Shown here piece by piece: positions 1-56,371 of a stretch of 56,371 nt of DNA (within the stretch, counting starts at the first letter, position 1; each line of letters opens with the position of its first letter). Origin of the DNA: Candidatus Pseudobutyricicoccus lothianensis (GTDB lineage: Bacteria; Bacillota; Clostridia; Oscillospirales; Butyricicoccaceae); contig CAJFRA010000012.1 of the NCBI GenBank assembly GCA_904419295.1, forward strand, positions 1 to 56,371. The letters run 5' to 3'. The notes below the pieces were generated by a model, which worked only from the letters and a program-made list of their open reading frames with translations, was not told the DNA's origin and ran no database searches. The position numbers and the translations under genes are program-made.

Positions 1-110
1 CATCCATTCACCCGCGCAGCATGTGTATGACAATGCTCCACAGTCCTCCCCTTTTCCGCCCTCTCAAGCACACAGCCAAAGGGAAGCGCCATGCCTGGCC
101 CTCTCTCCCC

Positions 111-139
111 TTGTGAAAACACTGCAAAACTGTTATACT
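111..139 (+). promoter_or_regulatory. Sigma-A-type promoter for a candidate small RNA
   Basis: A -35 box TTGTGA (111-116), a 17-base spacer and an extended -10 box TGT-TATACT (TATACT at 134-139) form a good housekeeping promoter reading right. No protein gene with a ribosome site follows. The predicted start near 146 falls exactly at the foot of a structured GC-rich segment, so the promoter probably drives a non-coding RNA. Confidence 0.5.
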
Positions 140-145
140 GATAAA

Positions 146-240
146 GCGGTGCAGGAATTCCTGTTGCGCGGGATATGTGCCTATCCCGTTGCAGGCCTTC
201 CGGGAGTCGCCACTCCCGGGGGCTGCCGCATTTTTCGTTT
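146..240 (+). ncRNA. Candidate structured small RNA of unknown class
   Basis: The segment starts 6-7 bases after a promoter -10 box and ends at ATTTTTCGTTT. It can fold into three local hairpins: CAGG-AATT-CCTG (about 152-163), CGGGATA-TGTGCC-TATCCCG (about 168-187) and CCGGGAGT-CGCC-ACTCCCGG (about 199-218). A closing helix forms between GCGGTGCAG at the 5' end and CTGCCGC just before the T-run. There is no convincing reading frame with a ribosome site. It lacks the conserved SRP RNA core and does not look like tmRNA, RNase P RNA or 6S RNA. A good promoter also faces it from the other side (251-279), so the transcribed strand is not certain. Confidence 0.4.
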
Positions 241-250
241 CCTTGCCTCC

Positions 251-279
251 AGTATACCACAACACCACCCCAAAATCAA
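251..279 (-). promoter_or_regulatory. Minus-strand promoter facing the candidate small RNA
   Basis: On the minus strand TTGATT (279-274), a 17-base spacer and TGG-TATACT (-10 at 256-251) form a second extended -10 promoter. It reads into the structured element at 146-240 from the opposite side, so the element lies between two convergent promoters. Nothing else recognisable lies in the rest of 1-500 apart from GC-rich palindromes and the terminator at 392-432. Confidence 0.4.
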
Positions 280-391
280 CGGGCGGGCGAGGGCCCGCGG
301 CCAAAACAGGTGGCACCGGCTGCGCAGCCGTTTCAACGGAGGCATGGCGCCCCAATTCACCGGTCGGCCATTGTTCAAGTGCTATAGAAAG

Positions 392-432
392 AAGAACCAG
401 CGTGGGAACGTTCTCTCGCTGGTTCTTTTCTG
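392..432 (-). terminator. Rho-independent terminator of the deacetylase gene
   Basis: AAGAACCAGCG (392-402) pairs perfectly with CGCTGGTTCTT (417-427). A T-rich tract follows on both strands. It lies about 75 bases beyond the stop codon of the minus-strand polysaccharide deacetylase. Confidence 0.7.
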
Positions 433-496
433 CTTATCTACCGGGGCCTGCTGGCCCCATTTGTACGGCTGTGCCGGTGTCACCTCCCGTTATGGC

Positions 497-513
497 CGTC
501 CGCCCTAGCGGAC
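497..513. repeat. GC-rich palindromic unit GTCCGC-nnnn-GCGGAC
   Basis: GTCCGCCCTAGCGGAC overlaps the stop codon of the deacetylase gene. Near-identical palindromes occur at 2862-2877, 2889-2904 and 2954-2968, the last again overlapping the 3' end of a gene (plsC). This looks like a REP-type dispersed element. Confidence 0.5.
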
Positions 514-1383
514 CGGCGCAAAGAAATCGGCGGAGCGGATGCCGTGGGGGCGGTTGAATCGCCCCAGCAAATACAGGCAATCCGGGTCCCGGGTGATCCA
601 GTTGACCCGCTCTTCACAAGTCAGCGTGATCCGGTACCCCATGGCTTTGAGCACCTCTTCGCTGGCATTTGTGTAGAGCCCGAAAGGATAAGCATACAGC
701 ACAGACGCCTGGCTGACGGCGGCTGCCAGGGCCTGTTGGTTTTTCTCTGTATCCTGCTGAAATGCCTGGCGGTAATTTTCTTCTCCTTGGCCCTGCACGG
801 GCTTGGCGCCCTTGGGGCTCTCCTTGCCCGTGGCGTCGTGGCGGTCATAGCTGTGGTTGCCGATCTCCACCAGGGGCGAAGCATCCAGTTCCCGCACTTG
901 ATCCCAATTCAAATGGGAGTAATTCAGGTGTTTTACCACGCCCGGCTGGGAGTAGAGGTCCGAATACCGGCCGATGACGCTGACCACGGCGTTGGCCTGG
1001 TATTTTTGCAGCAGCGGATAGGCGTTGGCATAAAAGCTCTCATACCCATCGTCAAAGGTCAGCAGCACAGGGCGGGGCGGCAGATCCCCTTTTCCATCCA
1101 CATAATCCAGCAGCTGTTGCAGGCTGATGGTCTGGTAGCCCGAAGCCTTGAGCCAGGCCAAGTCGCTTTCCAGCTCGGAACAAGAGATCACATAATCGCC
1201 CAGCAGGCTGCTGTCTTCCCCCAGGACATGGTGATACATCACCACAGGCAGCGGGATCGCCCCATCCACCGGCGCTGCCGTGGTCACTGCCCGGGGCCGC
1301 AGCAGTGCCAACAGGCAGCAGAGCACCAGCGCCGCCACCGCCAGCAGCGCGGCCAAACGCTTTGCGTTGCAATGGGCTTTCAT
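505..1383 (-). CDS. Polysaccharide deacetylase (NodB fold), membrane-anchored
   Basis: A protein of 292 aa. A short basic start is followed by one hydrophobic segment (about residues 9-28), so it is secreted or anchored outside the membrane. The NodB/carbohydrate esterase 4 motifs are visible: PVVMYHHV near 46-53, TFDDG at 109-113 (metal-binding and catalytic Asp), a GNHSYDRH histidine motif near the middle, and YPFG toward the C-terminus. By family it should remove acetyl groups from cell-wall or exopolysaccharide N-acetylglucosamine. The histidine motif is a variant of the usual HSxxHP, so substrate is uncertain. The start is supported by AGGAGGGG eight bases upstream. It is a single-gene unit ended by the hairpin at 392-432. 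Confidence 0.85.
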   Translation of the reverse strand: MKAHCNAKRLAALLAVAALVLCCLLALLRPRAVTTAAPVDGAIPLPVVMYHHVLGEDSSLLGDYVISCSELESDLAWLKASGYQTISLQQLLDYVDGKGDLPPRPVLLTFDDGYESFYANAYPLLQKYQANAVVSVIGRYSDLYSQPGVVKHLNYSHLNWDQVRELDASPLVEIGNHSYDRHDATGKESPKGAKPVQGQGEENYRQAFQQDTEKNQQALAAAVSQASVLYAYPFGLYTNASEEVLKAMGYRITLTCEERVNWITRDPDCLYLLGRFNRPHGIRSADFFAPVR

Positions 1384-1565
1384 CCTGTTTTCCCCTCCTT
1401 GCCCTTGTTTTCCCTGCTATCTGTATGCACGGCCTGGGGCCGGTATGACGGCATCAAACGGCCAGAAAAAACAGAAAATTTGTTCGATTTTTTGCCTGCT
1501 CCGCTACAAAACCCGGGGCGGATATGGTACAATGGACATAGAACAAAAGCGGCAGGAGGTGCGCC

Positions 1566-2234
1566 ATGTATTTTCGGTATGGGCCGGAGCAGACCGATTA
1601 CCTAAAGAAAAAAGACAAAAAATTGGGGCAAATCATCGAACAGGTGGGGCCCATCCAGCGGGAGGTGGACCCGGACTTATTTTCTTCGGTGGTGCACCAC
1701 ATCGTGGGCCAGCAGATCTCCACCAAGGCCCAGGCCACCATCTGGAACCGGCTGCGGGAGGCCTTTGGCGCCTTGACGCCCCAAGCCATTCTGGATACCG
1801 GCGTGCCTGCGCTCCAAGCCTTTGGCATGTCCTTCCGCAAGGCGGAATACATCACCGATTTTGCCGCCAAGGTGGATTCCGGCACCTTTGACTTGGAGGC
1901 GGTTTGGCACATGCCAGACCCCCAGGCCATCCAGGCTTTGTGTTCCCTGAAAGGCATCGGGCTGTGGACGGCCGAAATGATCCTGCTGTTCTGCATGGAG
2001 CGGCCCGATGTATTCAGCTACGACGACCTGGCTATCCAGCGGGGGCTGCGCATGGTCTACCGGCACAGGCAGATCGACCGCCCCCGGTTCGAACGGTACC
2101 GCCGCCGGTTCAGCCCTTGTGGCAGCGTGGCCAGCCTGTATCTGTGGGCCGTGGCCGGCGGCGCGGTGGAGGGTTTGACCGACCCGGCCCCCAAGGCCAA
2201 AAAACCTGGCACGAAAAAACAAGCCGGGGTATGA
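1566..2234 (+). CDS. DNA-3-methyladenine glycosylase (AlkA/MAG type)
   Basis: A protein of 222 aa, of the HhH-GPD base-excision glycosylase superfamily. It has VGQQIS near residue 48-52, the helix-hairpin-helix LKGIGLWTAE at 128-137, and the catalytic aspartate in SYDDLAIQ (Asp153/154). By family it excises alkylated purines such as 3-methyladenine from DNA. GCAGGAGGT lies seven bases before the ATG. The stop codon sits in the loop of a terminator hairpin, and the next gene is an alkyltransferase, so the two genes form an alkylation-repair pair. No C-terminal iron-sulfur cysteines are seen, which argues against EndoIII/MutY. Confidence 0.88.
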   Translation: MYFRYGPEQTDYLKKKDKKLGQIIEQVGPIQREVDPDLFSSVVHHIVGQQISTKAQATIWNRLREAFGALTPQAILDTGVPALQAFGMSFRKAEYITDFAAKVDSGTFDLEAVWHMPDPQAIQALCSLKGIGLWTAEMILLFCMERPDVFSYDDLAIQRGLRMVYRHRQIDRPRFERYRRRFSPCGSVASLYLWAVAGGAVEGLTDPAPKAKKPGTKKQAGV

Positions 2235-2248
2235 GACCCCGGCTTTTG
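2221..2248 (+). terminator. Terminator hairpin overlapping the alkA-like stop codon
   Basis: AAGCCGGGGT (2221-2230) and ACCCCGGCTT (2236-2245) form a perfect 10-bp stem. The 5-base loop ATGAG contains the TGA stop of the glycosylase gene, and a short T-run follows. Ribosomes ending translation should cover the stem, so read-through into the next gene may depend on translation. Confidence 0.65.
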
Positions 2249-2266
2249 GATATGGAGGAAACCACT

Positions 2267-2779
2267 ATGCAATATACAGCCACCTATTCTTCTCCCCTGG
2301 GCGGCATCACCCTGGCCAGCAATGGGGAGCAGCTCACCGGCCTGTGGTTCGATGGGCAAAAGTATTTTGGCTCCACCTTAGGCCCCCAGCACGAAGCCCG
2401 GGATCTGCCGGTGTTTCACGAGGCGGCCCGCTGGCTGGACCTTTATTTCAGCGGCCAGGAACCTGCCTTTACCCCGCCCCTTTGTTTGCAGGGCTCCCCC
2501 TTCCGCCGGGCGGTATGGGACCTGCTGCTGCAGATCCCCTATGGCCAGCGAATGACCTATGGGGAACTGGCCGCCAAATTGGCCCGGCAGCGGGGGTTGG
2601 ATTCCATGTCCGCCCAAGCGGTGGGCGGCGCAGTGGGCCACAACCCCATTTCCCTCATCGTTCCCTGCCACCGGGTGGTGGGCAGCCAGGGGAATTTGAC
2701 CGGGTATGCCGGCGGCCTCCAGCGCAAAACGCAGCTGTTAGCCCTAGAGGCCCGCGGGACAGGCTGCCCTATCGGTTGA
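2267..2779 (+). CDS. ogt: Methylated-DNA--protein-cysteine S-methyltransferase
   Basis: A protein of 170 aa that repairs O6-alkylguanine by moving the alkyl group irreversibly onto its own cysteine. The active-site motif PCHRV is at residues 133-137, with Cys134 as acceptor. The DNA-binding helix region (QAVGGAVGHNP, about 117-127) and the SPFRRAVWDLL segment (77-87) fit the MGMT/Ogt family. The ATG at 2267 is chosen because GGAGGA lies seven bases upstream; an in-frame ATG at 2252 has no ribosome site. It is co-directional with the glycosylase and separated from it only by the hairpin at 2221-2248. Confidence 0.92.
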   Translation: MQYTATYSSPLGGITLASNGEQLTGLWFDGQKYFGSTLGPQHEARDLPVFHEAARWLDLYFSGQEPAFTPPLCLQGSPFRRAVWDLLLQIPYGQRMTYGELAAKLARQRGLDSMSAQAVGGAVGHNPISLIVPCHRVVGSQGNLTGYAGGLQRKTQLLALEARGTGCPIG

Positions 2780-2833
2780 TCCCATTTCCATGGCATTTCC
2801 ATGGCCGCCGGCCCAGCCCCTGTCAACGGAGCT

Positions 2834-2858
2834 GAGCCGGCGGCTATTTTTTGTTTTG
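2834..2858 (+). terminator. Possible terminator after ogt
   Basis: A short GC-rich hairpin AGCC-ggc-GGCT is followed by ATTTTTTG. The stem is only about 4 bp, so the call is tentative, but the T-run and position 55-80 bases after ogt fit. Confidence 0.4.
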
Positions 2859-2968
2859 GCTGTCCGCCCGAGCGGACTTGTTTTGGCTGTCTGCCCATGC
2901 GGACCCAGTTTGGCAGCGGGCCCTTGCCCGCCCCAGCGGACCCGGTTTAGCCCTCCGCCCACGCGGAC
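2855..2968. repeat. Tandem GC-palindrome array between ogt and plsC
   Basis: Three to four imperfect units of about 27 bases begin with TTTTGGCTGT or similar and contain GTCCGC-nnnn-GCGGAC palindromes (2862-2877, 2889-2904, 2954-2968). A variant centre GCGGGC-CCTT-GCCCGC lies at about 2916-2931. The reverse complement of this variant block also occurs near 280-303. The last palindrome lies inside the 3' end of plsC. No spacers of CRISPR type are present. Confidence 0.55.
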
Positions 2969-3672
2969 TTTTCGTCTACGATGATCTGGCGCACCCGCTC
3001 ATCCAAGGCGTGGATCTCTTCCCGGCTCAAACCTTTGGTCTGCACAGGCGGCAGCAATTTGATGCGGACTTTAGCCGGGTGGATCCAGAACCCATGGGCC
3101 TCCATCACCCGGTAAGAGCCATCGATGCACAGGGGGACGATGGGGGTGCCTGTCATGCTGGCCACCCGGAAGGCGCCGGTCTTAAAGGGCCCCACCTGAT
3201 CGCCCCGGCTACGGGTGCCTTCGGGGAAGATCACCATGCTGTAACCCTGCCGCAGCAGCCCTGCCGCTTCTTTCAGCGCGGCCACCGATTGGGTGGGGTT
3301 GCCCCGCTCCACAAACACGCAGTGCAGCAGCTTCATCCAGGTCTTGATCATGGGCACTTTGGCCAGCTCTTCTTTGGCCAGCAGGCCGCAGGGCTCCCGC
3401 AGATAGGCCAGCATCAATGGCACGTCAAAATTGCCCTGGTGGTTGCCCACATACACCACCGGGCCCTGGGGGATGTTTTCCAAGCCGCTGATCTCCACTT
3501 TCACCCCGGCCAGCTTGAGCAGCCGCCGGGCCCAGTTGCGCACAGCCTTGCGCATTTTGGCGTCGCTCTCTGCCACCCGGCCCTGGGCCGTCAGCTTTTT
3601 GCACTGGTGCATCAAGGGCAGCACCGCCACCAAATAGCACCAAAAATAAAGAAACCAAATGATCGTTCTCAT
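2947..3672 (-). CDS. plsC: 1-acyl-sn-glycerol-3-phosphate acyltransferase
   Basis: A protein of 241 aa of the PlsC family, which acylates lysophosphatidic acid to phosphatidic acid at the inner membrane face. A hydrophobic N-terminal segment spans about residues 4-20. The acyltransferase HX4D motif is NHQGNFD (77-83). The substrate-binding motif is FPEGTRSRG (149-157), and PIVPLCIDGS follows near 175-185. The start at 3672 is supported by AGAGGAAG just upstream. The open frame continues far upstream without a stop, but that part only mirrors the divergent peptidase gene. A minus-strand promoter is present at 3709-3737. Confidence 0.9.
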   Translation of the reverse strand: MRTIIWFLYFWCYLVAVLPLMHQCKKLTAQGRVAESDAKMRKAVRNWARRLLKLAGVKVEISGLENIPQGPVVYVGNHQGNFDVPLMLAYLREPCGLLAKEELAKVPMIKTWMKLLHCVFVERGNPTQSVAALKEAAGLLRQGYSMVIFPEGTRSRGDQVGPFKTGAFRVASMTGTPIVPLCIDGSYRVMEAHGFWIHPAKVRIKLLPPVQTKGLSREEIHALDERVRQIIVDEKSAWAEG

Positions 3673-3708
3673 ACCGTCTTCCTCTCTTGCTGTCAAACAG
3701 CTCCTATC

Positions 3709-3737
3709 ATTGTAACCAAAGAGCGGGCAAATGTCAA
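3709..3737 (-). promoter_or_regulatory. plsC promoter
   Basis: On the minus strand TTGACA (3737-3732), a 17-base spacer and TACAAT (3714-3709) form a near-consensus promoter. Its -35 box is five bases from the -35 box of the divergent M20 peptidase promoter. Confidence 0.7.
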
Positions 3738-3742
3738 AACAG

Positions 3743-3771
3743 TTGCAATCGGCAAAGCGGGGCGCTACAAT
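3743..3771 (+). promoter_or_regulatory. Promoter of the M20 peptidase gene
   Basis: TTGCAA (3743-3748), a 17-base spacer and TACAAT (3766-3771) read right toward the ATG at 3799. It is back-to-back with the plsC promoter. Confidence 0.65.
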
Positions 3772-3798
3772 GGAGAAAATGAATAGGAGGTTTTCGCC

Positions 3799-4935
3799 AT
3801 GGAAGACAAACAGCAGCGCATTTTGGATTATGTGGCCCAGCATGGAGAACAGATCATCGAGGATCTGAAACAGCTGGTGCAGGCCGAATCCCCCAGCGAC
3901 CGGAAGGACCTGGTGGACGCCTGCGGCCAAAAGATCCGCCAGCTCGTCAAAGAGCGGCTGGGGATCGACGGGGTGATCTACCCGCAGGAACTGCGGGGCG
4001 ACCACATGACGTTCACCCTGGGGCAGGGCGAAGGGCAGATCTTGATCTTGGCCCACTTTGACACCGTGTGGGAACCTGGCCGCCTGACGCTGCATCAGGA
4101 GGGCGACAAGCTCTATGGCCCCGGCGTTCTGGATATGAAAGGCGGCCTGGTGGCCTCTCTGTGGGCCATGAAAGCCTGCCAGGACCTGGGGCTCCCGCTG
4201 GCCAAAAAAGTGTGCCTGCTGTGCAATTCCGACGAAGAGGTGGGCAGCAGCACATCCCAAGCGCTCATCGAGCAGATGGCCCGCCAAAGCAGCGTGGTGC
4301 TGTGCACCGAACCTGCAGAGGCGGTGACAGGCAACTTGAAAAAAGCCCGGAAGGGCACGGGCAAATACACCATCACCATCTATGGCAAAGCCTCCCACGC
4401 AGGCAATGACCCCCAAGGCGGCGTCAGTGCAGTGGAAGAGATGGCCAAGCAGACCCTGTTCCTCCATTCGCTGACCGACTACGACAAGGGCACTACAGTC
4501 AATGTGGGCGTGGCCCAGGGCGGCACCCGGGCCAACATCGTGGCAGAGCGGGCCCAAATGGAAGTGGATGTGCGCACCTGGACCCTGGCAGAGGCCCAGC
4601 GGATCGACGGCATCATCCAAGGCCTGCAGCCCACCCGGCCGGGCATCTCCTTGGAGGTCTCCGGCGGCATCGGCCGCCCGGCCCTGGAATTCACCCCGGC
4701 CAACCAACAGGCCTTCGCCCTGGCCCAACAGGCGGCGGAAGAGCTGGGACAGCATGTGGAAGGCGCCGCTGTGGGCGGCGGCAGCGACGGCAATTTCACT
4801 TCGGCCCTGGGCGTGCCCACCCTGGACGGTTTGGGCGCCGTGGGCGACGGCCCCCATGCGGAGCGGGAGCACATCGAGCTGAGCCGTTACCTGCCCCGGG
4901 TGGCCCTGCTGGCCAACCTGCTGACCAAATTCTGA
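3799..4935 (+). CDS. M20 family metallopeptidase, glutamate carboxypeptidase-like
   Basis: A protein of 378 aa with the two-zinc M20 aminoacylase/carboxypeptidase layout. AHFDTV holds the first metal His (86), GPGVLDMKGG holds the bridging Asp (112), NSDEEVGS holds the catalytic Glu pair (146-147), and CTEP follows. The dimerisation domain contains GKASHAGNDPQGG, and the last metal His lies in GDGPHAEREHIEL. The motif set resembles carboxypeptidase G2, which cleaves C-terminal glutamate from peptides or folates; the exact substrate cannot be read. No signal peptide is seen, so it is cytoplasmic. AGGAGG lies about nine bases before the ATG. Confidence 0.85.
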   Translation: MEDKQQRILDYVAQHGEQIIEDLKQLVQAESPSDRKDLVDACGQKIRQLVKERLGIDGVIYPQELRGDHMTFTLGQGEGQILILAHFDTVWEPGRLTLHQEGDKLYGPGVLDMKGGLVASLWAMKACQDLGLPLAKKVCLLCNSDEEVGSSTSQALIEQMARQSSVVLCTEPAEAVTGNLKKARKGTGKYTITIYGKASHAGNDPQGGVSAVEEMAKQTLFLHSLTDYDKGTTVNVGVAQGGTRANIVAERAQMEVDVRTWTLAEAQRIDGIIQGLQPTRPGISLEVSGGIGRPALEFTPANQQAFALAQQAAEELGQHVEGAAVGGGSDGNFTSALGVPTLDGLGAVGDGPHAEREHIELSRYLPRVALLANLLTKF

Positions 4936-5026
4936 TCCTCCCCTGCCCCAGGCTTTTGGGAGCGGCCTCTTTTCAGCGGCCGCTCCTTCCCTGCATCCCC
5001 TATTCTTTGTACCCGAGGTGATCCCC

Positions 5027-5944
5027 TTGCATCAACATACAAAAGTTGGCATTCTAGGCGCCGGCCATGTGGGCTCCCATGTGGCTTACAGTTTGGCGGC
5101 CCAAGGCATCTGCGACCAGATCGTGCTGCTGGACATCGATGGGCAAAAAGCCAGCAGCCAGGCAGAAGACATCGCCGACGCCATCCCCAGCCTGCTCCAT
5201 CCTGTACAGGTGACGGCAGGCGGCTACGACGACATTACCGACGCCGATGTGGTGGTGTTGGCCGCCTGCGGCTCCGCCGTGGAGCAAGACCGGCTCCAGG
5301 AGCTGGAGGCCACTTGGGCCGTGGCAGAGGCCATTGCCCCCCAGTTGGTGGCCTGCGGTTTTTGCGGCATCGTAGTCTCCATTTCCAATCCCTGCGACAT
5401 CATCGCCCAGCGGTTTGCCCAGCGCACCGGCCTGCAAGTGATCGGCACAGGCACCGCCTTGGATTCCGCCCGCCTCCGCCGCAGGCTGGCACAATGGCTG
5501 GGCGTCGCCCCGCACAGCGTGTGCGCCTATATGCTGGGCGAACACGGCGACAGCCAAGTGGCTGCGCTGCACGCCGCTTCGGTGGCAGGCATCCCCCTCT
5601 TCCTTTGGCTGGAGCAGCACGGCTTGCCGCGGCAGGCGCTCGCCCCCTTGCTGGAGCAGACCGTCTACGCCGGCTGGCATGTGCTGCAGGGCAAAGGGTG
5701 CACGGAATTTGGCATCGGCGGGGCGGCAGCTGCCCTGATCCGGGCCATTCTGCGGGATGAAAAAGCGGTGCTCCCCTGCTCCACCCTGTTGCATGGGCAA
5801 TACGGCCAGCAGGGCGTCTATGCCAGCACCCCCTGCCGCATCGGCGCCCAGGGGGTCGAGGCTATCTTGGAGCTCCCCCTCAGCCCCCAGGAACAACAGG
5901 CCTTGGACCAGAGCTGCGCCATTCTGCGCAAACACTTGGGCTAA
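5027..5944 (+). CDS. L-lactate dehydrogenase-like NAD-dependent 2-hydroxyacid dehydrogenase
   Basis: A protein of 305 aa with the LDH/MDH fold. The Rossmann motif GAGHVGS is at the N-terminus, and an acidic residue ending beta-2 (LLDID) indicates NAD. SNPCDI, the substrate Arg in LDSARLRRRL and the catalytic His in GEHGDSQ are all present. The active-site loop reads ACGSAVEQDRLQELE. The catalytic Arg is kept, but the usual GAPQKPGETR loop is shortened and changed, so pyruvate may not be the best substrate; an L-2-hydroxyisocaproate-type enzyme is possible. A TTG start at 5027 is preferred because GAGGTGAT (5015-5022) is the ribosome site and overlaps the alternative GTG at 5018. Confidence 0.75.
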   Translation: MHQHTKVGILGAGHVGSHVAYSLAAQGICDQIVLLDIDGQKASSQAEDIADAIPSLLHPVQVTAGGYDDITDADVVVLAACGSAVEQDRLQELEATWAVAEAIAPQLVACGFCGIVVSISNPCDIIAQRFAQRTGLQVIGTGTALDSARLRRRLAQWLGVAPHSVCAYMLGEHGDSQVAALHAASVAGIPLFLWLEQHGLPRQALAPLLEQTVYAGWHVLQGKGCTEFGIGGAAAALIRAILRDEKAVLPCSTLLHGQYGQQGVYASTPCRIGAQGVEAILELPLSPQEQQALDQSCAILRKHLG

Positions 5945-5974
5945 GGCCGCCGCTTGGCGAACAGCACCACAACC

Positions 5975-6010
5975 AAAAGAGCGCCTCCGGCTGCCGGAAG
6001 CGCTCTTTTT
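5975..6010. terminator. Bidirectional terminator between convergent genes
   Basis: AAAAGAGCGCcTCCGG pairs with CCGGAaGCGCTCTTTT around a 2-3 base loop. It has A and T runs at both sides, so it can stop the LDH-like gene and the minus-strand deacetylase. Confidence 0.8.
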
Positions 6011-6823
6011 CTAATTTCCCTGGGCGGTCAGCTGATCCAGCGTCCCAAAGGTATACCCCTGCTCTTCCCACTTGGTCAGCAGTTCATCCATGATCTCCCC
6101 ATTGGTCTGGGATGTGACATGGAGCAATACAATGGCACCGGGATGGATGCGGGGCAGCAGCTTTTGATAGGCTTCCTCCTGGGTGGGCTGTTTGTCGGTG
6201 TACCAATCCACATAGGCCAGACTCCAAAAAATGGTCTGATACCCCAGCTCCTGGGCCATCTTCAAATTGCTCTCATTGAATTTGCCCTGGGGAGGCCGGT
6301 AATACTTGGGCATATCCTGGCCGGTGATCTGCCGGAACTTCTCTTCCACTGCGCCGATCTCCTGCTGGAAGCTGGCCATATCCCCGATCTTTGACATATC
6401 CGGGTGGTGGTAGGTGTGGTTGCCCACCAAGTGCCCTTCCTCCACCATGCGCTGCACCAGGTCGGGCGCTGTTTCCAAATAATTGCCCACCACAAAGAAG
6501 CAGGCTTTGGCATCGTGCTTTTTCAAGGCGTCCAATATGGCCGCCGTATTGCCGTTTTCAAAGCCGCAGTCAAAGGTGAGGTAGATGGTCTTTTGGTTGG
6601 CATCCCCCACGTAGTAGGAATCGAATTGTTTCAGATATTCGGCGCTGGCATTGCCCACCGGCGCTTCCCCTTCTTTTTGAAAGCTGAGGCCCCAGTTGGT
6701 GATCTCTGCGGCCGAGGCCACTGCCGGCTCTTCTCGTTGGAGCAGCAGCGACGCACACAGGGTAATGGCCATGACCCCCAGCAGGACGAATGCTGCGGGC
6801 CGTTGAAAAATACGTTTGCGCAA
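6011..6823 (-). CDS. Delta-lactam-biosynthetic polysaccharide deacetylase (PdaA-like)
   Basis: About 270 aa. A basic start and one hydrophobic segment (about residues 8-24) precede a NodB domain with YLTFDCGFENG, GNHTYHHPDM (HxxxH metal motif), YYRPPQGKFN and WSLAYVDW, then HPGAIVLLHV. This motif set is typical of PdaA, which makes muramic delta-lactam in the spore cortex of endospore formers. TTG at 6823 is chosen as start because AGGTGGG lies about eight bases upstream. An upstream in-frame ATG at 6883 lacks a good ribosome site, so this choice is uncertain by 20 codons. It is a single gene that converges on the LDH-like gene. Confidence 0.82.
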   Translation of the reverse strand: MRKRIFQRPAAFVLLGVMAITLCASLLLQREEPAVASAAEITNWGLSFQKEGEAPVGNASAEYLKQFDSYYVGDANQKTIYLTFDCGFENGNTAAILDALKKHDAKACFFVVGNYLETAPDLVQRMVEEGHLVGNHTYHHPDMSKIGDMASFQQEIGAVEEKFRQITGQDMPKYYRPPQGKFNESNLKMAQELGYQTIFWSLAYVDWYTDKQPTQEEAYQKLLPRIHPGAIVLLHVTSQTNGEIMDELLTKWEEQGYTFGTLDQLTAQGN

Positions 6824-6990
6824 GATGACATCCCACCTCAAATCTAAGATGTTCCATCTATATGGCCCCGTCACCTTGCCCATGCCTGCCGCAGGAAAAT
6901 CCTTCTCCTTACAAAAAATTCACACACTGGCCCGCCGGCTGTGGTATCATGGTACGCAGTAAGTCTAATTTTGCCGAAAGGAGGGGGCAT

Positions 6991-8415
6991 ATGAAACTGT
7001 TTGGCGGCGTCAGAGGCCGCGGGTCTGCCACCGGCAGGCAGCGCCCTGCCGAGACCCATCCCAGCCGGGCGGAAGAGCCGGAGCAGCCCCTGCTGCGCAG
7101 CCAGGTCTCCCAGCAGCCTTTTGAGATCGATTGGGAATCGGTGTGGCAGCGGGAAGCCGCGGCCCGGCAGCAGGCCCCCTCTGCCGGCCTTTCCCCCCGC
7201 CCGGCGGCTCCTTCCGGCCAGCCCAAGGGCAAAAAGGCGAAACGGAAAAAGAAGAAGCGCCGCCTGGCCAAATGCCTGGTAGCTCTGGCCCTGTTGGCCG
7301 GGCTTTATTGTGTGGCCGTGTTTTCCAACATCCCTTTCATCGCCAAGTGGCGGGCCATCTACATCGAGACCGCCATGGGCACGATGAACCACCAATGGCT
7401 GGCCACCTATTTCATCCCCCCCTTTGTCATTGACCAGGTGATGGAGGGCCGGGACCAGCTGGAGGCCGATCAGGCAGGCTTGGCCAGCGACTGGGGCGAT
7501 TCGGGGGCGGCCGGCGGCGAGCAGGCCCTGACCTGGAAAAAGCTCCAGAAAGTCTTCGAGGAGGAGTATCCGGAGATCGACCAAGCTTCGCTCAAAGCCT
7601 ATCTGGAAAAGCAGGGAGACGCCGCCCTGGATGAGGACGGCTACCTGGTGATCGACGAAGCCGGGCTGGAAGAGGAGGGCACGGACATCGAGACCGTCCA
7701 TGGCGACCAAGTGCTGGCGCTGGATACTTTCAACGGCATCACCATCTGCAAAGTGAAGGGAGAGGGATTTGTGGGCCGCCTGGCCATCGTCAAAGACCCC
7801 TCCCAGGTGGGCGTTGCTTTGGCTCCCGGTTACGGCAGCGTGGGTGCCCGGGCCGCCGATATCGCCGAAGAGAGCGGCGCTGTGCTCGTGACCAATGCCA
7901 GCGGCTTTTACGACCCGGAAGGCCACGGAAACGGCGGCGTGGCCCATGGCCTGGTGGTCTCTGGCGGCCAACGGTACAACGATGCGGTGGCCGGTTCCTA
8001 TAAGACCATTGGCATCGACGAAAACAACCGGCTCTATGTGGGCAGCTACCAGCAGGGCCAATACCGGGATGCCGTGGAATTCAAGCCCGCCCTGATCGTC
8101 AACGGTGAAAAAGTGGTGGAAGGCAGCGCCGGCTGGGGGGTGCAGCCCCGCACAGCCATCGGCCAGACCGAATCCGGCTCCATCCTGCTGCTGGTGGTGG
8201 ATGGCCGGGCCCCGGGCTATTCCATCGGCTGTACGGTGGGCGATTGCGCAGACATCTTGGCCCGGTACGGCGCCGTGCAGGCCTGCAATCTGGATGGCGG
8301 CTCCTCCAGCATCATGGTCTACCAAGGCCGGGAGATCTCCCGCCCGTCGGCGGCGGATAAGACCCATGGCCGCCATCTGCCCAACGGCATCGCCGTCTAC
8401 CCCAAGAAAAAATAA
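6991..8415 (+). CDS. Phosphodiester glycosidase family protein (NAGPA domain), membrane-anchored
   Basis: A protein of 474 aa. It has an unusually long cytoplasmic tail of about 93 residues, ending in a lysine/arginine-rich stretch (79-92), then one membrane segment (about 94-112) and a large extracellular part. The C-terminal half (about 240-474) has the NAGPA/exopolysaccharide phosphodiester glycosidase features: TNASGFYDPEG, GWGVQPRTAIGQ, LLVVDGR and NLDGGSSS near the end. By family it cleaves N-acetylglucosamine-1-phosphodiesters or acts in exopolysaccharide or wall-polymer processing. AAGGAGGGGG lies directly upstream of the ATG at 6991. Proline/glutamine-rich low complexity fills residues 55-80. 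Confidence 0.78.
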   Translation: MKLFGGVRGRGSATGRQRPAETHPSRAEEPEQPLLRSQVSQQPFEIDWESVWQREAAARQQAPSAGLSPRPAAPSGQPKGKKAKRKKKKRRLAKCLVALALLAGLYCVAVFSNIPFIAKWRAIYIETAMGTMNHQWLATYFIPPFVIDQVMEGRDQLEADQAGLASDWGDSGAAGGEQALTWKKLQKVFEEEYPEIDQASLKAYLEKQGDAALDEDGYLVIDEAGLEEEGTDIETVHGDQVLALDTFNGITICKVKGEGFVGRLAIVKDPSQVGVALAPGYGSVGARAADIAEESGAVLVTNASGFYDPEGHGNGGVAHGLVVSGGQRYNDAVAGSYKTIGIDENNRLYVGSYQQGQYRDAVEFKPALIVNGEKVVEGSAGWGVQPRTAIGQTESGSILLLVVDGRAPGYSIGCTVGDCADILARYGAVQACNLDGGSSSIMVYQGREISRPSAADKTHGRHLPNGIAVYPKKK

Positions 8416-8431
8416 ACTGGACTCCCAACAG

Positions 8432-8468
8432 AAAAAAAGTGCCAAACTCCATTGGTTTGGCACTTTTT
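8432..8468. terminator. Bidirectional terminator
   Basis: AAAAAAAGTGCCAAAC and GGTTTGGCACTTTTT form a strong hairpin with a 6-base loop. A/T runs on both sides serve the two convergent genes that flank it. Confidence 0.85.
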
Positions 8469-8469
8469 C

Positions 8470-9897
<1,428 letters not shown>

Positions 9898-9918
9898 TGA
9901 AAAATCTCCCTTGACCAA

Positions 9919-10161
9919 TCAATTTCGATTCGATCCAGCCGGCGGTCCTCGCCGTTCCCCCTCATCGCCCAGCTCGTCGTGGACCTTTTCGCTCTGTGTT
10001 CCAAAATAGAAGGCGATGATCACCGAGAAGACCGTGAGAAAATCTTGGCTGGAAAGCCGGCCAGTCACGGCCAGATATGCAAATACAGCCGAAAGGACAA
10101 GTGTCACAATGCTTTTGACACACAAAAGATTGAGCAGCCGTTTCAAAAAGATGGAACGCAT
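9919..10161 (-). CDS. Small holin-like membrane protein
   Basis: An 80-aa protein with two hydrophobic segments (about 15-34 and 41-55) separated by a short polar turn, and a charged glycine/arginine-rich tail. The YLAVTG...FLTVF...IAFYFGTQS pattern resembles small membrane proteins found next to endolysins in Firmicutes prophages, so a holin or holin-derived role is possible. GGAGGG lies nine bases upstream of the ATG. Only the collagen-like gene follows; no endolysin or other phage gene is near, so phage origin is an inference. Confidence 0.6.
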   Translation of the reverse strand: MRSIFLKRLLNLLCVKSIVTLVLSAVFAYLAVTGRLSSQDFLTVFSVIIAFYFGTQSEKVHDELGDEGERRGPPAGSNRN

Positions 10162-10403
10162 GGGTCTGTTCCCTCCAATCTCCCATACGCTCCATTTTAT
10201 GTGCTCCTTTCTGCGGCTGTTCCCCTCCGTTTGGCTCTGAGCTGGGGGCGCCAAGGCCTTTCCCAGCCTACTGCCTGCCGGCACACGACTGCTATTTTTT
10301 TGATTTCGTCTAAAAAGTTTAATTTAAGGTAGAATAATTGTACATTGTGTGATACAATATGTTTGATTTGTTCAAAAATCGACACTGCAAAGGAGAGAAT
10401 GCA
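10162..10403. other. Divergent intergenic region
   Basis: Between the holin-like gene (left) and the PurF-like gene (right). An inverted repeat ATTGTA (10338-10343)/TACAAT (10353-10358) lies upstream of the PurF-like gene. No clear gene or RNA is seen. Confidence 0.4.
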
Positions 10404-11807
10404 ATGGGCGGATTATTTGGTGTGGCTTCGAAAAGCGATTGCGTGTTCGATCTGTTTTTCGGAACAGATTATCACTCCCACCTGGGCACACGGCGGGCCG
10501 GCATGGTGGTCTGTGGAGAAAACGGGTTCCAGCGTGCTATCCACAACATCGAAAATGCCCCTTTCCGTACAAAATTTGAGCGGGATTTAAACGAAATGGA
10601 GGGGCACCTGGGCATCGGCTGTATTTCCGACAATGAGCCCCAGCCGCTCATCGTCCGTTCCCACCTGGGCAACTTCGCCATCACCACCGTGGGGCGGATC
10701 AACAACATCGACGAACTGGTCAAGCAAGCCTTTGCGGTGGGTACCACCCACTTTTTGGAGATGAGCGAAGGCTTGATCAACCCCACCGAGCTGACGGCGG
10801 CGCTGATCAACAGCCAGGATTCCATCGAAGAGGGCATCCGCTATGCCCAAAGCGTCATCGATGGCTCCCTTTCTCTGTTGGTGCTCACCTCCAAGGGCAT
10901 CTACGCAGCCCGGGATAAAATGGGCCGTACCCCCATTGTCATAGGCAAAAAAGAAGGCGGGCACTGCGTCTCTTTTGAGTCTTTTGCTTATTTGAACCTG
11001 GGCTATGACACCTACAAGGAGCTGGGCCCGGGCGAGATCGATTTCGTCACCCCGGAATCGGTGGATGTGCTGATCCCGCCCCAAGAGGAAATGAAGATCT
11101 GCACATTCCTGTGGGTCTATTATGGCTATCCCTCCTCCACTTACGAAGGGATGAACGTGGAGCAGATGCGCTGCCACTGCGGCGACACGCTGGCCATGCG
11201 CGATCACATCGAGGCGGACAGTGTGGCCGGTGTGCCCGATTCCGGCACGGCCCATGCCATCGGCTATGCCAACCGCTCGGGCATCCCCTTTGCCCGCCCC
11301 TTCATCAAATACACCCCCACCTGGCCCCGCTCTTTCATGCCCCCCACCCAGAGCAAGCGCAACTTGATTGCCCGCATGAAGCTGATCCCGGTGGATGCGC
11401 TGATCCGGGACAAGCGGTTGATCCTCATCGACGACTCTTTGGTGCGGGGCACCCAGCTGCGGGAGACCACGGAATTTTTGTACCACAGCGGCGCCAAAGA
11501 AGTGCACATCCGTTTGGCTTGCCCACCCATCACCCGCGGCTGCAAATACCTGAATTTCTCCCGCTCCAAATCGGAACTGGACCTGATCTCCCGCCGCGTC
11601 ATCGCCCGGCTGGAAGGGGACAAGGCCGAAGAGATGCTGCCTGTTTACACAGACCCGGATACCCCCCAATACGAGACTATGGTGGAGCAGATCCGGCAGG
11701 AACTGAAATTCACCACGCTGAAATACCACCGGCTGGACGACATGATCGCTGCCACCGGCTTGCCTGCCTCCAAAGTCTGCACCTATTGCTGGACCGGCCG
11801 GGAATAA
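10404..11807 (+). CDS. PurF-like amidophosphoribosyltransferase paralogue without the N-terminal nucleophile
   Basis: A protein of 467 aa. The N-terminal half is a class II glutamine amidotransferase fold and the C-terminal half is a phosphoribosyltransferase with the PRPP motif LILIDDSLVRGTQ near residues 340-352. Normal PurF begins Met-Cys-Gly, with Cys2 becoming the catalytic nucleophile; here the sequence is MGGLFGVASK, so Cys2 is Gly. The rest of the domain (GTDYHSHLGTRRAG, RSHLGNFAITTVG, SFESFAY) is well kept. The ATG at 10404 has AGGAGAG seven bases upstream. It ends in CTYCWTGRE. It may use ammonia directly or be regulatory; true PurF should lie elsewhere. Confidence 0.8.
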   Translation: MGGLFGVASKSDCVFDLFFGTDYHSHLGTRRAGMVVCGENGFQRAIHNIENAPFRTKFERDLNEMEGHLGIGCISDNEPQPLIVRSHLGNFAITTVGRINNIDELVKQAFAVGTTHFLEMSEGLINPTELTAALINSQDSIEEGIRYAQSVIDGSLSLLVLTSKGIYAARDKMGRTPIVIGKKEGGHCVSFESFAYLNLGYDTYKELGPGEIDFVTPESVDVLIPPQEEMKICTFLWVYYGYPSSTYEGMNVEQMRCHCGDTLAMRDHIEADSVAGVPDSGTAHAIGYANRSGIPFARPFIKYTPTWPRSFMPPTQSKRNLIARMKLIPVDALIRDKRLILIDDSLVRGTQLRETTEFLYHSGAKEVHIRLACPPITRGCKYLNFSRSKSELDLISRRVIARLEGDKAEEMLPVYTDPDTPQYETMVEQIRQELKFTTLKYHRLDDMIAATGLPASKVCTYCWTGRE

Positions 11808-11837
11808 ACGCCCCGTCCGCCAGCGCCCATCTACGCC

Positions 11838-11868
11838 CCGGCTGCCTTTTTGGCAGCCGGTTTTTTTG
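11838..11868 (+). terminator. Rho-independent terminator
   Basis: CCGGCTGCC (11838-11846) and GGCAGCCGG pair around a TTTTT loop and are followed by TTTTTTTG. It ends the PurF-like gene. Confidence 0.88.
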
Positions 11869-11904
11869 TTGTTGCGGCCCCGGAAAAAAATCTGCTGCCA
11901 GGGC

Positions 11905-11954
11905 TTGACAAACAGGTTCATTACCCATATACTTAGTTACATGAGTAATGAACC
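11905..11954 (+). promoter_or_regulatory. Promoter and operator of the YtrA-type ABC operon
   Basis: TTGACA (11905-11910), a 17-base spacer and TATACT (11928-11933) form a nearly perfect promoter. A perfect 10-bp inverted repeat GGTTCATTAC (11915-11924)/GTAATGAACC (11945-11954) brackets the -10 box, one arm in the spacer and one just past the start point. This is the expected place for an autorepressor site, and the first gene of the operon is a GntR/YtrA regulator. Confidence 0.8.
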
Positions 11955-11983
11955 AATTAACAAGCGAATGAAAGGAGGTAGCC

Positions 11984-12358
11984 ATGGCCTTTGCATTGGA
12001 TGATTCCCGGCCCATTTATATTCAGATCGCCGAACAGATCGAAGACGCCATCTTATCTGGCGCCTACCCGGAAGAAAGTCAAATTCCCTCTACCACGGAA
12101 TTTTCCGCGATCTGCCGCATCAACCCTGCCACTGTGCTCAAGGGGTTCAATCTGTTGGTCGAACGCCAAATCCTATACAAGAAAAGAGGTCTCGGCATGT
12201 TTGTCTCCCCCGGTGCGATCCAGGCCATCACGGCCACCCGCAAAGAACGGTTTTACGAAAGCTATGTACGCCCTCTGGCTGCCGAAGCCCACAAGCTGGG
12301 CCTTCGGGAAGAGGACTTAACCCAGATGATCAAGAGGTGTTATACCGATGGAAAATAA
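11984..12358 (+). CDS. GntR family transcriptional regulator, YtrA subfamily
   Basis: A protein of 124 aa. The winged helix-turn-helix (about residues 8-75) contains PIYIQIAEQIEDAI and the recognition-helix region STTEFSAICRINPATV. A short helical tail without a metabolite-binding domain marks the YtrA subfamily. Such proteins repress ABC-transporter operons induced by cell-wall antibiotics or stress. AAAGGAGG lies seven bases before the ATG. It overlaps the next gene by 11 bases, and the inverted repeat at the promoter is its likely operator. Confidence 0.88.
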   Translation: MAFALDDSRPIYIQIAEQIEDAILSGAYPEESQIPSTTEFSAICRINPATVLKGFNLLVERQILYKKRGLGMFVSPGAIQAITATRKERFYESYVRPLAAEAHKLGLREEDLTQMIKRCYTDGK

Positions 12359-13211
12359 GATCCAAGTAACCGACGTGTGCAAACACTATGGCAATACACT
12401 GGCTCTGGACCATGTGAGCGTGACCCTGGAACAGCCCTGTATCTACGGCCTGCTGGGCCGCAACGGCGCAGGCAAATCCACCCTGCTGAATTTGATCTCC
12501 AACCGGGTCTACCCTGATGCCGGCACTGTCACCATCGACGGCCAAGACTGCCGGGACAATGACCAGGCCTTGGGGAAGCTCTTTTTGACCAGCGAAAAAA
12601 ATCTATACCCGGAGAGCATGCGCGTCGGGGATGCCATCCGCTGGACCGCCTCATTTTACAGCGATTTTGACCAGCCCTACGCCCTCTCCCTGGCCGAAGC
12701 TTACGAGCTGCCTTTGAAAAAGAAGATCAAAAGCCTTTCCACCGGCTACGGGTCCATCTTCAAATTGGTGGTGGCCCTGGCTGCCAACACGCCCTATCTG
12801 CTGCTGGATGAGCCGGTGCTGGGGCTGGACGCCCACCACCGCCAGCTGTTCTACCGCCAGCTGCTGGAAAGCTACAACAAGAATCCCCGGTGCATCGTCA
12901 TCTCCACCCACCTGATCGAAGAAGTGGCCCGGGTGATCGAACGGGTGGTCATCTTGAACGAAGGCCGCCTGGTCTGCCACGAAGCCTGTGACGAGCTGCT
13001 CCAGCGGTGCTGCTGCATCACCGGGCCGGCCGAGGCGGTGGATCGCTTTGCCGCCGGCCGCAAAGTGCTGGGGTACGACGCCCTGGGCGGGCTCAAAGCC
13101 TGCTATCTGCTGGAGCCTGCCCCCGCCGAACTGCCCGCCGGGCTGCAGGCCAGCACCCCGGATCTGCAGCAGCTTTTTATCAACCTGACCAATGGAGGGA
13201 CTGCAAAATGA
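12348..13211 (+). CDS. ABC transporter ATP-binding protein
   Basis: A protein of 287 aa. The Walker A motif is GRNGAGKST (37-45), the signature is a variant LSTGY (130-134), Walker B is LLLDEP (151-156) and the H-loop His is in STHL (188). The C-terminal 70 residues are a variable tail. It powers the membrane subunit encoded next, and with the YtrA regulator forms a BcrA/YtrB-type exporter module, probably for antibiotic or envelope-stress response. It starts inside the regulator gene and overlaps the permease by four bases (ATGA), so the three genes are translationally coupled. Confidence 0.9.
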   Translation: MENKIQVTDVCKHYGNTLALDHVSVTLEQPCIYGLLGRNGAGKSTLLNLISNRVYPDAGTVTIDGQDCRDNDQALGKLFLTSEKNLYPESMRVGDAIRWTASFYSDFDQPYALSLAEAYELPLKKKIKSLSTGYGSIFKLVVALAANTPYLLLDEPVLGLDAHHRQLFYRQLLESYNKNPRCIVISTHLIEEVARVIERVVILNEGRLVCHEACDELLQRCCCITGPAEAVDRFAAGRKVLGYDALGGLKACYLLEPAPAELPAGLQASTPDLQQLFINLTNGGTAK

Positions 13212-13945
13212 ACCGCTGGAAGCCTGTAGTACGATATTACCTGCGCGATTACCGGAATACCATCCTCGTCTATTACCTCGTCATGGTGATCTTGGCCCTG
13301 TTTGCCAACTTTTCCATCTCCCTGTCAAACGGCCGCATCGAAGCCAACATTAACGGCATTGAGTTTGCCAGCGCCATCTTGTTTTTCGTCTTGGGCTGCT
13401 GCTCTTTCCACGAATATTTCCGCTTTTTCACCCAAAACAGCGTATCCCGCCTGAGCCAATTCCGCGGGACCCTGCTGATCGCCGTCCTGTCTGGCCTTTT
13501 TTGCGCCGCAGCCGACCAGCTGTACAGCCGGGTGGTCGGCCTGTTGATGCCCACCAGCTCTCTGTATGGCATGCTGTACCATGGCGGCGCCTTGCCCTGG
13601 CAGGAAACGCCGGTGGCCATCCTCTGGAGCCTTTCCGTCAACTTGGCCTGCTTTTCCCTGGGATATTGCATCGCCGTCCTCTACTACCGCATGAACAAGA
13701 TCCAAAAGATCGCCGTATCCATCGGGGTCCCTTTGCTGTGCATCGTAGTGCTGCCCCTGGTGAATTCGGTCTATCTCGATTACATGCTCAGCCGGGCGCT
13801 GGCCCAGGTGCTGCTGTTCCTGGGCGGCTTTCTCATAGGTCCTCCCTCCCCCCTGCTGTCGGCGGCAGCCATTTTGTTCGTGGCCTGCATCCCCTTGGCC
13901 TGTGCCTGGCTGCTGCAGCGCCGGGCGCCGCTGAAAAGCGCTTAA
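13208..13945 (+). CDS. ABC transporter membrane subunit
   Basis: A protein of 245 aa with about six hydrophobic segments. An N-terminal segment from about residue 19 and a segment with LFFVLGCC are followed by two in the middle and two near the C-terminus. It has no recognisable catalytic motif, as usual for ABC-2 type permeases. GGAGGG lies eight bases before the ATG at 13208, which overlaps the stop of the ATPase gene. Partner of the ATPase in the YtrA-controlled operon. Confidence 0.8.
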   Translation: MNRWKPVVRYYLRDYRNTILVYYLVMVILALFANFSISLSNGRIEANINGIEFASAILFFVLGCCSFHEYFRFFTQNSVSRLSQFRGTLLIAVLSGLFCAAADQLYSRVVGLLMPTSSLYGMLYHGGALPWQETPVAILWSLSVNLACFSLGYCIAVLYYRMNKIQKIAVSIGVPLLCIVVLPLVNSVYLDYMLSRALAQVLLFLGGFLIGPPSPLLSAAAILFVACIPLACAWLLQRRAPLKSA

Positions 13946-13961
13946 TCCTTCTAACCATGAC

Positions 13962-14012
13962 AAAACGGCCCTCTGCTGCCAGATTTGGCAGCCAGAGAGC
14001 CGTTTCTTTTTT
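13962..14012. terminator. Bidirectional terminator
   Basis: AAACGGCcCTCTGcTGCC pairs with GGCAgCCAGAGaGCCGTTT, with T-runs on both sides. It separates the ABC operon from the convergent MFS genes. Confidence 0.8.
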
Positions 14013-14020
14013 GCCTTTTC

Positions 14021-15256
14021 TCAGGCTTCGTATTCCACTTTTTGAGACAACAGGATAAAATAGCTGATGGCCGCCAAGGAGGAGGTGACCACCATGGTGG
14101 CAAAGGCCGGCGTATAGCTGCCAAACAGGTCGTATACACCGCCGATCAGCACCGGTGTCACCGAACCGGCCAGACTGTTACAGGCCGCCACGACGCCCAG
14201 GATGGCGCTGTAGTTTTTGCGGCCATAGATGCTCTGCACGATCACTTGGTTGCCGATGCTGCCAAAGGCGTTGCCGATGGAAAAGCCCAGCACGATGGCG
14301 GCGATCATGGGTGGGAACCGGCAAAGGAGGGTGCCCACCAGGGCCAGTATGGTGCTGCAGTTGGCCAGCAGCGTGGTGCGGCGCACGCCCAGTTTGTCAT
14401 ACAGCCAGCCCAGGGTCATTTTGCCCACTGCCAAGCCGCCCAGCATAATGGCGGAGATGTTGGCAGCTGTGGTCAGCGCATACCCTTCGTCGCTCAGATG
14501 GGGCGTCACGTTCTGGTTCAGCGCGCACAGGCTCACATTGCCCACTGCCGTCACCAGGCACAGAGCCCAAAAGCGGCCGGTGTGCATGGCTTCCTTCAAT
14601 GTCATGCCCCGGTTGTCATACTGTTCCGTGCTCTCATTGGCCGCCTGCCCATAGGGCGCCAGCCCCATATCCGCCGGTTTGGTGCGGATGACCAGCCAGC
14701 ACACCGGCACCAAGACCACAAAAGCGATGATGCCCAGGGTGCGGTATGTAGCCCGCCAGCCAAACTCCGTGATCAGCTGGCCTGCCAGGGAGTTGAACAG
14801 CATACCGCCGATGCCGCTGCCCATAAAAGCCACGCCCACGGCAAACCCACGGCGCTGGTGGAACCAGTTGCCGATGAGCAGAGAAAGGGGCATGGTGGTC
14901 GTACCGCCCATGGCAAAGCCCACCACCACAGAGATCAAATAAAACACAGGCAGCGAAGTGGCAAGCGAATAGCTGAAATAGCCCACCGCCAACAAAATGC
15001 TGCTGATGCGCATGATCTTCTTCACGTCAAATTTGACGAAGATCTTGCCGCCGAACAGGGCGACCAGCATCTGGCAGATGGAAAGGATCGTCATATTGAC
15101 GCCCATAGCTCCCCGCGAAAACCCCATATCGTCGCAGACCGGCTTGATGTACAGGCCGGAACAGTTATTGACGATGCCAATGGTGCAGAACATCACCATA
15201 AAACTGGCGGCCACGATAAACCAGCCGTAAAAAATGCGCGGACGGGACGATTGCAT
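14021..15256 (-). CDS. MFS transporter, oxalate/formate antiporter (OFA) family, copy 1
   Basis: A protein of 411 aa with about 12 membrane segments. The N-terminus RPRIFYGWFIV is typical of the OFA family of carboxylate transporters, and TM1 follows at once. RTKPADMGLAPYG marks the central loop. It is closely similar along its whole length to the next upstream gene, including shared stretches such as GNWFHQRRGFAVGVAFMGSG. The ATG at 15256 has GAAGGAG eight bases upstream; a GTG three codons earlier overlaps that site. The substrate is probably a small organic acid, which cannot be told from sequence. Confidence 0.85.
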   Translation of the reverse strand: MQSSRPRIFYGWFIVAASFMVMFCTIGIVNNCSGLYIKPVCDDMGFSRGAMGVNMTILSICQMLVALFGGKIFVKFDVKKIMRISSILLAVGYFSYSLATSLPVFYLISVVVGFAMGGTTTMPLSLLIGNWFHQRRGFAVGVAFMGSGIGGMLFNSLAGQLITEFGWRATYRTLGIIAFVVLVPVCWLVIRTKPADMGLAPYGQAANESTEQYDNRGMTLKEAMHTGRFWALCLVTAVGNVSLCALNQNVTPHLSDEGYALTTAANISAIMLGGLAVGKMTLGWLYDKLGVRRTTLLANCSTILALVGTLLCRFPPMIAAIVLGFSIGNAFGSIGNQVIVQSIYGRKNYSAILGVVAACNSLAGSVTPVLIGGVYDLFGSYTPAFATMVVTSSLAAISYFILLSQKVEYEA

Positions 15257-15334
15257 TGCAGACACTCCTTCTCACCGGGCCCACGGCCCTTTGTTTCAAC
15301 GATCCGCTCTCAGGGCTGCGGCCGCCCGGGCCGC

Positions 15335-16576
15335 CTATTGCCCCTCCCTGTACTCCGCCTTGGGGGACAGCAGCAGGTAGAAGCAAACAGCCACCAAAGC
15401 CGATGTGGCGATCATGGCGGAAAAGGCAGGGGTATAGCTGCCGAACACATCGTATACCTTGCCGATCATCACGGGCGTCACAGTGCCGCCCAGGTTGATG
15501 CAGGCCGTCACCACGCCCAAGATCGCTCCATATTCCCGCCGGCCATACAAGTTCTGCACGATCAGCGGCGGCGCCACGCTGCCAAAGGCATTGCCAAACG
15601 CAAACCCCAGGATGATGACTGCCAACATGGGCGGAAAACGGCAGAAGATCGTGCCCAGCAGGGAGAAAATGGTGCAAAAGTTGGCAAAAAGCGTCGCCCG
15701 GCGGGTCCCCATTTTGTCGTAGATCCAGCCCAAGCTCATTTTGCCCACCGCCAAACCGCCCAACATCAAAGCGGAGATGTTGGCAGCCGTGGCCAGTGAA
15801 TAGCCTTCATCGCTCAAATGGGGCGTCACGTTCTGATTCAGCGCGCTCAGGGTGATATTGCACAGCGCGGCGGCAAAACACAGTACCCAGAAACGGCCGG
15901 TGCGCAGTGCCTGGTGCAGGCTCATGCCCCGGTTGTCAAATTCCTCCACGCTTTCATCCTCTTGCTTGCCATAGGGCTCCAGCCCTTTATCCGCCGGCCT
16001 GGTGCGGATGACCAGCCAGCACACCGGCACCAAGACCACAAAGGCGATGATGCCCAGGATGCGGTATGTAGCCCGCCAGCCCAGGGCGGTGAGCAGCTGC
16101 CCGGCCAATGCGTTGAACAGCATACCGCCGATGCCGCTGCCCATAAAAGCCACGCCCACGGCAAACCCACGGCGCTGATGGAACCAGTTGCCGATGAGCA
16201 GGGAAAGGGGCAGCGTGGTCAAGCCGCCCATGGAAAAGCCGATGACCACCGACAACAGGTAGAAGACCGGCAAAGAGGGCGCCAAGGAATAGGCAAAATA
16301 CCCGCCTGCCAGCAACAAGCTGCTGACCCGCATAACGGTTTTGACATCGAACCGGGCGAAGATCTTGCCGCCGAACAGGGCCATGACCATCTGGCAGGCG
16401 GCGATGATCGTCATGTTGACCCCCATGCCTCCTCTGGAAAAGCCCATATCGTCGCAGACCGGTTTGATAAACAGCCCTGCACAGTTGTTGACGATGCCAA
16501 TGGTGCAAAACATCACCAAAAAGCTGGCAGCTACTATGACCCACCCGTAAAAAATGCGGGGCCGGGATGGTTGCAT
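15335..16576 (-). CDS. MFS transporter, oxalate/formate antiporter (OFA) family, copy 2
   Basis: A protein of 413 aa and a tandem paralogue of the downstream gene. It starts RPRIFYGWVIV and has the same loop motif RTRPADKGLEPYG and a 12-segment profile. Most differences between the copies are conservative and spread over the length, so the duplication is not recent. AAGGAGGA lies directly upstream of the ATG at 16576. An upstream extension of the frame to 16750 is unlikely to be translated because it crosses a palindromic promoter/operator region. The two genes are 78 bases apart and may be co-transcribed. Confidence 0.85.
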   Translation of the reverse strand: MQPSRPRIFYGWVIVAASFLVMFCTIGIVNNCAGLFIKPVCDDMGFSRGGMGVNMTIIAACQMVMALFGGKIFARFDVKTVMRVSSLLLAGGYFAYSLAPSLPVFYLLSVVIGFSMGGLTTLPLSLLIGNWFHQRRGFAVGVAFMGSGIGGMLFNALAGQLLTALGWRATYRILGIIAFVVLVPVCWLVIRTRPADKGLEPYGKQEDESVEEFDNRGMSLHQALRTGRFWVLCFAAALCNITLSALNQNVTPHLSDEGYSLATAANISALMLGGLAVGKMSLGWIYDKMGTRRATLFANFCTIFSLLGTIFCRFPPMLAVIILGFAFGNAFGSVAPPLIVQNLYGRREYGAILGVVTACINLGGTVTPVMIGKVYDVFGSYTPAFSAMIATSALVAVCFYLLLSPKAEYREGQ

Positions 16577-16602
16577 GGCTCCACTCCTCCTTTTCCGCTC
16601 CT

Positions 16603-16617
16603 GTTGTAGTGTACAAC
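16603..16617 (-). promoter_or_regulatory. Candidate operator upstream of the OFA transporter pair
   Basis: The palindrome GTTGTA-GTG-TACAAC lies 27 bases upstream of the transporter start. On the minus strand it includes TACACT, a possible -10 box, so a bound regulator would block transcription. Confidence 0.4.
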
Positions 16618-16921
16618 ACCCGCTGGGAAAAGGCAGCGCCGATTTTTCACCAAACCAGTGGCAAATCTTCGCCTCCCGGCCCAAAGCCACGAATCGTTTT
16701 CCCTGCATTATTATAGCATCTGCTAAAAGTTCCGTATAGTTTTCCGGCAATTTTCATCGCTCTAACCAATTTCACTCCCGCTTAGAGTCCACTATAAATG
16801 TGCAGCTTGCTGGATGCAATAGCGCATTCCCTGGCGTTCCCTCGTAAAATTCTCAAAAAGTTCCTCTCTTTTCCCTCCGGATTATGGTACAATAACCGCG
16901 GGACCGTTTTGTACCATCTTC

Positions 16922-16968
16922 TATGGCCCTTTTCTCCCAGCCTGCCGGCTATGGCCGAAAAGCTGCCC
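16922..16968 (+). ncRNA. Structured 5' leader motif, copy 1
   Basis: It starts 28 bases after the -10 box TACAAT (16888-16893). TATGGCCCTTTTC (16922-16934), a 22-base insert and GAAAAGCTG (16957-16965) follow. TTTTC pairs with GAAAA, GGC pairs with GCC beyond, and the insert has an inner stem AGCC-TGCC-GGCT (16939-16950). The same two blocks at the same distances occur at 34149-34195. It lies 42 bases before the GTG start of an HD-domain hydrolase gene. It does not match a riboswitch class I know. Confidence 0.5.
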
Positions 16969-17009
16969 CATCGCAATACCTTACTGCCAAGCAATGAGGA
17001 GGGATTTGA

Positions 17010-17672
17010 GTGTCCATCACCTTTCAAGATATCAAAAACAATCGGGAAGTGCAGACCTACCTGCAAAAAGGCAACGATGCCTTGGGCGTCATCGGTTTTA
17101 CCGAACATGGCTTTGCCCACGCCGGCATCTGCGCCGCCACAGCGGCGGATATCCTGCAGACCTTGGGCTACGACGAACGCACCATCACCCTGGCCCGCAT
17201 CGCCGGCTATATGCACGACATCGGCAACTGCATCAACCGGGAGGACCACGCCCAGACCGGCGCTGTCATGGCTTTTCAGATCCTCACCCGCATGGGTATG
17301 CCGCCAGAGGACATCGCCGAGGTGATCTGCGCCATCGGCAACCACGACGAGCACACCGGCTCCGCCGTCACGCCCATCACCGCGGCGCTGATCTTAGCGG
17401 ACAAATCCGATGTGCGCCGCTCCCGGGTGCGCACCAGCTCCACGGTGGCCACCGACATCCACGACCGGGTCAACTACGCGGTCTACACCTCTTCGCTGAC
17501 CATCGGCCCCCAAAAAGGGGAGCTGATCCTGTCCCTCAAGATCGATACGGCCATCAGCGCAGTGATGGATTACTTTGAGATCTTTTTGACCCGGATGATG
17601 ATGTGCCGCAAAGCGGCGGAATTTTTAAAGCTGAATTTTCAGCTGCAGATCAACGATACCCGGCTCTTATAA
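17010..17672 (+). CDS. HD-domain phosphohydrolase
   Basis: A protein of 220 aa. The metal-binding HD pattern is complete: His in FAHAG (37), HD in YMHDIGN (69-70), and NHDEH further on. Family members hydrolyse nucleotides, cyclic dinucleotides or other phosphomonoesters; the substrate is not readable. The GTG start at 17010 is chosen because GAGGAGGG lies six bases upstream. It is the first gene of a five-gene operon and has a structured leader RNA (16922-16968), so it may be controlled at RNA level. Confidence 0.8.
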   Translation: MSITFQDIKNNREVQTYLQKGNDALGVIGFTEHGFAHAGICAATAADILQTLGYDERTITLARIAGYMHDIGNCINREDHAQTGAVMAFQILTRMGMPPEDIAEVICAIGNHDEHTGSAVTPITAALILADKSDVRRSRVRTSSTVATDIHDRVNYAVYTSSLTIGPQKGELILSLKIDTAISAVMDYFEIFLTRMMMCRKAAEFLKLNFQLQINDTRLL

Positions 17673-17691
17673 GAGCCCAGGAGGAATGATT

Positions 17692-18891
17692 ATGACAGAA
17701 CGGATCTTTGACGACGCCCCTCTCCTGGGGCAGCTGACAGCCAATATCACCAGCCTGGAACCCTGTCCCCAGGGTTTCCGGGTCACGCTGGACCAGACCA
17801 TCTTCTTTCCCCGGGGCGGCGGGCAGCCCTGCGAGGCAGGATCCATCGACGGCTGCCCGGTGACAGACGTATACGAAGAAGAAGGGCAGATCTTCCACAT
17901 CCTGTGCCAACAGCCCGCCCACCGGCAGGGGGTGGAATGCCGCATCGATCTGGAGGGCCGGCGGGACCACATGCAGCAGCATTCCGGCCAGCATGTGATC
18001 TCGGCGGCGGCACAGCAGCTGTTTGACAACCCGACGCTGATCGCCCGCATCGAAGAGGAGACTTCCCACATCGAATTCGCCCAGCCCATGACCGAGGAGC
18101 AGCTGGCCGCGCTGCAGCTACGGGTGGACGAAGTGGTGGCCCAGCGCCTGCCCATCCGCTGTACCTACCACACGCCGGAAGAGGCCGCCCGCCTGCCCGT
18201 GCGTGGCAAGATCACCCCCCATGAGCGCATCCGCCTGGTGGATATCGAAGGCTTCGACCTCAACGCCTGCGGCGGCACCCACTGCCCGGATACCGGCATG
18301 ATCGGCCCGGTGCGCTGGACGGGCAGCAAAATGGTGCGGGGTGCTTTCCGCCTGTATTTCCGCGCCGGCCAGCGGGCGCTGGCAGACAGCCTGGAAAAAG
18401 ATCTGCGCCAACTGCGCCTGGGCGCTTTGCTGGAGGTGGAGAGCGGCCCGGAAGCCGAAGAAAAGATCACAGCGCTGCACACTCGGGCCGCCTTTTTGGA
18501 AGAAGAAGTCCGCCGCCTGCGCCAACAGCTGCTGGAGGCAGAGGGGGACGCTTTGGTCCACCGGGCCCGGCCCACGGCAGGCGGCGTGGCCGCCTACCGC
18601 CTGCTGGAGGGATGGAACAACAAAGAGATCAAAGCCCTGTGCGACCGCTTGACCAAGGAACACCCCATCCTGCTGTTTTTGGCCTGCCGCCAAGGGGAAG
18701 ATCTGAGCTTGATGGTCTGCCAGCCCAAACAGATGAAAGGCTTCCACCCGGGCCAGCAGATGAAGGAGTTCTTTGCATCCCACGGGGGCCGGGGCGGCGG
18801 CAGCGCCCTTTTGGCCCAGGGCATGGTCCCCTATTCTCCCCAGGCCCTGGCGGATTTTGAGGCTCTGGCCCACAGCGTGATGGAGGAGTGA
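17692..18891 (+). CDS. Alanyl-tRNA editing protein (AlaX type with DHHA1 domain)
   Basis: A protein of 399 aa. The N-terminal part resembles the editing domain of AlaRS, with FFPRGGGQP near residue 38-46 and zinc/active-site motifs HMQQHSGQH (93-101) and CGGTH near 192. A coiled segment (about 260-285) and a C-terminal DHHA1 domain with HGGRGGGSALLAQG follow. By family it hydrolyses Ser-tRNA(Ala) or Gly-tRNA(Ala) made in error. The ATG at 17692 is preferred over 17686 because AGGAGGA ends seven bases before it. It follows the HD gene by 19 bases, across a small palindrome at 17662-17677. Confidence 0.88.
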   Translation: MTERIFDDAPLLGQLTANITSLEPCPQGFRVTLDQTIFFPRGGGQPCEAGSIDGCPVTDVYEEEGQIFHILCQQPAHRQGVECRIDLEGRRDHMQQHSGQHVISAAAQQLFDNPTLIARIEEETSHIEFAQPMTEEQLAALQLRVDEVVAQRLPIRCTYHTPEEAARLPVRGKITPHERIRLVDIEGFDLNACGGTHCPDTGMIGPVRWTGSKMVRGAFRLYFRAGQRALADSLEKDLRQLRLGALLEVESGPEAEEKITALHTRAAFLEEEVRRLRQQLLEAEGDALVHRARPTAGGVAAYRLLEGWNNKEIKALCDRLTKEHPILLFLACRQGEDLSLMVCQPKQMKGFHPGQQMKEFFASHGGRGGGSALLAQGMVPYSPQALADFEALAHSVMEE

Positions 18892-18896
18892 ACCAG

Positions 18897-19460
18897 ATGA
18901 CACCGATCGTCGGCTATGATTTTGACAACACTGTCTACCGGGGGGACAGCAGCACCCACTTTACTTTCTGGTGCCTGGCTCACTACCCCAAAACCTGGCT
19001 CCACTTGCCTGCCATGGCTTTTTGGGGGCTGTTGTTCGGCCTCAAGCTGTGCCCCAAGACCCGGTTCAAATCCCATCTGTTCGGCTATCTGCGCCACATC
19101 CGCCAGCCGGAGCAGGCGGTGGAGCGCTTTTGGCAGAGTCACCGGAAGAACCTCAAGGCCTGGTATTTGGCCAGGCCCCACGGGGACGATGTGATCATCT
19201 CCGCCTCCGGCGAATTCCTGCTGGCGCCGGTGTGCGCCGAATTGGGGGTCAAGCGCCTGATCGGCACCCGGATGGACAGCCGCACCGGCCGCATCCAGGG
19301 GGAAAACTGCTGGGGGCCGGAAAAAGTGGAGCGGCTCCGGCAGGTCTATCCCCAGTTCCACATGTCGGAGTTCTACTCCGATTCCCGCTCCGATACGCCC
19401 CTGGCCCAGGTGGCGGACCGGGCTTTTCTGGTCAAGGGCGACGAACTGCTGCCCTGGTGA
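18897..19460 (+). CDS. HAD-superfamily phosphatase (subfamily IB-like)
   Basis: A protein of 187 aa. HAD motif I is YDFDNTVYRGDS, motif II is the Ser in IISASGEF, and motif IV is SEFYSDSRSDTPL, which fits phosphoserine-phosphatase-like HAD-IB enzymes. The helical cap has a hydrophobic stretch (about 35-52). The ATG at 18897 is eight bases after GGAGGAG; a GTG at 18888 overlaps that site. The substrate is unknown. It is tightly linked to the editing protein upstream. Confidence 0.8.
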   Translation: MTPIVGYDFDNTVYRGDSSTHFTFWCLAHYPKTWLHLPAMAFWGLLFGLKLCPKTRFKSHLFGYLRHIRQPEQAVERFWQSHRKNLKAWYLARPHGDDVIISASGEFLLAPVCAELGVKRLIGTRMDSRTGRIQGENCWGPEKVERLRQVYPQFHMSEFYSDSRSDTPLAQVADRAFLVKGDELLPW

Positions 19461-19496
19461 ATACAACATCATTTTATGGATATGAGGTGAAAGCGT

Positions 19497-21077
19497 ATGT
19501 TTGATTGGATCATTCGCAACGGCCGGGTCATCGACGGCACAGGCAATCCCCCCTTCCGGGCGGATGTGGCCCTGCAAGACGGCAAGATCGCTTTTGTGGG
19601 CCTTCTGCCAGCCGACGCCCCTGCCGCCCACACGCTGGACGCCACCGGCCACTGCGTGACCCCCGGCTTCATTGACGTACATTCCCACGCCGATGTCACG
19701 GTGTTTGACAACCCCCAGAGCCACAACAAGGCGGGGCAGGGCATCACCACCGATATCAGCGGCAACTGCGGTACCTCCAATGCCCCTCGGGATGGCTGGA
19801 CCATTGCCCACGAGGAAAAGCGGGCGGGCAAGCCGGGCGGCCTAGGCTTCCTGTCCAGCTATGGGCAGACGATGGCCCACATCGAATCCCTGGCCCTGGG
19901 CGTCAACATGGCCCAGTTTGTGGGCCACGGCTCCATCCGCAGCGTGGTCTGCGAAGGCCAAGACCAAAACCGGCCCCTGACCGCCCGGGAACTGGACCGG
20001 ATGTGCGGCATGACGGCAGAAGCCCTGGAAGAAGGGGCGGTGGGCGTCAGCTTCGGCTTGATCTATCCGCCGGGAAGCTATGCGGATCTGGATGAGCTGA
20101 CGGCCGTGGCCAAAGTGGCGGCCCGCTATGACAGGTGCTTCAGCGTCCACATGCGCTCCGAATCCCTGCGCCTGGTGGAATCGGTGGAAGACATGATCCA
20201 AGTGGCCCGCCGCTCGGGCTGCCGCTGCCAGATCTCCCACCACAAGGCCAAAGGCAAAGCCAACTGGAACAAGACCCTGCTGACCCTGCCCCTGGTCGAG
20301 CGGGCTAACCAGGAAGGGCTGGAAGTGGGGCTGGACCAATATCCCTTCACCGCCAGCGCCACCTACCTGGGCGTCTACATCCCTCAAAAATTCCAATCCG
20401 GCGGCCGTGCCCACACCATGGAGCTGCTCCGTGACCCGGCGGCCCGCCAGGCCATCCGGGAATCCATGGTCAAGGCCAACCCCATGGAGGAGAGCAACTT
20501 TTTGAACGCCGGGTTCGAGGGCACCCTGATCTCCCGCAGCCCCAGCCACCCCGAACTCAACGGCCTCACCGTGGCCCAGGCGGCCCAGCAGCTGGGCAAA
20601 GACCCCTTTGACACCGTGTTCGATTTGCTGCTGGATGACGAATTCGACACCGACGGCATCTACTTTATGATGAACGAGCAGGATATCATCCGCATCCTCC
20701 AATACCGCCGCACCATGATCGGCACCGACGGCGGCGGTGTGCTGCCCGGCCAGACCACCCACCCCCGCATCGTGGGCACGTTCCCCCACATTCTGGGCCG
20801 CTATGTGCGGGATCTGGGGGTGCTGCCCATCGAAGACGCGGTGCGGCGCATGACCTCCCTGCCGGCCCAGTTTTTCCGCTTGAAGGGCAAGGGTTTGCTG
20901 AAAGAGGGGTTCGATGCCGACGTCGTCGTCTTTGACCCGGACACCATCGCCTGCCCGAGCGATTACCAGCACACCGTGCCCAACACAGGGCTCAAGGCAG
21001 TCTACACCGGCGGCCAGCGGGTGGTGGAAGACAACCAGTATAACGGCGCTTGCCCCGGCAAGCTCATCCGGGCCTAA
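19497..21077 (+). CDS. N-acyl-D-amino-acid deacylase (amidohydrolase superfamily)
   Basis: A protein of 526 aa. DVHSHAD near residues 60-66 is the metal-binding HxH motif, and GNCG, HMRSES, CQISHHKA and a late TDGGG aspartate match the D-aminoacylase family, which frees D-amino acids from N-acyl forms. Dihydropyrimidinase-like enzymes are excluded by the GNCG and YPPGSYAD patterns. ATGAGGTGA lies just upstream of the ATG. It sits fourth in the operon. An alanine-racemase-fold PLP enzyme that may also act on D-amino acids lies just downstream on the other strand. Confidence 0.85.
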   Translation: MFDWIIRNGRVIDGTGNPPFRADVALQDGKIAFVGLLPADAPAAHTLDATGHCVTPGFIDVHSHADVTVFDNPQSHNKAGQGITTDISGNCGTSNAPRDGWTIAHEEKRAGKPGGLGFLSSYGQTMAHIESLALGVNMAQFVGHGSIRSVVCEGQDQNRPLTARELDRMCGMTAEALEEGAVGVSFGLIYPPGSYADLDELTAVAKVAARYDRCFSVHMRSESLRLVESVEDMIQVARRSGCRCQISHHKAKGKANWNKTLLTLPLVERANQEGLEVGLDQYPFTASATYLGVYIPQKFQSGGRAHTMELLRDPAARQAIRESMVKANPMEESNFLNAGFEGTLISRSPSHPELNGLTVAQAAQQLGKDPFDTVFDLLLDDEFDTDGIYFMMNEQDIIRILQYRRTMIGTDGGGVLPGQTTHPRIVGTFPHILGRYVRDLGVLPIEDAVRRMTSLPAQFFRLKGKGLLKEGFDADVVVFDPDTIACPSDYQHTVPNTGLKAVYTGGQRVVEDNQYNGACPGKLIRA

Positions 21078-21097
21078 GAATGGGGCGGAGGTGCTCT

Positions 21098-21718
21098 ATG
21101 CAGCGGATCTTGCTCCACGGTCTGGGGCAGGCGGCCTCCAGCTGGCAGCCCACTGTGGAACGGCTGGCAGAACCGGCAGACGTGTACTGCCCCGCTCTGT
21201 TCGACTGGCTGTCCGGCGGCCCGGCTGGCTATGACGCCCTATATGCGGGCTTTTCCGCCTACTGCCGTTCTTTTCAAAGCCCACTGGCTCTGTGCGGCCT
21301 CTCCCTGGGCGGCCTGCTGGCGCTGCAATATGCCATCGAGCATCCCCAGCAGATCCATTCGCTGGTGCTGGCCGGGGTCCCGTTCCACATGCCAAAAAGA
21401 CTGCTCCAATTCCAAAATTGGATGTTCCGGCTCATGCCCCAGTCTGCTTTTCAAAAAGCCGGCCTTTCCAAACAGGATACCATCCGGCTGTGCGCCTCCA
21501 TGGCCCAGTTGGATCTGACGCCCGGCCTTTCTGCGCTCAAATGCCCGGTGCTGCTCCTCTGCGGCGAAAAAGACCGAGCCAACAAAGGCGCTGCCCTCCA
21601 GTTCCAAAAGCGGCTCCCCCAGGCCAAATTTGTGCTGATCCCCCGGGCAAGACATGAGGTGAATGTGGATGCCCCTGATGCCTTGGCGAAAGAATTGAAC
21701 GACTTCTGGGCCCAATGA
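21098..21718 (+). CDS. Alpha/beta-hydrolase
   Basis: A protein of 206 aa. The oxyanion region is LLHGLGQAASSW at the N-terminus, the nucleophile elbow is GLSLGG near 67-72, the acid is in LLCGEKDRAN, and the catalytic His is in ARHEVNVD. It is shorter than typical 260-280 aa hydrolases because the cap is small. Its substrate is unknown, probably a small ester or thioester. GCGGAGGTG lies seven bases before the ATG at 21098. Last gene of the operon. Confidence 0.82.
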   Translation: MQRILLHGLGQAASSWQPTVERLAEPADVYCPALFDWLSGGPAGYDALYAGFSAYCRSFQSPLALCGLSLGGLLALQYAIEHPQQIHSLVLAGVPFHMPKRLLQFQNWMFRLMPQSAFQKAGLSKQDTIRLCASMAQLDLTPGLSALKCPVLLLCGEKDRANKGAALQFQKRLPQAKFVLIPRARHEVNVDAPDALAKELNDFWAQ

Positions 21719-21738
21719 CCTTTCTTGGCCCACAAAAA

Positions 21739-21776
21739 AGCGGGAAGAGCAATCCTACTCTTCCCGCTGTATTTTT
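21739..21776. terminator. Terminator at the end of the HD-hydrolase operon
   Basis: AGCGGGAAGAG pairs with CTCTTCCCGCT around an 8-base loop and is followed by GTATTTTT. It can serve the convergent gene too, with AAAAAA on the other side. Confidence 0.8.
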
Positions 21777-21808
21777 GCCTGCTTGGCAGCCGGTCGATGC
21801 CAAAAGCC

Positions 21809-22870
21809 CTACCGGCTCTTGCCCCGGCTGGTCACCGGCAGGCGGTCCAACACTTTTCCGTCCCGGACAAAATAGAACCAATCGTTGAGGTTCATGGTGG
21901 TGCAGCAATGGCCGGGGATCAACTGGACCCGATCCCCCACCTGCAAATCGTGCCCCGGCAAAGCAAAAGCGCTGTGCTCCTCGCTCATGTTCACCGCCGC
22001 GCCGGGCAGCGCCGGGCATTGGGGATCGCCCTGATCCACCCCGATGCACTTGACGCCTGCATCTGTCACCACCAGATCCGGCCGGGTGCTGATGACAGTG
22101 GCCAGTACGGTGAGGGAGTTTTCAAACCGCAGCCCCAGCTGCTGGTATGTAGCGTCTAAAAACAGGTAGCTGCCCGCCTGCACCTCGGTGTAGACCGTGC
22201 CTTGCCGCCGCAGTTCCACCGTACCGGTGCTGGCGCCGCTGACCTCTTTTACCGGGATGCCGCGGCTTTCCAGGTATTGTTTCAGCTGTTTCAATTCCTG
22301 CTCGATCTTTTCCGCTTGGGTCCGGCGCACTTCCAGGCTGATCTCGTGGGACAGGTGGCCTGCATAGGCTTGGATGCCGTCAAAGGTCAAATGGGGGCAC
22401 TTTTCAATGGCCCGCGCCAGTTTTTCACATTCCGCCGGCGTGGTGACGCCGCAGCGCCCCATGCCCACCTCGTATTCCACCAGGCAGTGGATGGTGCTGC
22501 CCTGGAAGGCCGCAGCTTGTTCCAGATCCCAGATGTTTTGTTCCTCATCCACACAGACCGTCAGCCGGCAGCCGGCAGCCAGCCAGGCGCACCGGGCGAT
22601 GCGGCTTTTCTCGGTGACCTGGTTGGCGATCAAGATATCGTCAATGCCTGCCAGAGCCAGATCTTCTGCCTCACCCACCTTGGCACAGGTGATGCCCTTT
22701 GCGCCGGCTTCTATCTGCAAATGGGCGATGGCTGTGCTTTTGTGGGATTTGTAATGGGGCCGCAGCGCGACGCCCAAGGGCCCCAGCAGCTCCTGCATCC
22801 GCTGGGCGTTGCGGTCAAATGCTGCCCGGTCCACCAAAAGGGCCGGGGTCTCCAGTTGCTCTATTCTCAT
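21809..22870 (-). CDS. PLP-dependent D-threonine aldolase/D-serine dehydratase-like enzyme
   Basis: A protein of 353 aa with the alanine-racemase barrel. The PLP lysine is in RPHYKSHKS (Lys41), and the C-terminal metal-binding motif is PGHCCTTMNLND. The His-x-Cys arrangement recalls zinc-dependent D-serine dehydratase, while the overall length fits D-threonine aldolase, so the exact reaction is open. AGGAGAGAG lies just upstream of the ATG at 22870. It is monocistronic. Its 5' region contains a pair of 60-base direct repeats. Confidence 0.78.
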   Translation of the reverse strand: MRIEQLETPALLVDRAAFDRNAQRMQELLGPLGVALRPHYKSHKSTAIAHLQIEAGAKGITCAKVGEAEDLALAGIDDILIANQVTEKSRIARCAWLAAGCRLTVCVDEEQNIWDLEQAAAFQGSTIHCLVEYEVGMGRCGVTTPAECEKLARAIEKCPHLTFDGIQAYAGHLSHEISLEVRRTQAEKIEQELKQLKQYLESRGIPVKEVSGASTGTVELRRQGTVYTEVQAGSYLFLDATYQQLGLRFENSLTVLATVISTRPDLVVTDAGVKCIGVDQGDPQCPALPGAAVNMSEEHSAFALPGHDLQVGDRVQLIPGHCCTTMNLNDWFYFVRDGKVLDRLPVTSRGKSR

Positions 22871-22895
22871 CGTTCTCTCTCCTATTCCCTTCGAC

Positions 22896-23054
22896 TTCCT
22901 CCGCCAAGCTCCCGGTAATCTCCCCAGGCACACCCGTCAGCGTTGCCGACCCGACAACCATAACGGGCGGTGCCGGATGCGGGTCCCCTGCGAGTTCCTT
23001 CGCCAAGCTTCCGGTAATCTCCCTAGGCACACCCGTCGGCGTTGCCGACCCGAC
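22896..23054. repeat. Two 60-bp direct repeats, 99 bp apart
   Basis: Copy 1 covers 22896-22955 and copy 2 covers 22995-23054. They differ at only four positions (C/T, C/T, C/T, A/G). Each ends with a small hairpin GTCGG-CGTTG-CCGAC, one arm imperfect in copy 1. The repeats lie between the aldolase start and the nfnB end and do not look coding. Confidence 0.75.
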
Positions 23055-23070
23055 GGCGTTGCTGACAGTA

Positions 23071-23100
23071 AAACAGGGCGGTCTAAGCCGCCCTGTTTTG
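23071..23100 (-). terminator. Terminator of the nfnAB operon
   Basis: AAACAGGGCGG pairs with CCGCCCTGTTT around TCTAAG. It lies just beyond the nfnB stop codon, with a short T-run on the minus strand. Confidence 0.7.
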
Positions 23101-23107
23101 CTTGGTT

Positions 23108-24499
23108 TTAGTTCTTGGACTTGATGTACTCATCGATGGACTTGGCCGCTGTTTTGCCAGCGCCCATGGCCAGGATGACAGTGGCAGCGCCGGTGACGGC
23201 GTCGCCGCCGGCATAAACGCCCTCAATGGAGGTCTTGCCGTTCTCGTCGGCCTCGATGCAGCCTTTTTTGTTGGTTGCCAGGCCTTCGGTGCTCTTCTTC
23301 AGGATGGGGTTGGGCGAAGTACCCAGCGCCATGATCACGCAATCCACATCCATCACATAGTTGGAGCCTTCTACCGGGATCGGGCGGCGGCGGCCGGAAG
23401 CGTCGGGCTCGCCCAGCTCCATCTTCACCACTTCCATACCGGTGACCCAGCCGTTTTCATCGCCCAGGATCTTCACCGGGTTGTTCAGCACCTTGAACTC
23501 GATGCCCTCTTCCATGGCGTGGTGGACTTCTTCCTTACGGGCGGGCAGCTCTTCCAGGCCGCGGCGATACACGATGGAAACATCGGCGCCCATGCGCTTG
23601 GCGCAGCGGGCGGCATCCATCGCCACGTTGCCGCCGCCGACCACGGCCACTTTCTTGGCGTGGAAGATCGGGGTGTCGTGCTTGCCGTCGTAAGCTTTCA
23701 TCAGGTTGATGCGGGTCAGATATTCGTTGGCGGAGAACACGCCGTTCAGGTTCTCGCCTTCGATGCCCATAAAGGAGGGCAGGCCGGCGCCTGTGCCGAT
23801 AAAGATGGCCTCATAGCCCTCTTCCTTCAGGTCTTCAATGGAGATGGATTTGCCCACCACCACGTTGGTCTGGATGTTGACGCCCATGGCCTCCAGGTTT
23901 TCCACTTCCTTGGCCACGATGGCCTTGGGCAGACGGAATTCGGGGATGCCGTAGATCAGCACGCCGCCGGCTGCATGGAAAGCTTCCAGCATGGTGACGT
24001 CGTAACCCATCTGCACCAGGTCAGAAGCGCAGGTCAGGCTGGCCGGGCCGGCGCCCAGCACTGCCACTTTATGGCCGTTGGAAGGCACTTTCTTGGGCTT
24101 TTCGGTGCTGTGCTCCATGTGGTAGTCGGCGCAGAAGCGCTCCAGGCGGCCAATGGCCACGCTCTCGCCCTTGATGCCCCGCACGCATTTGCCCTCGCAC
24201 TGGTTTTCCTGGGGGCAGACACGGCCGCAGATGGCGGGCAGTGTGGAAGTCTCCGCGATCTTCTGGTACCCTTCTTCAAACTTGCCCTCAGCCACCAGGG
24301 AGATGAACTGGGGGATCTGTACGTTGACCGGGCAGCCGCTGACACAGGGCATATTTTTGCAGTTCAGGCAGCGCTGCGCTTCGTTCACGGCCATCTCGGC
24401 GGTATAGCCCAGGGCCACTTCTTCAAAATTCTTATTTCTTACGTCAGGAGCCTGTTCGGGCATCTTGGTCTTTTCCAGGCTCATATTCTTATTTGCCAT
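23108..24499 (-). CDS. nfnB: NADH-dependent reduced ferredoxin:NADP+ oxidoreductase, large subunit (NfnB)
   Basis: A protein of 463 aa. N-terminal cysteine motifs CLNCKNMPC and CGRVCPQENQCEGKC bind two [4Fe-4S] clusters. Two dinucleotide folds follow: GAGPASLTCA for FAD near 160 and VVGGGNVAMDAARCAKR for NAD(P), and GDAVTGAATVILAMGAG closes the FAD site. This is the GltD-like fold. Because NfnA is encoded just upstream with an 11-base overlap, it is the electron-bifurcating NfnB subunit rather than a glutamate synthase small chain. The complex interconverts NADPH with NADH plus reduced ferredoxin in the cytoplasm of anaerobes. Confidence 0.85.
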   Translation of the reverse strand: MANKNMSLEKTKMPEQAPDVRNKNFEEVALGYTAEMAVNEAQRCLNCKNMPCVSGCPVNVQIPQFISLVAEGKFEEGYQKIAETSTLPAICGRVCPQENQCEGKCVRGIKGESVAIGRLERFCADYHMEHSTEKPKKVPSNGHKVAVLGAGPASLTCASDLVQMGYDVTMLEAFHAAGGVLIYGIPEFRLPKAIVAKEVENLEAMGVNIQTNVVVGKSISIEDLKEEGYEAIFIGTGAGLPSFMGIEGENLNGVFSANEYLTRINLMKAYDGKHDTPIFHAKKVAVVGGGNVAMDAARCAKRMGADVSIVYRRGLEELPARKEEVHHAMEEGIEFKVLNNPVKILGDENGWVTGMEVVKMELGEPDASGRRRPIPVEGSNYVMDVDCVIMALGTSPNPILKKSTEGLATNKKGCIEADENGKTSIEGVYAGGDAVTGAATVILAMGAGKTAAKSIDEYIKSKN

Positions 24500-25343
24500 T
24501 GTTCATACCCTCCATTCTGCATGCATGGTGCTCACGCGCTTCTTTCTCCTGGTCGAAATACATTCTGGAGCGGCGGATGGTCTCGTCGAAATCCACTTTG
24601 TGGCCGTCGAAATCCGGGCCATCCACGCATGCAAATTTAGTCTCGCCGTCTACAGTCAGGCGGCAGCCGCCGCACATGCCTGTGCCGTCGATCATGATCG
24701 GGTTCATGGAGACAATGGTGCGGATGTCGTGCTTTTTGGTCAGCAGGCAGACGAACTTCATCATCACCAGCGGGCCGATGGCGATGACAGCATCGTAATT
24801 CTCACCGGCGTTGATCAGTTCTTCCAGCTTGTTGGTCACAAGGCCCTGTTCTCCATAGGTGCCGTCGTCGGTCATCACGAAGAATTTATCGGAGCAGGCA
24901 CGCATCTCGTTTTCCAGCATCACGATGTCCTTGGAGCGGAAGCCCGCGATCATGTGCACGGTGCCGCCCGCCTCATGGATGGCCTTGGCCTGGGGCCAAG
25001 CGATGGCGCAGCCCAGACCGCCGCCGATGACAGCCACTTTCTTCCCCTTGAATTCCTCTGTCTCCGAGGGGTTGCCCAGCGGGCCCACAAAGTCGGCGAT
25101 GTACTCGCCTTCCTTCAGCTCCGCCAGCTCCATGGTGGTAGCGCCCACGGTCTGGAAAATGATCGTGATCACGCCCTTTTCTCTGTCGTAGCCGGCAATG
25201 GTCAGGGGGATGCGTTCGCCCATCTCATTGACGCGCAGGATGATGAACTGGCCGGGCAGGCACTTTTTGGCCACCATCGGCGCTTCCACATCCATCAGAA
25301 CGACATTGCTGCTCAGGTCTTCCCTACGCAGGATCTTGTACAT
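24489..25343 (-). CDS. nfnA: NADH-dependent reduced ferredoxin:NADP+ oxidoreductase, small subunit (NfnA)
   Basis: A protein of 284 aa of the PyrK/sulfide-dehydrogenase-like flavoprotein type. A FAD-binding barrel with RIPLTIAGYD, an NAD-binding fold with AVIGGGLGCA, and a C-terminal [2Fe-2S] motif in DGTGMCGGCRLTVDG followed by a further Cys fit NfnA. The ATG at 25343 is preferred because GAGGTGAT lies nine bases upstream, while TTG at 25349 is too close to it. Together with NfnB it balances NADPH, NADH and ferredoxin pools. Confidence 0.85.
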   Translation of the reverse strand: MYKILRREDLSSNVVLMDVEAPMVAKKCLPGQFIILRVNEMGERIPLTIAGYDREKGVITIIFQTVGATTMELAELKEGEYIADFVGPLGNPSETEEFKGKKVAVIGGGLGCAIAWPQAKAIHEAGGTVHMIAGFRSKDIVMLENEMRACSDKFFVMTDDGTYGEQGLVTNKLEELINAGENYDAVIAIGPLVMMKFVCLLTKKHDIRTIVSMNPIMIDGTGMCGGCRLTVDGETKFACVDGPDFDGHKVDFDETIRRSRMYFDQEKEAREHHACRMEGMNNGK

Positions 25344-25381
25344 TCTCAATCACCTCATCTATATTTTTGCCTGGTATCATT

Positions 25382-25420
25382 AAAACACACCCGCGGGGCT
25401 CGCCCCGGCTGTGGGTTTTA
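25382..25420 (-). terminator. Probable terminator of the hydrogenase/TnpB-like operon
   Basis: On the minus strand an imperfect stem AAAACCCACAGCCGGGGC/GCCCCGCGGGTGTGTTTT is followed by AAT. It is placed between the TnpB-like gene and nfnA and has a strong GGGGC/GCCCC core. Confidence 0.5.
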
Positions 25421-25643
25421 CTTCACGCGCCGCCGTTCCGCTTTAAACGGCAAATTTTATGAGGACCGGCCCTCCCCAGGAGAGCCGTCCCTCCTTATTT
25501 AATCGCTGCCTTTCCCGCCTGTAAAAAGCCGGGCCTGCACAGCAGGGTTCGGTCCGCCGGCAGGTCACGCCTTGCCGGCAGCCCACGGCGCGGCAGCGGC
25601 GCACACTTTGGACGCTTCCTGTCAAATATGGAGGCCCATGCCT
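25400..25643 (-). other. Hairpin-rich 3' region of the TnpB-like gene, candidate guide-RNA locus
   Basis: A gene-free stretch of about 240 bases. On the minus strand it holds a series of inverted repeats: GCCGGCA/TGCCGGC (about 25557-25581), GCCTGC-ACA-GCAGG (about 25533-25547), GGACGGCTCTCC-TGGG-GAGGGCCGGTCC (about 25464-25491) and GCCGTT/AACGGC (about 25432-25452). In TnpB loci the guide RNA is made from the 3' end of the gene and the DNA just beyond it, so this is where one would look. No transposon end was recognised. Confidence 0.35.
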
Positions 25644-27080
25644 TCATTCAAAGCGGAACCATCCGCCCGCAGGCGGCGGCTGGGCCAGTTTGTGCAAAAT
25701 GCTCTTTTGCCGGCTCGTCAGCGGTGTTTCCGGCTGTTCCAGCCGCTGCATCACCTGCTGTACGAACCACTGGCGGGCTTGGGGCCCTTCTTCCGTCTCC
25801 AGATGCAGGGCCAAGGCGGGGCAATCAAAGCACACTTTCCCTGCCCCATGGCTTTCCCGCACCCGCAGCTGGGTGCGCCCATACCGCTCCAGCGCCCGGG
25901 CCAAGTTGGCGGCCCCCAGCTGCTGCTTGGGCTGGACGTGCCCGCAGGATACACACAAAAACAGGCCGCCCACGCCCGCTGGAAGCCGGCGCAAAACACC
26001 GCAGGCCGGGCACCTCTGCCCGATCCCCTGGGGGCTCACCGCCACCACTGGCGGCAAACCGGCCCGCACCGCCCGCTGCCCCAGCAGCGCCATCAGCTTT
26101 TGGTACTCATGAGCCGGCATGGATGCACCGGCAGCGCCATCCGTCCAGCGGGAAAGGTCCGCCGCCACGATCTGGGCGGAAAGCCGGTCCGCCAATGTGC
26201 AGATCCGGTTGGCCAAGACCGGCAGGCCCTGGGGCCCCGGAGGCCGCTCCATTTGCTGGAACCGGTCCTGCCCTCCGCCGTGGATGCACAGGCACACACC
26301 GCTGCCGCTGCGGGCCACCCCCAGCGTACAGACAGGCGCACAGGGCGCCGGATCCCGATATTCCAGCCGCACACAAAGGTCATATTCTTTGCCCCGCCGG
26401 CGGAGCACCGCATTTTTGGGCAAAGCTACGCCCCGCTCCACCTCTTGCAGATGCTGCTTTTGCCATTTCCCCGCATCCAGGGGCAAAAGCAGATACCGCC
26501 GCCGCCCATGGCGGTCGCGGAGCATCTGCCCGGTGACGATATCTTGCAGATAGTCGTCGGATGCAGGGGCCTCTATGGCATTTTGCCGGTTGAGCAGGTA
26601 CAGTTTACAGTAATATCTTTTGCTGTTTTCGCTTTTGAGCAGAGAAAAGTCGCGGCCCGCAGCGTAACGACAAAAAGATACCGGCCTTAGCGTATCATAT
26701 TTTTGCAGATTTGTATAGATTTCTGAGCAGGAAAAATTGCCCGAATTCGAAAAAATCCGGCGCAGATCTTCCTCATCCGTCCGTGTGAGGGGATAATGGG
26801 CCCGATATCCCTTTTGGATGCGTGCCAAATAGCTGCGCAGCACCCCCTGCACCTCCTGCTGCAATGCATCTTTAAAGGGCTGGCAGCCAAAGGCATCCAC
26901 CACCGGCAGTACGCTGCGGGGGCACAGGTCTTTAGCGGCAGCGCCCGGCCGGCACAAGGGGCGGCAAGCCCGCAGCAAAGCCTCGAAAGCCTGGGCATAA
27001 CGGTCCATGGCGTCATCCATCAGCCGCTTTTTCGCCCCTGTGGGCCGCAGCAGCTTGATGGTGATGGTGCGGTACGACAT
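25644..27080 (-). CDS. TnpB-like protein with an apparently inactivated RuvC site
   Basis: A protein of 478 aa. The N-terminal domain starts TITIKLLRPTGAKKRLMDD, as in TnpB/Cas12-like proteins. The RuvC-like part shows LGVA at 253-256 where active proteins have an LGVD-type Asp. IVAADLS at 304-310 has Ala307 where the catalytic Glu is expected. A zinc ribbon is intact with CPAC (357-360) and CVSC (376-379), followed by a degenerate DxNAAxN motif (QQLGAANL, Gln386 in place of Asp). All three acidic positions therefore look lost while the fold is kept. A tail of about 78 residues with CFDC (417-420) is extra. The ATG at 27080 follows AAGGGGA, 11 bases after the pseudophosphatase stop. No TnpA lies nearby. 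A domesticated RNA-guided binding protein is the likeliest idea; a role in regulation is inference. Confidence 0.65.
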   Translation of the reverse strand: MSYRTITIKLLRPTGAKKRLMDDAMDRYAQAFEALLRACRPLCRPGAAAKDLCPRSVLPVVDAFGCQPFKDALQQEVQGVLRSYLARIQKGYRAHYPLTRTDEEDLRRIFSNSGNFSCSEIYTNLQKYDTLRPVSFCRYAAGRDFSLLKSENSKRYYCKLYLLNRQNAIEAPASDDYLQDIVTGQMLRDRHGRRRYLLLPLDAGKWQKQHLQEVERGVALPKNAVLRRRGKEYDLCVRLEYRDPAPCAPVCTLGVARSGSGVCLCIHGGGQDRFQQMERPPGPQGLPVLANRICTLADRLSAQIVAADLSRWTDGAAGASMPAHEYQKLMALLGQRAVRAGLPPVVAVSPQGIGQRCPACGVLRRLPAGVGGLFLCVSCGHVQPKQQLGAANLARALERYGRTQLRVRESHGAGKVCFDCPALALHLETEEGPQARQWFVQQVMQRLEQPETPLTSRQKSILHKLAQPPPAGGWFRFE

Positions 27081-27091
27081 AGCTTCCCCTT

Positions 27092-28126
27092 TCAGCAATA
27101 CTCGATCTCTACCCGCTTGCCCTGGAGGCTCAGCCGGTAGGACAGCTGGGCGGCCAGGCGGGCGCCCGGGCCCGCCTGGACCCCGGCCAAGATCCGCAGG
27201 CTGGTGCACTGCTCCAGAAGAGCCCAAAACTTGCCCGTCTGCTCCTTTTCCCCCGGCTCCCCGCCGGTTTGGGCCAGCAACTGCTGCAGTGCTTCCTCAT
27301 CGGGCCAGATCCACTCCACCGGGGCCTTTTCGCCCGCTGCCCCGCCGCTGTAGTGCTGCAGCATCTCAACGGCCTGCCGGCCCGCCACAGCCCGGATGCC
27401 CGAAAAAGCCAGGATGCCCCGGGCCCACGCCTCCGCCCCCTGGGAGGAGCGGGGCGCTCCCAACACCAGCAACAGGGGCAGGGGCTCTTTGGCCCGGCAG
27501 AAAAAAGCGGCACCCGGCGGGTCAGCACCCTGTTCCAGCCCCCGGCACGCGGCAAAGAACAGCTCTTTCATTTGGCCGGCGTTCTGGCTGCCGTCGTAGG
27601 CCTGGCGCAAAAAGGCCAGTGCCCCTTGCCGGCCCCAGCCCCCGGGTAGCGCGGCCCCGGCCCCGCAGCGGCCGATCCCCTGGGAAAAGCCGCAGCACAG
27701 TTCGCCCGGGCGGATCTGGTCTTCCCGCAGGGTGGCCACATGGCCGGCCAGCACCGCTTCGCCGCCCCAGGGGGTGCGGCACTTCCCCCTGCCCACCAGG
27801 GCGATGGCAGGCATCTGGTACTCCACCGACCGCAAGTGGCCCTGGCCGTCCATTTCCACCAGGGCAAAACCGTAGCCATCCCCTTCCATATTGCGGAGCA
27901 GGGCCTGGGCCGTGCCCTGCAGCGGCGCGCCGCCGGCCAACATCCCATAGGCCATGCTGGCGCAGGCAGCGGCTACGGTCTGGGCCGCCGTATCGTCCCC
28001 GGGGCAGGAGAGCAGCACGCTCCGCACCCGGCCCCTCCGGCGGCTGACCCGGCACACACAGCCCCCCAGCCCCTGGGAGCCCGGCGCCGCTTCTCCGCCG
28101 CTGTACTCCAAAAACAGCCGGCTCAT
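27092..28126 (-). CDS. Degenerate PP2C/SpoIIE-type phosphatase-like protein
   Basis: A protein of 344 aa. The N-terminal 160 residues match the outline of the PP2C-like protein that commonly follows PAS-containing [FeFe]-hydrogenases in Clostridia (HfsC-like). These include the SVLLS strand, the AGGAPLQGTAQALLR helix and a PGELCCGFSQGIG strand. The metal-binding Asp motifs are lost: the usual ADGxGxG is SCPGDD (40-45), and the usual SDG is SQG (148-150). It is probably catalytically inactive and may act as a scaffold. The C-terminal half is not recognisable. Its ATG overlaps the hydrogenase stop by four bases, so translation is coupled. Confidence 0.6.
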   Translation of the reverse strand: MSRLFLEYSGGEAAPGSQGLGGCVCRVSRRRGRVRSVLLSCPGDDTAAQTVAAACASMAYGMLAGGAPLQGTAQALLRNMEGDGYGFALVEMDGQGHLRSVEYQMPAIALVGRGKCRTPWGGEAVLAGHVATLREDQIRPGELCCGFSQGIGRCGAGAALPGGWGRQGALAFLRQAYDGSQNAGQMKELFFAACRGLEQGADPPGAAFFCRAKEPLPLLLVLGAPRSSQGAEAWARGILAFSGIRAVAGRQAVEMLQHYSGGAAGEKAPVEWIWPDEEALQQLLAQTGGEPGEKEQTGKFWALLEQCTSLRILAGVQAGPGARLAAQLSYRLSLQGKRVEIEYC

Positions 28127-29811
28127 CTGCCCTCCTCCTGGGCGATGGACCGCTCCATCCGCAGCAGCGCCGCCTTGGTCTCCCCGGTAGTCTCGCCCAG
28201 CAGCTGGGCCACTTGCTGGACCATGCGCATCTGCCGGTCCACCGCTTGCTGGGCCATCTGCAGGGTCTGGGCCCGCGCCCGCTCAAATTGGGTGCGGTTT
28301 TGTTCTTCCTGAGTCACATCCCGCAGCACCACGATCACATCGCCTGCAGGGGTCGCCACTGCCGAAAGGCGCACCTGCTTGTCGTTCTCCGCCAGCTGGC
28401 AGGGCACATCCAGCACAGCCCCTTGGGTCAGGTCGGGCAGGCCGCCTGCCAGGTATTGGCCCACATCCCGCTCGCAGCCCGCCCGGCCCCGGATGCCCAG
28501 CATGGCCCTGGCCTTGGGGTTGTACTCCACCAGCTTGCCCTCGGGAGACAGCAGCAAAATGGCATTGGGCGCATACTCCATCATCAGGTTGGAGGTGGAC
28601 TCCGCTTTTTCCCGCATATACGGCAGGCACATCTCCACATCCGCCTTGCCCTGCAGCACGGCAATGGCCTTGTCCCGGCAGGTGGGGTACCCGCAGGCGC
28701 CGCAATTGAGCCGGTCTTCCGGCGCTGTTTTGCCGGTGCGTGCCAAAACGGCGGCGATCTCCTCTTCGGTGGGCTGGGCAGCCCGGCGGCGGGCCGGCCT
28801 GTGCTGGGTCTTCAGCTCTACCTCCACCTGCTCCGTCAGGGGCGGCGGCGTTTCCGTCTTGCGCCGGGCAGCGGCCAGCAGCCGTTCTTTCATCACCAGC
28901 AGCGGCGTTCTGCCCGGGACGCCGGGCCCGTGGACACAGGAGCCTTCGCAGGCGCTCATCTCCAGAAAATAGCCTTTCAGCTGCCCCTGGCGGATGGAAT
29001 CCAGCACTTCCATACACCGCTCTACCCCGTCGGCCGCATAGCTTTTGTAGCCCCGGCGCTTTTGGGCGGGCACTGTGGCGATGATGCCGCCGGGGGAGGG
29101 ATAGAGCCGGCTGATGGTGTTGTGCATCTCCGCCGGCTGGGGGTCCGCCTGATCCAGGGGGATCCCCTCTTCTTCCAGCCAATCCCGAAGCTCGTCCAGC
29201 CGGAGCACGGCGTTGATGGCGTTCCCCTCCCGGGCCTCTTGGTATTTGGCGATGCAGGGGCCGATGAACACGGCCTTGATCCGGCTGCCGAACATGCTCT
29301 TCATCATACGGGCGTGGGCCACGGCGGGGGAGACCACCGGAGCCAGCTGGGGCGTCAGCTCCGGGTAGTATCTGTTCACCAGCCCCACCACGGCGGGGCA
29401 GCAGGTGGTGATGATGTTTTCCATCTGCCCTTGGGCCATCAGCCGGGCATATTCCTTGGAGACCTGGGTGGCGCCGATGGCCGTTTCCTCCGCCCCGGTG
29501 AAGCCCAGTTTTTTCAGCGCTGCCGAAAGCTGGGCAAAGGAGACGCCGGGAAAGGCCGCCTGGTAAGAAGGGGCTACGCTGGCATAGACCTTGAGCCCGG
29601 CAGCCAGCATGCGCTGCACGGCAGGCAGGTCGGAGACCGGCTGTGGAGCCCCCTGGGGGCAGACCCGCACACACCGGCCGCACAGGATGCAGTCTTCCGC
29701 CACCACCCGGGCCTGGTCTTCCGCAAAGGCGATGGCCTTGAGCGGGCAGGCGCGGATGCACTTGTAGCAGTTGCGGCAATTGGCCTTTTGCGTGGTGATG
29801 ACCGGTTCCAT
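28123..29811 (-). CDS. Sensory-type [FeFe]-hydrogenase with PAS domain (HfsB-like)
   Basis: A protein of 562 aa. Domains in order: two ferredoxin-type [4Fe-4S] sites (CRNCYKCIRACP and CILCGRCVRVCP); the H-cluster domain with TTCCP (135-139), GPCIAK (184-189) and EMSACEGSC (284-292); a further Fe-S motif with Cys370, 373, 378 and 395; a PAS domain (about 410-500); and a coiled helix. L2 and L3 differ from catalytic enzymes (GPC for MPC), as in group C/D sensory hydrogenases. It likely senses hydrogen or redox state in the cytoplasm and signals to its partners. The second ATG (29811) has AAAGGGG seven bases upstream; the first (29817) is too close. Confidence 0.85.
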   Translation of the reverse strand: MEPVITTQKANCRNCYKCIRACPLKAIAFAEDQARVVAEDCILCGRCVRVCPQGAPQPVSDLPAVQRMLAAGLKVYASVAPSYQAAFPGVSFAQLSAALKKLGFTGAEETAIGATQVSKEYARLMAQGQMENIITTCCPAVVGLVNRYYPELTPQLAPVVSPAVAHARMMKSMFGSRIKAVFIGPCIAKYQEAREGNAINAVLRLDELRDWLEEEGIPLDQADPQPAEMHNTISRLYPSPGGIIATVPAQKRRGYKSYAADGVERCMEVLDSIRQGQLKGYFLEMSACEGSCVHGPGVPGRTPLLVMKERLLAAARRKTETPPPLTEQVEVELKTQHRPARRRAAQPTEEEIAAVLARTGKTAPEDRLNCGACGYPTCRDKAIAVLQGKADVEMCLPYMREKAESTSNLMMEYAPNAILLLSPEGKLVEYNPKARAMLGIRGRAGCERDVGQYLAGGLPDLTQGAVLDVPCQLAENDKQVRLSAVATPAGDVIVVLRDVTQEEQNRTQFERARAQTLQMAQQAVDRQMRMVQQVAQLLGETTGETKAALLRMERSIAQEEGR

Positions 29812-29865
29812 TCCCATGCCCCTTTCTTGGTTTCTCTGCAGCAGCGGCGATGCTGCCTTGTGGCC

Positions 29866-29898
29866 CCTGCAAGCCCTGCGGCCGCAAGGCTTTGCAGG
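29866..29898 (-). promoter_or_regulatory. 33-bp near-perfect palindrome in the hydrogenase operon leader
   Basis: On the minus strand CCTGCAAaGCCtTGCGG is mirrored by CCGCAgGGCtTGCAGG around a central GGCC. It lies 20 bases downstream of the -10 box and 55 bases upstream of the start codon. It could be an operator or an mRNA hairpin. A second small inverted repeat GCAGCA/TGCTGC lies at about 29839-29856. Confidence 0.5.
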
Positions 29899-29917
29899 CC
29901 AAAATCGCTTTGCGGCT

Positions 29918-29947
29918 ATTATATATCAAGGTGCCGGCAAAACACAA
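29918..29947 (-). promoter_or_regulatory. Promoter of the hydrogenase/TnpB-like operon
   Basis: TTGTGT (29947-29942), an 18-base spacer and TATAAT (29923-29918) on the minus strand read into the palindrome and the hydrogenase gene. Confidence 0.6.
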
Positions 29948-30186
29948 GCGTCCGGCTGCTACTTTGTCTTGGCATCCCGGGAAATATTACACAGTTTTCA
30001 TCAAAGTGATAAAGATCTGTCAAGCAAAGATGAAGTTCCTATGAAGTGCCCCGCGCACTCTTGCTTTTCGGTTTTCCACCCATTACAATATTTTCATGAA
30101 ACGATATGATAGAATGTGTCCCTTTTTCCAGTGCCAACCGCAAAAGATCGCGGCAGGAAAAAAGGAGACTATGCCCGGAGGCATCC
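29948..30186. other. Divergent intergenic region
   Basis: Upstream half of the 375-base gap between the hydrogenase operon and the next plus-strand gene. A possible -10 box TATGAT lies at 30105-30110 (weak -35 ATTACA at 30082-30087). No gene or other structure is evident. Confidence 0.4.
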
Positions 30187-30771
30187 ATGAAAAAGCTGTG
30201 GTTCATCTTTCCCCTATCCCTGTGTTTTCTGCTCGTCCTGGCTTTTTGGCCCGGCCATGAGAAGCCGGCCCCTCAGCCGCCTCAGCAGCCCCAAACCGAA
30301 GAGATGCCGGAGGTGCGCCCACCTCAAAAGCAAACCCTTTCAGTGGAACCGGCCCCCTTCCCGCCGGAAGATGTCCGGCACTATACCTGGCAGGACTGGC
30401 AGTTTGACTACCAGTGCCCGCCGGGCTGGACGTGTCGCCCTATGACGGTCTGGCAAGCGTCGGAGGGGCGGGAAGCCAGCCCGGAGTGGGGCGTGGAGCT
30501 CCTGCCGCCCGGGGACACCCAGTGGGCCATTCTGCTCCAGGGCTCTCACCGCAACCAAAAGCTGCAGGCGCCTTTGCAGCAGAGCATGGAGGTCCTTTGC
30601 CAAGGCCGGAAAGCAGGCCGCTTGGATGTGGCGGAACAGCAGGGTCAGCGCTGGTATCTTGTCACCCTGGATGACCCCGGCCAAGCTGGCAGCGCTTTTC
30701 AGATCTTTGTCCGCGGGGAAGCACATTGGCCCGAGGCACAACAGCTGCTCCAGGGGCTCCTCTCTTCGTAA
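30187..30771 (+). CDS. Hypothetical membrane-anchored extracytoplasmic protein
   Basis: A protein of 194 aa. A KK start and hydrophobic segment (about 4-20) form an uncleaved anchor or signal peptide without lipobox. A proline/glutamine-rich linker (about 24-50) precedes a small domain of about 140 residues starting at YTWQDWQFDYQCPPGW. The pattern of a beta-rich domain with PPGW recalls PsbP/LpqN-like lipoproteins, but I cannot assign it. GGAGG lies six bases before the ATG at 30187. It may be co-transcribed with the lipoprotein gene that follows after 111 bases. Confidence 0.7.
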   Translation: MKKLWFIFPLSLCFLLVLAFWPGHEKPAPQPPQQPQTEEMPEVRPPQKQTLSVEPAPFPPEDVRHYTWQDWQFDYQCPPGWTCRPMTVWQASEGREASPEWGVELLPPGDTQWAILLQGSHRNQKLQAPLQQSMEVLCQGRKAGRLDVAEQQGQRWYLVTLDDPGQAGSAFQIFVRGEAHWPEAQQLLQGLLSS

Positions 30772-30882
30772 AGGCTTGTACGCCTGCCCCTTCCAAACTC
30801 CCGCATCCATCTCGAAAAAGCCTGTTTCGGGCCCTGGCGCGCAAGATCCGCCCATTGATACACACGCAAAGGAGGCCTGACG

Positions 30883-32655
30883 ATGAACACAAAAAAGAAA
30901 GCGGGTATCCGCTCACTCCTTCCCCTGCTCTGCATCATCAGCCTGCTGCTGGCCGGATGCAGGCCCGCTGCCGAACTGGAGACCGCTCCGGAGCCCTTGC
31001 CCTATGAGCCAGATACCGCCCCCCGGTCTGCGGTGCCCCCTGCGGAACGTCTGCTCTCTTACCAAGTGGCAGGTTCTGGCTTTTATCAGATGCCCGATGA
31101 ACAGCGGTTTTCCACTGCTCTGCATGCCTACAATACCTGCTATTTCAACCAGATCCGCGATCAACTGGGAGTCTCTTACCAAAGGCCCAGCTGTCCTTCC
31201 TCTTCTTCCATCGATACCCTGTCCCTCGTTGACTTATGGCACGCCGTTCACGCCTACCGGCTGGATTCCCTGGATCCCGATGCAGTCCAGGCCCGGCTGC
31301 AAGATATCCCCGCCTTTGCCGCCGCCCAAACTGCCTTGCAGGCAGATGGCTTGTATGACGTATACTGTATCTTAGGCGTGCAAGATGCCCTGTCCCTTCC
31401 TCTGGATGACCAGATCGTCCAACAGCTTTCCCAGCTGGCCTTCCCCTGGGATGGGGAAGACCCTGTCCTTTTCTTCGGGAATGTGGAGCTTTTCTGCCGC
31501 ATACAGTCGGAATATTCCCTCTCGCTGCCGCTGCCAGACATCCCATCGGAAGGGTTTTCCCAGTATGCCGCAGCCCTAGAGCAGCAAATGGCCTCTGGCG
31601 AGCTGGATATCCTCAATATCCGCGCTTACTTTGCCCTCCGCGGCCACTATCCTGCCCAGTGCCCCGACATAGAGGATTCTCTTTTTTCTTATCTGGAAAC
31701 GTTCCAGGGGCCTTCCGGCCAGTTCAGCCTTTTGCCCTATGACGAGGAGAACCTCTTTTCCATTGATATCCAAAGTTTGGCAGTTGCCCTCTCCCTCTAC
31801 CAGGGGCAGGATCGGACTTTCCCTGTGGAGCCCTCTGCCCTGCTCCGGCAGTGTATGGCGTTTGAACGCACGGATCTCCAGTTCAATTCCTTTGAAGACC
31901 TGTCCTCTTTCCCCTCTTTGCCGTTCCCCTCTTCCTACGGTCTGCTGACCCTGTTTTTGTTGGATGGGCAAACGGAACAGATCCTCCCTTATCTGGAATC
32001 TTCCGAAGGGGCGGAATCCATCCGCCAATCGGCCCACAGCAACGGCGGGTACCGCCTTTGGCTCATGCGTTTGGCCGGCTTGGATCCTTCTTCTTCCATC
32101 CCCACCCTGCTGGATTCTTTTGTGCAGGCGGACTTTGACGGCCCGGATATGGGGATGCAGGATGTCCGGAATGCCACGCTCCACAGCTTGGCCATTTTGC
32201 TGCAAGAAGCAAAGGTTTCCCAAGTGGAATTGTCCAGCGAGATCAAAGAAGGGCTCGTCCCGATCCTGCGCGACCTGTTTTCTGACAGCTCCCTGCCGGA
32301 AAAGTATTACCGGATCTACCTGCTGCACCAGTTGGACCAAGGACCTGCCATCGATCCGGATGCCTTTTACCAAGATGCGCTGGCGGACATCCGCGGGAAC
32401 GGCCTGGGCCGGCTGCCCACCGCTTATTACCTCTGCTACCTGATCCAGCAAGACGAAGCCTTGGCCCAGGCCCTGCCGGATGCTTACCGGGATGCTCTGG
32501 CGGAACTGCTGGCAAGCCTCCAAAACCGCTTCGGGTTTTACAGTTCGCCCACGATGGAAGGGGAGCTGATCGCCACATTCGCCGCAACTTATCAGGGGAC
32601 CTATTTGCAGCGGCTGTTGGACCTGGATTTTCCCCAGGACCTGTGGCGCTCTTGA
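30883..32655 (+). CDS. Large hypothetical lipoprotein, alpha-helical repeat-like
   Basis: A protein of 590 aa. The lipoprotein signal ends with the lipobox LLAGC (Cys near residue 26), so the protein is anchored on the outer face of the membrane. The rest is acidic and mostly helical. Stretches such as SNGGYRLWLMRLAG and repeated short helices with YLCYLI resemble the alpha-toroid of prenyltransferase/terpenoid-cyclase-like or thioester-protein repeats, but no catalytic motif is seen. GCAAAGGAGG lies eight bases upstream of the ATG. It leads a three-gene group with two small membrane proteins. Confidence 0.8.
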   Translation: MNTKKKAGIRSLLPLLCIISLLLAGCRPAAELETAPEPLPYEPDTAPRSAVPPAERLLSYQVAGSGFYQMPDEQRFSTALHAYNTCYFNQIRDQLGVSYQRPSCPSSSSIDTLSLVDLWHAVHAYRLDSLDPDAVQARLQDIPAFAAAQTALQADGLYDVYCILGVQDALSLPLDDQIVQQLSQLAFPWDGEDPVLFFGNVELFCRIQSEYSLSLPLPDIPSEGFSQYAAALEQQMASGELDILNIRAYFALRGHYPAQCPDIEDSLFSYLETFQGPSGQFSLLPYDEENLFSIDIQSLAVALSLYQGQDRTFPVEPSALLRQCMAFERTDLQFNSFEDLSSFPSLPFPSSYGLLTLFLLDGQTEQILPYLESSEGAESIRQSAHSNGGYRLWLMRLAGLDPSSSIPTLLDSFVQADFDGPDMGMQDVRNATLHSLAILLQEAKVSQVELSSEIKEGLVPILRDLFSDSSLPEKYYRIYLLHQLDQGPAIDPDAFYQDALADIRGNGLGRLPTAYYLCYLIQQDEALAQALPDAYRDALAELLASLQNRFGFYSSPTMEGELIATFAATYQGTYLQRLLDLDFPQDLWRS

Positions 32656-32697
32656 CGCCTCTGGAACCCCGTTCCTGCCAGAAAGGAGTCGCTTTTT

Positions 32698-33102
32698 ATG
32701 AAATCCATCCGCAGCCACCCAACCCGTTCTCTTCTTCTCCTGCTGCTTTTGCTGTCCGCCCTGTCTTTTGTCATGGAATACGCAGCCCATGGCCGCCTGT
32801 CCGCCCTCTATCTGCGGGTCCAGGTGCCCACGCTGCTGTTTGCCGCCGGATGCATCCTGCTTTTGGGCATGGCCCAGCGGGCGCCCCAAGGCACCACCCT
32901 TTGGAGCCGTTTCCTCTCGGCTCTCCATCGGTTTTCCAGCGGGCATCGGGCTGCTTTTGCCAGCCTGTGTTGCCTGTTCGTTGGCCTACTCCGCTGGGTG
33001 TTATCCGGCGTTTTCTCCTGGTGGACCCTGGCTGACGCCTTGGCTGGCGCCGCCTTGGTCTCCCTTCTGCTCTGGTTCCAGTGCAGCGGGGAATCCTGTT
33101 GA
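32698..33102 (+). CDS. Small hypothetical membrane protein
   Basis: A protein of 134 aa with four hydrophobic segments (about 10-27, 42-57, 85-103 and 108-126) and a Cys at the C-terminus. No family is recognised. AAAGGAG lies nine bases before the ATG. It follows the large lipoprotein gene by 42 bases and precedes another 134-aa membrane protein. Confidence 0.72.
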   Translation: MKSIRSHPTRSLLLLLLLLSALSFVMEYAAHGRLSALYLRVQVPTLLFAAGCILLLGMAQRAPQGTTLWSRFLSALHRFSSGHRAAFASLCCLFVGLLRWVLSGVFSWWTLADALAGAALVSLLLWFQCSGESC

Positions 33103-33152
33103 GCGGCTCTTCCCTTGCCGCCCACCGCCATTGTCGAAAAGGAGGTCAGACC

Positions 33153-33557
33153 ATGAAAAATCTTTGGCTCCGCCTGTGCAGCTCCACCATCGGCTCCCTT
33201 TTCCTGTTTCTTCTCGTTCCCTACCTGCTGCTCTTTTGGCTGGAATACAAGGAGGAAGGGGGGCTTTCCCCCTCTTTTCTGTGTACCTATGGCACGCTTT
33301 TTGTGTTCTGTGCCTTCTGCCTTCTTTTCTCCCGGCTCGGCGATGCCACCCCGCCCCAAAGCCAAACGGCATGGGGGCGTTTTTGCCGCCGATGGAAACA
33401 GGCCTGGCAGCGCCGCTTTCCTCTGTATGGTTTCTTGATCCTTTTGGCCGTGTTCACATTTCGCGATTGGGGGACCGGGCAGCTGGAGTGGGATTTTTGG
33501 GTCGATCCGCTGATCTGTATCGCCGCCTTTGCTTTTTTCAGCCGGCAACAGTCCTAA
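33153..33557 (+). CDS. Small hypothetical membrane protein
   Basis: A protein of 134 aa with four hydrophobic segments (about 11-29, 42-60, 91-107 and 114-130) and a basic loop WGRFCRRWKQAWQRR. It has the same length and layout as the preceding protein, with no clear sequence identity. AAAAGGAGG lies seven bases before the ATG at 33153. Last gene of the lipoprotein group. Confidence 0.72.
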   Translation: MKNLWLRLCSSTIGSLFLFLLVPYLLLFWLEYKEEGGLSPSFLCTYGTLFVFCAFCLLFSRLGDATPPQSQTAWGRFCRRWKQAWQRRFPLYGFLILLAVFTFRDWGTGQLEWDFWVDPLICIAAFAFFSRQQS

Positions 33558-34047
33558 CTATCTGCTTCTCCTCCAAGCAGCGACTGGCGGCCTGTCCCGC
33601 TGACCGCTGCTTGCTTTTCTGTCCTCTATCCATCCCTTTTAAACAACTGTATTGCCGGTTGGCAGCGGCGCCAGGTCTTCCCGGGCTGCGCCGCCATCCC
33701 TCTTCTCCCCGTATGGAAGCCGTTGCGCTATTATTAATCTGGTTTTTCTATTTTTCTATTTATACCAGATTAATTAGTTTTACTTTTGTTGATTCCCTGG
33801 ATTTCGACGGATTTTTTCTTGAATCCCTGGGGCGATCTCCGTATACTGATCTTGCGATGTGAGGAGCTCATCCCTCACAGTCAGCAATCCCATTTCCTAT
33901 TTTTTGTCTGCGGCTGGGCATCTGCGCCGGCTCTCTGCTCCATTTTCGATGTTGATCCGCATCGCCTCCCTAAATCCCTCTAGATCCTGCAGGGGGCGGG
34001 GCTGATCCCTTTCGGCGGCAGGCATCCTAATTCTCTCAACAATCACG

Positions 34048-34095
34048 GAAAACAGCGGCCAATGGTTTGTTCCATTGTCCGCTGTTTTCTTTTGC
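34048..34095 (+). terminator. Strong rho-independent terminator
   Basis: GAAAACAGCGGcCAATGG pairs with CCATTGtCCGCTGTTTTC around TTTGTT and is followed by TTTTGC. It insulates the next promoter from upstream transcription. Confidence 0.8.
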
Positions 34096-34120
34096 TTTCC
34101 CCTGTCGTCCATGGTATAAT
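34092..34120 (+). promoter_or_regulatory. Promoter of leader copy 2 and the YcxB-like gene
   Basis: TTGCTT (34092-34097), a 17-base spacer and TATAAT (34115-34120). The start point would lie near 34127, just before the structured leader. Confidence 0.6.
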
Positions 34121-34148
34121 AGCTGTAATGCAGTGATTATACCAATTG

Positions 34149-34195
34149 TATGGCCCTTTTCCCACTGTCTGTTGACGGCAGGCGAAAAGCTGGCC
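34149..34195 (+). ncRNA. Structured 5' leader motif, copy 2
   Basis: TATGGCCCTTTTC (34149-34161), a 22-base insert and GAAAAGCTG (34184-34192). It begins 28 bases after the -10 box, exactly as in copy 1 at 16922. The inner stem here is TGTC-TGTT-GACG, at the same place as AGCC-TGCC-GGCT in copy 1, so pairing is kept while bases change. GGCC also pairs with GGCC outside the TTTTC/GAAAA helix. More hairpins (ACTGC-ACC-GCAGT) follow before the gene at 34298. Confidence 0.5.
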
Positions 34196-34297
34196 TTCGC
34201 TTTGGTAGAACGACTGCACCGCAGTGGCAGCGGCCTTTCCCCGGCGGAGCAGGCGCTGCGCGTCCCGGCACGATCTTGAACCAGGAGGCATTTGTTT

Positions 34298-34822
34298 ATG
34301 GAACCGATCACCCTTGAATTTACCTACAGCAAAGAGGACTATGTCCAAGCCATGCGCCGGTTTTTGCGGCTCACCAAGACCATCTCGCGCCTGAGCCTCT
34401 TCTTTTTGGCGGTGGCCGCCGTGGCCGATGTGATCTTTTTGGCCATGTTCGGTCTGACCATTGAAAACATCATTTTGACCGTTATGCTGGTCTGCTGCGG
34501 CGTGATGCTTCTGATCTTTCATTATCAGCCGGCCCGCACCTACGACAAGAGCCCCCGTCTCAAAGCCGTGCAGCACTACGAATTTTCGCCGGAAGGCATC
34601 ACCATGAAAACGGCGTCTGCCACCTCTCAGGTCAAGTGGAACTTGTTTTCCTATTACTGGGATGACGTCACCGGTGTTTACCTGCTGCAAAACAAAAAGA
34701 GCTACATTCTGCTGCCTGCCCGGCTGTTTTCTTCCGACGATCAGCGCCAGGCGCTGCAGCAAATGGCGGTGGAAGGCAACCCCGATATACAATACAAGGA
34801 TTTCCGCCTGACCCGGGTGTAG
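34298..34822 (+). CDS. YcxB-like membrane protein
   Basis: A protein of 174 aa. Two adjacent membrane segments (about 33-50 and 58-75) are followed by a soluble domain with YEFSPEGITMKTASATSQ and LLQNKKSYILLPARLFS, the pattern of the YcxB-like family, whose function is unknown. The ATG at 34298 has AGGAGG nine bases upstream; a TTG two codons earlier is too close. A long leader of about 170 bases with the structured motif lies upstream. Confidence 0.75.
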   Translation: MEPITLEFTYSKEDYVQAMRRFLRLTKTISRLSLFFLAVAAVADVIFLAMFGLTIENIILTVMLVCCGVMLLIFHYQPARTYDKSPRLKAVQHYEFSPEGITMKTASATSQVKWNLFSYYWDDVTGVYLLQNKKSYILLPARLFSSDDQRQALQQMAVEGNPDIQYKDFRLTRV

Positions 34823-34952
34823 CATCAAACTTTCTTCACACTTTTTTAATCAAATTGCACAAAATTGCATCCTTGAATTTCTCTGGCCCTGTGCTGTGCC
34901 GGGCGGCCCCTGCCGCCTTGCAAAGCCTGGGCCTTTGTGTTATGGTAGAATA

Positions 34953-34992
34953 GTGCCAAATCATTCATCTATTTTCGGTGATGATTTGGCAC
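34953..34992 (+). promoter_or_regulatory. 12-bp perfect inverted repeat before the permease gene
   Basis: GTGCCAAATCAT (34953-34964) and ATGATTTGGCAC (34981-34992) are separated by 16 bases and lie just past a possible -10 box TAGAAT (34946-34951). It is followed by A-rich sequence, so it is not a plus-strand terminator. An operator or leader hairpin is likely. Confidence 0.5.
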
Positions 34993-35026
34993 AAAAAAAT
35001 AAGTGAGAGTGAGAAGGTCCGATGCC

Positions 35027-35932
35027 ATGCTGAAATACGTCCTCAAGCGCCTGCTGATCATGATCCCCGTGCTGTTCTGCGCTACGTTTATCGTCTACAT
35101 GCTGTTTTACATGGCACCCAGCAATGCGGACCGTTCCGCTGTGCGTCGCGCCGCCACACCGGAGGAGGCCCAGCAGATCCGAGAAGAACGTGGGCTGGAT
35201 GATCCGATCATCGTTCAGTATGGCCGTGAGATGAAGGAGATCTTCTCCGAAGACAGCAACGTGCGCCTGCAGCTGAGCGTCCGGCTGCCCAAGACCATCA
35301 AGCTGTCCCTTACAGCCGCCCTCATCGCCCTTGTGTTGGCGCTGCCCATCGGCGTATTCGCCGCCATGCGGCAGAACACATTGTTTGACGGCGTCAGCAT
35401 GCTGATCTCCTTTTTCGGCGTATCCATGCCAAACTTTTGGCTCGGCATGTTGATGATGCTGCTCTTCTCCCTCTATTTGGGCTGGTTCCCCACTTCGGGC
35501 AGCACGACTTTGCGCAGTTTGGTGCTCCCTGCCTTTACTTTGGCCTTTGGCAACATGGCCTTTATTTCCCGCATGACCCGCTCTTCTATGCTGGAGACCA
35601 TACGCCAAGACTACATCACCACCGCCCGCGCCAAGGGCCAACCCTATGGCATGGTCATCCGCAAGCATGCTCTCCGCAATGCCCTCATCCCCATTACTAC
35701 AGTGATGGGCCTGCGCCTGTGTGAGCTGTTCAGCGGTTCGATCCTGGTGGAATTGGTGTTCGCCTGGCCGGGCATCGGCCGTTTGCTGGTGGATTCCATC
35801 AACGAGCGGGATTACCCCATGGTCTTGGGCTGCGTCATCACCTTTGCTGCCTGTTTCTCCATCATCAACCTGGTGGTGGACCTGTTGTATGTCCTCTTCG
35901 ACCCCCGTATCCGACAACAGCTCACACACTGA
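35027..35932 (+). CDS. Peptide ABC transporter permease (DppB/OppB family)
   Basis: A protein of 301 aa with about six membrane segments. The N-terminus LKYVLKRLLIMIPVLF and the extracellular LDDPIIVQYG are typical of DppB/OppB. The EAA loop is RAKGQPYGMVIRKHALRNAL and FAWPGIGRLLVDSI follows. It should form an import channel with a DppC-type partner and two ATPases, but none of these is next to it. A peptide-binding lipoprotein lies 2.3 kb away on the other strand. AAGG lies about nine bases before the ATG at 35027. A terminator follows. Confidence 0.88.
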   Translation: MLKYVLKRLLIMIPVLFCATFIVYMLFYMAPSNADRSAVRRAATPEEAQQIREERGLDDPIIVQYGREMKEIFSEDSNVRLQLSVRLPKTIKLSLTAALIALVLALPIGVFAAMRQNTLFDGVSMLISFFGVSMPNFWLGMLMMLLFSLYLGWFPTSGSTTLRSLVLPAFTLAFGNMAFISRMTRSSMLETIRQDYITTARAKGQPYGMVIRKHALRNALIPITTVMGLRLCELFSGSILVELVFAWPGIGRLLVDSINERDYPMVLGCVITFAACFSIINLVVDLLYVLFDPRIRQQLTH

Positions 35933-35945
35933 TTTGGGAATTCCG

Positions 35946-35972
35946 AACCGGAGCGTCTCGCTCCGGTTTTTT
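35946..35972 (+). terminator. Terminator of the permease gene
   Basis: AACCGGAGCG-TCT-CGCTCCGGTT followed by TTTTCG, directly after the permease stop codon. Confidence 0.88.
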
Positions 35973-35995
35973 CGTACCTTCTTCAATTTGCAACC

Positions 35996-36023
35996 TTGCC
36001 AAACTCCGAGCTTCCCGTATAAT
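35996..36023 (+). promoter_or_regulatory. Promoter of the two-gene HTH unit
   Basis: TTGCCA (35996-36001), a 16-base spacer and TATAAT (36018-36023), ending about 34 bases before the ATG. Confidence 0.55.
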
Positions 36024-36056
36024 AAAATCATATTCTCGAGGAAGGAGTTCTGATTT

Positions 36057-36314
36057 ATGGCCCAAAACCATCCGAACCTTACGATCGATCGTTCGGAGAC
36101 CGGCAAACAGATCCGGCATTATATGCGGACAAAGGGGTACACCGCTCATGCCTTGGCCAGCGTCCTCCAGCTGAGTGACGGCGCACTGAAAAATTACCTC
36201 TACGGCCGCAACCTGCCTCCCCTGGATGTACTGCTGCAAATGCGCCAGCTCTTCGGACTTCAATCGGTAGAAGATCTGCTGGTCCTACAGGAAAAGGAGG
36301 TCCCCTATGCCTAA
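36057..36314 (+). CDS. XRE-like helix-turn-helix protein
   Basis: An 85-aa protein. A single HTH domain covers about residues 15-70 (GKQIRHYMRTKGYTAHALA, then LQLSDGALKNYLYGRNLPP and a helix ending LFGLQSVEDLL). There is no effector domain. AAGGAG lies nine bases before the ATG. It overlaps the following gene by eight bases, so the two are made together. Confidence 0.8.
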   Translation: MAQNHPNLTIDRSETGKQIRHYMRTKGYTAHALASVLQLSDGALKNYLYGRNLPPLDVLLQMRQLFGLQSVEDLLVLQEKEVPYA

Positions 36315-36801
36315 AGCATCCCACGCCGCCCAGCTGCGGGAAGCCATTTTAAATTGCCTGGCCGACGGCTCTCCCCACAGCATAGCGGAGATCCGTGCCT
36401 CGGTCGCAGCCCAAGACCCTTCGTTGCTCTCCCCCGGCCGCCGGTTCTCCGGTGTGCTCTACGATTGGGGAAAGGCAGACCCTCGCCTACAGCATCCCAA
36501 AAAGGGCTATTATTCTTATCTTGCCGCCCCTTCTTCCTCACCTCCGACAGAGTCGCCGGCAGAGGGCTCTGCCCCCCCTTTGCCAGAAGGCGCCCCCTCC
36601 GCCTGCCTCAAGGCAGCAGCGCCTGCCGGCACTTTGACGGTACAGGATGTGGCCGCTTGCTGGCAGGCTGTGTGCGAACAGGTGGAACGGCAGCTGAAAG
36701 CTCCCAGCTACGATATGACGGCTGCTGAGTTTACCGAATACCAGAAAGTCCATCGGCTGAACCAACAGATCCGCTCCCTGTTGCAGGCGTATTTGGGGTG
36801 A
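36307..36801 (+). CDS. Hypothetical protein with winged-helix-like N-terminus
   Basis: A protein of 164 aa. Residues 1-70 (REAILNCLADGSPHSIAEI, then RRFSGVLYDWGK and KKGYYSYL) look like a winged-helix DNA-binding domain. A proline/serine/alanine-rich linker (about 74-105) and a helical tail follow. AAAGGAGG lies seven bases before the ATG. With the HTH protein before it, it forms a small regulatory pair of unknown target. Confidence 0.65.
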   Translation: MPKASHAAQLREAILNCLADGSPHSIAEIRASVAAQDPSLLSPGRRFSGVLYDWGKADPRLQHPKKGYYSYLAAPSSSPPTESPAEGSAPPLPEGAPSACLKAAAPAGTLTVQDVAACWQAVCEQVERQLKAPSYDMTAAEFTEYQKVHRLNQQIRSLLQAYLG

Positions 36802-37030
36802 CCGGCGCACATCCGAAACCCCTTCCTTTCACGCCTGCAGCAGGCGGTCCTGGCGCCCCCACTCGCCAGTATTGGACCGGCAATGCACGGCGATCCTTTT
36901 TCGCCGCTGGGCTGCCATCTCTTTGCTCCTCTCATCCAGATCTCGGACTGGCGTGCCTTTCTCTCTGATTTGCACAAAGAGGCAGGTTGCTTTTCTGCAA
37001 CTTTCGCTCTTTGATTCTTTTTGAATATAT

Positions 37031-37052
37031 GATACCTTATACTTAAGGTATC
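37031..37052 (+). promoter_or_regulatory. Palindromic operator containing a -10 box
   Basis: GATACCTTA-TACT-TAAGGTATC is a perfect 9-bp inverted repeat 34 bases before the lipoprotein start. TATACT (37038-37043) lies in its centre and may be the -10 box. The rest of the gap 36802-37030 shows nothing clear. Confidence 0.5.
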
Positions 37053-37086
37053 GTCATTCATCTGCGGAGGAAAGGAGCGGAGTTTT

Positions 37087-38103
37087 ATGAAAAAGTATAC
37101 GTGGGGCCTCTGTCTTCTCACCTTGATGCTCCTGTTTGCCTGCGGCTGCCATTCGGACAGTGAGGAAACGAGCACCGACGAACCCACAAAAGACGTACAG
37201 CAAGAACAGAAAGCGGAGGAAAACACGCAAGAAGAGAGTGTGCCCACGCTCACTGTGCTGCCCACATGGGAGGAACGGCAGGCATTTCTGCTCCAGCATT
37301 CCAAGGAAGCCCGACAGGCCTATAATACGCAGATCTACGACCTGCTCAACCAGTGTTCTCCCCAACAAGTGTATGACGGGCTGCGACAAGAGCTGGAAAA
37401 CTGGTGCAGCACAGTGGAGGGCGTGGCGTTCACCCGGGTGGAAGCAGAATTTTCCCAAGATCCTCTATTGATGTGGAGCGATGGGGACAAACGCCAGTTC
37501 CGCAACGTCACCGCCTCGATCCGCCTGTTCTATGCCCCTTCCACCCTGGAAGGGGCGGAGCAATCTGTGATGGAGCCCCTGCTGGAAGAAGTCCAGCAAC
37601 TCATCCGCCAGAGCCCTTACGGGTTGAAGCTGGTCTCTGGCGAACTCGCTTTTGTGGATGAGACCACCGGTTACCCCAATTACTTTCTGAACGACCTGGG
37701 AGTGGGGACCCCTGATGGGGAGGAGCCCTCTGCTCCCATCCCGCCGGAAGAGCAGGCCTTGCAGACCCTGGCCTATGAAACGATCTCCGCCTTTTGCCAG
37801 CAGACATTTACCGGAGAACCCTTCACAAGCCTTCCCTACGCCAACATGACGCTCAGCCGCTTTGGCGTGGAAGAAGGTTCCCCGGCGCTGGTGTGTGAAG
37901 TGCGGATCCAGTATTCCAGCACGGAAGACACCCAAACCCTTGCACAGCAGCTGGAAGGTTTGGCCCAGCAGCTGGCCGACCAGTGGATGGGCGAAGGCCA
38001 GGCCTTGGGATCTTTGGGCATCACCACTTGCCAGATCACCTTTGATCTGCGGGATTCCCCCAACGACCCCCTGGTCTTTGATTTCCCGCTGGGGGCCGTA
38101 TAA
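37087..38103 (+). CDS. Hypothetical lipoprotein
   Basis: A protein of 338 aa. The signal peptide ends in the lipobox LFAC (Cys19), followed by an acidic glutamate/threonine-rich linker (about 24-50). The body has no recognised motif; it alternates helices with beta-rich parts. AAAGGAG lies nine bases before the ATG. It is preceded by a palindromic operator and ends at a strong bidirectional terminator. Confidence 0.75.
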   Translation: MKKYTWGLCLLTLMLLFACGCHSDSEETSTDEPTKDVQQEQKAEENTQEESVPTLTVLPTWEERQAFLLQHSKEARQAYNTQIYDLLNQCSPQQVYDGLRQELENWCSTVEGVAFTRVEAEFSQDPLLMWSDGDKRQFRNVTASIRLFYAPSTLEGAEQSVMEPLLEEVQQLIRQSPYGLKLVSGELAFVDETTGYPNYFLNDLGVGTPDGEEPSAPIPPEEQALQTLAYETISAFCQQTFTGEPFTSLPYANMTLSRFGVEEGSPALVCEVRIQYSSTEDTQTLAQQLEGLAQQLADQWMGEGQALGSLGITTCQITFDLRDSPNDPLVFDFPLGAV

Positions 38104-38192
38104 AGGAAAAGAATAGGTGCCCCCTCTGGAAGGGGCAGGCAGGGCAAAAATCCGGCCTGGGTGCCGATCCTCTCATGGATCCACCCCATCAC

Positions 38193-38239
38193 AAAAAAAG
38201 AAGCAGACGCCATGTTTCGTGGCGTCTGCTTCTTTTTTA
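38193..38239. terminator. Bidirectional terminator
   Basis: AAAAAAAGAAGCAGACGCCA pairs with TGGCGTCTGCTTCTTTTTT. It ends the lipoprotein gene and the convergent peptide-binding protein gene. Confidence 0.9.
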
Positions 38240-38257
38240 CAAAGGCGCTCCGGGGTC

Positions 38258-39820
38258 TTATTGGGCCCATTTCACATCTTCAAATCGGACATTTCCGTTC
38301 TTCCCCACGGTCACACCGGTGAGGTCTTTGTCGTATGCTTTGACCACCATGGTCTGGTACAGCGGTACAAAGGGGCTTTTTTCGTTGAGGTAGGCGGAAA
38401 GCTCTTGGAAGATCTCCGTCTGTTTGGCCTTATCCAGTTCCACTTTGGCCGCTTCGATCAGTTGGTCCACCGTGGGATCGTTCAGCCGGGCCAAATTGGC
38501 GGCGTCGATGGCGTCGGAGTGGTACAGGCCGCTGACAAAGGAATACAGATAACTGGAGGTGTAGCCCGAGATAGCTGTTTCGAAGTCACCGCTCATGATG
38601 GCGTTTAGATGGGTGGCATAGTCCATGGATTCGATCTCCATCGCAATGCCCAACTCCGCCAAATTGGCTTGGATCACTTCGGCAGTCCGCCGGGCCACGT
38701 CGTTGGAGACCAGGCAGGAAAAGTGGACTTCCTCCGGGTCGACTCCCGATTTTTCCAGATACTCTTTGGCTTTTTCCAAGTCATACCCCTGGGCATTTTC
38801 TTCGCTGCTGCCTTCAAAAGCCGGCGAGGTGTGGGCGATCGCAGGGATCCCCGCCCCGTTGCATGCCACGGTGACTACGGCATCCCGGTCCACCGCCGCA
38901 TTGACCGCCCGGCGGAAATCCTGGTTGTCAAAGGGCTCGACTTCGTTGTTCATCGCCATGAAGTTCAGCCGGGTGCCTTCGGCCTGCTGGACTTCGATCT
39001 GCTCATCTTCCTGCAAGCGGGTCAGATCCGTCGCTTCCACTTCCATGACAAAATCCACTTCCCCTGCCTGCAACGCAATGGTGCGGGAGGCGCCTTCCGG
39101 GATGATGCGCCAGGTCAGCTGCTGGATGCTGGGCTGATGGGCTTGGTCAAAATATTGGTCATTCTTCTCAAAAACAATGGAGTCGCCCCGGTTCCACTCC
39201 ACAAAGCAGTAGGGGCCGGTGCCCACCGGGTTTTCACTGAAATCATTGCCCGCATCGATCAACTCGCTGGGCAGAATATCGATATTCGCCAAATCGTCCA
39301 GTACCATGGCATAGGGGCCGTCGGTGGTGATCTTCACGGTCTGGCTGTCCACTGCCTGCACATCGGCCCAAAACGAAGTGTAGTCCGCTGTGGTGGGGAA
39401 GGTCTTGGCGTATTCCATAGAGGCCACCACATCTTGGGCGTCCAACGTGCTGCCGTCCTGGAACAAGACGCCCTGTTTCAGCGTAAAGGTCCATTCGGTG
39501 TCGCTGACTGTTTCATAGCTTTCGGCCAGATCCAGCTCGGGCTCCAAAGTCTGCGGGTCGATCTTCATCAGGGCATTGAACGTCAACAGATTCATATAGC
39601 CTGCCGTCACGGCCTTGTGGTCAAAAGGGTGAAGAGTCGGCGGTTCGCTTTCGGTGGCGATCACCAGGGAATTCTTCATATCGGCAGCAGCCGTCTGTTC
39701 GGCCTGGGCCGTCTGGCTCTGCTGAGAGCCTTCGGATTGTTTGCTGCAAGCGGCGAATACGCCCAGCAGCATACTGCCCACCAGGATCATGCCCACCCAT
39801 TTCTTTGTTCTTGACTGCAT
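38258..39820 (-). CDS. Peptide ABC transporter substrate-binding lipoprotein (SBP family 5)
   Basis: A protein of 520 aa. The signal peptide ends in VFAAC (Cys25). Family 5 markers include SEPPTLHPFDH, YETVSDTEWTFTLKQGVLFQDG, GTGPYCFVEW and FRRAVNAAVDRDA. It binds peptides or similar solutes outside the membrane and hands them to a DppB/DppC channel. No DppC or ATPase gene is adjacent; the DppB-type permease at 35027 may be a partner. GAGG lies nine bases before the ATG at 39820. Confidence 0.88.
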   Translation of the reverse strand: MQSRTKKWVGMILVGSMLLGVFAACSKQSEGSQQSQTAQAEQTAAADMKNSLVIATESEPPTLHPFDHKAVTAGYMNLLTFNALMKIDPQTLEPELDLAESYETVSDTEWTFTLKQGVLFQDGSTLDAQDVVASMEYAKTFPTTADYTSFWADVQAVDSQTVKITTDGPYAMVLDDLANIDILPSELIDAGNDFSENPVGTGPYCFVEWNRGDSIVFEKNDQYFDQAHQPSIQQLTWRIIPEGASRTIALQAGEVDFVMEVEATDLTRLQEDEQIEVQQAEGTRLNFMAMNNEVEPFDNQDFRRAVNAAVDRDAVVTVACNGAGIPAIAHTSPAFEGSSEENAQGYDLEKAKEYLEKSGVDPEEVHFSCLVSNDVARRTAEVIQANLAELGIAMEIESMDYATHLNAIMSGDFETAISGYTSSYLYSFVSGLYHSDAIDAANLARLNDPTVDQLIEAAKVELDKAKQTEIFQELSAYLNEKSPFVPLYQTMVVKAYDKDLTGVTVGKNGNVRFEDVKWAQ

Positions 39821-39884
39821 CGCATATCGCCTCTTTCTTTTTGTTGTTTGTCTTAGTTTGTTTAAGATTTTAAATTTCTTGTTC

Positions 39885-39913
39885 ATCATAGTATATAATC
39901 TTGATCTTGTCAA
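39885..39913 (-). promoter_or_regulatory. Promoter of the peptide-binding protein gene
   Basis: TTGACA (39913-39908), a 17-base spacer and TATGAT (39890-39885) on the minus strand, in an AT-rich leader. Confidence 0.75.
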
Positions 39914-40194
39914 TGGCTTTTTGCAAAAGAATTTTGCAGCCGGCATTCTTTGTATCTTTTTCTAAATTCAGCTGCTAAACCCGCTCCTTTTCTGTCATTT
40001 TTACAAAATTCCCTCCGATTTTGTGCCATTTCTCTTTCCCCTCCCCAGTCTAGAAGCACCGGGCCAGCATTTAATATATTGAATTTTCTCTGTGCTGCCC
40101 ACTGCGGTTGGCAGTGCAGTCTTCCCTCTGCCATCGAGTGTGGTTTTGCTCTGCCGCTCCATCCATCTGCCCGATCGCCCCCTTTTTCCCACAA
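39914..40194. other. Intergenic region with no gene seen
   Basis: Lies between the peptide-binding protein promoter and the terminator of the next minus-strand gene. It has no supported reading frame or clear structured element. Confidence 0.4.
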
Positions 40195-40237
40195 CAAAAA
40201 AGGCCGGACATGGCAGTTCCCAACCATGTCCGGCCTT
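40195..40237 (-). terminator. Terminator of the acidic hypothetical gene
   Basis: On the minus strand AAGGCCGGACATGG pairs with CCATGTCCGGCC and is followed by TTTTTTG. Confidence 0.82.
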
Positions 40238-40289
40238 CAATGCTTTTTTGTTTCGCGCCGGTATCCGCGCTTTTCCTTCTCTGTGTTCG

Positions 40290-40775
40290 TTAAGGCCGAT
40301 GATCCGATGGGGTGTCTTCCGGCATCTCTTCCCCTTCTTCTTCATCCAGGGCTGCCAATTCTTCATCGGCCAGCAGCTCCTCATCGGTCCACTCTTCTTC
40401 GCCGGGCAGCAGCATGCCTTCCCGCTTGTCCACTTCATACTTTGCCTGGTCGTATTGATCGCGGAAGGCCTCTTCTTCCATCTCTTCGATCAAAAATTCC
40501 TCTTTGTTGCCCGGGGAGATCACCTGGCCCCAACGCTGCAGCAGGGCCTTGTTCTGGGCCCGCATGGCGGTACGGAAGGCCATGATCTCTTCGCCCTCCT
40601 GGATGACGCAGGGGTAACACAGGGGTTTGCCCAGGGCGTTGGTCTCGATCCACATCACGGTGATCGGCAGTTGGTTGTGTTTGGCCTGGTAAAAACGGGA
40701 GTCGAATTTGCGGCTCAGGGAAAACAATCCCTTTTTCTTCAACGCACCCACAATGGCCACCGTATATTGTTTCAT
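40290..40775 (-). CDS. Hypothetical protein with acidic C-terminus
   Basis: A protein of 161 aa with no signal peptide. The first 85 residues contain MWIETNALGKPLCYPCVIQ and look like a small folded domain. From about residue 95 it is very rich in Glu and Asp (EEMEEEAFRDQYDQAK, then EEWTDEELLADEELA) and probably helical or disordered. No family is recognised. AAAGGAAG lies about nine bases before the ATG. It lies downstream of glutaminase and may share its transcript. Confidence 0.65.
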   Translation of the reverse strand: MKQYTVAIVGALKKKGLFSLSRKFDSRFYQAKHNQLPITVMWIETNALGKPLCYPCVIQEGEEIMAFRTAMRAQNKALLQRWGQVISPGNKEEFLIEEMEEEAFRDQYDQAKYEVDKREGMLLPGEEEWTDEELLADEELAALDEEEGEEMPEDTPSDHRP

Positions 40776-40828
40776 TGCATGTTCTTCCTTTCGCCTTGCT
40801 CACAGATGTCTCACTTTTCCGCTCTGGC

Positions 40829-41752
40829 CTATGACAAAATGCTGAGATCCAGCTGTTGGGCCAGCCTTGCCAGCAGCTCCATGCCTCCGCTGGAATTTCC
40901 CGTGGCGTTGAGGGCCGGGCCGATGACGCCAATGCCCGCCCGGCCGGGCACCGCGGCCATGATGCCCCCGCCCACGCCGCTTTTGGCCGGCACCCCGGTG
41001 CGCACCAAAAAGTCGCCGGATTGGCCGTACATCCCACAGGAGACCATTACCGCCAGGGCAGTGCGGCAATGCTCCCGGCTGGCACAGCGGCGGCCGGTCA
41101 GCGGATCGACGCCCCCTTTGGCCAACGTGGCGGCAAAGGCCGCCAGATCCCTGCAATCCACCAGCACCGAGCACAGCCGGAAGTAATCGTCCAGCAATGG
41201 CTCCACTTCTTCACTGAGGATCTGGGTGCTCCGCATAAAATAGGCCAGCGCCCGGTTCCGGTCGCCCGTGGCTTTTTCCGAGCGGTAGACTTCTTCTTCC
41301 ACCGTCAACCGGCTGTTGCCTGTCAGGGCCTGCAGCAGCTCCAACACCCGCTGGAACCGCTGCCCCGGCCCGCCCTGCACCAGCGAGAGGGTGGCGATGG
41401 CGCCGCTGTTGATATAGGGGTTCAGCGGCCGGTGCTGGTTCTTTTCTTCCAGGTCTACAATGGAATTAAACGTCTCTGCCGTGGCATTCAGGCTGATCTT
41501 TTGGGTCATCTGCTCCAAGGGGCAGTCGGCCAGGGCCTGCAAAAAAATAGCCACTTTCACAATGCTCTGCACCGTCACCCGCTTTTGCCACTGGCCAGCG
41601 CCCACGCCGGCGCCGTTGGGCTCCATCCAATAAACGCCCAGCTGGTTGCCGTCTGCCTCGGCCAGCTTGGGGATATAAGAAGCCACTTTCCCCTGGCGGG
41701 CCGCCGGCAGGCACTGATCCACCAGCCGCTGCAAGTATTCTTCTGTCAACAT
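40829..41752 (-). CDS. glsA: Glutaminase
   Basis: A protein of 307 aa of the serine-dependent glutaminase family, which converts glutamine to glutamate and ammonia. The S-x-x-K pair is in VQSIVKV near residue 64, and the conserved NPYINSGAIA, SEKATGDRNRALAYFM, VMVSCGMYGQSGDF and VPAKSGVGGGIMAAVPG follow. The length fits the bacterial enzyme. The ATG at 41752 is preceded by GGAGGG at about six bases. Confidence 0.92.
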   Translation of the reverse strand: MLTEEYLQRLVDQCLPAARQGKVASYIPKLAEADGNQLGVYWMEPNGAGVGAGQWQKRVTVQSIVKVAIFLQALADCPLEQMTQKISLNATAETFNSIVDLEEKNQHRPLNPYINSGAIATLSLVQGGPGQRFQRVLELLQALTGNSRLTVEEEVYRSEKATGDRNRALAYFMRSTQILSEEVEPLLDDYFRLCSVLVDCRDLAAFAATLAKGGVDPLTGRRCASREHCRTALAVMVSCGMYGQSGDFLVRTGVPAKSGVGGGIMAAVPGRAGIGVIGPALNATGNSSGGMELLARLAQQLDLSILS

Positions 41753-41865
41753 CACATTCCCTCCAAGGCGACAGGTGGCTGCCGCGCTTGCCCTGGCCTT
41801 GCCCGCCAAGGCTACTAAAGACCATTATATCGGCCCGCCCTGTCCGTTGCAAGGAGATTTTTTCT

Positions 41866-41894
41866 TTGACAATCCTTTCTGCCGGGTCTATGAT
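41866..41894 (+). promoter_or_regulatory. Promoter of the TauE/SafE gene
   Basis: TTGACA (41866-41871), a 17-base spacer and TATGAT (41889-41894). An in-frame ATG at 41890 lies inside this -10 box and so cannot be the translation start. Confidence 0.75.
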
Positions 41895-41961
41895 AAAGAA
41901 TAACGGCCTTTGGTTTTTTGCCACAGCCCTTTACTTTTGCTGTGTACAGGGGGAATTTGTT

Positions 41962-42681
41962 TTGCAAATGCTTTTGTTGGGTGTGCTCTCCATGGGCAGC
42001 TCGCTGCTGCAAGCAGTCACCGGGTTTGGGTTTGGCATCATCATGATGGCCACCATGCCTCTGTTTTTGCCCTATGAATTGGCGCTGAATATCTCCACCA
42101 GCCTGTCGCTTCTGCTCAACCTGACCATTTTGGTCCGCTGCTGGCGGCACATCCAGTGGCGGCAGCTGGCCTTTCCCGCCTTGTTTTGTGTCCTGGGCTC
42201 TTCCACCGGCATGTTCCTCATGAGCGCTTCGCCCTCGCCCATTTACAAACGGCTGCTGGGGGTATTCCTGGTCTTGCTGGCCATTTGGTTCCTCTTTTTC
42301 AGCGATAAAGTCCACATCCAGCCCCGCATGCGCAACGCAGCCATCGTAGGCATCATCTCCGGGCTGTGCGGCGGCCTGTTCAGCGTCAGCGGCCCGCCCA
42401 TGATCCTCTACTTTGTCTCGGTCTTGCAAGACAAAGAGGAGTATATGGCCACCTCCCAGATGTATTTTCTGATCAACAACATTTACCTGCTGGTCATGCG
42501 CAGCCTGCTGCACCTGATCCCCGACGGCATCCTGCTGCCTGCCCTGTGCGGCCTGGCTGGCCTGGTGGTGGGCAGCCTGGTGGGCGGCCGCATTTTCAGC
42601 AGCATCGATACGAAAAAAATGAAATCCGTGGTCTACGTGGTCATGGCCCTCTCTGGCCTGTGGATCGCCATCACCGGCTGA
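41962..42681 (+). CDS. TauE/SafE (TSUP) family membrane transporter
   Basis: A protein of 239 aa with about seven to eight membrane segments. The two TSUP repeats are visible as LLQAVTGFGFGIIMM near the N-terminus and GLCGGLFSVSGPPMILYF in the middle. Family members export sulfite, sulfonates or small organic anions; the substrate is not readable. A TTG at 41962 is chosen because GGGGG lies about nine bases upstream and the promoter lies just before; ATG at 41968 is the alternative. The stop is one base from the end of a decayed IS3 transposase. Confidence 0.78.
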   Translation: MQMLLLGVLSMGSSLLQAVTGFGFGIIMMATMPLFLPYELALNISTSLSLLLNLTILVRCWRHIQWRQLAFPALFCVLGSSTGMFLMSASPSPIYKRLLGVFLVLLAIWFLFFSDKVHIQPRMRNAAIVGIISGLCGGLFSVSGPPMILYFVSVLQDKEEYMATSQMYFLINNIYLLVMRSLLHLIPDGILLPALCGLAGLVVGSLVGGRIFSSIDTKKMKSVVYVVMALSGLWIAITG

Positions 42682-42682
42682 A

Positions 42683-43091
42683 TCATTGCCCCGCCTTTTT
42701 CTCCCGCTTCATGGCAAGCCGGATAGTATCCAGAACCAGATTCACCGTCTGCTGTGTCCCGGTCTTGTAAGCCACGATGCTGTTGTCGTAGAGGTCACGG
42801 ATCATAGACAGGTACAGCACACCTTGCTTGGTGTGGATGTACGAGATGTCCGTGACCCATTTGCTGTTTGGCTTGTCTGTGCTCTCTATTCAGCAGGTTT
42901 TTGTACTTATGGAGCCGCTGTCCCATCTGTCTCCATTTTGTCTGGCGGCGGATATCAGATAACAAATCATACTTTTTCATGATCCGCAGTACGGTTTTCG
43001 GATTACGACAGATGTTTTGACTCTTGAGCCACAGCCACATCCGACGGTAGCCGTATGTACCCAAGCTGCGTTCCCGCTGCCTGGCAATCAT
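42683..43091 (-). pseudogene. Truncated, frameshifted IS3 transposase orfB
   Basis: The first frame (43091 down to about 42880) reads RSLGTYGYRRMWLWLKSQ, the HTH_21 part of orfB. After LLNRE near 42880 the frame shifts, and the correct continuation is DKPNSKWVTDISYIHTKQG to a stop at 42683. The first DDE Asp is in WVTDISYI; the later Asp and Glu are missing because the gene is truncated. It cannot encode an active enzyme. Confidence 0.8.
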
Positions 43092-43312
43092 CTCTGCAAG
43101 AGCAGCATCTTTCCTTGATCTCCCTTGGGCCGCGGCATGATTCCCGCTTCTAATTTCGCCTGCTTGCGGTTATACCGGTTGATCCAATTCTTGATTTGTC
43201 CTTTGCTCAGCCCAAACCGATCCGCTATCTCCTGCCGCGTCGCACCTTCCTTCCGTATGGCAAGAATTTCTCCTTCTAACACTTGAATGTGCGTGTACTT
43301 CCTCTTTGACAT
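43088..43312 (-). pseudogene. IS3 orfA remnant
   Basis: A 74-aa frame with an HTH (ATRQEIADRFGLSKGQIKNW) typical of IS3 orfA. It lacks the usual C-terminal leucine zipper. The sequence moves to the orfB frame at PKG, where a shift of one base would give GRSRKDAALAEMIARQRE. It is part of the decayed element. Confidence 0.7.
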
Positions 43313-43417
43313 ATGAACACCCCCTGTATAGGTCTATTTTCCTACACAGGGGGCGTTTTGTCTATTGTCCGTTTTTACTGGTTCAGTTCGCAGTTCATAA
43401 ACTGCTGGGGGACTCTT

Positions 43418-43867
43418 TTATTTTCTCAACCGTTTATCAAACGGCTTAAAGAAAATTAGTGTTGAACAGATCAAAAAACTTGTAATAAGGTGGTTGTTCA
43501 ATAGCTGTTCAATCAAAATAACGGAAAATAAACTGTTAGAAAGCTTGTGATATATATCGAGTGTGGCAGCGAAGGTTCCATATAGTTTTTGAGATATCCC
43601 CTCAAAGGATAACAAGATGGATACCCCACTTAAAACACAAAATATAATAGACAATCTTCTGCTGCTATTGAGCTCAATATTGTTTTTTCGGCTGAGGAAC
43701 ACCCCTACTAATACAATTAAAACAAGACGAACAACATTTGCAACTACAAAAATAATTGGAGATGGATAGATAAAATTATAGAAATAAAAAATAGGTGTAA
43801 ATAATAAGTATATTCCAGTAACATACAGTAGGCTACGCAACAATGTGGTAATCAACTTATTTTTCAT
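43418..43867 (-). CDS. Hypothetical membrane protein in an AT-rich island
   Basis: About 149 aa with four hydrophobic segments. The base composition is much richer in A and T than the rest of the window. No family is recognised. The start is ATG at 43867 or 43870; the ribosome site is weak (TGGGATC). It begins 13-16 bases after the stop of the secreted protein gene, so the two form a small operon. An immunity- or export-like partner role is possible but not shown. Confidence 0.6.
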   Translation of the reverse strand: MKNKLITTLLRSLLYVTGIYLLFTPIFYFYNFIYPSPIIFVVANVVRLVLIVLVGVFLSRKNNIELNSSRRLSIIFCVLSGVSILLSFEGISQKLYGTFAATLDIYHKLSNSLFSVILIEQLLNNHLITSFLICSTLIFFKPFDKRLRK

Positions 43868-43882
43868 CATGATCCCATCAGA

Positions 43883-44533
43883 TTATTGCAAAATATTTGC
43901 AGAAACTTTGAGATACATAGAAACGATTTCATCCTTAAAGGTGATGCTATAATCAGCAGAAGGGTCTTGAACAGTCATGCCGGGATAATATGCAAAGGAA
44001 GAGCTGCTCCCTACATCTCTCTCTGTCCATTGTAACCCACTGAGCCATCCGTTGCCATATCTCACCTTTCCAGAAACAACCTTACCCTTTATTACATCAA
44101 GGGTTCCCGACACTTCATCAATAGAATTATTCCACTGGGGGCCGTCGGTCCATATCATCTTAAGCGTTGCAGAAGCATTCGTGTGGCTTGTATTCTTATC
44201 AGCACTATCAGAGACAACTTTTCCACTTAAAGTAACTGCATATGAATCATATGACTCTACAGATGATTTAAATGTTGATGGTAGTTTTTCTACTGTCACA
44301 ACCGAATCGATCGGTACAGTTGTTCCATCAGGGTAAACTAAGCCAGCATAAACACTATTTGAGATTTCGTTCAGTGTTGTCGCGCTTATATCTTCTGATA
44401 AAGCGATAACCTCGACCTTTGCTTCTGCTTTCTGGGGAGTTACTTGCGCTGCAAATGCGCTCATGCTCATGGTAAATACCATACTGCCTAAGACCACTAC
44501 AGTTAGCAACTTAGAAATAATCTTCTTTTTCAT
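43883..44533 (-). CDS. Hypothetical secreted protein in an AT-rich island
   Basis: A protein of 216 aa with a classical signal peptide (MKKKIISKLL, a hydrophobic core, cleavage after SAFA near residue 28). The mature part is rich in Ser, Val and Asp and looks beta-rich, with WTDGPQWNNS and GNGWLSGLQWTERDVGSS. No family is recognised. Codon and base use are AT-rich, unlike its neighbours, which suggests transfer. AAGGAGG lies close upstream. Lies between two decayed insertion sequences. Confidence 0.7.
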   Translation of the reverse strand: MKKKIISKLLTVVVLGSMVFTMSMSAFAAQVTPQKAEAKVEVIALSEDISATTLNEISNSVYAGLVYPDGTTVPIDSVVTVEKLPSTFKSSVESYDSYAVTLSGKVVSDSADKNTSHTNASATLKMIWTDGPQWNNSIDEVSGTLDVIKGKVVSGKVRYGNGWLSGLQWTERDVGSSSSFAYYPGMTVQDPSADYSITFKDEIVSMYLKVSANILQ

Positions 44534-44650
44534 TTTGTCCTCCTTATACTTGATTGAGAATACGGTGTTCCTCTTATTTCTAAGATATCACTATTTCCAA
44601 CTTTTTTTCAATATATTTCAAAATTTTTATTTGAAAATATTTTTAGGTGT

Positions 44651-45158
44651 TACAATGATGTGAGACAAATAGAAAAAAGAAAAGCGAATAGGGGTGACCT
44701 GTGATAAGGTTCAGTTGCTGGGACAAAACCGAAAGGCAAGCGTCACTATCCGCCATGAATAAGAGAACACAAACCATGCGCTTCAGGCAAGCGGTGATCG
44801 AGCACGCCAACAAGCATGGCGTCACAGAAACGCCCATCCGCTGCCATCTGAACCGGCAGCTAACGCAAACGGTATGACGCCATACTCCAATCCATGGCAG
44901 ACCGTTCCCACCGCCCCCCAGCCACCCCAACCAGCATACAGCAGAGGGGATCAAGCTGATCCTGAATATGAGACGCTGAAATCCAGAAGAATTCTACGCC
45001 TCCCACCGCTTTTTCAGCTTTGATGATTTCACGGCCCAGCTTGCTGTCCGGGAGCGGACTTACAACAATTTCCCCATCCGCCCTCTCACTTGGCAATCCT
45101 CCAAACAGCTCTTTTTTCATTTTGTGTAACTCATCATTGTCTATCCTACACTTGCAAA
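44651..45158 (+). mobile_element. Decayed IS481-like insertion sequence with internal deletion
   Basis: Outer ends both contain ACAATGATG: TGTTACAATGATG at about 44648-44660 and, in reverse complement, TGTAGGATAGACAATGATG at about 45133-45151. Between them only the start and end of a transposase remain. Element limits are approximate. Confidence 0.55.
44755..45129 (+). pseudogene. Transposase remnant: N- and C-terminal pieces only
   Basis: The N-terminal piece begins MNKRTQTMRFRQAVIEHA and continues in shifted frames as RKRYDAILQSMADRSHRP and PNQHTAEGIKLILNMRR, then a stop. It joins directly to a C-terminal piece HRFFSFDDFTAQLAVRERTY ending FFHFV at 45129. The catalytic core between is deleted. 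The pieces match the HTH start and the typical end of IS481-like integrase-type transposases. Confidence 0.7.
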
Positions 45159-45431
45159 CTCAGTTCTTCGGTCTCCTTCCAGGGTGGATACCGCTTGCTC
45201 AATATATTTGGTGCCACCTCTCATGCTTTCTTCTTTCCAAATAATCCTGCCAGGCGCCACGTGTGTTTGAATGCTGGGCAGTCCTGCATTATAAGTACCT
45301 GTTTCGCCATCGACACTTTTAAACTCAACGGCAACACCAGGTGTAACACCCTCTTCTGGTATGTCAACCGGCCATCCTGCCGCTAATGCTGGACAGGAAG
45401 GCCTTACTCCAACTAGCAGACCGGACACCAT
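45141..45431 (-). pseudogene. Possible gene fragment of unknown origin
   Basis: A 96-codon frame with protein-like composition (PEEGVTPGVAVEFKSVDGE, then GTKYIEQAVSTLEGDRR) but no ribosome site. It lies between the IS remnant and degV and is probably the remainder of a deleted gene. Function unknown. Confidence 0.3.
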
Positions 45432-45481
45432 TATTTTTCTTTTTCATCCATTTATTGATTTGATTTGTATTTTCTGCGGCA

Positions 45482-46357
45482 TCACCGCTTGGTCCCCAGG
45501 AAAAACAGGGCCACGGTCCCCGGGCCGGAATGGGCGCCGATCACCGGGTCCACATAGTTGATCATCACCTGCTGGACGCCCATGCGCCGCTTCACTTCCT
45601 GTTCCACATATTGGGCGTCTTCCAGGCAATCGCCGTGGCTGATGAAGATCATCTGCCGGGCCGGGTCAATGGCCGTCTGCTCCATGTGGTCCACCAGGGC
45701 GTTCAGGGAGGCCCGCCGCCCTTTCACTTTGCCCACAGCCACCAGGTGGCCTTCGTCATCCACATGCATCACCGGCTTGATGCCCAACATCGTGCCCGCC
45801 ACAGCAGTCGCGGCGGAAATGCGGCCGCCCCGCTTTAAGTGGAACAAATCGTCCACTGTGAACCAGTGGCACAGGTGCAGCCGGTTCTCCAGCACCCACT
45901 GGTACACCTCGTCCAGGCTCTTGCCCTGTTCCCGGAGCTGGCAGGCGTGCCACACCAGCAGCCCTTCGCCCATAGATGCGGCCAAGCTGTCCACATGGCG
46001 GATCTTTCGTTCCGGGTATTTGCCCCGCAGATCTTCCAGCTGCATGCTGGCCGTCTGATAGGTGCCGCTCAAACCCGAGGAAAAACCGATGTACAACAGG
46101 TCTTTGCCCGCTTTCAGCAGCTCTTCAAAAATATCATGGCACTGGCCCGGGTTGGCAGCGGAGGTCTCCACCGGCTTTTTCTGCCGCATTTTGTCGTAGA
46201 TCGGTTTGATGTCGCTTTTGTGGCCTTTGACATAGCTGACATACTCCTGCCCCTCTACCCGCACCGTCAGCGATAGAATGGGCAGCTGGTACTGTTCGAT
46301 CAATTCGTCGGTCAAATTGGCCGAAGAATCGGTGACGATCTCAAACATGCTTAACAT
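45482..46357 (-). CDS. DegV family fatty-acid-binding protein
   Basis: A protein of 291 aa. The DegV pattern is clear: VTDSSANLTDELIEQY at the N-terminus, SGLSGTYQTA, VDSLAASMGEGLLV, HLKRGGRIS and GIKPVMHVDDEGHL. Family members bind fatty acids and in many Firmicutes feed fatty acid kinase (FakB role). The start at 46357 is preferred since AGAGG lies four bases upstream, although ATG at 46348 is possible. It begins 11 bases after the GDSL hydrolase stop, so both share a transcript. Confidence 0.88.
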   Translation of the reverse strand: MLSMFEIVTDSSANLTDELIEQYQLPILSLTVRVEGQEYVSYVKGHKSDIKPIYDKMRQKKPVETSAANPGQCHDIFEELLKAGKDLLYIGFSSGLSGTYQTASMQLEDLRGKYPERKIRHVDSLAASMGEGLLVWHACQLREQGKSLDEVYQWVLENRLHLCHWFTVDDLFHLKRGGRISAATAVAGTMLGIKPVMHVDDEGHLVAVGKVKGRRASLNALVDHMEQTAIDPARQMIFISHGDCLEDAQYVEQEVKRRMGVQQVMINYVDPVIGAHSGPGTVALFFLGTKR

Positions 46358-46367
46358 TGCACCTCTT

Positions 46368-47054
46368 TCATTGGCAAGAGCGGACATAGGAAACCAGCGC
46401 TGTCTGCATCAGGGCATGGCCCCTGGCATTGGGGTGGATGCCATCGCTGCACAGGTATTCCTTATAATCCCCTGCGCCCAAAAATACATTTCTGATATCT
46501 ATTATACGGCACCGCAGTTGATTTGCAAGGGCGAACAACCGCTCGCTGTACATCTTGTGCTGTTCGTAGATCACATCCACACTGCCCAGCCACTGCAGGA
46601 TGTTCTGCCACTTTTCAATGCCCCGGCTAAAAAAGCGGAAATAGCGTTGGGAATCGATGGGCGGCAAAGTAAAGAGGATGGGCTCCATCTTCCGCTGCCG
46701 CGCCAGCTCCACCATCTGCCCCATGTTCTCAATGTACCGGCCGCAAGCCACATGGGGCGGGTTTTCCCCCTGGGGGTCTTCGGCCACCTGCTTCCAGCAA
46801 TGGTCCACGTCGTTGCCGCCAAAGCAGATGAGGCAGGCGTCATAGCCCCCCTGCTCGGGCAACCGTTGCCGCGCCACTTGCAGCCCTTTTTCACTGGTCA
46901 TGCCAAAACGGGAAAAATTGTCGATGGAAAGCCCCAGCTGCTGTTGGGCGCCGGCCACGCAGCTCTCTTTTAAGTGGACATACCGGCCACTGGCTTCATC
47001 CAGCACCACGCCCCGCAAAATGGAATCCCCCAAAACTGCCAACCTCTGTATCAC
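46368..47054 (-). CDS. SGNH/GDSL hydrolase
   Basis: A protein of 228 aa. The four SGNH blocks are LAVLGDSILRG (Ser), the Gly region, FGGNDVDH (Asn) and SDGIHPNARGH (Asp-x-x-His). No signal peptide is seen, so it is cytoplasmic, probably an esterase or lysophospholipase. A GTG start at 47054 is preferred because GGAGG lies eight bases upstream; an upstream ATG has none. It is paired with DegV, so a role in lipid metabolism is plausible. Confidence 0.82.
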   Translation of the reverse strand: MIQRLAVLGDSILRGVVLDEASGRYVHLKESCVAGAQQQLGLSIDNFSRFGMTSEKGLQVARQRLPEQGGYDACLICFGGNDVDHCWKQVAEDPQGENPPHVACGRYIENMGQMVELARQRKMEPILFTLPPIDSQRYFRFFSRGIEKWQNILQWLGSVDVIYEQHKMYSERLFALANQLRCRIIDIRNVFLGAGDYKEYLCSDGIHPNARGHALMQTALVSYVRSCQ

Positions 47055-47085
47055 TGCAAACGCCTCCATTTGATAAACCATATAA

Positions 47086-47130
47086 TCTAGTTTTCATAAC
47101 TAGAATAAATCATTAAAAGAAATATGTCAA
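47086..47130 (-). promoter_or_regulatory. Promoter and operator of the GDSL-degV operon
   Basis: TTGACA (47130-47125), a 17-base spacer and TATTCT (47107-47102) on the minus strand. An inverted repeat TCTAGTT (47086-47092)/AACTAGA (47098-47104) overlaps the -10 box and start point and could bind a repressor. Confidence 0.65.
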
Positions 47131-47146
47131 CAGTTTTCCCGCCGGA

Positions 47147-47175
47147 TTGCGTCATTATGAGAAACATGGTACAAT
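47147..47175 (+). promoter_or_regulatory. Promoter of the DUF1836 gene
   Basis: TTGCGT (47147-47152), a 17-base spacer and TACAAT (47170-47175), giving a leader of about 100 bases. Confidence 0.6.
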
Positions 47176-47280
47176 ACATTTTACCGGCAAAAGCAGGGTT
47201 TGGCATGGCAGCCAAGGTTTGAAAACAGCGGCAGGGCTGCTGTTGGGCCGGAGGAGCTTTTGAAAAAGGCGGTGTTTTGA

Positions 47281-47856
47281 TTGGACGAACAAGAACTGCA
47301 GCGCGCCATGGAATCGTTTATCGCTTCCTTGGCCCAGCCCAGCATTCCCCATTGGGATGCGCTGCCCGACCTGGACTTGTATATGGACCAGGTGATCGCA
47401 TTTATGGAAAAATACCTGTCCCTCTTTGGCGACAGCCGGGATAAATTGATCACCCCTTCCATGATCAACAACTATGTGAAATTGGGGGTTTTGCCTCCGC
47501 CTGTCAAAAAAAAATACAATCGGGAACATTTGGCCCGTTTGATGACCATTTGTATGCTAAAGCAGGTGTTGCCCATCCCTGTGCTGGCCCATCTGAACGA
47601 CCGGATCGCGGCCCATTCCAGCCTGTCCACGGTCTTCGACCAGTTTGTGGATGAGCAATGCGCCGCTTTGCAATCGGTTTCCCAGACCGCCCAGACCGAT
47701 GTGGCGGCCCTGGCCGGTGAGCACATGTCCGAAGGGTTGGCCCAGCTGGCCCTCAAGCTGGCGGCCCAGGCCAATGCCTGCCGGGTGCTGGCCGAAAAGA
47801 CCGCCCTGCTTTTGCTGGAACAGCAGCAGGGCGAAAAGCCCCACAAAAAGAGCTGA
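47281..47856 (+). CDS. DUF1836 domain protein (MerR-like HTH)
   Basis: A protein of 191 aa. The DUF1836 segment LITPSMINNYVKLGVLPPPVKKKYNREHLARL contains a MerR-like helix-turn-helix, so DNA binding is likely, though function is unknown. The C-terminal half is helical and alanine-rich. TTG start with AAGGCGGT upstream. Confidence 0.82.
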   Translation: MDEQELQRAMESFIASLAQPSIPHWDALPDLDLYMDQVIAFMEKYLSLFGDSRDKLITPSMINNYVKLGVLPPPVKKKYNREHLARLMTICMLKQVLPIPVLAHLNDRIAAHSSLSTVFDQFVDEQCAALQSVSQTAQTDVAALAGEHMSEGLAQLALKLAAQANACRVLAEKTALLLLEQQQGEKPHKKS

Positions 47857-47880
47857 CCGGCATTCCTGCCGGCCAAATGC

Positions 47881-47916
47881 AAAAAACTCTCTGGAAAGAT
47901 CCAGAGAGTTTTTGTT
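47881..47916. terminator. Bidirectional terminator
   Basis: AAAAAACTCTCTGG pairs with CCAGAGAGTTTTT around AAAGAT, between the convergent DUF1836 and AbrB genes. Confidence 0.88.
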
Positions 47917-47934
47917 TGCACCGCTTCCGCGGGA

Positions 47935-48186
47935 TCAGTCTTTCATCGCCAGTTCTTTGCGGCAATTTTCACACACATTGCGGCCTTTGAACGAAGTCAC
48001 CTTCTTGGAGCTGCCGCAGAACACACAATTGGGCTCATGCTTGCGCAGCACGATGGAATTGCCCTCCATATAGATCTCGATGGGGTCTCCCTTGCTGGCG
48101 TCGATGTTCAGCGTACGGCGCAATTCGATGGGCAGTACGATACGGCCCAGGCTGTCGATGTTTCTTACGATTCCAGTGGATTTCAT
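47935..48186 (-). CDS. AbrB family transcriptional regulator
   Basis: An 83-aa protein. The swapped-hairpin AbrB domain covers about residues 1-50 (STGIVRNIDSLGRIVLPIEL). The C-terminal part has a zinc-ribbon-like CVFCGSS and CENC pair. AbrB proteins are transition-state regulators of sporulation and stationary-phase genes in Firmicutes. AAGGAGG lies about 12 bases upstream. Its promoter is at 48245-48273. Confidence 0.9.
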   Translation of the reverse strand: MKSTGIVRNIDSLGRIVLPIELRRTLNIDASKGDPIEIYMEGNSIVLRKHEPNCVFCGSSKKVTSFKGRNVCENCRKELAMKD

Positions 48187-48244
48187 GGCAATTTCAGCCT
48201 CCTTCTATAAATTTATGCTACTACTTACCTTAAAAATCCCTTTT

Positions 48245-48273
48245 ATCATACCAACTCTTACAGAAAGTGTCAA
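48245..48273 (-). promoter_or_regulatory. Promoter of the abrB-like gene
   Basis: TTGACA (48273-48268), a 17-base spacer and TATGAT (48250-48245) on the minus strand, near-consensus. Confidence 0.75.
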
Positions 48274-48426
48274 CTATCGACATGTGACGATTTTGTTAAA
48301 TTTCTATGCCGGAAAAAATTTCTAAACCATAGGGCATTCGAGGGCCGAACGCGGTATTTTCCCGAGCTGCCGGTGATGATGAGAGCAGGGGCAGCATACA
48401 AATGGGAGGGAAAGGAGGCTCGGCCT

Positions 48427-49002
48427 ATGATGGGAAAGATCTTTTGCTTTTTGTTCGTGGCCGCCCTGCTCTTTGGCGGCCTGGGCGGCCGGATGGGCGA
48501 AGTGGCCGCCGCACTGCCCCAGGGGGCGGGCAGTGCCGTGCAGCTGGTGCTCTCCATCGCGGGCACCATCTGCGTCTGGTCGGGCGTGATGGAAGTGATG
48601 GACCAAAGCGGCCTGACGAAAAAGATCTCCCGGGCCCTGTCCCCTGTGATCAAAGCCCTGTTCGGCCGGCAGGGGCAAGACCCAGAGGCCCGGGATGCCC
48701 TGAGCCAAAACATGGCCGCCAACCTGCTGGGCCTGGGCAGCGCCGCCACCCCGGCTGGCCTGCGGGCAGCGGCCCGGCTGGCCCAGACCGGCGGCCGGCC
48801 GGATTGCGATGGGGTGCTGCGCCTCATCGTGCTCAACTCCGCCTCGCTGCAGCTGATCCCTGCCAATGTGGCAGCTGTGCGGGCGGCAGCGGGCAGCGCC
48901 CATCCCTTTGCCATCTTGCCGGCGGTATGGATGGCCAGCGCGGCTTCGGTGTGTGCCGCCCTGTTGGCCGCGGCGCTGCTGGCCCGGGTGTGGCGCCCAT
49001 GA
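48427..49002 (+). CDS. spmA: Spore maturation protein A
   Basis: A protein of 191 aa with about five membrane segments. It has the nucleoside-recognition (Gate) fold typical of SpmA: SIAGTICVWSGVMEVMDQSG, LSQNMAANLLGLGSAATPAG and LIVLNSASLQLIPANVAAVR. SpmA and SpmB act together in spore core dehydration. The ATG at 48427 has AAAGGAGG eight bases upstream. It overlaps spmB by four bases. Confidence 0.92.
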   Translation: MMGKIFCFLFVAALLFGGLGGRMGEVAAALPQGAGSAVQLVLSIAGTICVWSGVMEVMDQSGLTKKISRALSPVIKALFGRQGQDPEARDALSQNMAANLLGLGSAATPAGLRAAARLAQTGGRPDCDGVLRLIVLNSASLQLIPANVAAVRAAAGSAHPFAILPAVWMASAASVCAALLAAALLARVWRP

Positions 49003-49517
49003 GCCTGAGCGATGCCGCCGTGCCCCTGATCGTGGCAGGGGTCATGGTCTACGGCCTGTGCCACGGCTGCGATGTCTACGCCGTCTTTCTTCAAGGGGCC
49101 AAACGGGGCCTAAAGACCGTGCTCTCCATTTTCCCCGCCATGCTGGCCATACTGACCGCTCTGGCCATGGTACGGGCCTCCGGCGCGGTGGATGTGCTGG
49201 CCCACGGCCTAGAGCCCCTGGTGAGCCCCTTGGGCATCCCGGCGGAGTGCATCCCTCTGGCCCTGCTGCGCCCCTTTTCCGGCAGCGGCGCCCTGTCCAT
49301 CGGCAGCGATATCATCCAGCACTGCGGGCCGGATAGCCCAGCCGGCTTGATCGCCGCCGTGATGCTGGGCTCCAGCGAGACCAGCCTGTACTGCATCGCC
49401 CTGTACAGCGCAGCCGTGGGCATCAAGAACACACGCTGGGCCGTTTGGGCCGCCTTGGCCGGCGATCTGGCCGCATTTTTGGCTGCGGCTTGGAGCGTGC
49501 GCCTATTCCTTTTGTGA
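48999..49517 (+). CDS. spmB: Spore maturation protein B
   Basis: A protein of 172 aa with about four to five membrane segments. SpmB marks are HGCDVYAVFLQGAKRG, LLRPFSGSGALS and MLGSSETSLYCIALYSAAVG. The ATG overlaps the spmA stop (ATGA), so both are translated together. Its last 15 bases overlap the convergent rsmI gene. Confidence 0.92.
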   Translation: MSLSDAAVPLIVAGVMVYGLCHGCDVYAVFLQGAKRGLKTVLSIFPAMLAILTALAMVRASGAVDVLAHGLEPLVSPLGIPAECIPLALLRPFSGSGALSIGSDIIQHCGPDSPAGLIAAVMLGSSETSLYCIALYSAAVGIKNTRWAVWAALAGDLAAFLAAAWSVRLFLL

Positions 49518-50342
49518 AAACCGCTCCATGGCCTGGTTGTAAATGCTGTTTTTTGGCACGCCCAGCTCTTTGGCGGCCCGCTTGACCGCCTCGCTGATGG
49601 AACAGCCCTGGGCCAGCAGGGCTTCCACCGCCTCCATGGGGTCCGGCGGCGCCTCGTCCTCCTGGGGTTTGGGCGCACCGGCCAGCACCAGTACGAATTC
49701 CCCCCGGGGCGGGTTTTCCCGGTAGTGTTCCACCGCCTGGGCCAGGGTGGTGCGGTACACCTCTTCGTGGATCTTGGTGATCTCCCGCACCAGGGCGATG
49801 GGCCGGTCCCCCAGCACTTGGTGCAGGTCTTCCAATGTGCGCAGCAGCTTGTGGGGGGCTTCGTAAAAGACCATGGTCCGCCGCTCCCCCCGGATGTCCT
49901 CCAAATGTTCCCGCCTGCTTTTTTTGTTGACGGAAAGGAACCCTTCAAAACACCAGCGGCCGCAGTCCATCCCGGCGATGGAAAGGGCCGCAATGGCGGC
50001 GCAGGGCCCGGGCACCGCCACCACCGGGATGCCCCGCTGGGCGCAGATGTCCACCAGGTCAGTGCCCGGGTCGCTGATGGCCGGCGTGCCGGCATCGGTG
50101 ATCAGGGCGCAGCTCTCCCCTGCCTCCAGCCGGGCGGCGATCTGCTCCCCCTTGGCCCTGCGGTTGTGTTCAAAATAGCTGATCTGGGGCTTTTTGATCT
50201 CAAATCGATTCAGCAGCTTGGCCCCGACCCGGGTGTCTTCTGCGGCGATAAAATCCACCTGGGCCAGCACTTGCTGGGCCCGGGGCGACAGATCCCCCAG
50301 GTTGCCGATGGGCGTCGCCACCACATACAGTGTTCCTGCCAT
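49503..50342 (-). CDS. rsmI: 16S rRNA (cytidine(1402)-2'-O)-methyltransferase
   Basis: A protein of 279 aa. YVVATPIGNLGDLSPRA at the N-terminus, AAEDTRVG, ALITDAGTPAISDPG, FEGFLSVN and MVFYEAPHKL are the RsmI (YraL) signature of the tetrapyrrole-methylase fold. It methylates C1402 of 16S rRNA using SAM. The ATG at 50342 is preferred because GGAGG lies six bases upstream; another ATG at 50348 touches it. It follows the tRNA methyltransferase gene with two bases between stop and start. Confidence 0.93.
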   Translation of the reverse strand: MAGTLYVVATPIGNLGDLSPRAQQVLAQVDFIAAEDTRVGAKLLNRFEIKKPQISYFEHNRRAKGEQIAARLEAGESCALITDAGTPAISDPGTDLVDICAQRGIPVVAVPGPCAAIAALSIAGMDCGRWCFEGFLSVNKKSRREHLEDIRGERRTMVFYEAPHKLLRTLEDLHQVLGDRPIALVREITKIHEEVYRTTLAQAVEHYRENPPRGEFVLVLAGAPKPQEDEAPPDPMEAVEALLAQGCSISEAVKRAAKELGVPKNSIYNQAMERFSQKE

Positions 50343-50344
50343 GT

Positions 50345-51061
50345 TCATCCTCCCTCTGTATCCCTTGGGCTCCGGTGGTAGATCCGGCAATATTCTCCGG
50401 TCTCCCGGCCCTCTTCATCCTGCAAAAACAAGGGCGCCAGCACCTGCTGCTCCCCTGCGCCCCGGCGGGCCTCCACCAGGGCCAGGTAAGCGGGCGCGCC
50501 GGGCCTGTGGTGCACAAAGCGCAGGCGGCAGGGCGCCATCCCCGCTTGGCCCAGCGCCTGCCACGCCTGGTCCAGCTGGCGGGCGGGCCAGCAAAAAAAG
50601 AAGCTCCCTTTGGCCCGCAGCCACCGGGCGGCGGCCTGGCACACCTCTTCCAATGGGGTGTGGCGTTGGTTCCGTGCCCGCTGGCGGGCCGGGTCTTGGC
50701 AAGCTGCCCCTCCCCGGTGGTAAGGCGGGTTGCAAAGGCAAAAATCATACCGGGGCTCCGCCCCTTGCCGCAGATCTCCCAGCCAGAGGACGCCCCGGCG
50801 GGAAAGGCCGCAGCGGGCCTGGTTCTCCCGGGCCAGGGCCAGGGGGCCGGGTTCCAGCTCCACCCCATCCAGTTGGCAGCCGGGCAGATGGAGGGCCGCC
50901 AGCACCCAGAGCCCGCCGCAGCCACAGCCCATCTCCAGGCCCCGCTGGCCCGGTCTGGCCCAGAGGAAATCCGCCAGCAGCACGCTGTCGGTGGTCAGCG
51001 GAAAACAATCATCGCCCTGGAGCAACGTATATCCGTCAAAAAGTTCTACTGTCTGTGCCAA
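50345..51061 (-). CDS. tRNA1(Val) (adenine(37)-N6)-methyltransferase-like protein (YfiC/TrmN6)
   Basis: A protein of 238 aa. The SAM motif is GLEMGCGCGG, near residue 41-50, preceded by PLTTDSVLLADFL, and the N6-adenine methyltransferase motif is NPPY near 110. The pairing with rsmI is the usual Firmicutes gene order (yabB-yazA-yabC type). A TTG start is used, with GAGGAGG eight bases upstream. Confidence 0.85.
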   Translation of the reverse strand: MAQTVELFDGYTLLQGDDCFPLTTDSVLLADFLWARPGQRGLEMGCGCGGLWVLAALHLPGCQLDGVELEPGPLALARENQARCGLSRRGVLWLGDLRQGAEPRYDFCLCNPPYHRGGAACQDPARQRARNQRHTPLEEVCQAAARWLRAKGSFFFCWPARQLDQAWQALGQAGMAPCRLRFVHHRPGAPAYLALVEARRGAGEQQVLAPLFLQDEEGRETGEYCRIYHRSPRDTEGG

Positions 51062-51136
51062 GGGCCTTCCTCCTCGGGCATATTCGATGGGATTATATCA
51101 TTTTTTGCCCGGTTTGCCTACGGTCTTTTTGCGCAT

Positions 51137-51165
51137 GCATAAAAGGGACGGGCTCTGCCATACTA
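51137..51165 (+). promoter_or_regulatory. Candidate sigma-G promoter of sleB
   Basis: GCATA (51137-51141), a 17-base spacer and CATACTA (51159-51165) match the forespore sigma-G pattern (GHATR, CATnnTA). It ends 28 bases before the sleB start. Confidence 0.6.
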
Positions 51166-51192
51166 ATTAAAAAAACAAAAAGGACGTTGTGA

Positions 51193-51885
51193 ATGATGGC
51201 ACCAAGCAAAAAACTCCTTGCCGCGCTGGCGGCAGTCTTTCTGCTCAATATCCTGGTGATCGGCGGCGTACAGAGCCTGACGACCCCGGCATTGGCCGCT
51301 GTGTACCAGCAGGGCTCCCAAGGGGAGACCGTGCGCCAGATCCAGACCAAGCTGAAACGCTGGGGCTACTATGAGGGCGAAGTGGACGGCATCTACGGCA
51401 GCGCCACCACCGAGGCGGTCAAATACTTCCAGCGCCGCAACGGCCTGACGGCCGACGGCATTGCAGGCAACGCCACGCTGCAGGCCATGGGCATCTCCAC
51501 CGGCGCCTCTTCCTCCGGCAGCGAATCCGGCCGTGACAACGATCTGTATCTGATGGCCCGGATGATCTCTGCCGAAGCCCGGGGCGAGCCCTATGAAGGG
51601 CAGGTGGCCGTGGGGGCCGTCATCCTCAACCGGGTGCGGCATCCTTCTTTTCCCAACACGGTCTCCGGCGTGATCTACCAGCCCGGTGCCTTTTCCGCCC
51701 TGCTGGACGGCCAGTACGACGAGCCCATTGCCGAAAGCGCCTATCGCGCCGCCCAGGACGCCATGAACGGCTGGGACCCCACCGGAGGGGCCATCTATTA
51801 CTATAACCCGGCCAAGACCACAAATAAATGGATCTACAGCCGGCCTGTCATCGGCAAGATCGGCAACCATGTTTTTGCCACTTGA
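51193..51885 (+). CDS. sleB: Spore cortex-lytic enzyme SleB-like
   Basis: A protein of 230 aa. The signal peptide covers about residues 1-35. A peptidoglycan-binding domain (GETVRQIQTKLKRWGYYEGE) follows at 44-100, then the SleB/CwlJ hydrolase domain (MARMISAEARGEPYEGQVAV, with Glu as catalytic residue) to the end. By family it degrades spore cortex peptidoglycan during germination. AAAGGA lies about eight bases before the ATG. A sigma-G type promoter lies upstream, as expected for a forespore gene. Confidence 0.9.
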   Translation: MMAPSKKLLAALAAVFLLNILVIGGVQSLTTPALAAVYQQGSQGETVRQIQTKLKRWGYYEGEVDGIYGSATTEAVKYFQRRNGLTADGIAGNATLQAMGISTGASSSGSESGRDNDLYLMARMISAEARGEPYEGQVAVGAVILNRVRHPSFPNTVSGVIYQPGAFSALLDGQYDEPIAESAYRAAQDAMNGWDPTGGAIYYYNPAKTTNKWIYSRPVIGKIGNHVFAT

Positions 51886-51906
51886 TGGCGGCGCAGAGCC
51901 GCTGGC

Positions 51907-51934
51907 GGAGGGGAGCGCTCCCCTCCCTTTTTTT
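51907..51934 (+). terminator. Terminator of sleB
   Basis: A perfect palindrome GGAGGGGAGC/GCTCCCCTCC is followed by CTTTTTTTG. Confidence 0.88.
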
Positions 51935-52007
51935 GTATCCTTCCCAGGGCTCGCCGGTTTTTTAACCAAAAATCACAGAAGCAGGCCCCGGCTTTTCGTT
52001 TCTGTCC

Positions 52008-52036
52008 TTGACACTGCCCCGCCTCCGATATAAAAT
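52008..52036 (+). promoter_or_regulatory. Promoter of rny
   Basis: TTGACA (52008-52013), a 17-base spacer and TAAAAT (52031-52036). Confidence 0.75.
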
Positions 52037-52130
52037 AATATATGGTATTTTACCGGAATCCACCTTGTGGGCCTGGGCGTTGCCCCTCAAAAAAACCGCC
52101 CAAAATCTGGATTGAAAAGGAGGAGGAACT

Positions 52131-53687
52131 TTGCCCGATAGCATAACGTTTTATATTGTTTCAGCGATTCTGCTTGTTCTGATTGGTATCATCGGATTTG
52201 TGGCCGGTTTCGCATACAGGAAAAAAATTGCAGAAAAAGAGATTGGCAGTGCCGAAGAAGAGGCAACGCGCATTCTCAACGACGCCATCAAGGCTGCTGA
52301 GACCAAAAAGCGCGAAGCTGTGGTAGAAGCCCGGGAAGAAGTGTTCAAGATCCGGGCAGAAGCCGACAAAGAGATCAAAGAGCGCCGGAGCGACGTGCAA
52401 AAGCAAGAGCGCCGGATGCAGCAAAAAGAAGAGCAGCTGGACCGAAAGTACGAAGCCATCGAACAAAGAGAAGAAAAGCTCAACCGCAAACTGAAAGAAG
52501 CAGACGAAACCCTGGAGGAAGTCCACGCTTTAAAAGCGAGCCAGTTGGAGACATTGGAAAAACTCTCCGGCCTGACGGCGGAAGAGGCGAAAAACTTCCT
52601 GATCTCCAAAGTGGAGGAGGAAGCCCGGCACGACGCCGCCCTGAAGCTGAAGGAGATCGACCAGCAGCTGAAGGAAGAGGCCGACCGGAAAGCCCGGGAA
52701 GTGATCGCCCTGGCCATCCAGCGCTGTGCCGCCGACCATGCCAGCGAAGTGACGGTATCGGTCGTCCCCCTGCCCAACGACGAAATGAAGGGCCGCATCA
52801 TCGGCCGGGAGGGCCGGAACATCCGTGCTCTGGAAAACCTGACTGGTGTGGACCTGATCATCGACGATACGCCGGAAGCCATTACCCTGTCTTCCTTTGA
52901 CCCGGTGCGCCGCGAAGTGGCCCGCATCGCCCTGGAAAAACTGATCTCCGACGGCCGGATCCACCCGACCCGCATTGAGGAAATGGTGGAAAAGGCCAAA
53001 AACGAGGTGGAGGCCACCATCAAGCAAGAGGGCGAGCGCGCCATGTTCGAAACAGGCGTACACGGCCTGCATCCCGAATTGGTGAAGATCTTGGGCCGTA
53101 TGCGCTACCGCACCAGCTATGGCCAAAACGTGCTGAACCACTCCATCGAAGTGGCCCACATCGCCGGCCTGCTGGCAGGCGAGCTGGGCGCCAACGTGAC
53201 GCTGGCCAAGCGGGCCGGCCTGCTGCATGACATCGGCAAGGCCATCGACCACGAAGTGGAAGGCTCCCATGTGGCCATTGGCGTGGAGCTGGCCAAAAAA
53301 TACCGGGAAAACGCCGAAGTGATCCATGCCATCGAGTCCCACCACGGCGACGTGGAAGCCCATACCGTCGTGGCTTGCCTGGTCCAGGCGGCCGACGCCA
53401 TTTCCGCCGCCCGCCCCGGCGCCCGGCGTGAAAACCTGGAAGCCTATATCAAGCGGCTGGAAAAATTGGAGGAACTGGCGGAAAGCTTTGACGGCGTAGA
53501 AAAATCCTTCGCCATCCAAGCGGGCCGCGAGATCCGCATTATCGTCAAGCCCGATATCGTCAAAGACGACGAGATGATCCTGCTGGCCAGAGATCTGGCC
53601 AAAAAGATCGAAGACGAAATGAGCTATCCCGGCCAGATCAAAGTACATGTGGTGCGGGAGACCCGGGCCATCGAATACGCAAAATAA
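52131..53687 (+). CDS. rny: Ribonuclease Y
   Basis: A protein of 518 aa. One N-terminal membrane segment (about 6-26) precedes a long coiled coil (about 30-190). A KH domain ([20 protein letters not shown]) and an HD domain ([15 protein letters not shown], then [12 protein letters not shown]) follow. This is the membrane-bound endoribonuclease that starts mRNA decay in Firmicutes. TTG is the start, with AGGAGGAGG upstream. It is monocistronic. Confidence 0.96.
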
Positions 53688-53697
53688 GCCGATCTTC

Positions 53698-53727
53698 AAA
53701 ACCGGTCCCTCTGTGGGGCCGGTTTTT
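53698..53727 (+). terminator. Terminator of rny
   Basis: AAAACCGG-tCCC-TCTGT-GGG-gCCGGTTTTT with a T-run, ten bases after the stop codon. Confidence 0.82.
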
Positions 53728-53819
53728 GTTTCCTCTTCTTTGGCGGCAGCAGGGCCCGTTGACTTTTCTTGCGATCCATCGTAGAGTAAAATCATGATAG
53801 GTTCTGGAGGTGACATTTT

Positions 53820-54317
53820 ATGAAAAACAACAGCCGAAACGCTCCTCCCCTCATCAAAGGTGCCCTTGCCCTGGCCGGGTTCTTTCTGGTCATCTGGGGC
53901 GGCTTCCACTTGTGGCAGTGGTACAAGCTGCGCCCGCTGGAAGCGGCGCTGGATACGTTCACCGCCGATACCCCTTTTACTTTTTCCCCGGCGTGCGGCT
54001 CCTTCCAGCCGATCAGCTCCCAGGAGTTTCCCCTTTCTGTACGCCAGATGATCGCCGCTACTCTCCAAGACAGAAGCGGCCCCTTCATCGATGACATCAG
54101 CAAATATAGCGGTGGCTGGCAGTTCCATTATACTGCCCCCCAGGGGGAAGTCACCTTTTACTCTTCCTTGGCCTCCCTTCGCCAAAAGGACGGCACCGTG
54201 ATCAGCGCATCCTATCAATCACTGGACTGGGATCGGGCCAAGGCTTATCAAAACGCCATTTTTGCCGTGGTGGATGCTCGGGCGGTCCGCCGGCAGGAAG
54301 ACCAGGCAAAACCTTGA
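53820..54317 (+). CDS. Hypothetical membrane-anchored protein
   Basis: A protein of 165 aa. One hydrophobic segment lies at about 12-29, and the rest is outside the cell. No family is recognised; FTFSPACGSFQPISSQEF and FHYTAPQGEVTFYSSLASLR are the most distinctive stretches. GGAGGTG lies eight bases before the ATG. A possible promoter TTGACT-17-TAGAGT lies at 53759-53787, and a terminator at 54343 follows. Confidence 0.7.
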   Translation: MKNNSRNAPPLIKGALALAGFFLVIWGGFHLWQWYKLRPLEAALDTFTADTPFTFSPACGSFQPISSQEFPLSVRQMIAATLQDRSGPFIDDISKYSGGWQFHYTAPQGEVTFYSSLASLRQKDGTVISASYQSLDWDRAKAYQNAIFAVVDARAVRRQEDQAKP

Positions 54318-54342
54318 CTATTATGAAAAATGTACAGATTTC

Positions 54343-54377
54343 CCCCGGGAATTTCTCCATTCCCGGGGCGCTTTTTT
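54343..54377 (+). terminator. Rho-independent terminator
   Basis: CCCCGGGAAT pairs with ATTCCCGGGG around a 6-base loop and is followed by CGCTTTTTTG. Confidence 0.85.
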
Positions 54378-54388
54378 GCAAAACTCCC

Positions 54389-54417
54389 TTTTGTCTTTCT
54401 CTTTTCTTTGGTATAAT
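54389..54417 (+). promoter_or_regulatory. Promoter of the M20D amidohydrolase gene
   Basis: A consensus -10 TATAAT at 54412-54417. The -35 is weaker: TTTTGT at 54389-54394 with a 17-base spacer. Confidence 0.5.
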
Positions 54418-54486
54418 GAGTACGAAGAACAGCACTTATTTCGTGCGTTGTTTGCATGATTTCGACAAAAAAAGGAGAGGATCGAT

Positions 54487-55857
54487 ATGCTGAATCAAGA
54501 CCGTGTCCAACAACTGAAAGACATCGTAGCTGGCCAGCGTGACCTGATGTTCGCCGCGGAGCGCCACATTTGGAAGCACCCGGAGACTGGCTATCGGGAA
54601 TGGAAGACCCATGCTTATCTGAAAGAGCAGTATGAAAAGCTGGGCTATCAGTTGACAGAGGCGGGCAACATCCCCGGCTTCTACACCGATATCGACACGG
54701 GCAAACCCGGCCCCAAACTGCTCATCATGGGTGAGCTGGACAGCCTGATCGTCTCTACCCATCCGGAGTGTGACCCGGAGACCGGCTTTGTCCACGCCTG
54801 CGGCCACCACGCCCAATCCGCAGCCCTGCTGGGCATCGCCGCTGCCCTGAAGCAGCCCGGCGCTCTGGACGGCATGAGCGGCTCTATCCGCCTGATGGCT
54901 GTTCCTGCCGAAGAGCTGATCGAGATCGGCTACCGCGAGACCCTGCGGCAGCAAGGCATCATCAAGTATTTCGGCGGCAAAGTGGAGTTCATGTATCGCG
55001 GCTTCATGGATGACTGCGACATCGCTTTGCTGGTACATACCTCCAACAGCGGCAAAAAAGGCATTGGCGTGGGCATCGGCAACAACGGCTGCTTGACCAA
55101 GAACATCAATTACGAAGGCGTTTCCTCCCATGCCGGCGGCGCGCCTCATCTGGGTGTCAACGCCCTGTATGCGGCCAATCTGGGCCTCAACGCTGTCAAC
55201 GCCCTGCGCGAGACTTTCCAGGAGAAGGATTACATCCGCTTCCATCCCATCATCACCAAGGGCGGCGGCGCGGTGAACGCCATCCCCAACGATGTGCGGG
55301 TCGAAAGTTATGTCCGCGGCGCCAGCATCGACGCCATCGTCCAGGCCAACAGCCGCATCAACCGTGCCCTGGCCGCTTCGGCTGCCGCAATGGGCGCCAA
55401 CGTGCACCTGCAGGATTACCCCGGCTATTGCCCGCTGTATAACGACAAGAACCTGTATCAGATCACAGTGGATGTCGTCAAGCAGGCATGGGGCGACGAT
55501 TACATCGAAGAGGACACCAAGTGGGGCACCGGCTGCACCGATATGGGCGACGTTTCCTGCGTGATGCCCACTGTACAGCCCTATGCGCCCGGCGCTTCCG
55601 GCGTGGGCCATGGCTCCGATTACTGCATCTCCGATCCGGAGAACGCGGTGCTGCTTTCCGCTCAGTATCAGGTCCTGATGGCCGAAGCCCTGCTTTCCAA
55701 CAACGCAGAGCTGGGCAAGAAAGTCATCGCCGAAGCCGAGCTGGTCTATCCCGACAAGAAGGATTACTTCGCCGCTGTGGATAAGATCTTCTTGGATAAG
55801 AAGGCTGTCACCCAGAACGAAGACGGCACCATCACTCTGGATTACCAGAACATCTAA
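54487..55857 (+). CDS. M20D-type amidohydrolase/peptidase
   Basis: A protein of 456 aa. The metal-binding CGHH motif is in VHACGHHAQSAALLG (about 101-115), the Glu pair is in VPAEELIE, and the dimerisation domain has GVSSHAGGAPHLGVNAL. GHGSDYC lies near the C-terminus. It belongs to the amidohydrolase (AbgB/IAA-amino-acid hydrolase-like) branch of M20. It probably cleaves N-acyl or aminobenzoyl amides; the substrate is unknown. AAAGGAGAGG lies about six bases before the ATG. A terminator follows at 55870. Confidence 0.88.
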   Translation: MLNQDRVQQLKDIVAGQRDLMFAAERHIWKHPETGYREWKTHAYLKEQYEKLGYQLTEAGNIPGFYTDIDTGKPGPKLLIMGELDSLIVSTHPECDPETGFVHACGHHAQSAALLGIAAALKQPGALDGMSGSIRLMAVPAEELIEIGYRETLRQQGIIKYFGGKVEFMYRGFMDDCDIALLVHTSNSGKKGIGVGIGNNGCLTKNINYEGVSSHAGGAPHLGVNALYAANLGLNAVNALRETFQEKDYIRFHPIITKGGGAVNAIPNDVRVESYVRGASIDAIVQANSRINRALAASAAAMGANVHLQDYPGYCPLYNDKNLYQITVDVVKQAWGDDYIEEDTKWGTGCTDMGDVSCVMPTVQPYAPGASGVGHGSDYCISDPENAVLLSAQYQVLMAEALLSNNAELGKKVIAEAELVYPDKKDYFAAVDKIFLDKKAVTQNEDGTITLDYQNI

Positions 55858-55869
55858 CAACTGCAATCG

Positions 55870-55900
55870 AACGGGCGGGGCTTGGCTCCGCCCGTTTTTT
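55870..55900 (+). terminator. Terminator of the M20D gene
   Basis: AACGGGCGGgGC pairs with GCtCCGCCCGTT and is followed by TTTTC. Confidence 0.85.
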
Positions 55901-55918
55901 CACAGGGAGGGACGTTCT

Positions 55919-56371
55919 ATGAAGAGATCTTTGTGCTTTCTGCTCTTGGGATTTTTGCTGCTTGCCGGTTGTGAGCCAAAAAGGGATAACTCGTCTGTGG
56001 GGGCCAAGCCGGTGATCTATCTCTACCCGCCTACGGAGACAGAGGTGTCTGTACGCCTACACTACGACGGACAGCTGACTTGCACCTACCCGGCCTACGG
56101 ACAAGGCTGGCATGTCACCGCCCAGCCTGACGGCACCTTGACCGATGACCAGGGAAATCAATATTCCTATCTCTTTTGGGAGGGCGAAAATCAGGCAGTC
56201 TACGATTTCTCCCAGGGTTTTGTGGTGCCAGGCCGCGAGACCGCAGACTTCTTGCGCCAAGCCCTGTCTCAACTGGGCCTCACCCCGCGGGAGTACAACG
56301 AATTCATCGTCTATTGGCTGCCCCGCATGGAGGGGAACCCCTACAACCTCATCAGTTTCCAGCAGGAGGCC
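55919..56371 (+). CDS. Lipoprotein with KPVIYLYP domain, truncated by the window end
   Basis: At least 151 aa, with the 3' end outside the window. The signal peptide ends in LLAGC (Cys18), so it is a lipoprotein. The mature start has KPVIYLYP, then TYPAYGQGWHVTAQPDG and YLFWEGEN. This pattern recurs in an uncharacterised family of secreted bacterial proteins that I recognise but cannot assign a function. GGGAGGG lies about seven bases before the ATG. Confidence 0.8.
   Translation, partial: MKRSLCFLLLGFLLLAGCEPKRDNSSVGAKPVIYLYPPTETEVSVRLHYDGQLTCTYPAYGQGWHVTAQPDGTLTDDQGNQYSYLFWEGENQAVYDFSQGFVVPGRETADFLRQALSQLGLTPREYNEFIVYWLPRMEGNPYNLISFQQEA

Follow-up and report, generated by a model that had tools for sequence, protein, structure and literature searches.

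A candidate hydrogen-sensing operon ending in a predicted nuclease-dead TnpB-like protein and a putative guide RNA with matches upstream of hydrogenase genes

Introduction

What might a TnpB-like protein that appears to have lost its catalytic residues do in an operon headed by a predicted sensory hydrogenase? The question is raised by three genes in a window of 56,371 nucleotides (the whole stretch of DNA that was analysed), which encode a group C-like [FeFe]-hydrogenase (HYD), a degenerate phosphatase (PPX) and a TnpB/Cas12f-like protein (TLD). An initial annotation had proposed that a TnpB-like protein was taken up by a hydrogen- or redox-responsive unit and possibly serves it as an RNA-guided regulator; the comparative sequence analysis described here supports this idea. 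The set, which occurs in a group of anaerobes, is likely an RNA-guided switch which would adjust hydrogenase genes to hydrogen, since a predicted nuclease-dead TnpB relative lies behind the predicted sensor and the tail of an adjoining RNA element matches DNA upstream of hydrogenase genes in most of the genomes compared. We consider it probable that the operon encodes a signalling chain which senses hydrogen and acts through a transcription factor of the TnpB-derived, RNA-guided kind. A fuller reading would have an even chance of being correct. In it, hydrogenase promoters are switched on by a TnpB-derived activator which is programmed by a guide RNA, can be retargeted by guide changes and answers to a hydrogen-sensing [FeFe]-hydrogenase, the chain being conserved in seven families of one class.

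Operon layout and conservation

The genes and the RNA element behind them are arranged as follows.

28123-29817, minus strand: HYD, open reading frame of a group C-like (sensory) [FeFe]-hydrogenase
27092-28126, minus strand: PPX, degenerate SpoIIE/PP2C-type (pseudo)phosphatase
25644-27080, minus strand: TLD, 478 aa, TnpB/Cas12f-like, RuvC triad inactivated
25505-25611, minus strand: RNA scaffold, hairpins plus a GCTGC...GCAGC closing helix/pseudoknot
25493-25504, minus strand: putative guide GATTAAATAAGG, directly 3' of GCAGC
25461-25493, minus strand: terminator-like hairpin with a poor T tract, overlapping the last guide base, read by eye

These coordinates bear out what had been read at the outset, namely three minus-strand genes with an ATGA overlap (HYD/PPX, 28123-28126) and an 11-base gap (PPX to TLD); the window's assembly holds one TLD copy. 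Relatives of TLD were collected in several searches, whose sets overlap in the same genomes (L003=G552, L004=G498, L007=G515, L008=G595, L002=G053). A protein search returned 11 proteins including the window's own cluster, a scan of a genome collection returned 7 loci, and whole-genome searches found TLD in 2 of 87 genomes of the family at full length (a cut-off of E 0.001 gave 5 of 87, of which three were partial and weak), in 4 of 394 of the order (one a fragment) and in 15 of 391 of the class. One stretch among viral contigs fits a pattern; none of these contigs encodes a TLD relative.

By tblastn, TLD is preceded by HYD and then PPX in each of the 18 loci retrieved (L002-L008, L035, L037, L038, L040-L047), which together with the window makes 19 of 19. 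L048 was left out of this count because its contig is too short. As the 18 loci were all found via the TLD sequence and all have HYD and PPX upstream, the linkage is more than chance. Retention of the third gene in the operon of relatives, which the initial annotation had proposed as a check, thus holds at every locus tested. Its impression that the three-gene combination is undescribed agrees with a literature search, in which no description of a sensory hydrogenase combined with a PP2C-like and a TnpB-like protein was found. In L003, L004 and L035 an adhE-like gene stands between PPX and TLD, which ties the operon to alcohol metabolism.

HYD was found in 46 of 148 class genomes (E 1e-90), eight of which carry TLD. 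In a HYD tree of 42 proteins (seven duplicates dropped) one change explains TLD, with weak support (59/71). Behind the HYD-PPX pair of four inspected non-carrier loci lie other genes, named partly by reading of the sequence: a hydrogenase-like gene and adhE in L156, a response-regulator-like gene further on in L157, and still other genes in L158 and L159. The 38 of 46 HYD-bearing genomes without TLD would fit an alternative in which the TLD-RNA complex regulates hydrogenase promoters ungated by HYD-PPX, the shared operon serving co-expression only, and the gating of TLD by HYD-PPX is indeed a step that we infer. The constant position of HYD-PPX upstream of TLD and the direct adjacency of PPX and TLD, without a gene between them, in 16 of the 19 loci argue against this alternative, which we regard as unlikely.

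A second sensory-hydrogenase/PP2C pair, L160, occurs on another contig of the window's genome (G000:C10:44000-58000), with a HYD-like frame at 8281-9963 and a PP2C-like frame at 7109-8266, both on the minus strand, and a further hydrogenase-like match at 5743-6624; no TLD match was found at this locus. Behind the window's RNA element, at 23108-25349, lies a gene pair matching Pfam DHODB_Fe-S_bind and Fer4_20/Pyr_redox_2, which we take to be NfnAB-like. The RNA of L002 is likewise followed (9679-10539) by a gene whose start is near-identical to that of a gene of this pair.

The sensory pair

HYD matches Pfam Fe_hyd_lg_C (E 4.3e-49), and also Fer4 and FeS (PF04060). Its H-cluster cysteine motifs (TTCCP, GPC, ACEGSC), together with a C-terminal PAS match which is weak and under the cut-off (PAS_8, 0.0019), place it by sequence among the group C sensory [FeFe]-hydrogenases. 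In the passages cited here, a sensory hydrogenase of R. albus occurs with a phosphatase and adhE (PMC6776011), and deletion of hfsA or hfsB raises ADH activity and adhE (PMC5707799).

The PPX of the window has lost the acid motifs that its relatives share with PP2C proteins (LADG is changed to LSCP, SDG to SQG, and GDDTT is gone), and is therefore not an adjacent PP2C/SpoIIE partner with intact acid motifs. The pseudophosphatase of the initial annotation is thus upheld for the window, but not as a general feature, since the first acid motif is kept in 16 of 19 loci and PGDDTT in 15 of 19. Degenerate forms are those of the window, of L002 and of L047, the last being also shortened to 221 aa.

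A TnpB/Cas12f-like protein with a lost RuvC triad

On its own, TLD gives a single useful E-value in Pfam, for the TNB domain PF07282, at 24.3 bits and hence below the gathering threshold of 26.3. A profile of 18 TLD relatives matches Cas12f chains (best E 9e-14), and the structure model of TLD is confident and resembles Cas12f/TnpB, so that the RuvC/TnpB fold which had been left to be checked is found at the level of prediction. Ala256, Ala307 and Gln386, previously read as replacements of the catalytic acids, occupy the three catalytic RuvC columns of the alignment. The aligned relatives give no sign of acids at shifted positions, as a complete triad is present in none of the 29 family proteins including the window's: all 29 lack the first Asp, 11 retain Glu and 7 retain the third Asp. 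R257 is invariant and the zinc-ribbon cysteines are intact. TLD is predicted to be a nuclease-dead TnpB/Cas12f-like protein. Weak TnpB matches in G032, G073 and G085 cover the C-terminal RuvC/zinc-ribbon part only and were kept out of the family count.

The RNA element behind TLD

Directly behind TLD, an RNA element of ~80-125 nt is present in 19 of 19 loci. Its order is GGTGC-TTTT-GCTGCC-GCACC or a variant, a hairpin of the CTTAC-AGA-GTAAG type and AAAAGTGCAGC or a variant, after which come a short unpaired stretch, ~8-13 bases long as read by eye, and a hairpin that resembles a terminator at the majority of loci. In an alignment of 18 distinct rows, pairing is 100% for both the GCTGC-GCAGC pseudoknot and the third helix; double changes occur at 2 of 5 pairs of the former and 4 of 5 of the latter. 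Hairpin 1 is 65% paired in the register of alignment A5, a value that may understate its pairing because the Christensenella and Intestinimonas sequences are 1-3 nt out of register there. The covariation score is 0.354 against 0.207 for shuffled data (0/500), the rows being related sequences. Single-sequence folds beat shuffles in 4 of 6 cases (z -2.1 to -3.3), those of the window (z -0.77) and L040 (-0.87) being no better than shuffles; against the RNA model, the window scores 67 bits at 25493-25611.

Run over 391 class genomes, the RNA model matches 78 at E 0.1 or better. Matches of at least 63 bits occur in 15 genomes, which are exactly the 15 TLD carriers; as all 15 are training loci, their scores are high by construction, and the information lies in the other 376 genomes, those without TLD, where strong matches are absent. 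L048, outside the training set, scores 75 bits, L047 of the same family having been in training. The next matches, of 31, 30 and 26 bits (G627, G687, G668), lie inside coding frames with no TLD nearby and were rejected. Rfam gave no match in the window and two tRNAs only in six loci.

Guide-like sites at hydrogenase genes

Matches to at least 8 leading guide bases were sought within the own locus of each of the 19 RNAs, and four loci hold such matches beyond the RNA itself. Those of L002 (10 nt), L004 (10 nt) and L035 (8 nt) are preceded by AAAAACC-R and lie upstream of hydrogenase genes; L002 has two more guide matches, one of which is the other arm of the same inverted repeat, and L047 has one without the motif. 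L002, L004 and L035 form the discovery set, because the AAAACC motif was read from these matches and then searched for. AAAACCNTATCT occurs 12 times in the 313,819 bases of 17 loci, always on the operon strand, with 0.26 copies expected; this count excludes the window and L002, which have other guides, and includes L004 and L035 from the discovery set. Three scrambled forms of AAAACCNTATCT have zero copies in the same 17 loci. A genome-wide excess is absent (111 copies compared with 147 of its reverse in 17 genomes), and the signal of the sites thus lies in their position, not in their number.

Upstream of hydC, the gene of a NuoE-like subunit, CCNTATCT is found within 500 bp in 6 of 7 carriers as against 0 of 22 non-carriers among the matches listed, which are 30 loci of 116 genomes with a hydC match (Fisher p 1.5e-5, kinship ignored); L116, which starts at a contig edge and has no upstream sequence, was left out of the non-carriers. 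The one hydC carrier without CCNTATCT is Christensenella-type. CCNTATCT lies on a different contig from TLD in L098, L099 and L101, and the genome of L008 has two hydC copies, each with the 8-nt match TATCTAAT. Summed over 14 genomes, the best guide-site match amounts to 92 nt, compared with a permuted mean of 65.9 (0/20,000), and for seven representatives to 53 against 29 (25/20,000), a test that is supportive rather than independent, since the guide prefix had been used in choosing the sites and there is kinship among the genomes.

Overall, 13 of the 19 genomes have a match to the RNA tail ahead of hydrogenase genes, with L003 and L038 matching by 5 nt and L040 by 3 nt only. Of the remaining six, the four Christensenella-type genomes have none, and the window and L047 have weak matches; the L047 site AAAACCATATTATATAA stands at the right spacing before an alcohol-dehydrogenase-like gene, with a match of 4 nt only. 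In these four Christensenella-type loci, the region upstream of hydC showed no site that combines motif and guide match. The Christensenella candidate ACCNTATCTGWC was rejected, as it occurs at 9 places in 3 of 4 genomes, 7 of 9 in a long stop-to-stop frame and none like a hydrogenase promoter; the site copies of L066 and L067 look, by reading of the sequence, like codons of a conserved frame and were likewise discarded.

Such sites might instead belong to another DNA-binding factor, with the RNA merely attenuating or stabilising the operon transcript. A TATCT core, common to sites in many genomes, and the lack of a genome-wide excess of the pattern would suit this explanation, which is nevertheless very improbable in view of the 0 of 376 genomes without TLD that have strong RNA matches and of the joint change of guide and site. 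The first guide base equals the first site base, being G in the window and T in L002, and matches reach 8-10 nt in L002, L004, L035 and L008.

Promoter geometry and direction of regulation

For 24 sites, the distance between the base at which the guide match starts and the -35 element of the best sigma-A-like promoter was determined. Of these sites, 14 are the strict AAAACCNTATCT copies found at promoters of hydrogenase genes, and 10 were recognised by a looser motif, by position or by their own guide (L002, L003 proximal, L040, L043, L045, L047, L098, L099, L101 and the window). The distances are 23 bp (4 sites, HYD proximal), 41-42 bp (6, hydC of one family) and 51-54 bp (14, the rest). This spacing fits 14 of 14 strict copies compared with 1 of 27 other copies among the matches listed (Fisher p 4e-10, kinship ignored). 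The one fitting other copy (L057 1501-1950, G502:C1), spaced at 52 bp and accompanied by a Rex-like box, precedes a small gene of unassigned function and is a possible further target. By reading of the sequence, Rex-like boxes lie near several of these promoters.

Promoter geometry suggests that the TLD-RNA complex activates rather than represses in TldR style. We favour activation on the grounds that the core promoter is left free by the sites and that their distances differ by near-helical steps, a phasing that is suggestive only, since it involves three distance classes. Class I activators have an upstream spacing comparable to that of these sites. Repression from the same sites, either as by TldRs or by blocking another activator from the upstream region, would be in keeping with the known TldRs, which repress in the cited account (PMC13418256), and by analogy with the deletion of hfsB, a HydS relative, which according to the cited passage raised hydrogenase activity and adhE (PMC5707799). 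All 24 sites, however, start 23-54 bp upstream of -35 and so outside the core promoter, in roughly helical steps, and repression appears quite unlikely.

With activation as the preferred reading, TLD would bind the structured RNA whose sequence directly follows its gene, and a guide of ~6-10 nt would pair with DNA adjoining an ACC-type motif. The complex would sit upstream of the -35 box and likely activate RNA polymerase, similar to a class I activator. The HYD-PPX pair would gate TLD by H2, through contact or (de)phosphorylation, and hydrogenase expression, perhaps together with that of alcohol dehydrogenase, would thereby follow H2.

The candidate target and state of the module in the window

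In the window, the proposed target region comprises the following elements.

33733-33774, both strands: weak candidate target; an 11-bp inverted repeat in which either strand reads ACCA-GATTAA
33734-33746, minus strand: AAAACCA-GATTAA, the only AAAACCNKATTAA in the assembly
33819-33847, plus strand: TTGAAT-17-TATACT, resembling a promoter and lying 51 bp downstream of the first base of the guide-like match on this strand

AAAACCNKATTAA also occurs once in G053, upstream of hydC, and each of the two copies is part of an inverted repeat whose arms are separated by 20 nt of A/T-rich sequence. The inverted repeat alone is not rare, since 11-bp inverted repeats with a spacer of 18-22 form five lines in the window, two of them overlapping. 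The target has a 6-nt guide match, a hydrogenase gene is not found behind it, and a hairpin at 34048-34094 follows the promoter. The ~240 bases between the promoter-like sequence and this strong hairpin (33848-34094) are without a clear gene and might be a small RNA or a relic.

The module in the window's species may be decaying or retargeted. Decay, with the element at 33,733 as a relic of a lost HydABC promoter, is a tentative option that we place somewhat below even. It would account for the degenerate PP2C protein, for the absence of hydC from the window's assembly at E 1e-25, for hydB matches there that are only partial and weak, and for a YcxB-like gene (at 34292, ~440 bp on) as the next Pfam-supported frame behind the promoter at 33,819. 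The intact 478-aa frame of TLD, its cluster of 59 member sequences and the retained closing helix of the RNA stand against decay.

Comparison with known systems

TLD has its fold and zinc ribbon in common with the Cas12f and IS605 TnpB nucleases, and differs from them in that the catalytic triad, intact in such nucleases, is never complete in the TLD family. Among nuclease-dead relatives, oppF-associated TldRs exist. As described in the cited work, TldRs are TnpB-like nuclease-dead repressors associated with flagellin and csrA, with a 6-nt seed (PMC13418256). The likeness includes a TnpB/Cas12-like protein with an inactivated RuvC domain, a neighbouring putative guide RNA and a non-transposon partner (PMC13418256). 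The short-seed match near a promoter has a candidate counterpart in the guide-like sites, which lie at hydrogenase promoters in 13 of 19 genomes and are weak or absent in the other six. TLD shows the TnpB/Cas12f-like fold and the loss of RuvC catalytic residues, and its sequence surroundings point to an adjacent structured guide RNA (19/19 loci, covariation). Compared by description, TLD differs in its partners, which are a hydrogen-sensor pair, and in its sites, which do not cover the promoter as in TldR repression. Because the sites sit upstream of -35, TLD is not filed as a TldR.

In dCas12f-sigma systems, a nuclease-dead Cas12f-like protein and its RNA act at a set distance upstream of transcription; the titles of PDB entries 9n9c and 9n9m point to such systems. 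TLD is similar in combining a predicted protein of this type with a putative RNA partner and candidate sites at a set distance, and different in that a sigma factor gene is absent from the three operon genes and a -35/-10 promoter is present. If the proposed mechanism is true, nature would have coupled an RNA-guided activator to a metabolic cue, for which exact guides, sites and spacings are provided here, and thus a compact natural scaffold for programmable activation.

The pair of a hydrogenase-PAS protein and a phosphatase is shared with the group C sensory hydrogenases (HydS/HfsB) and their PP2C partners (PMC6776011, PMC5707799, PMC11837493). In the cited passages that chain is not traced to a named transcription factor; here TLD would be one, and the output of the HydS-PP2C pair would then be named in several lineages.
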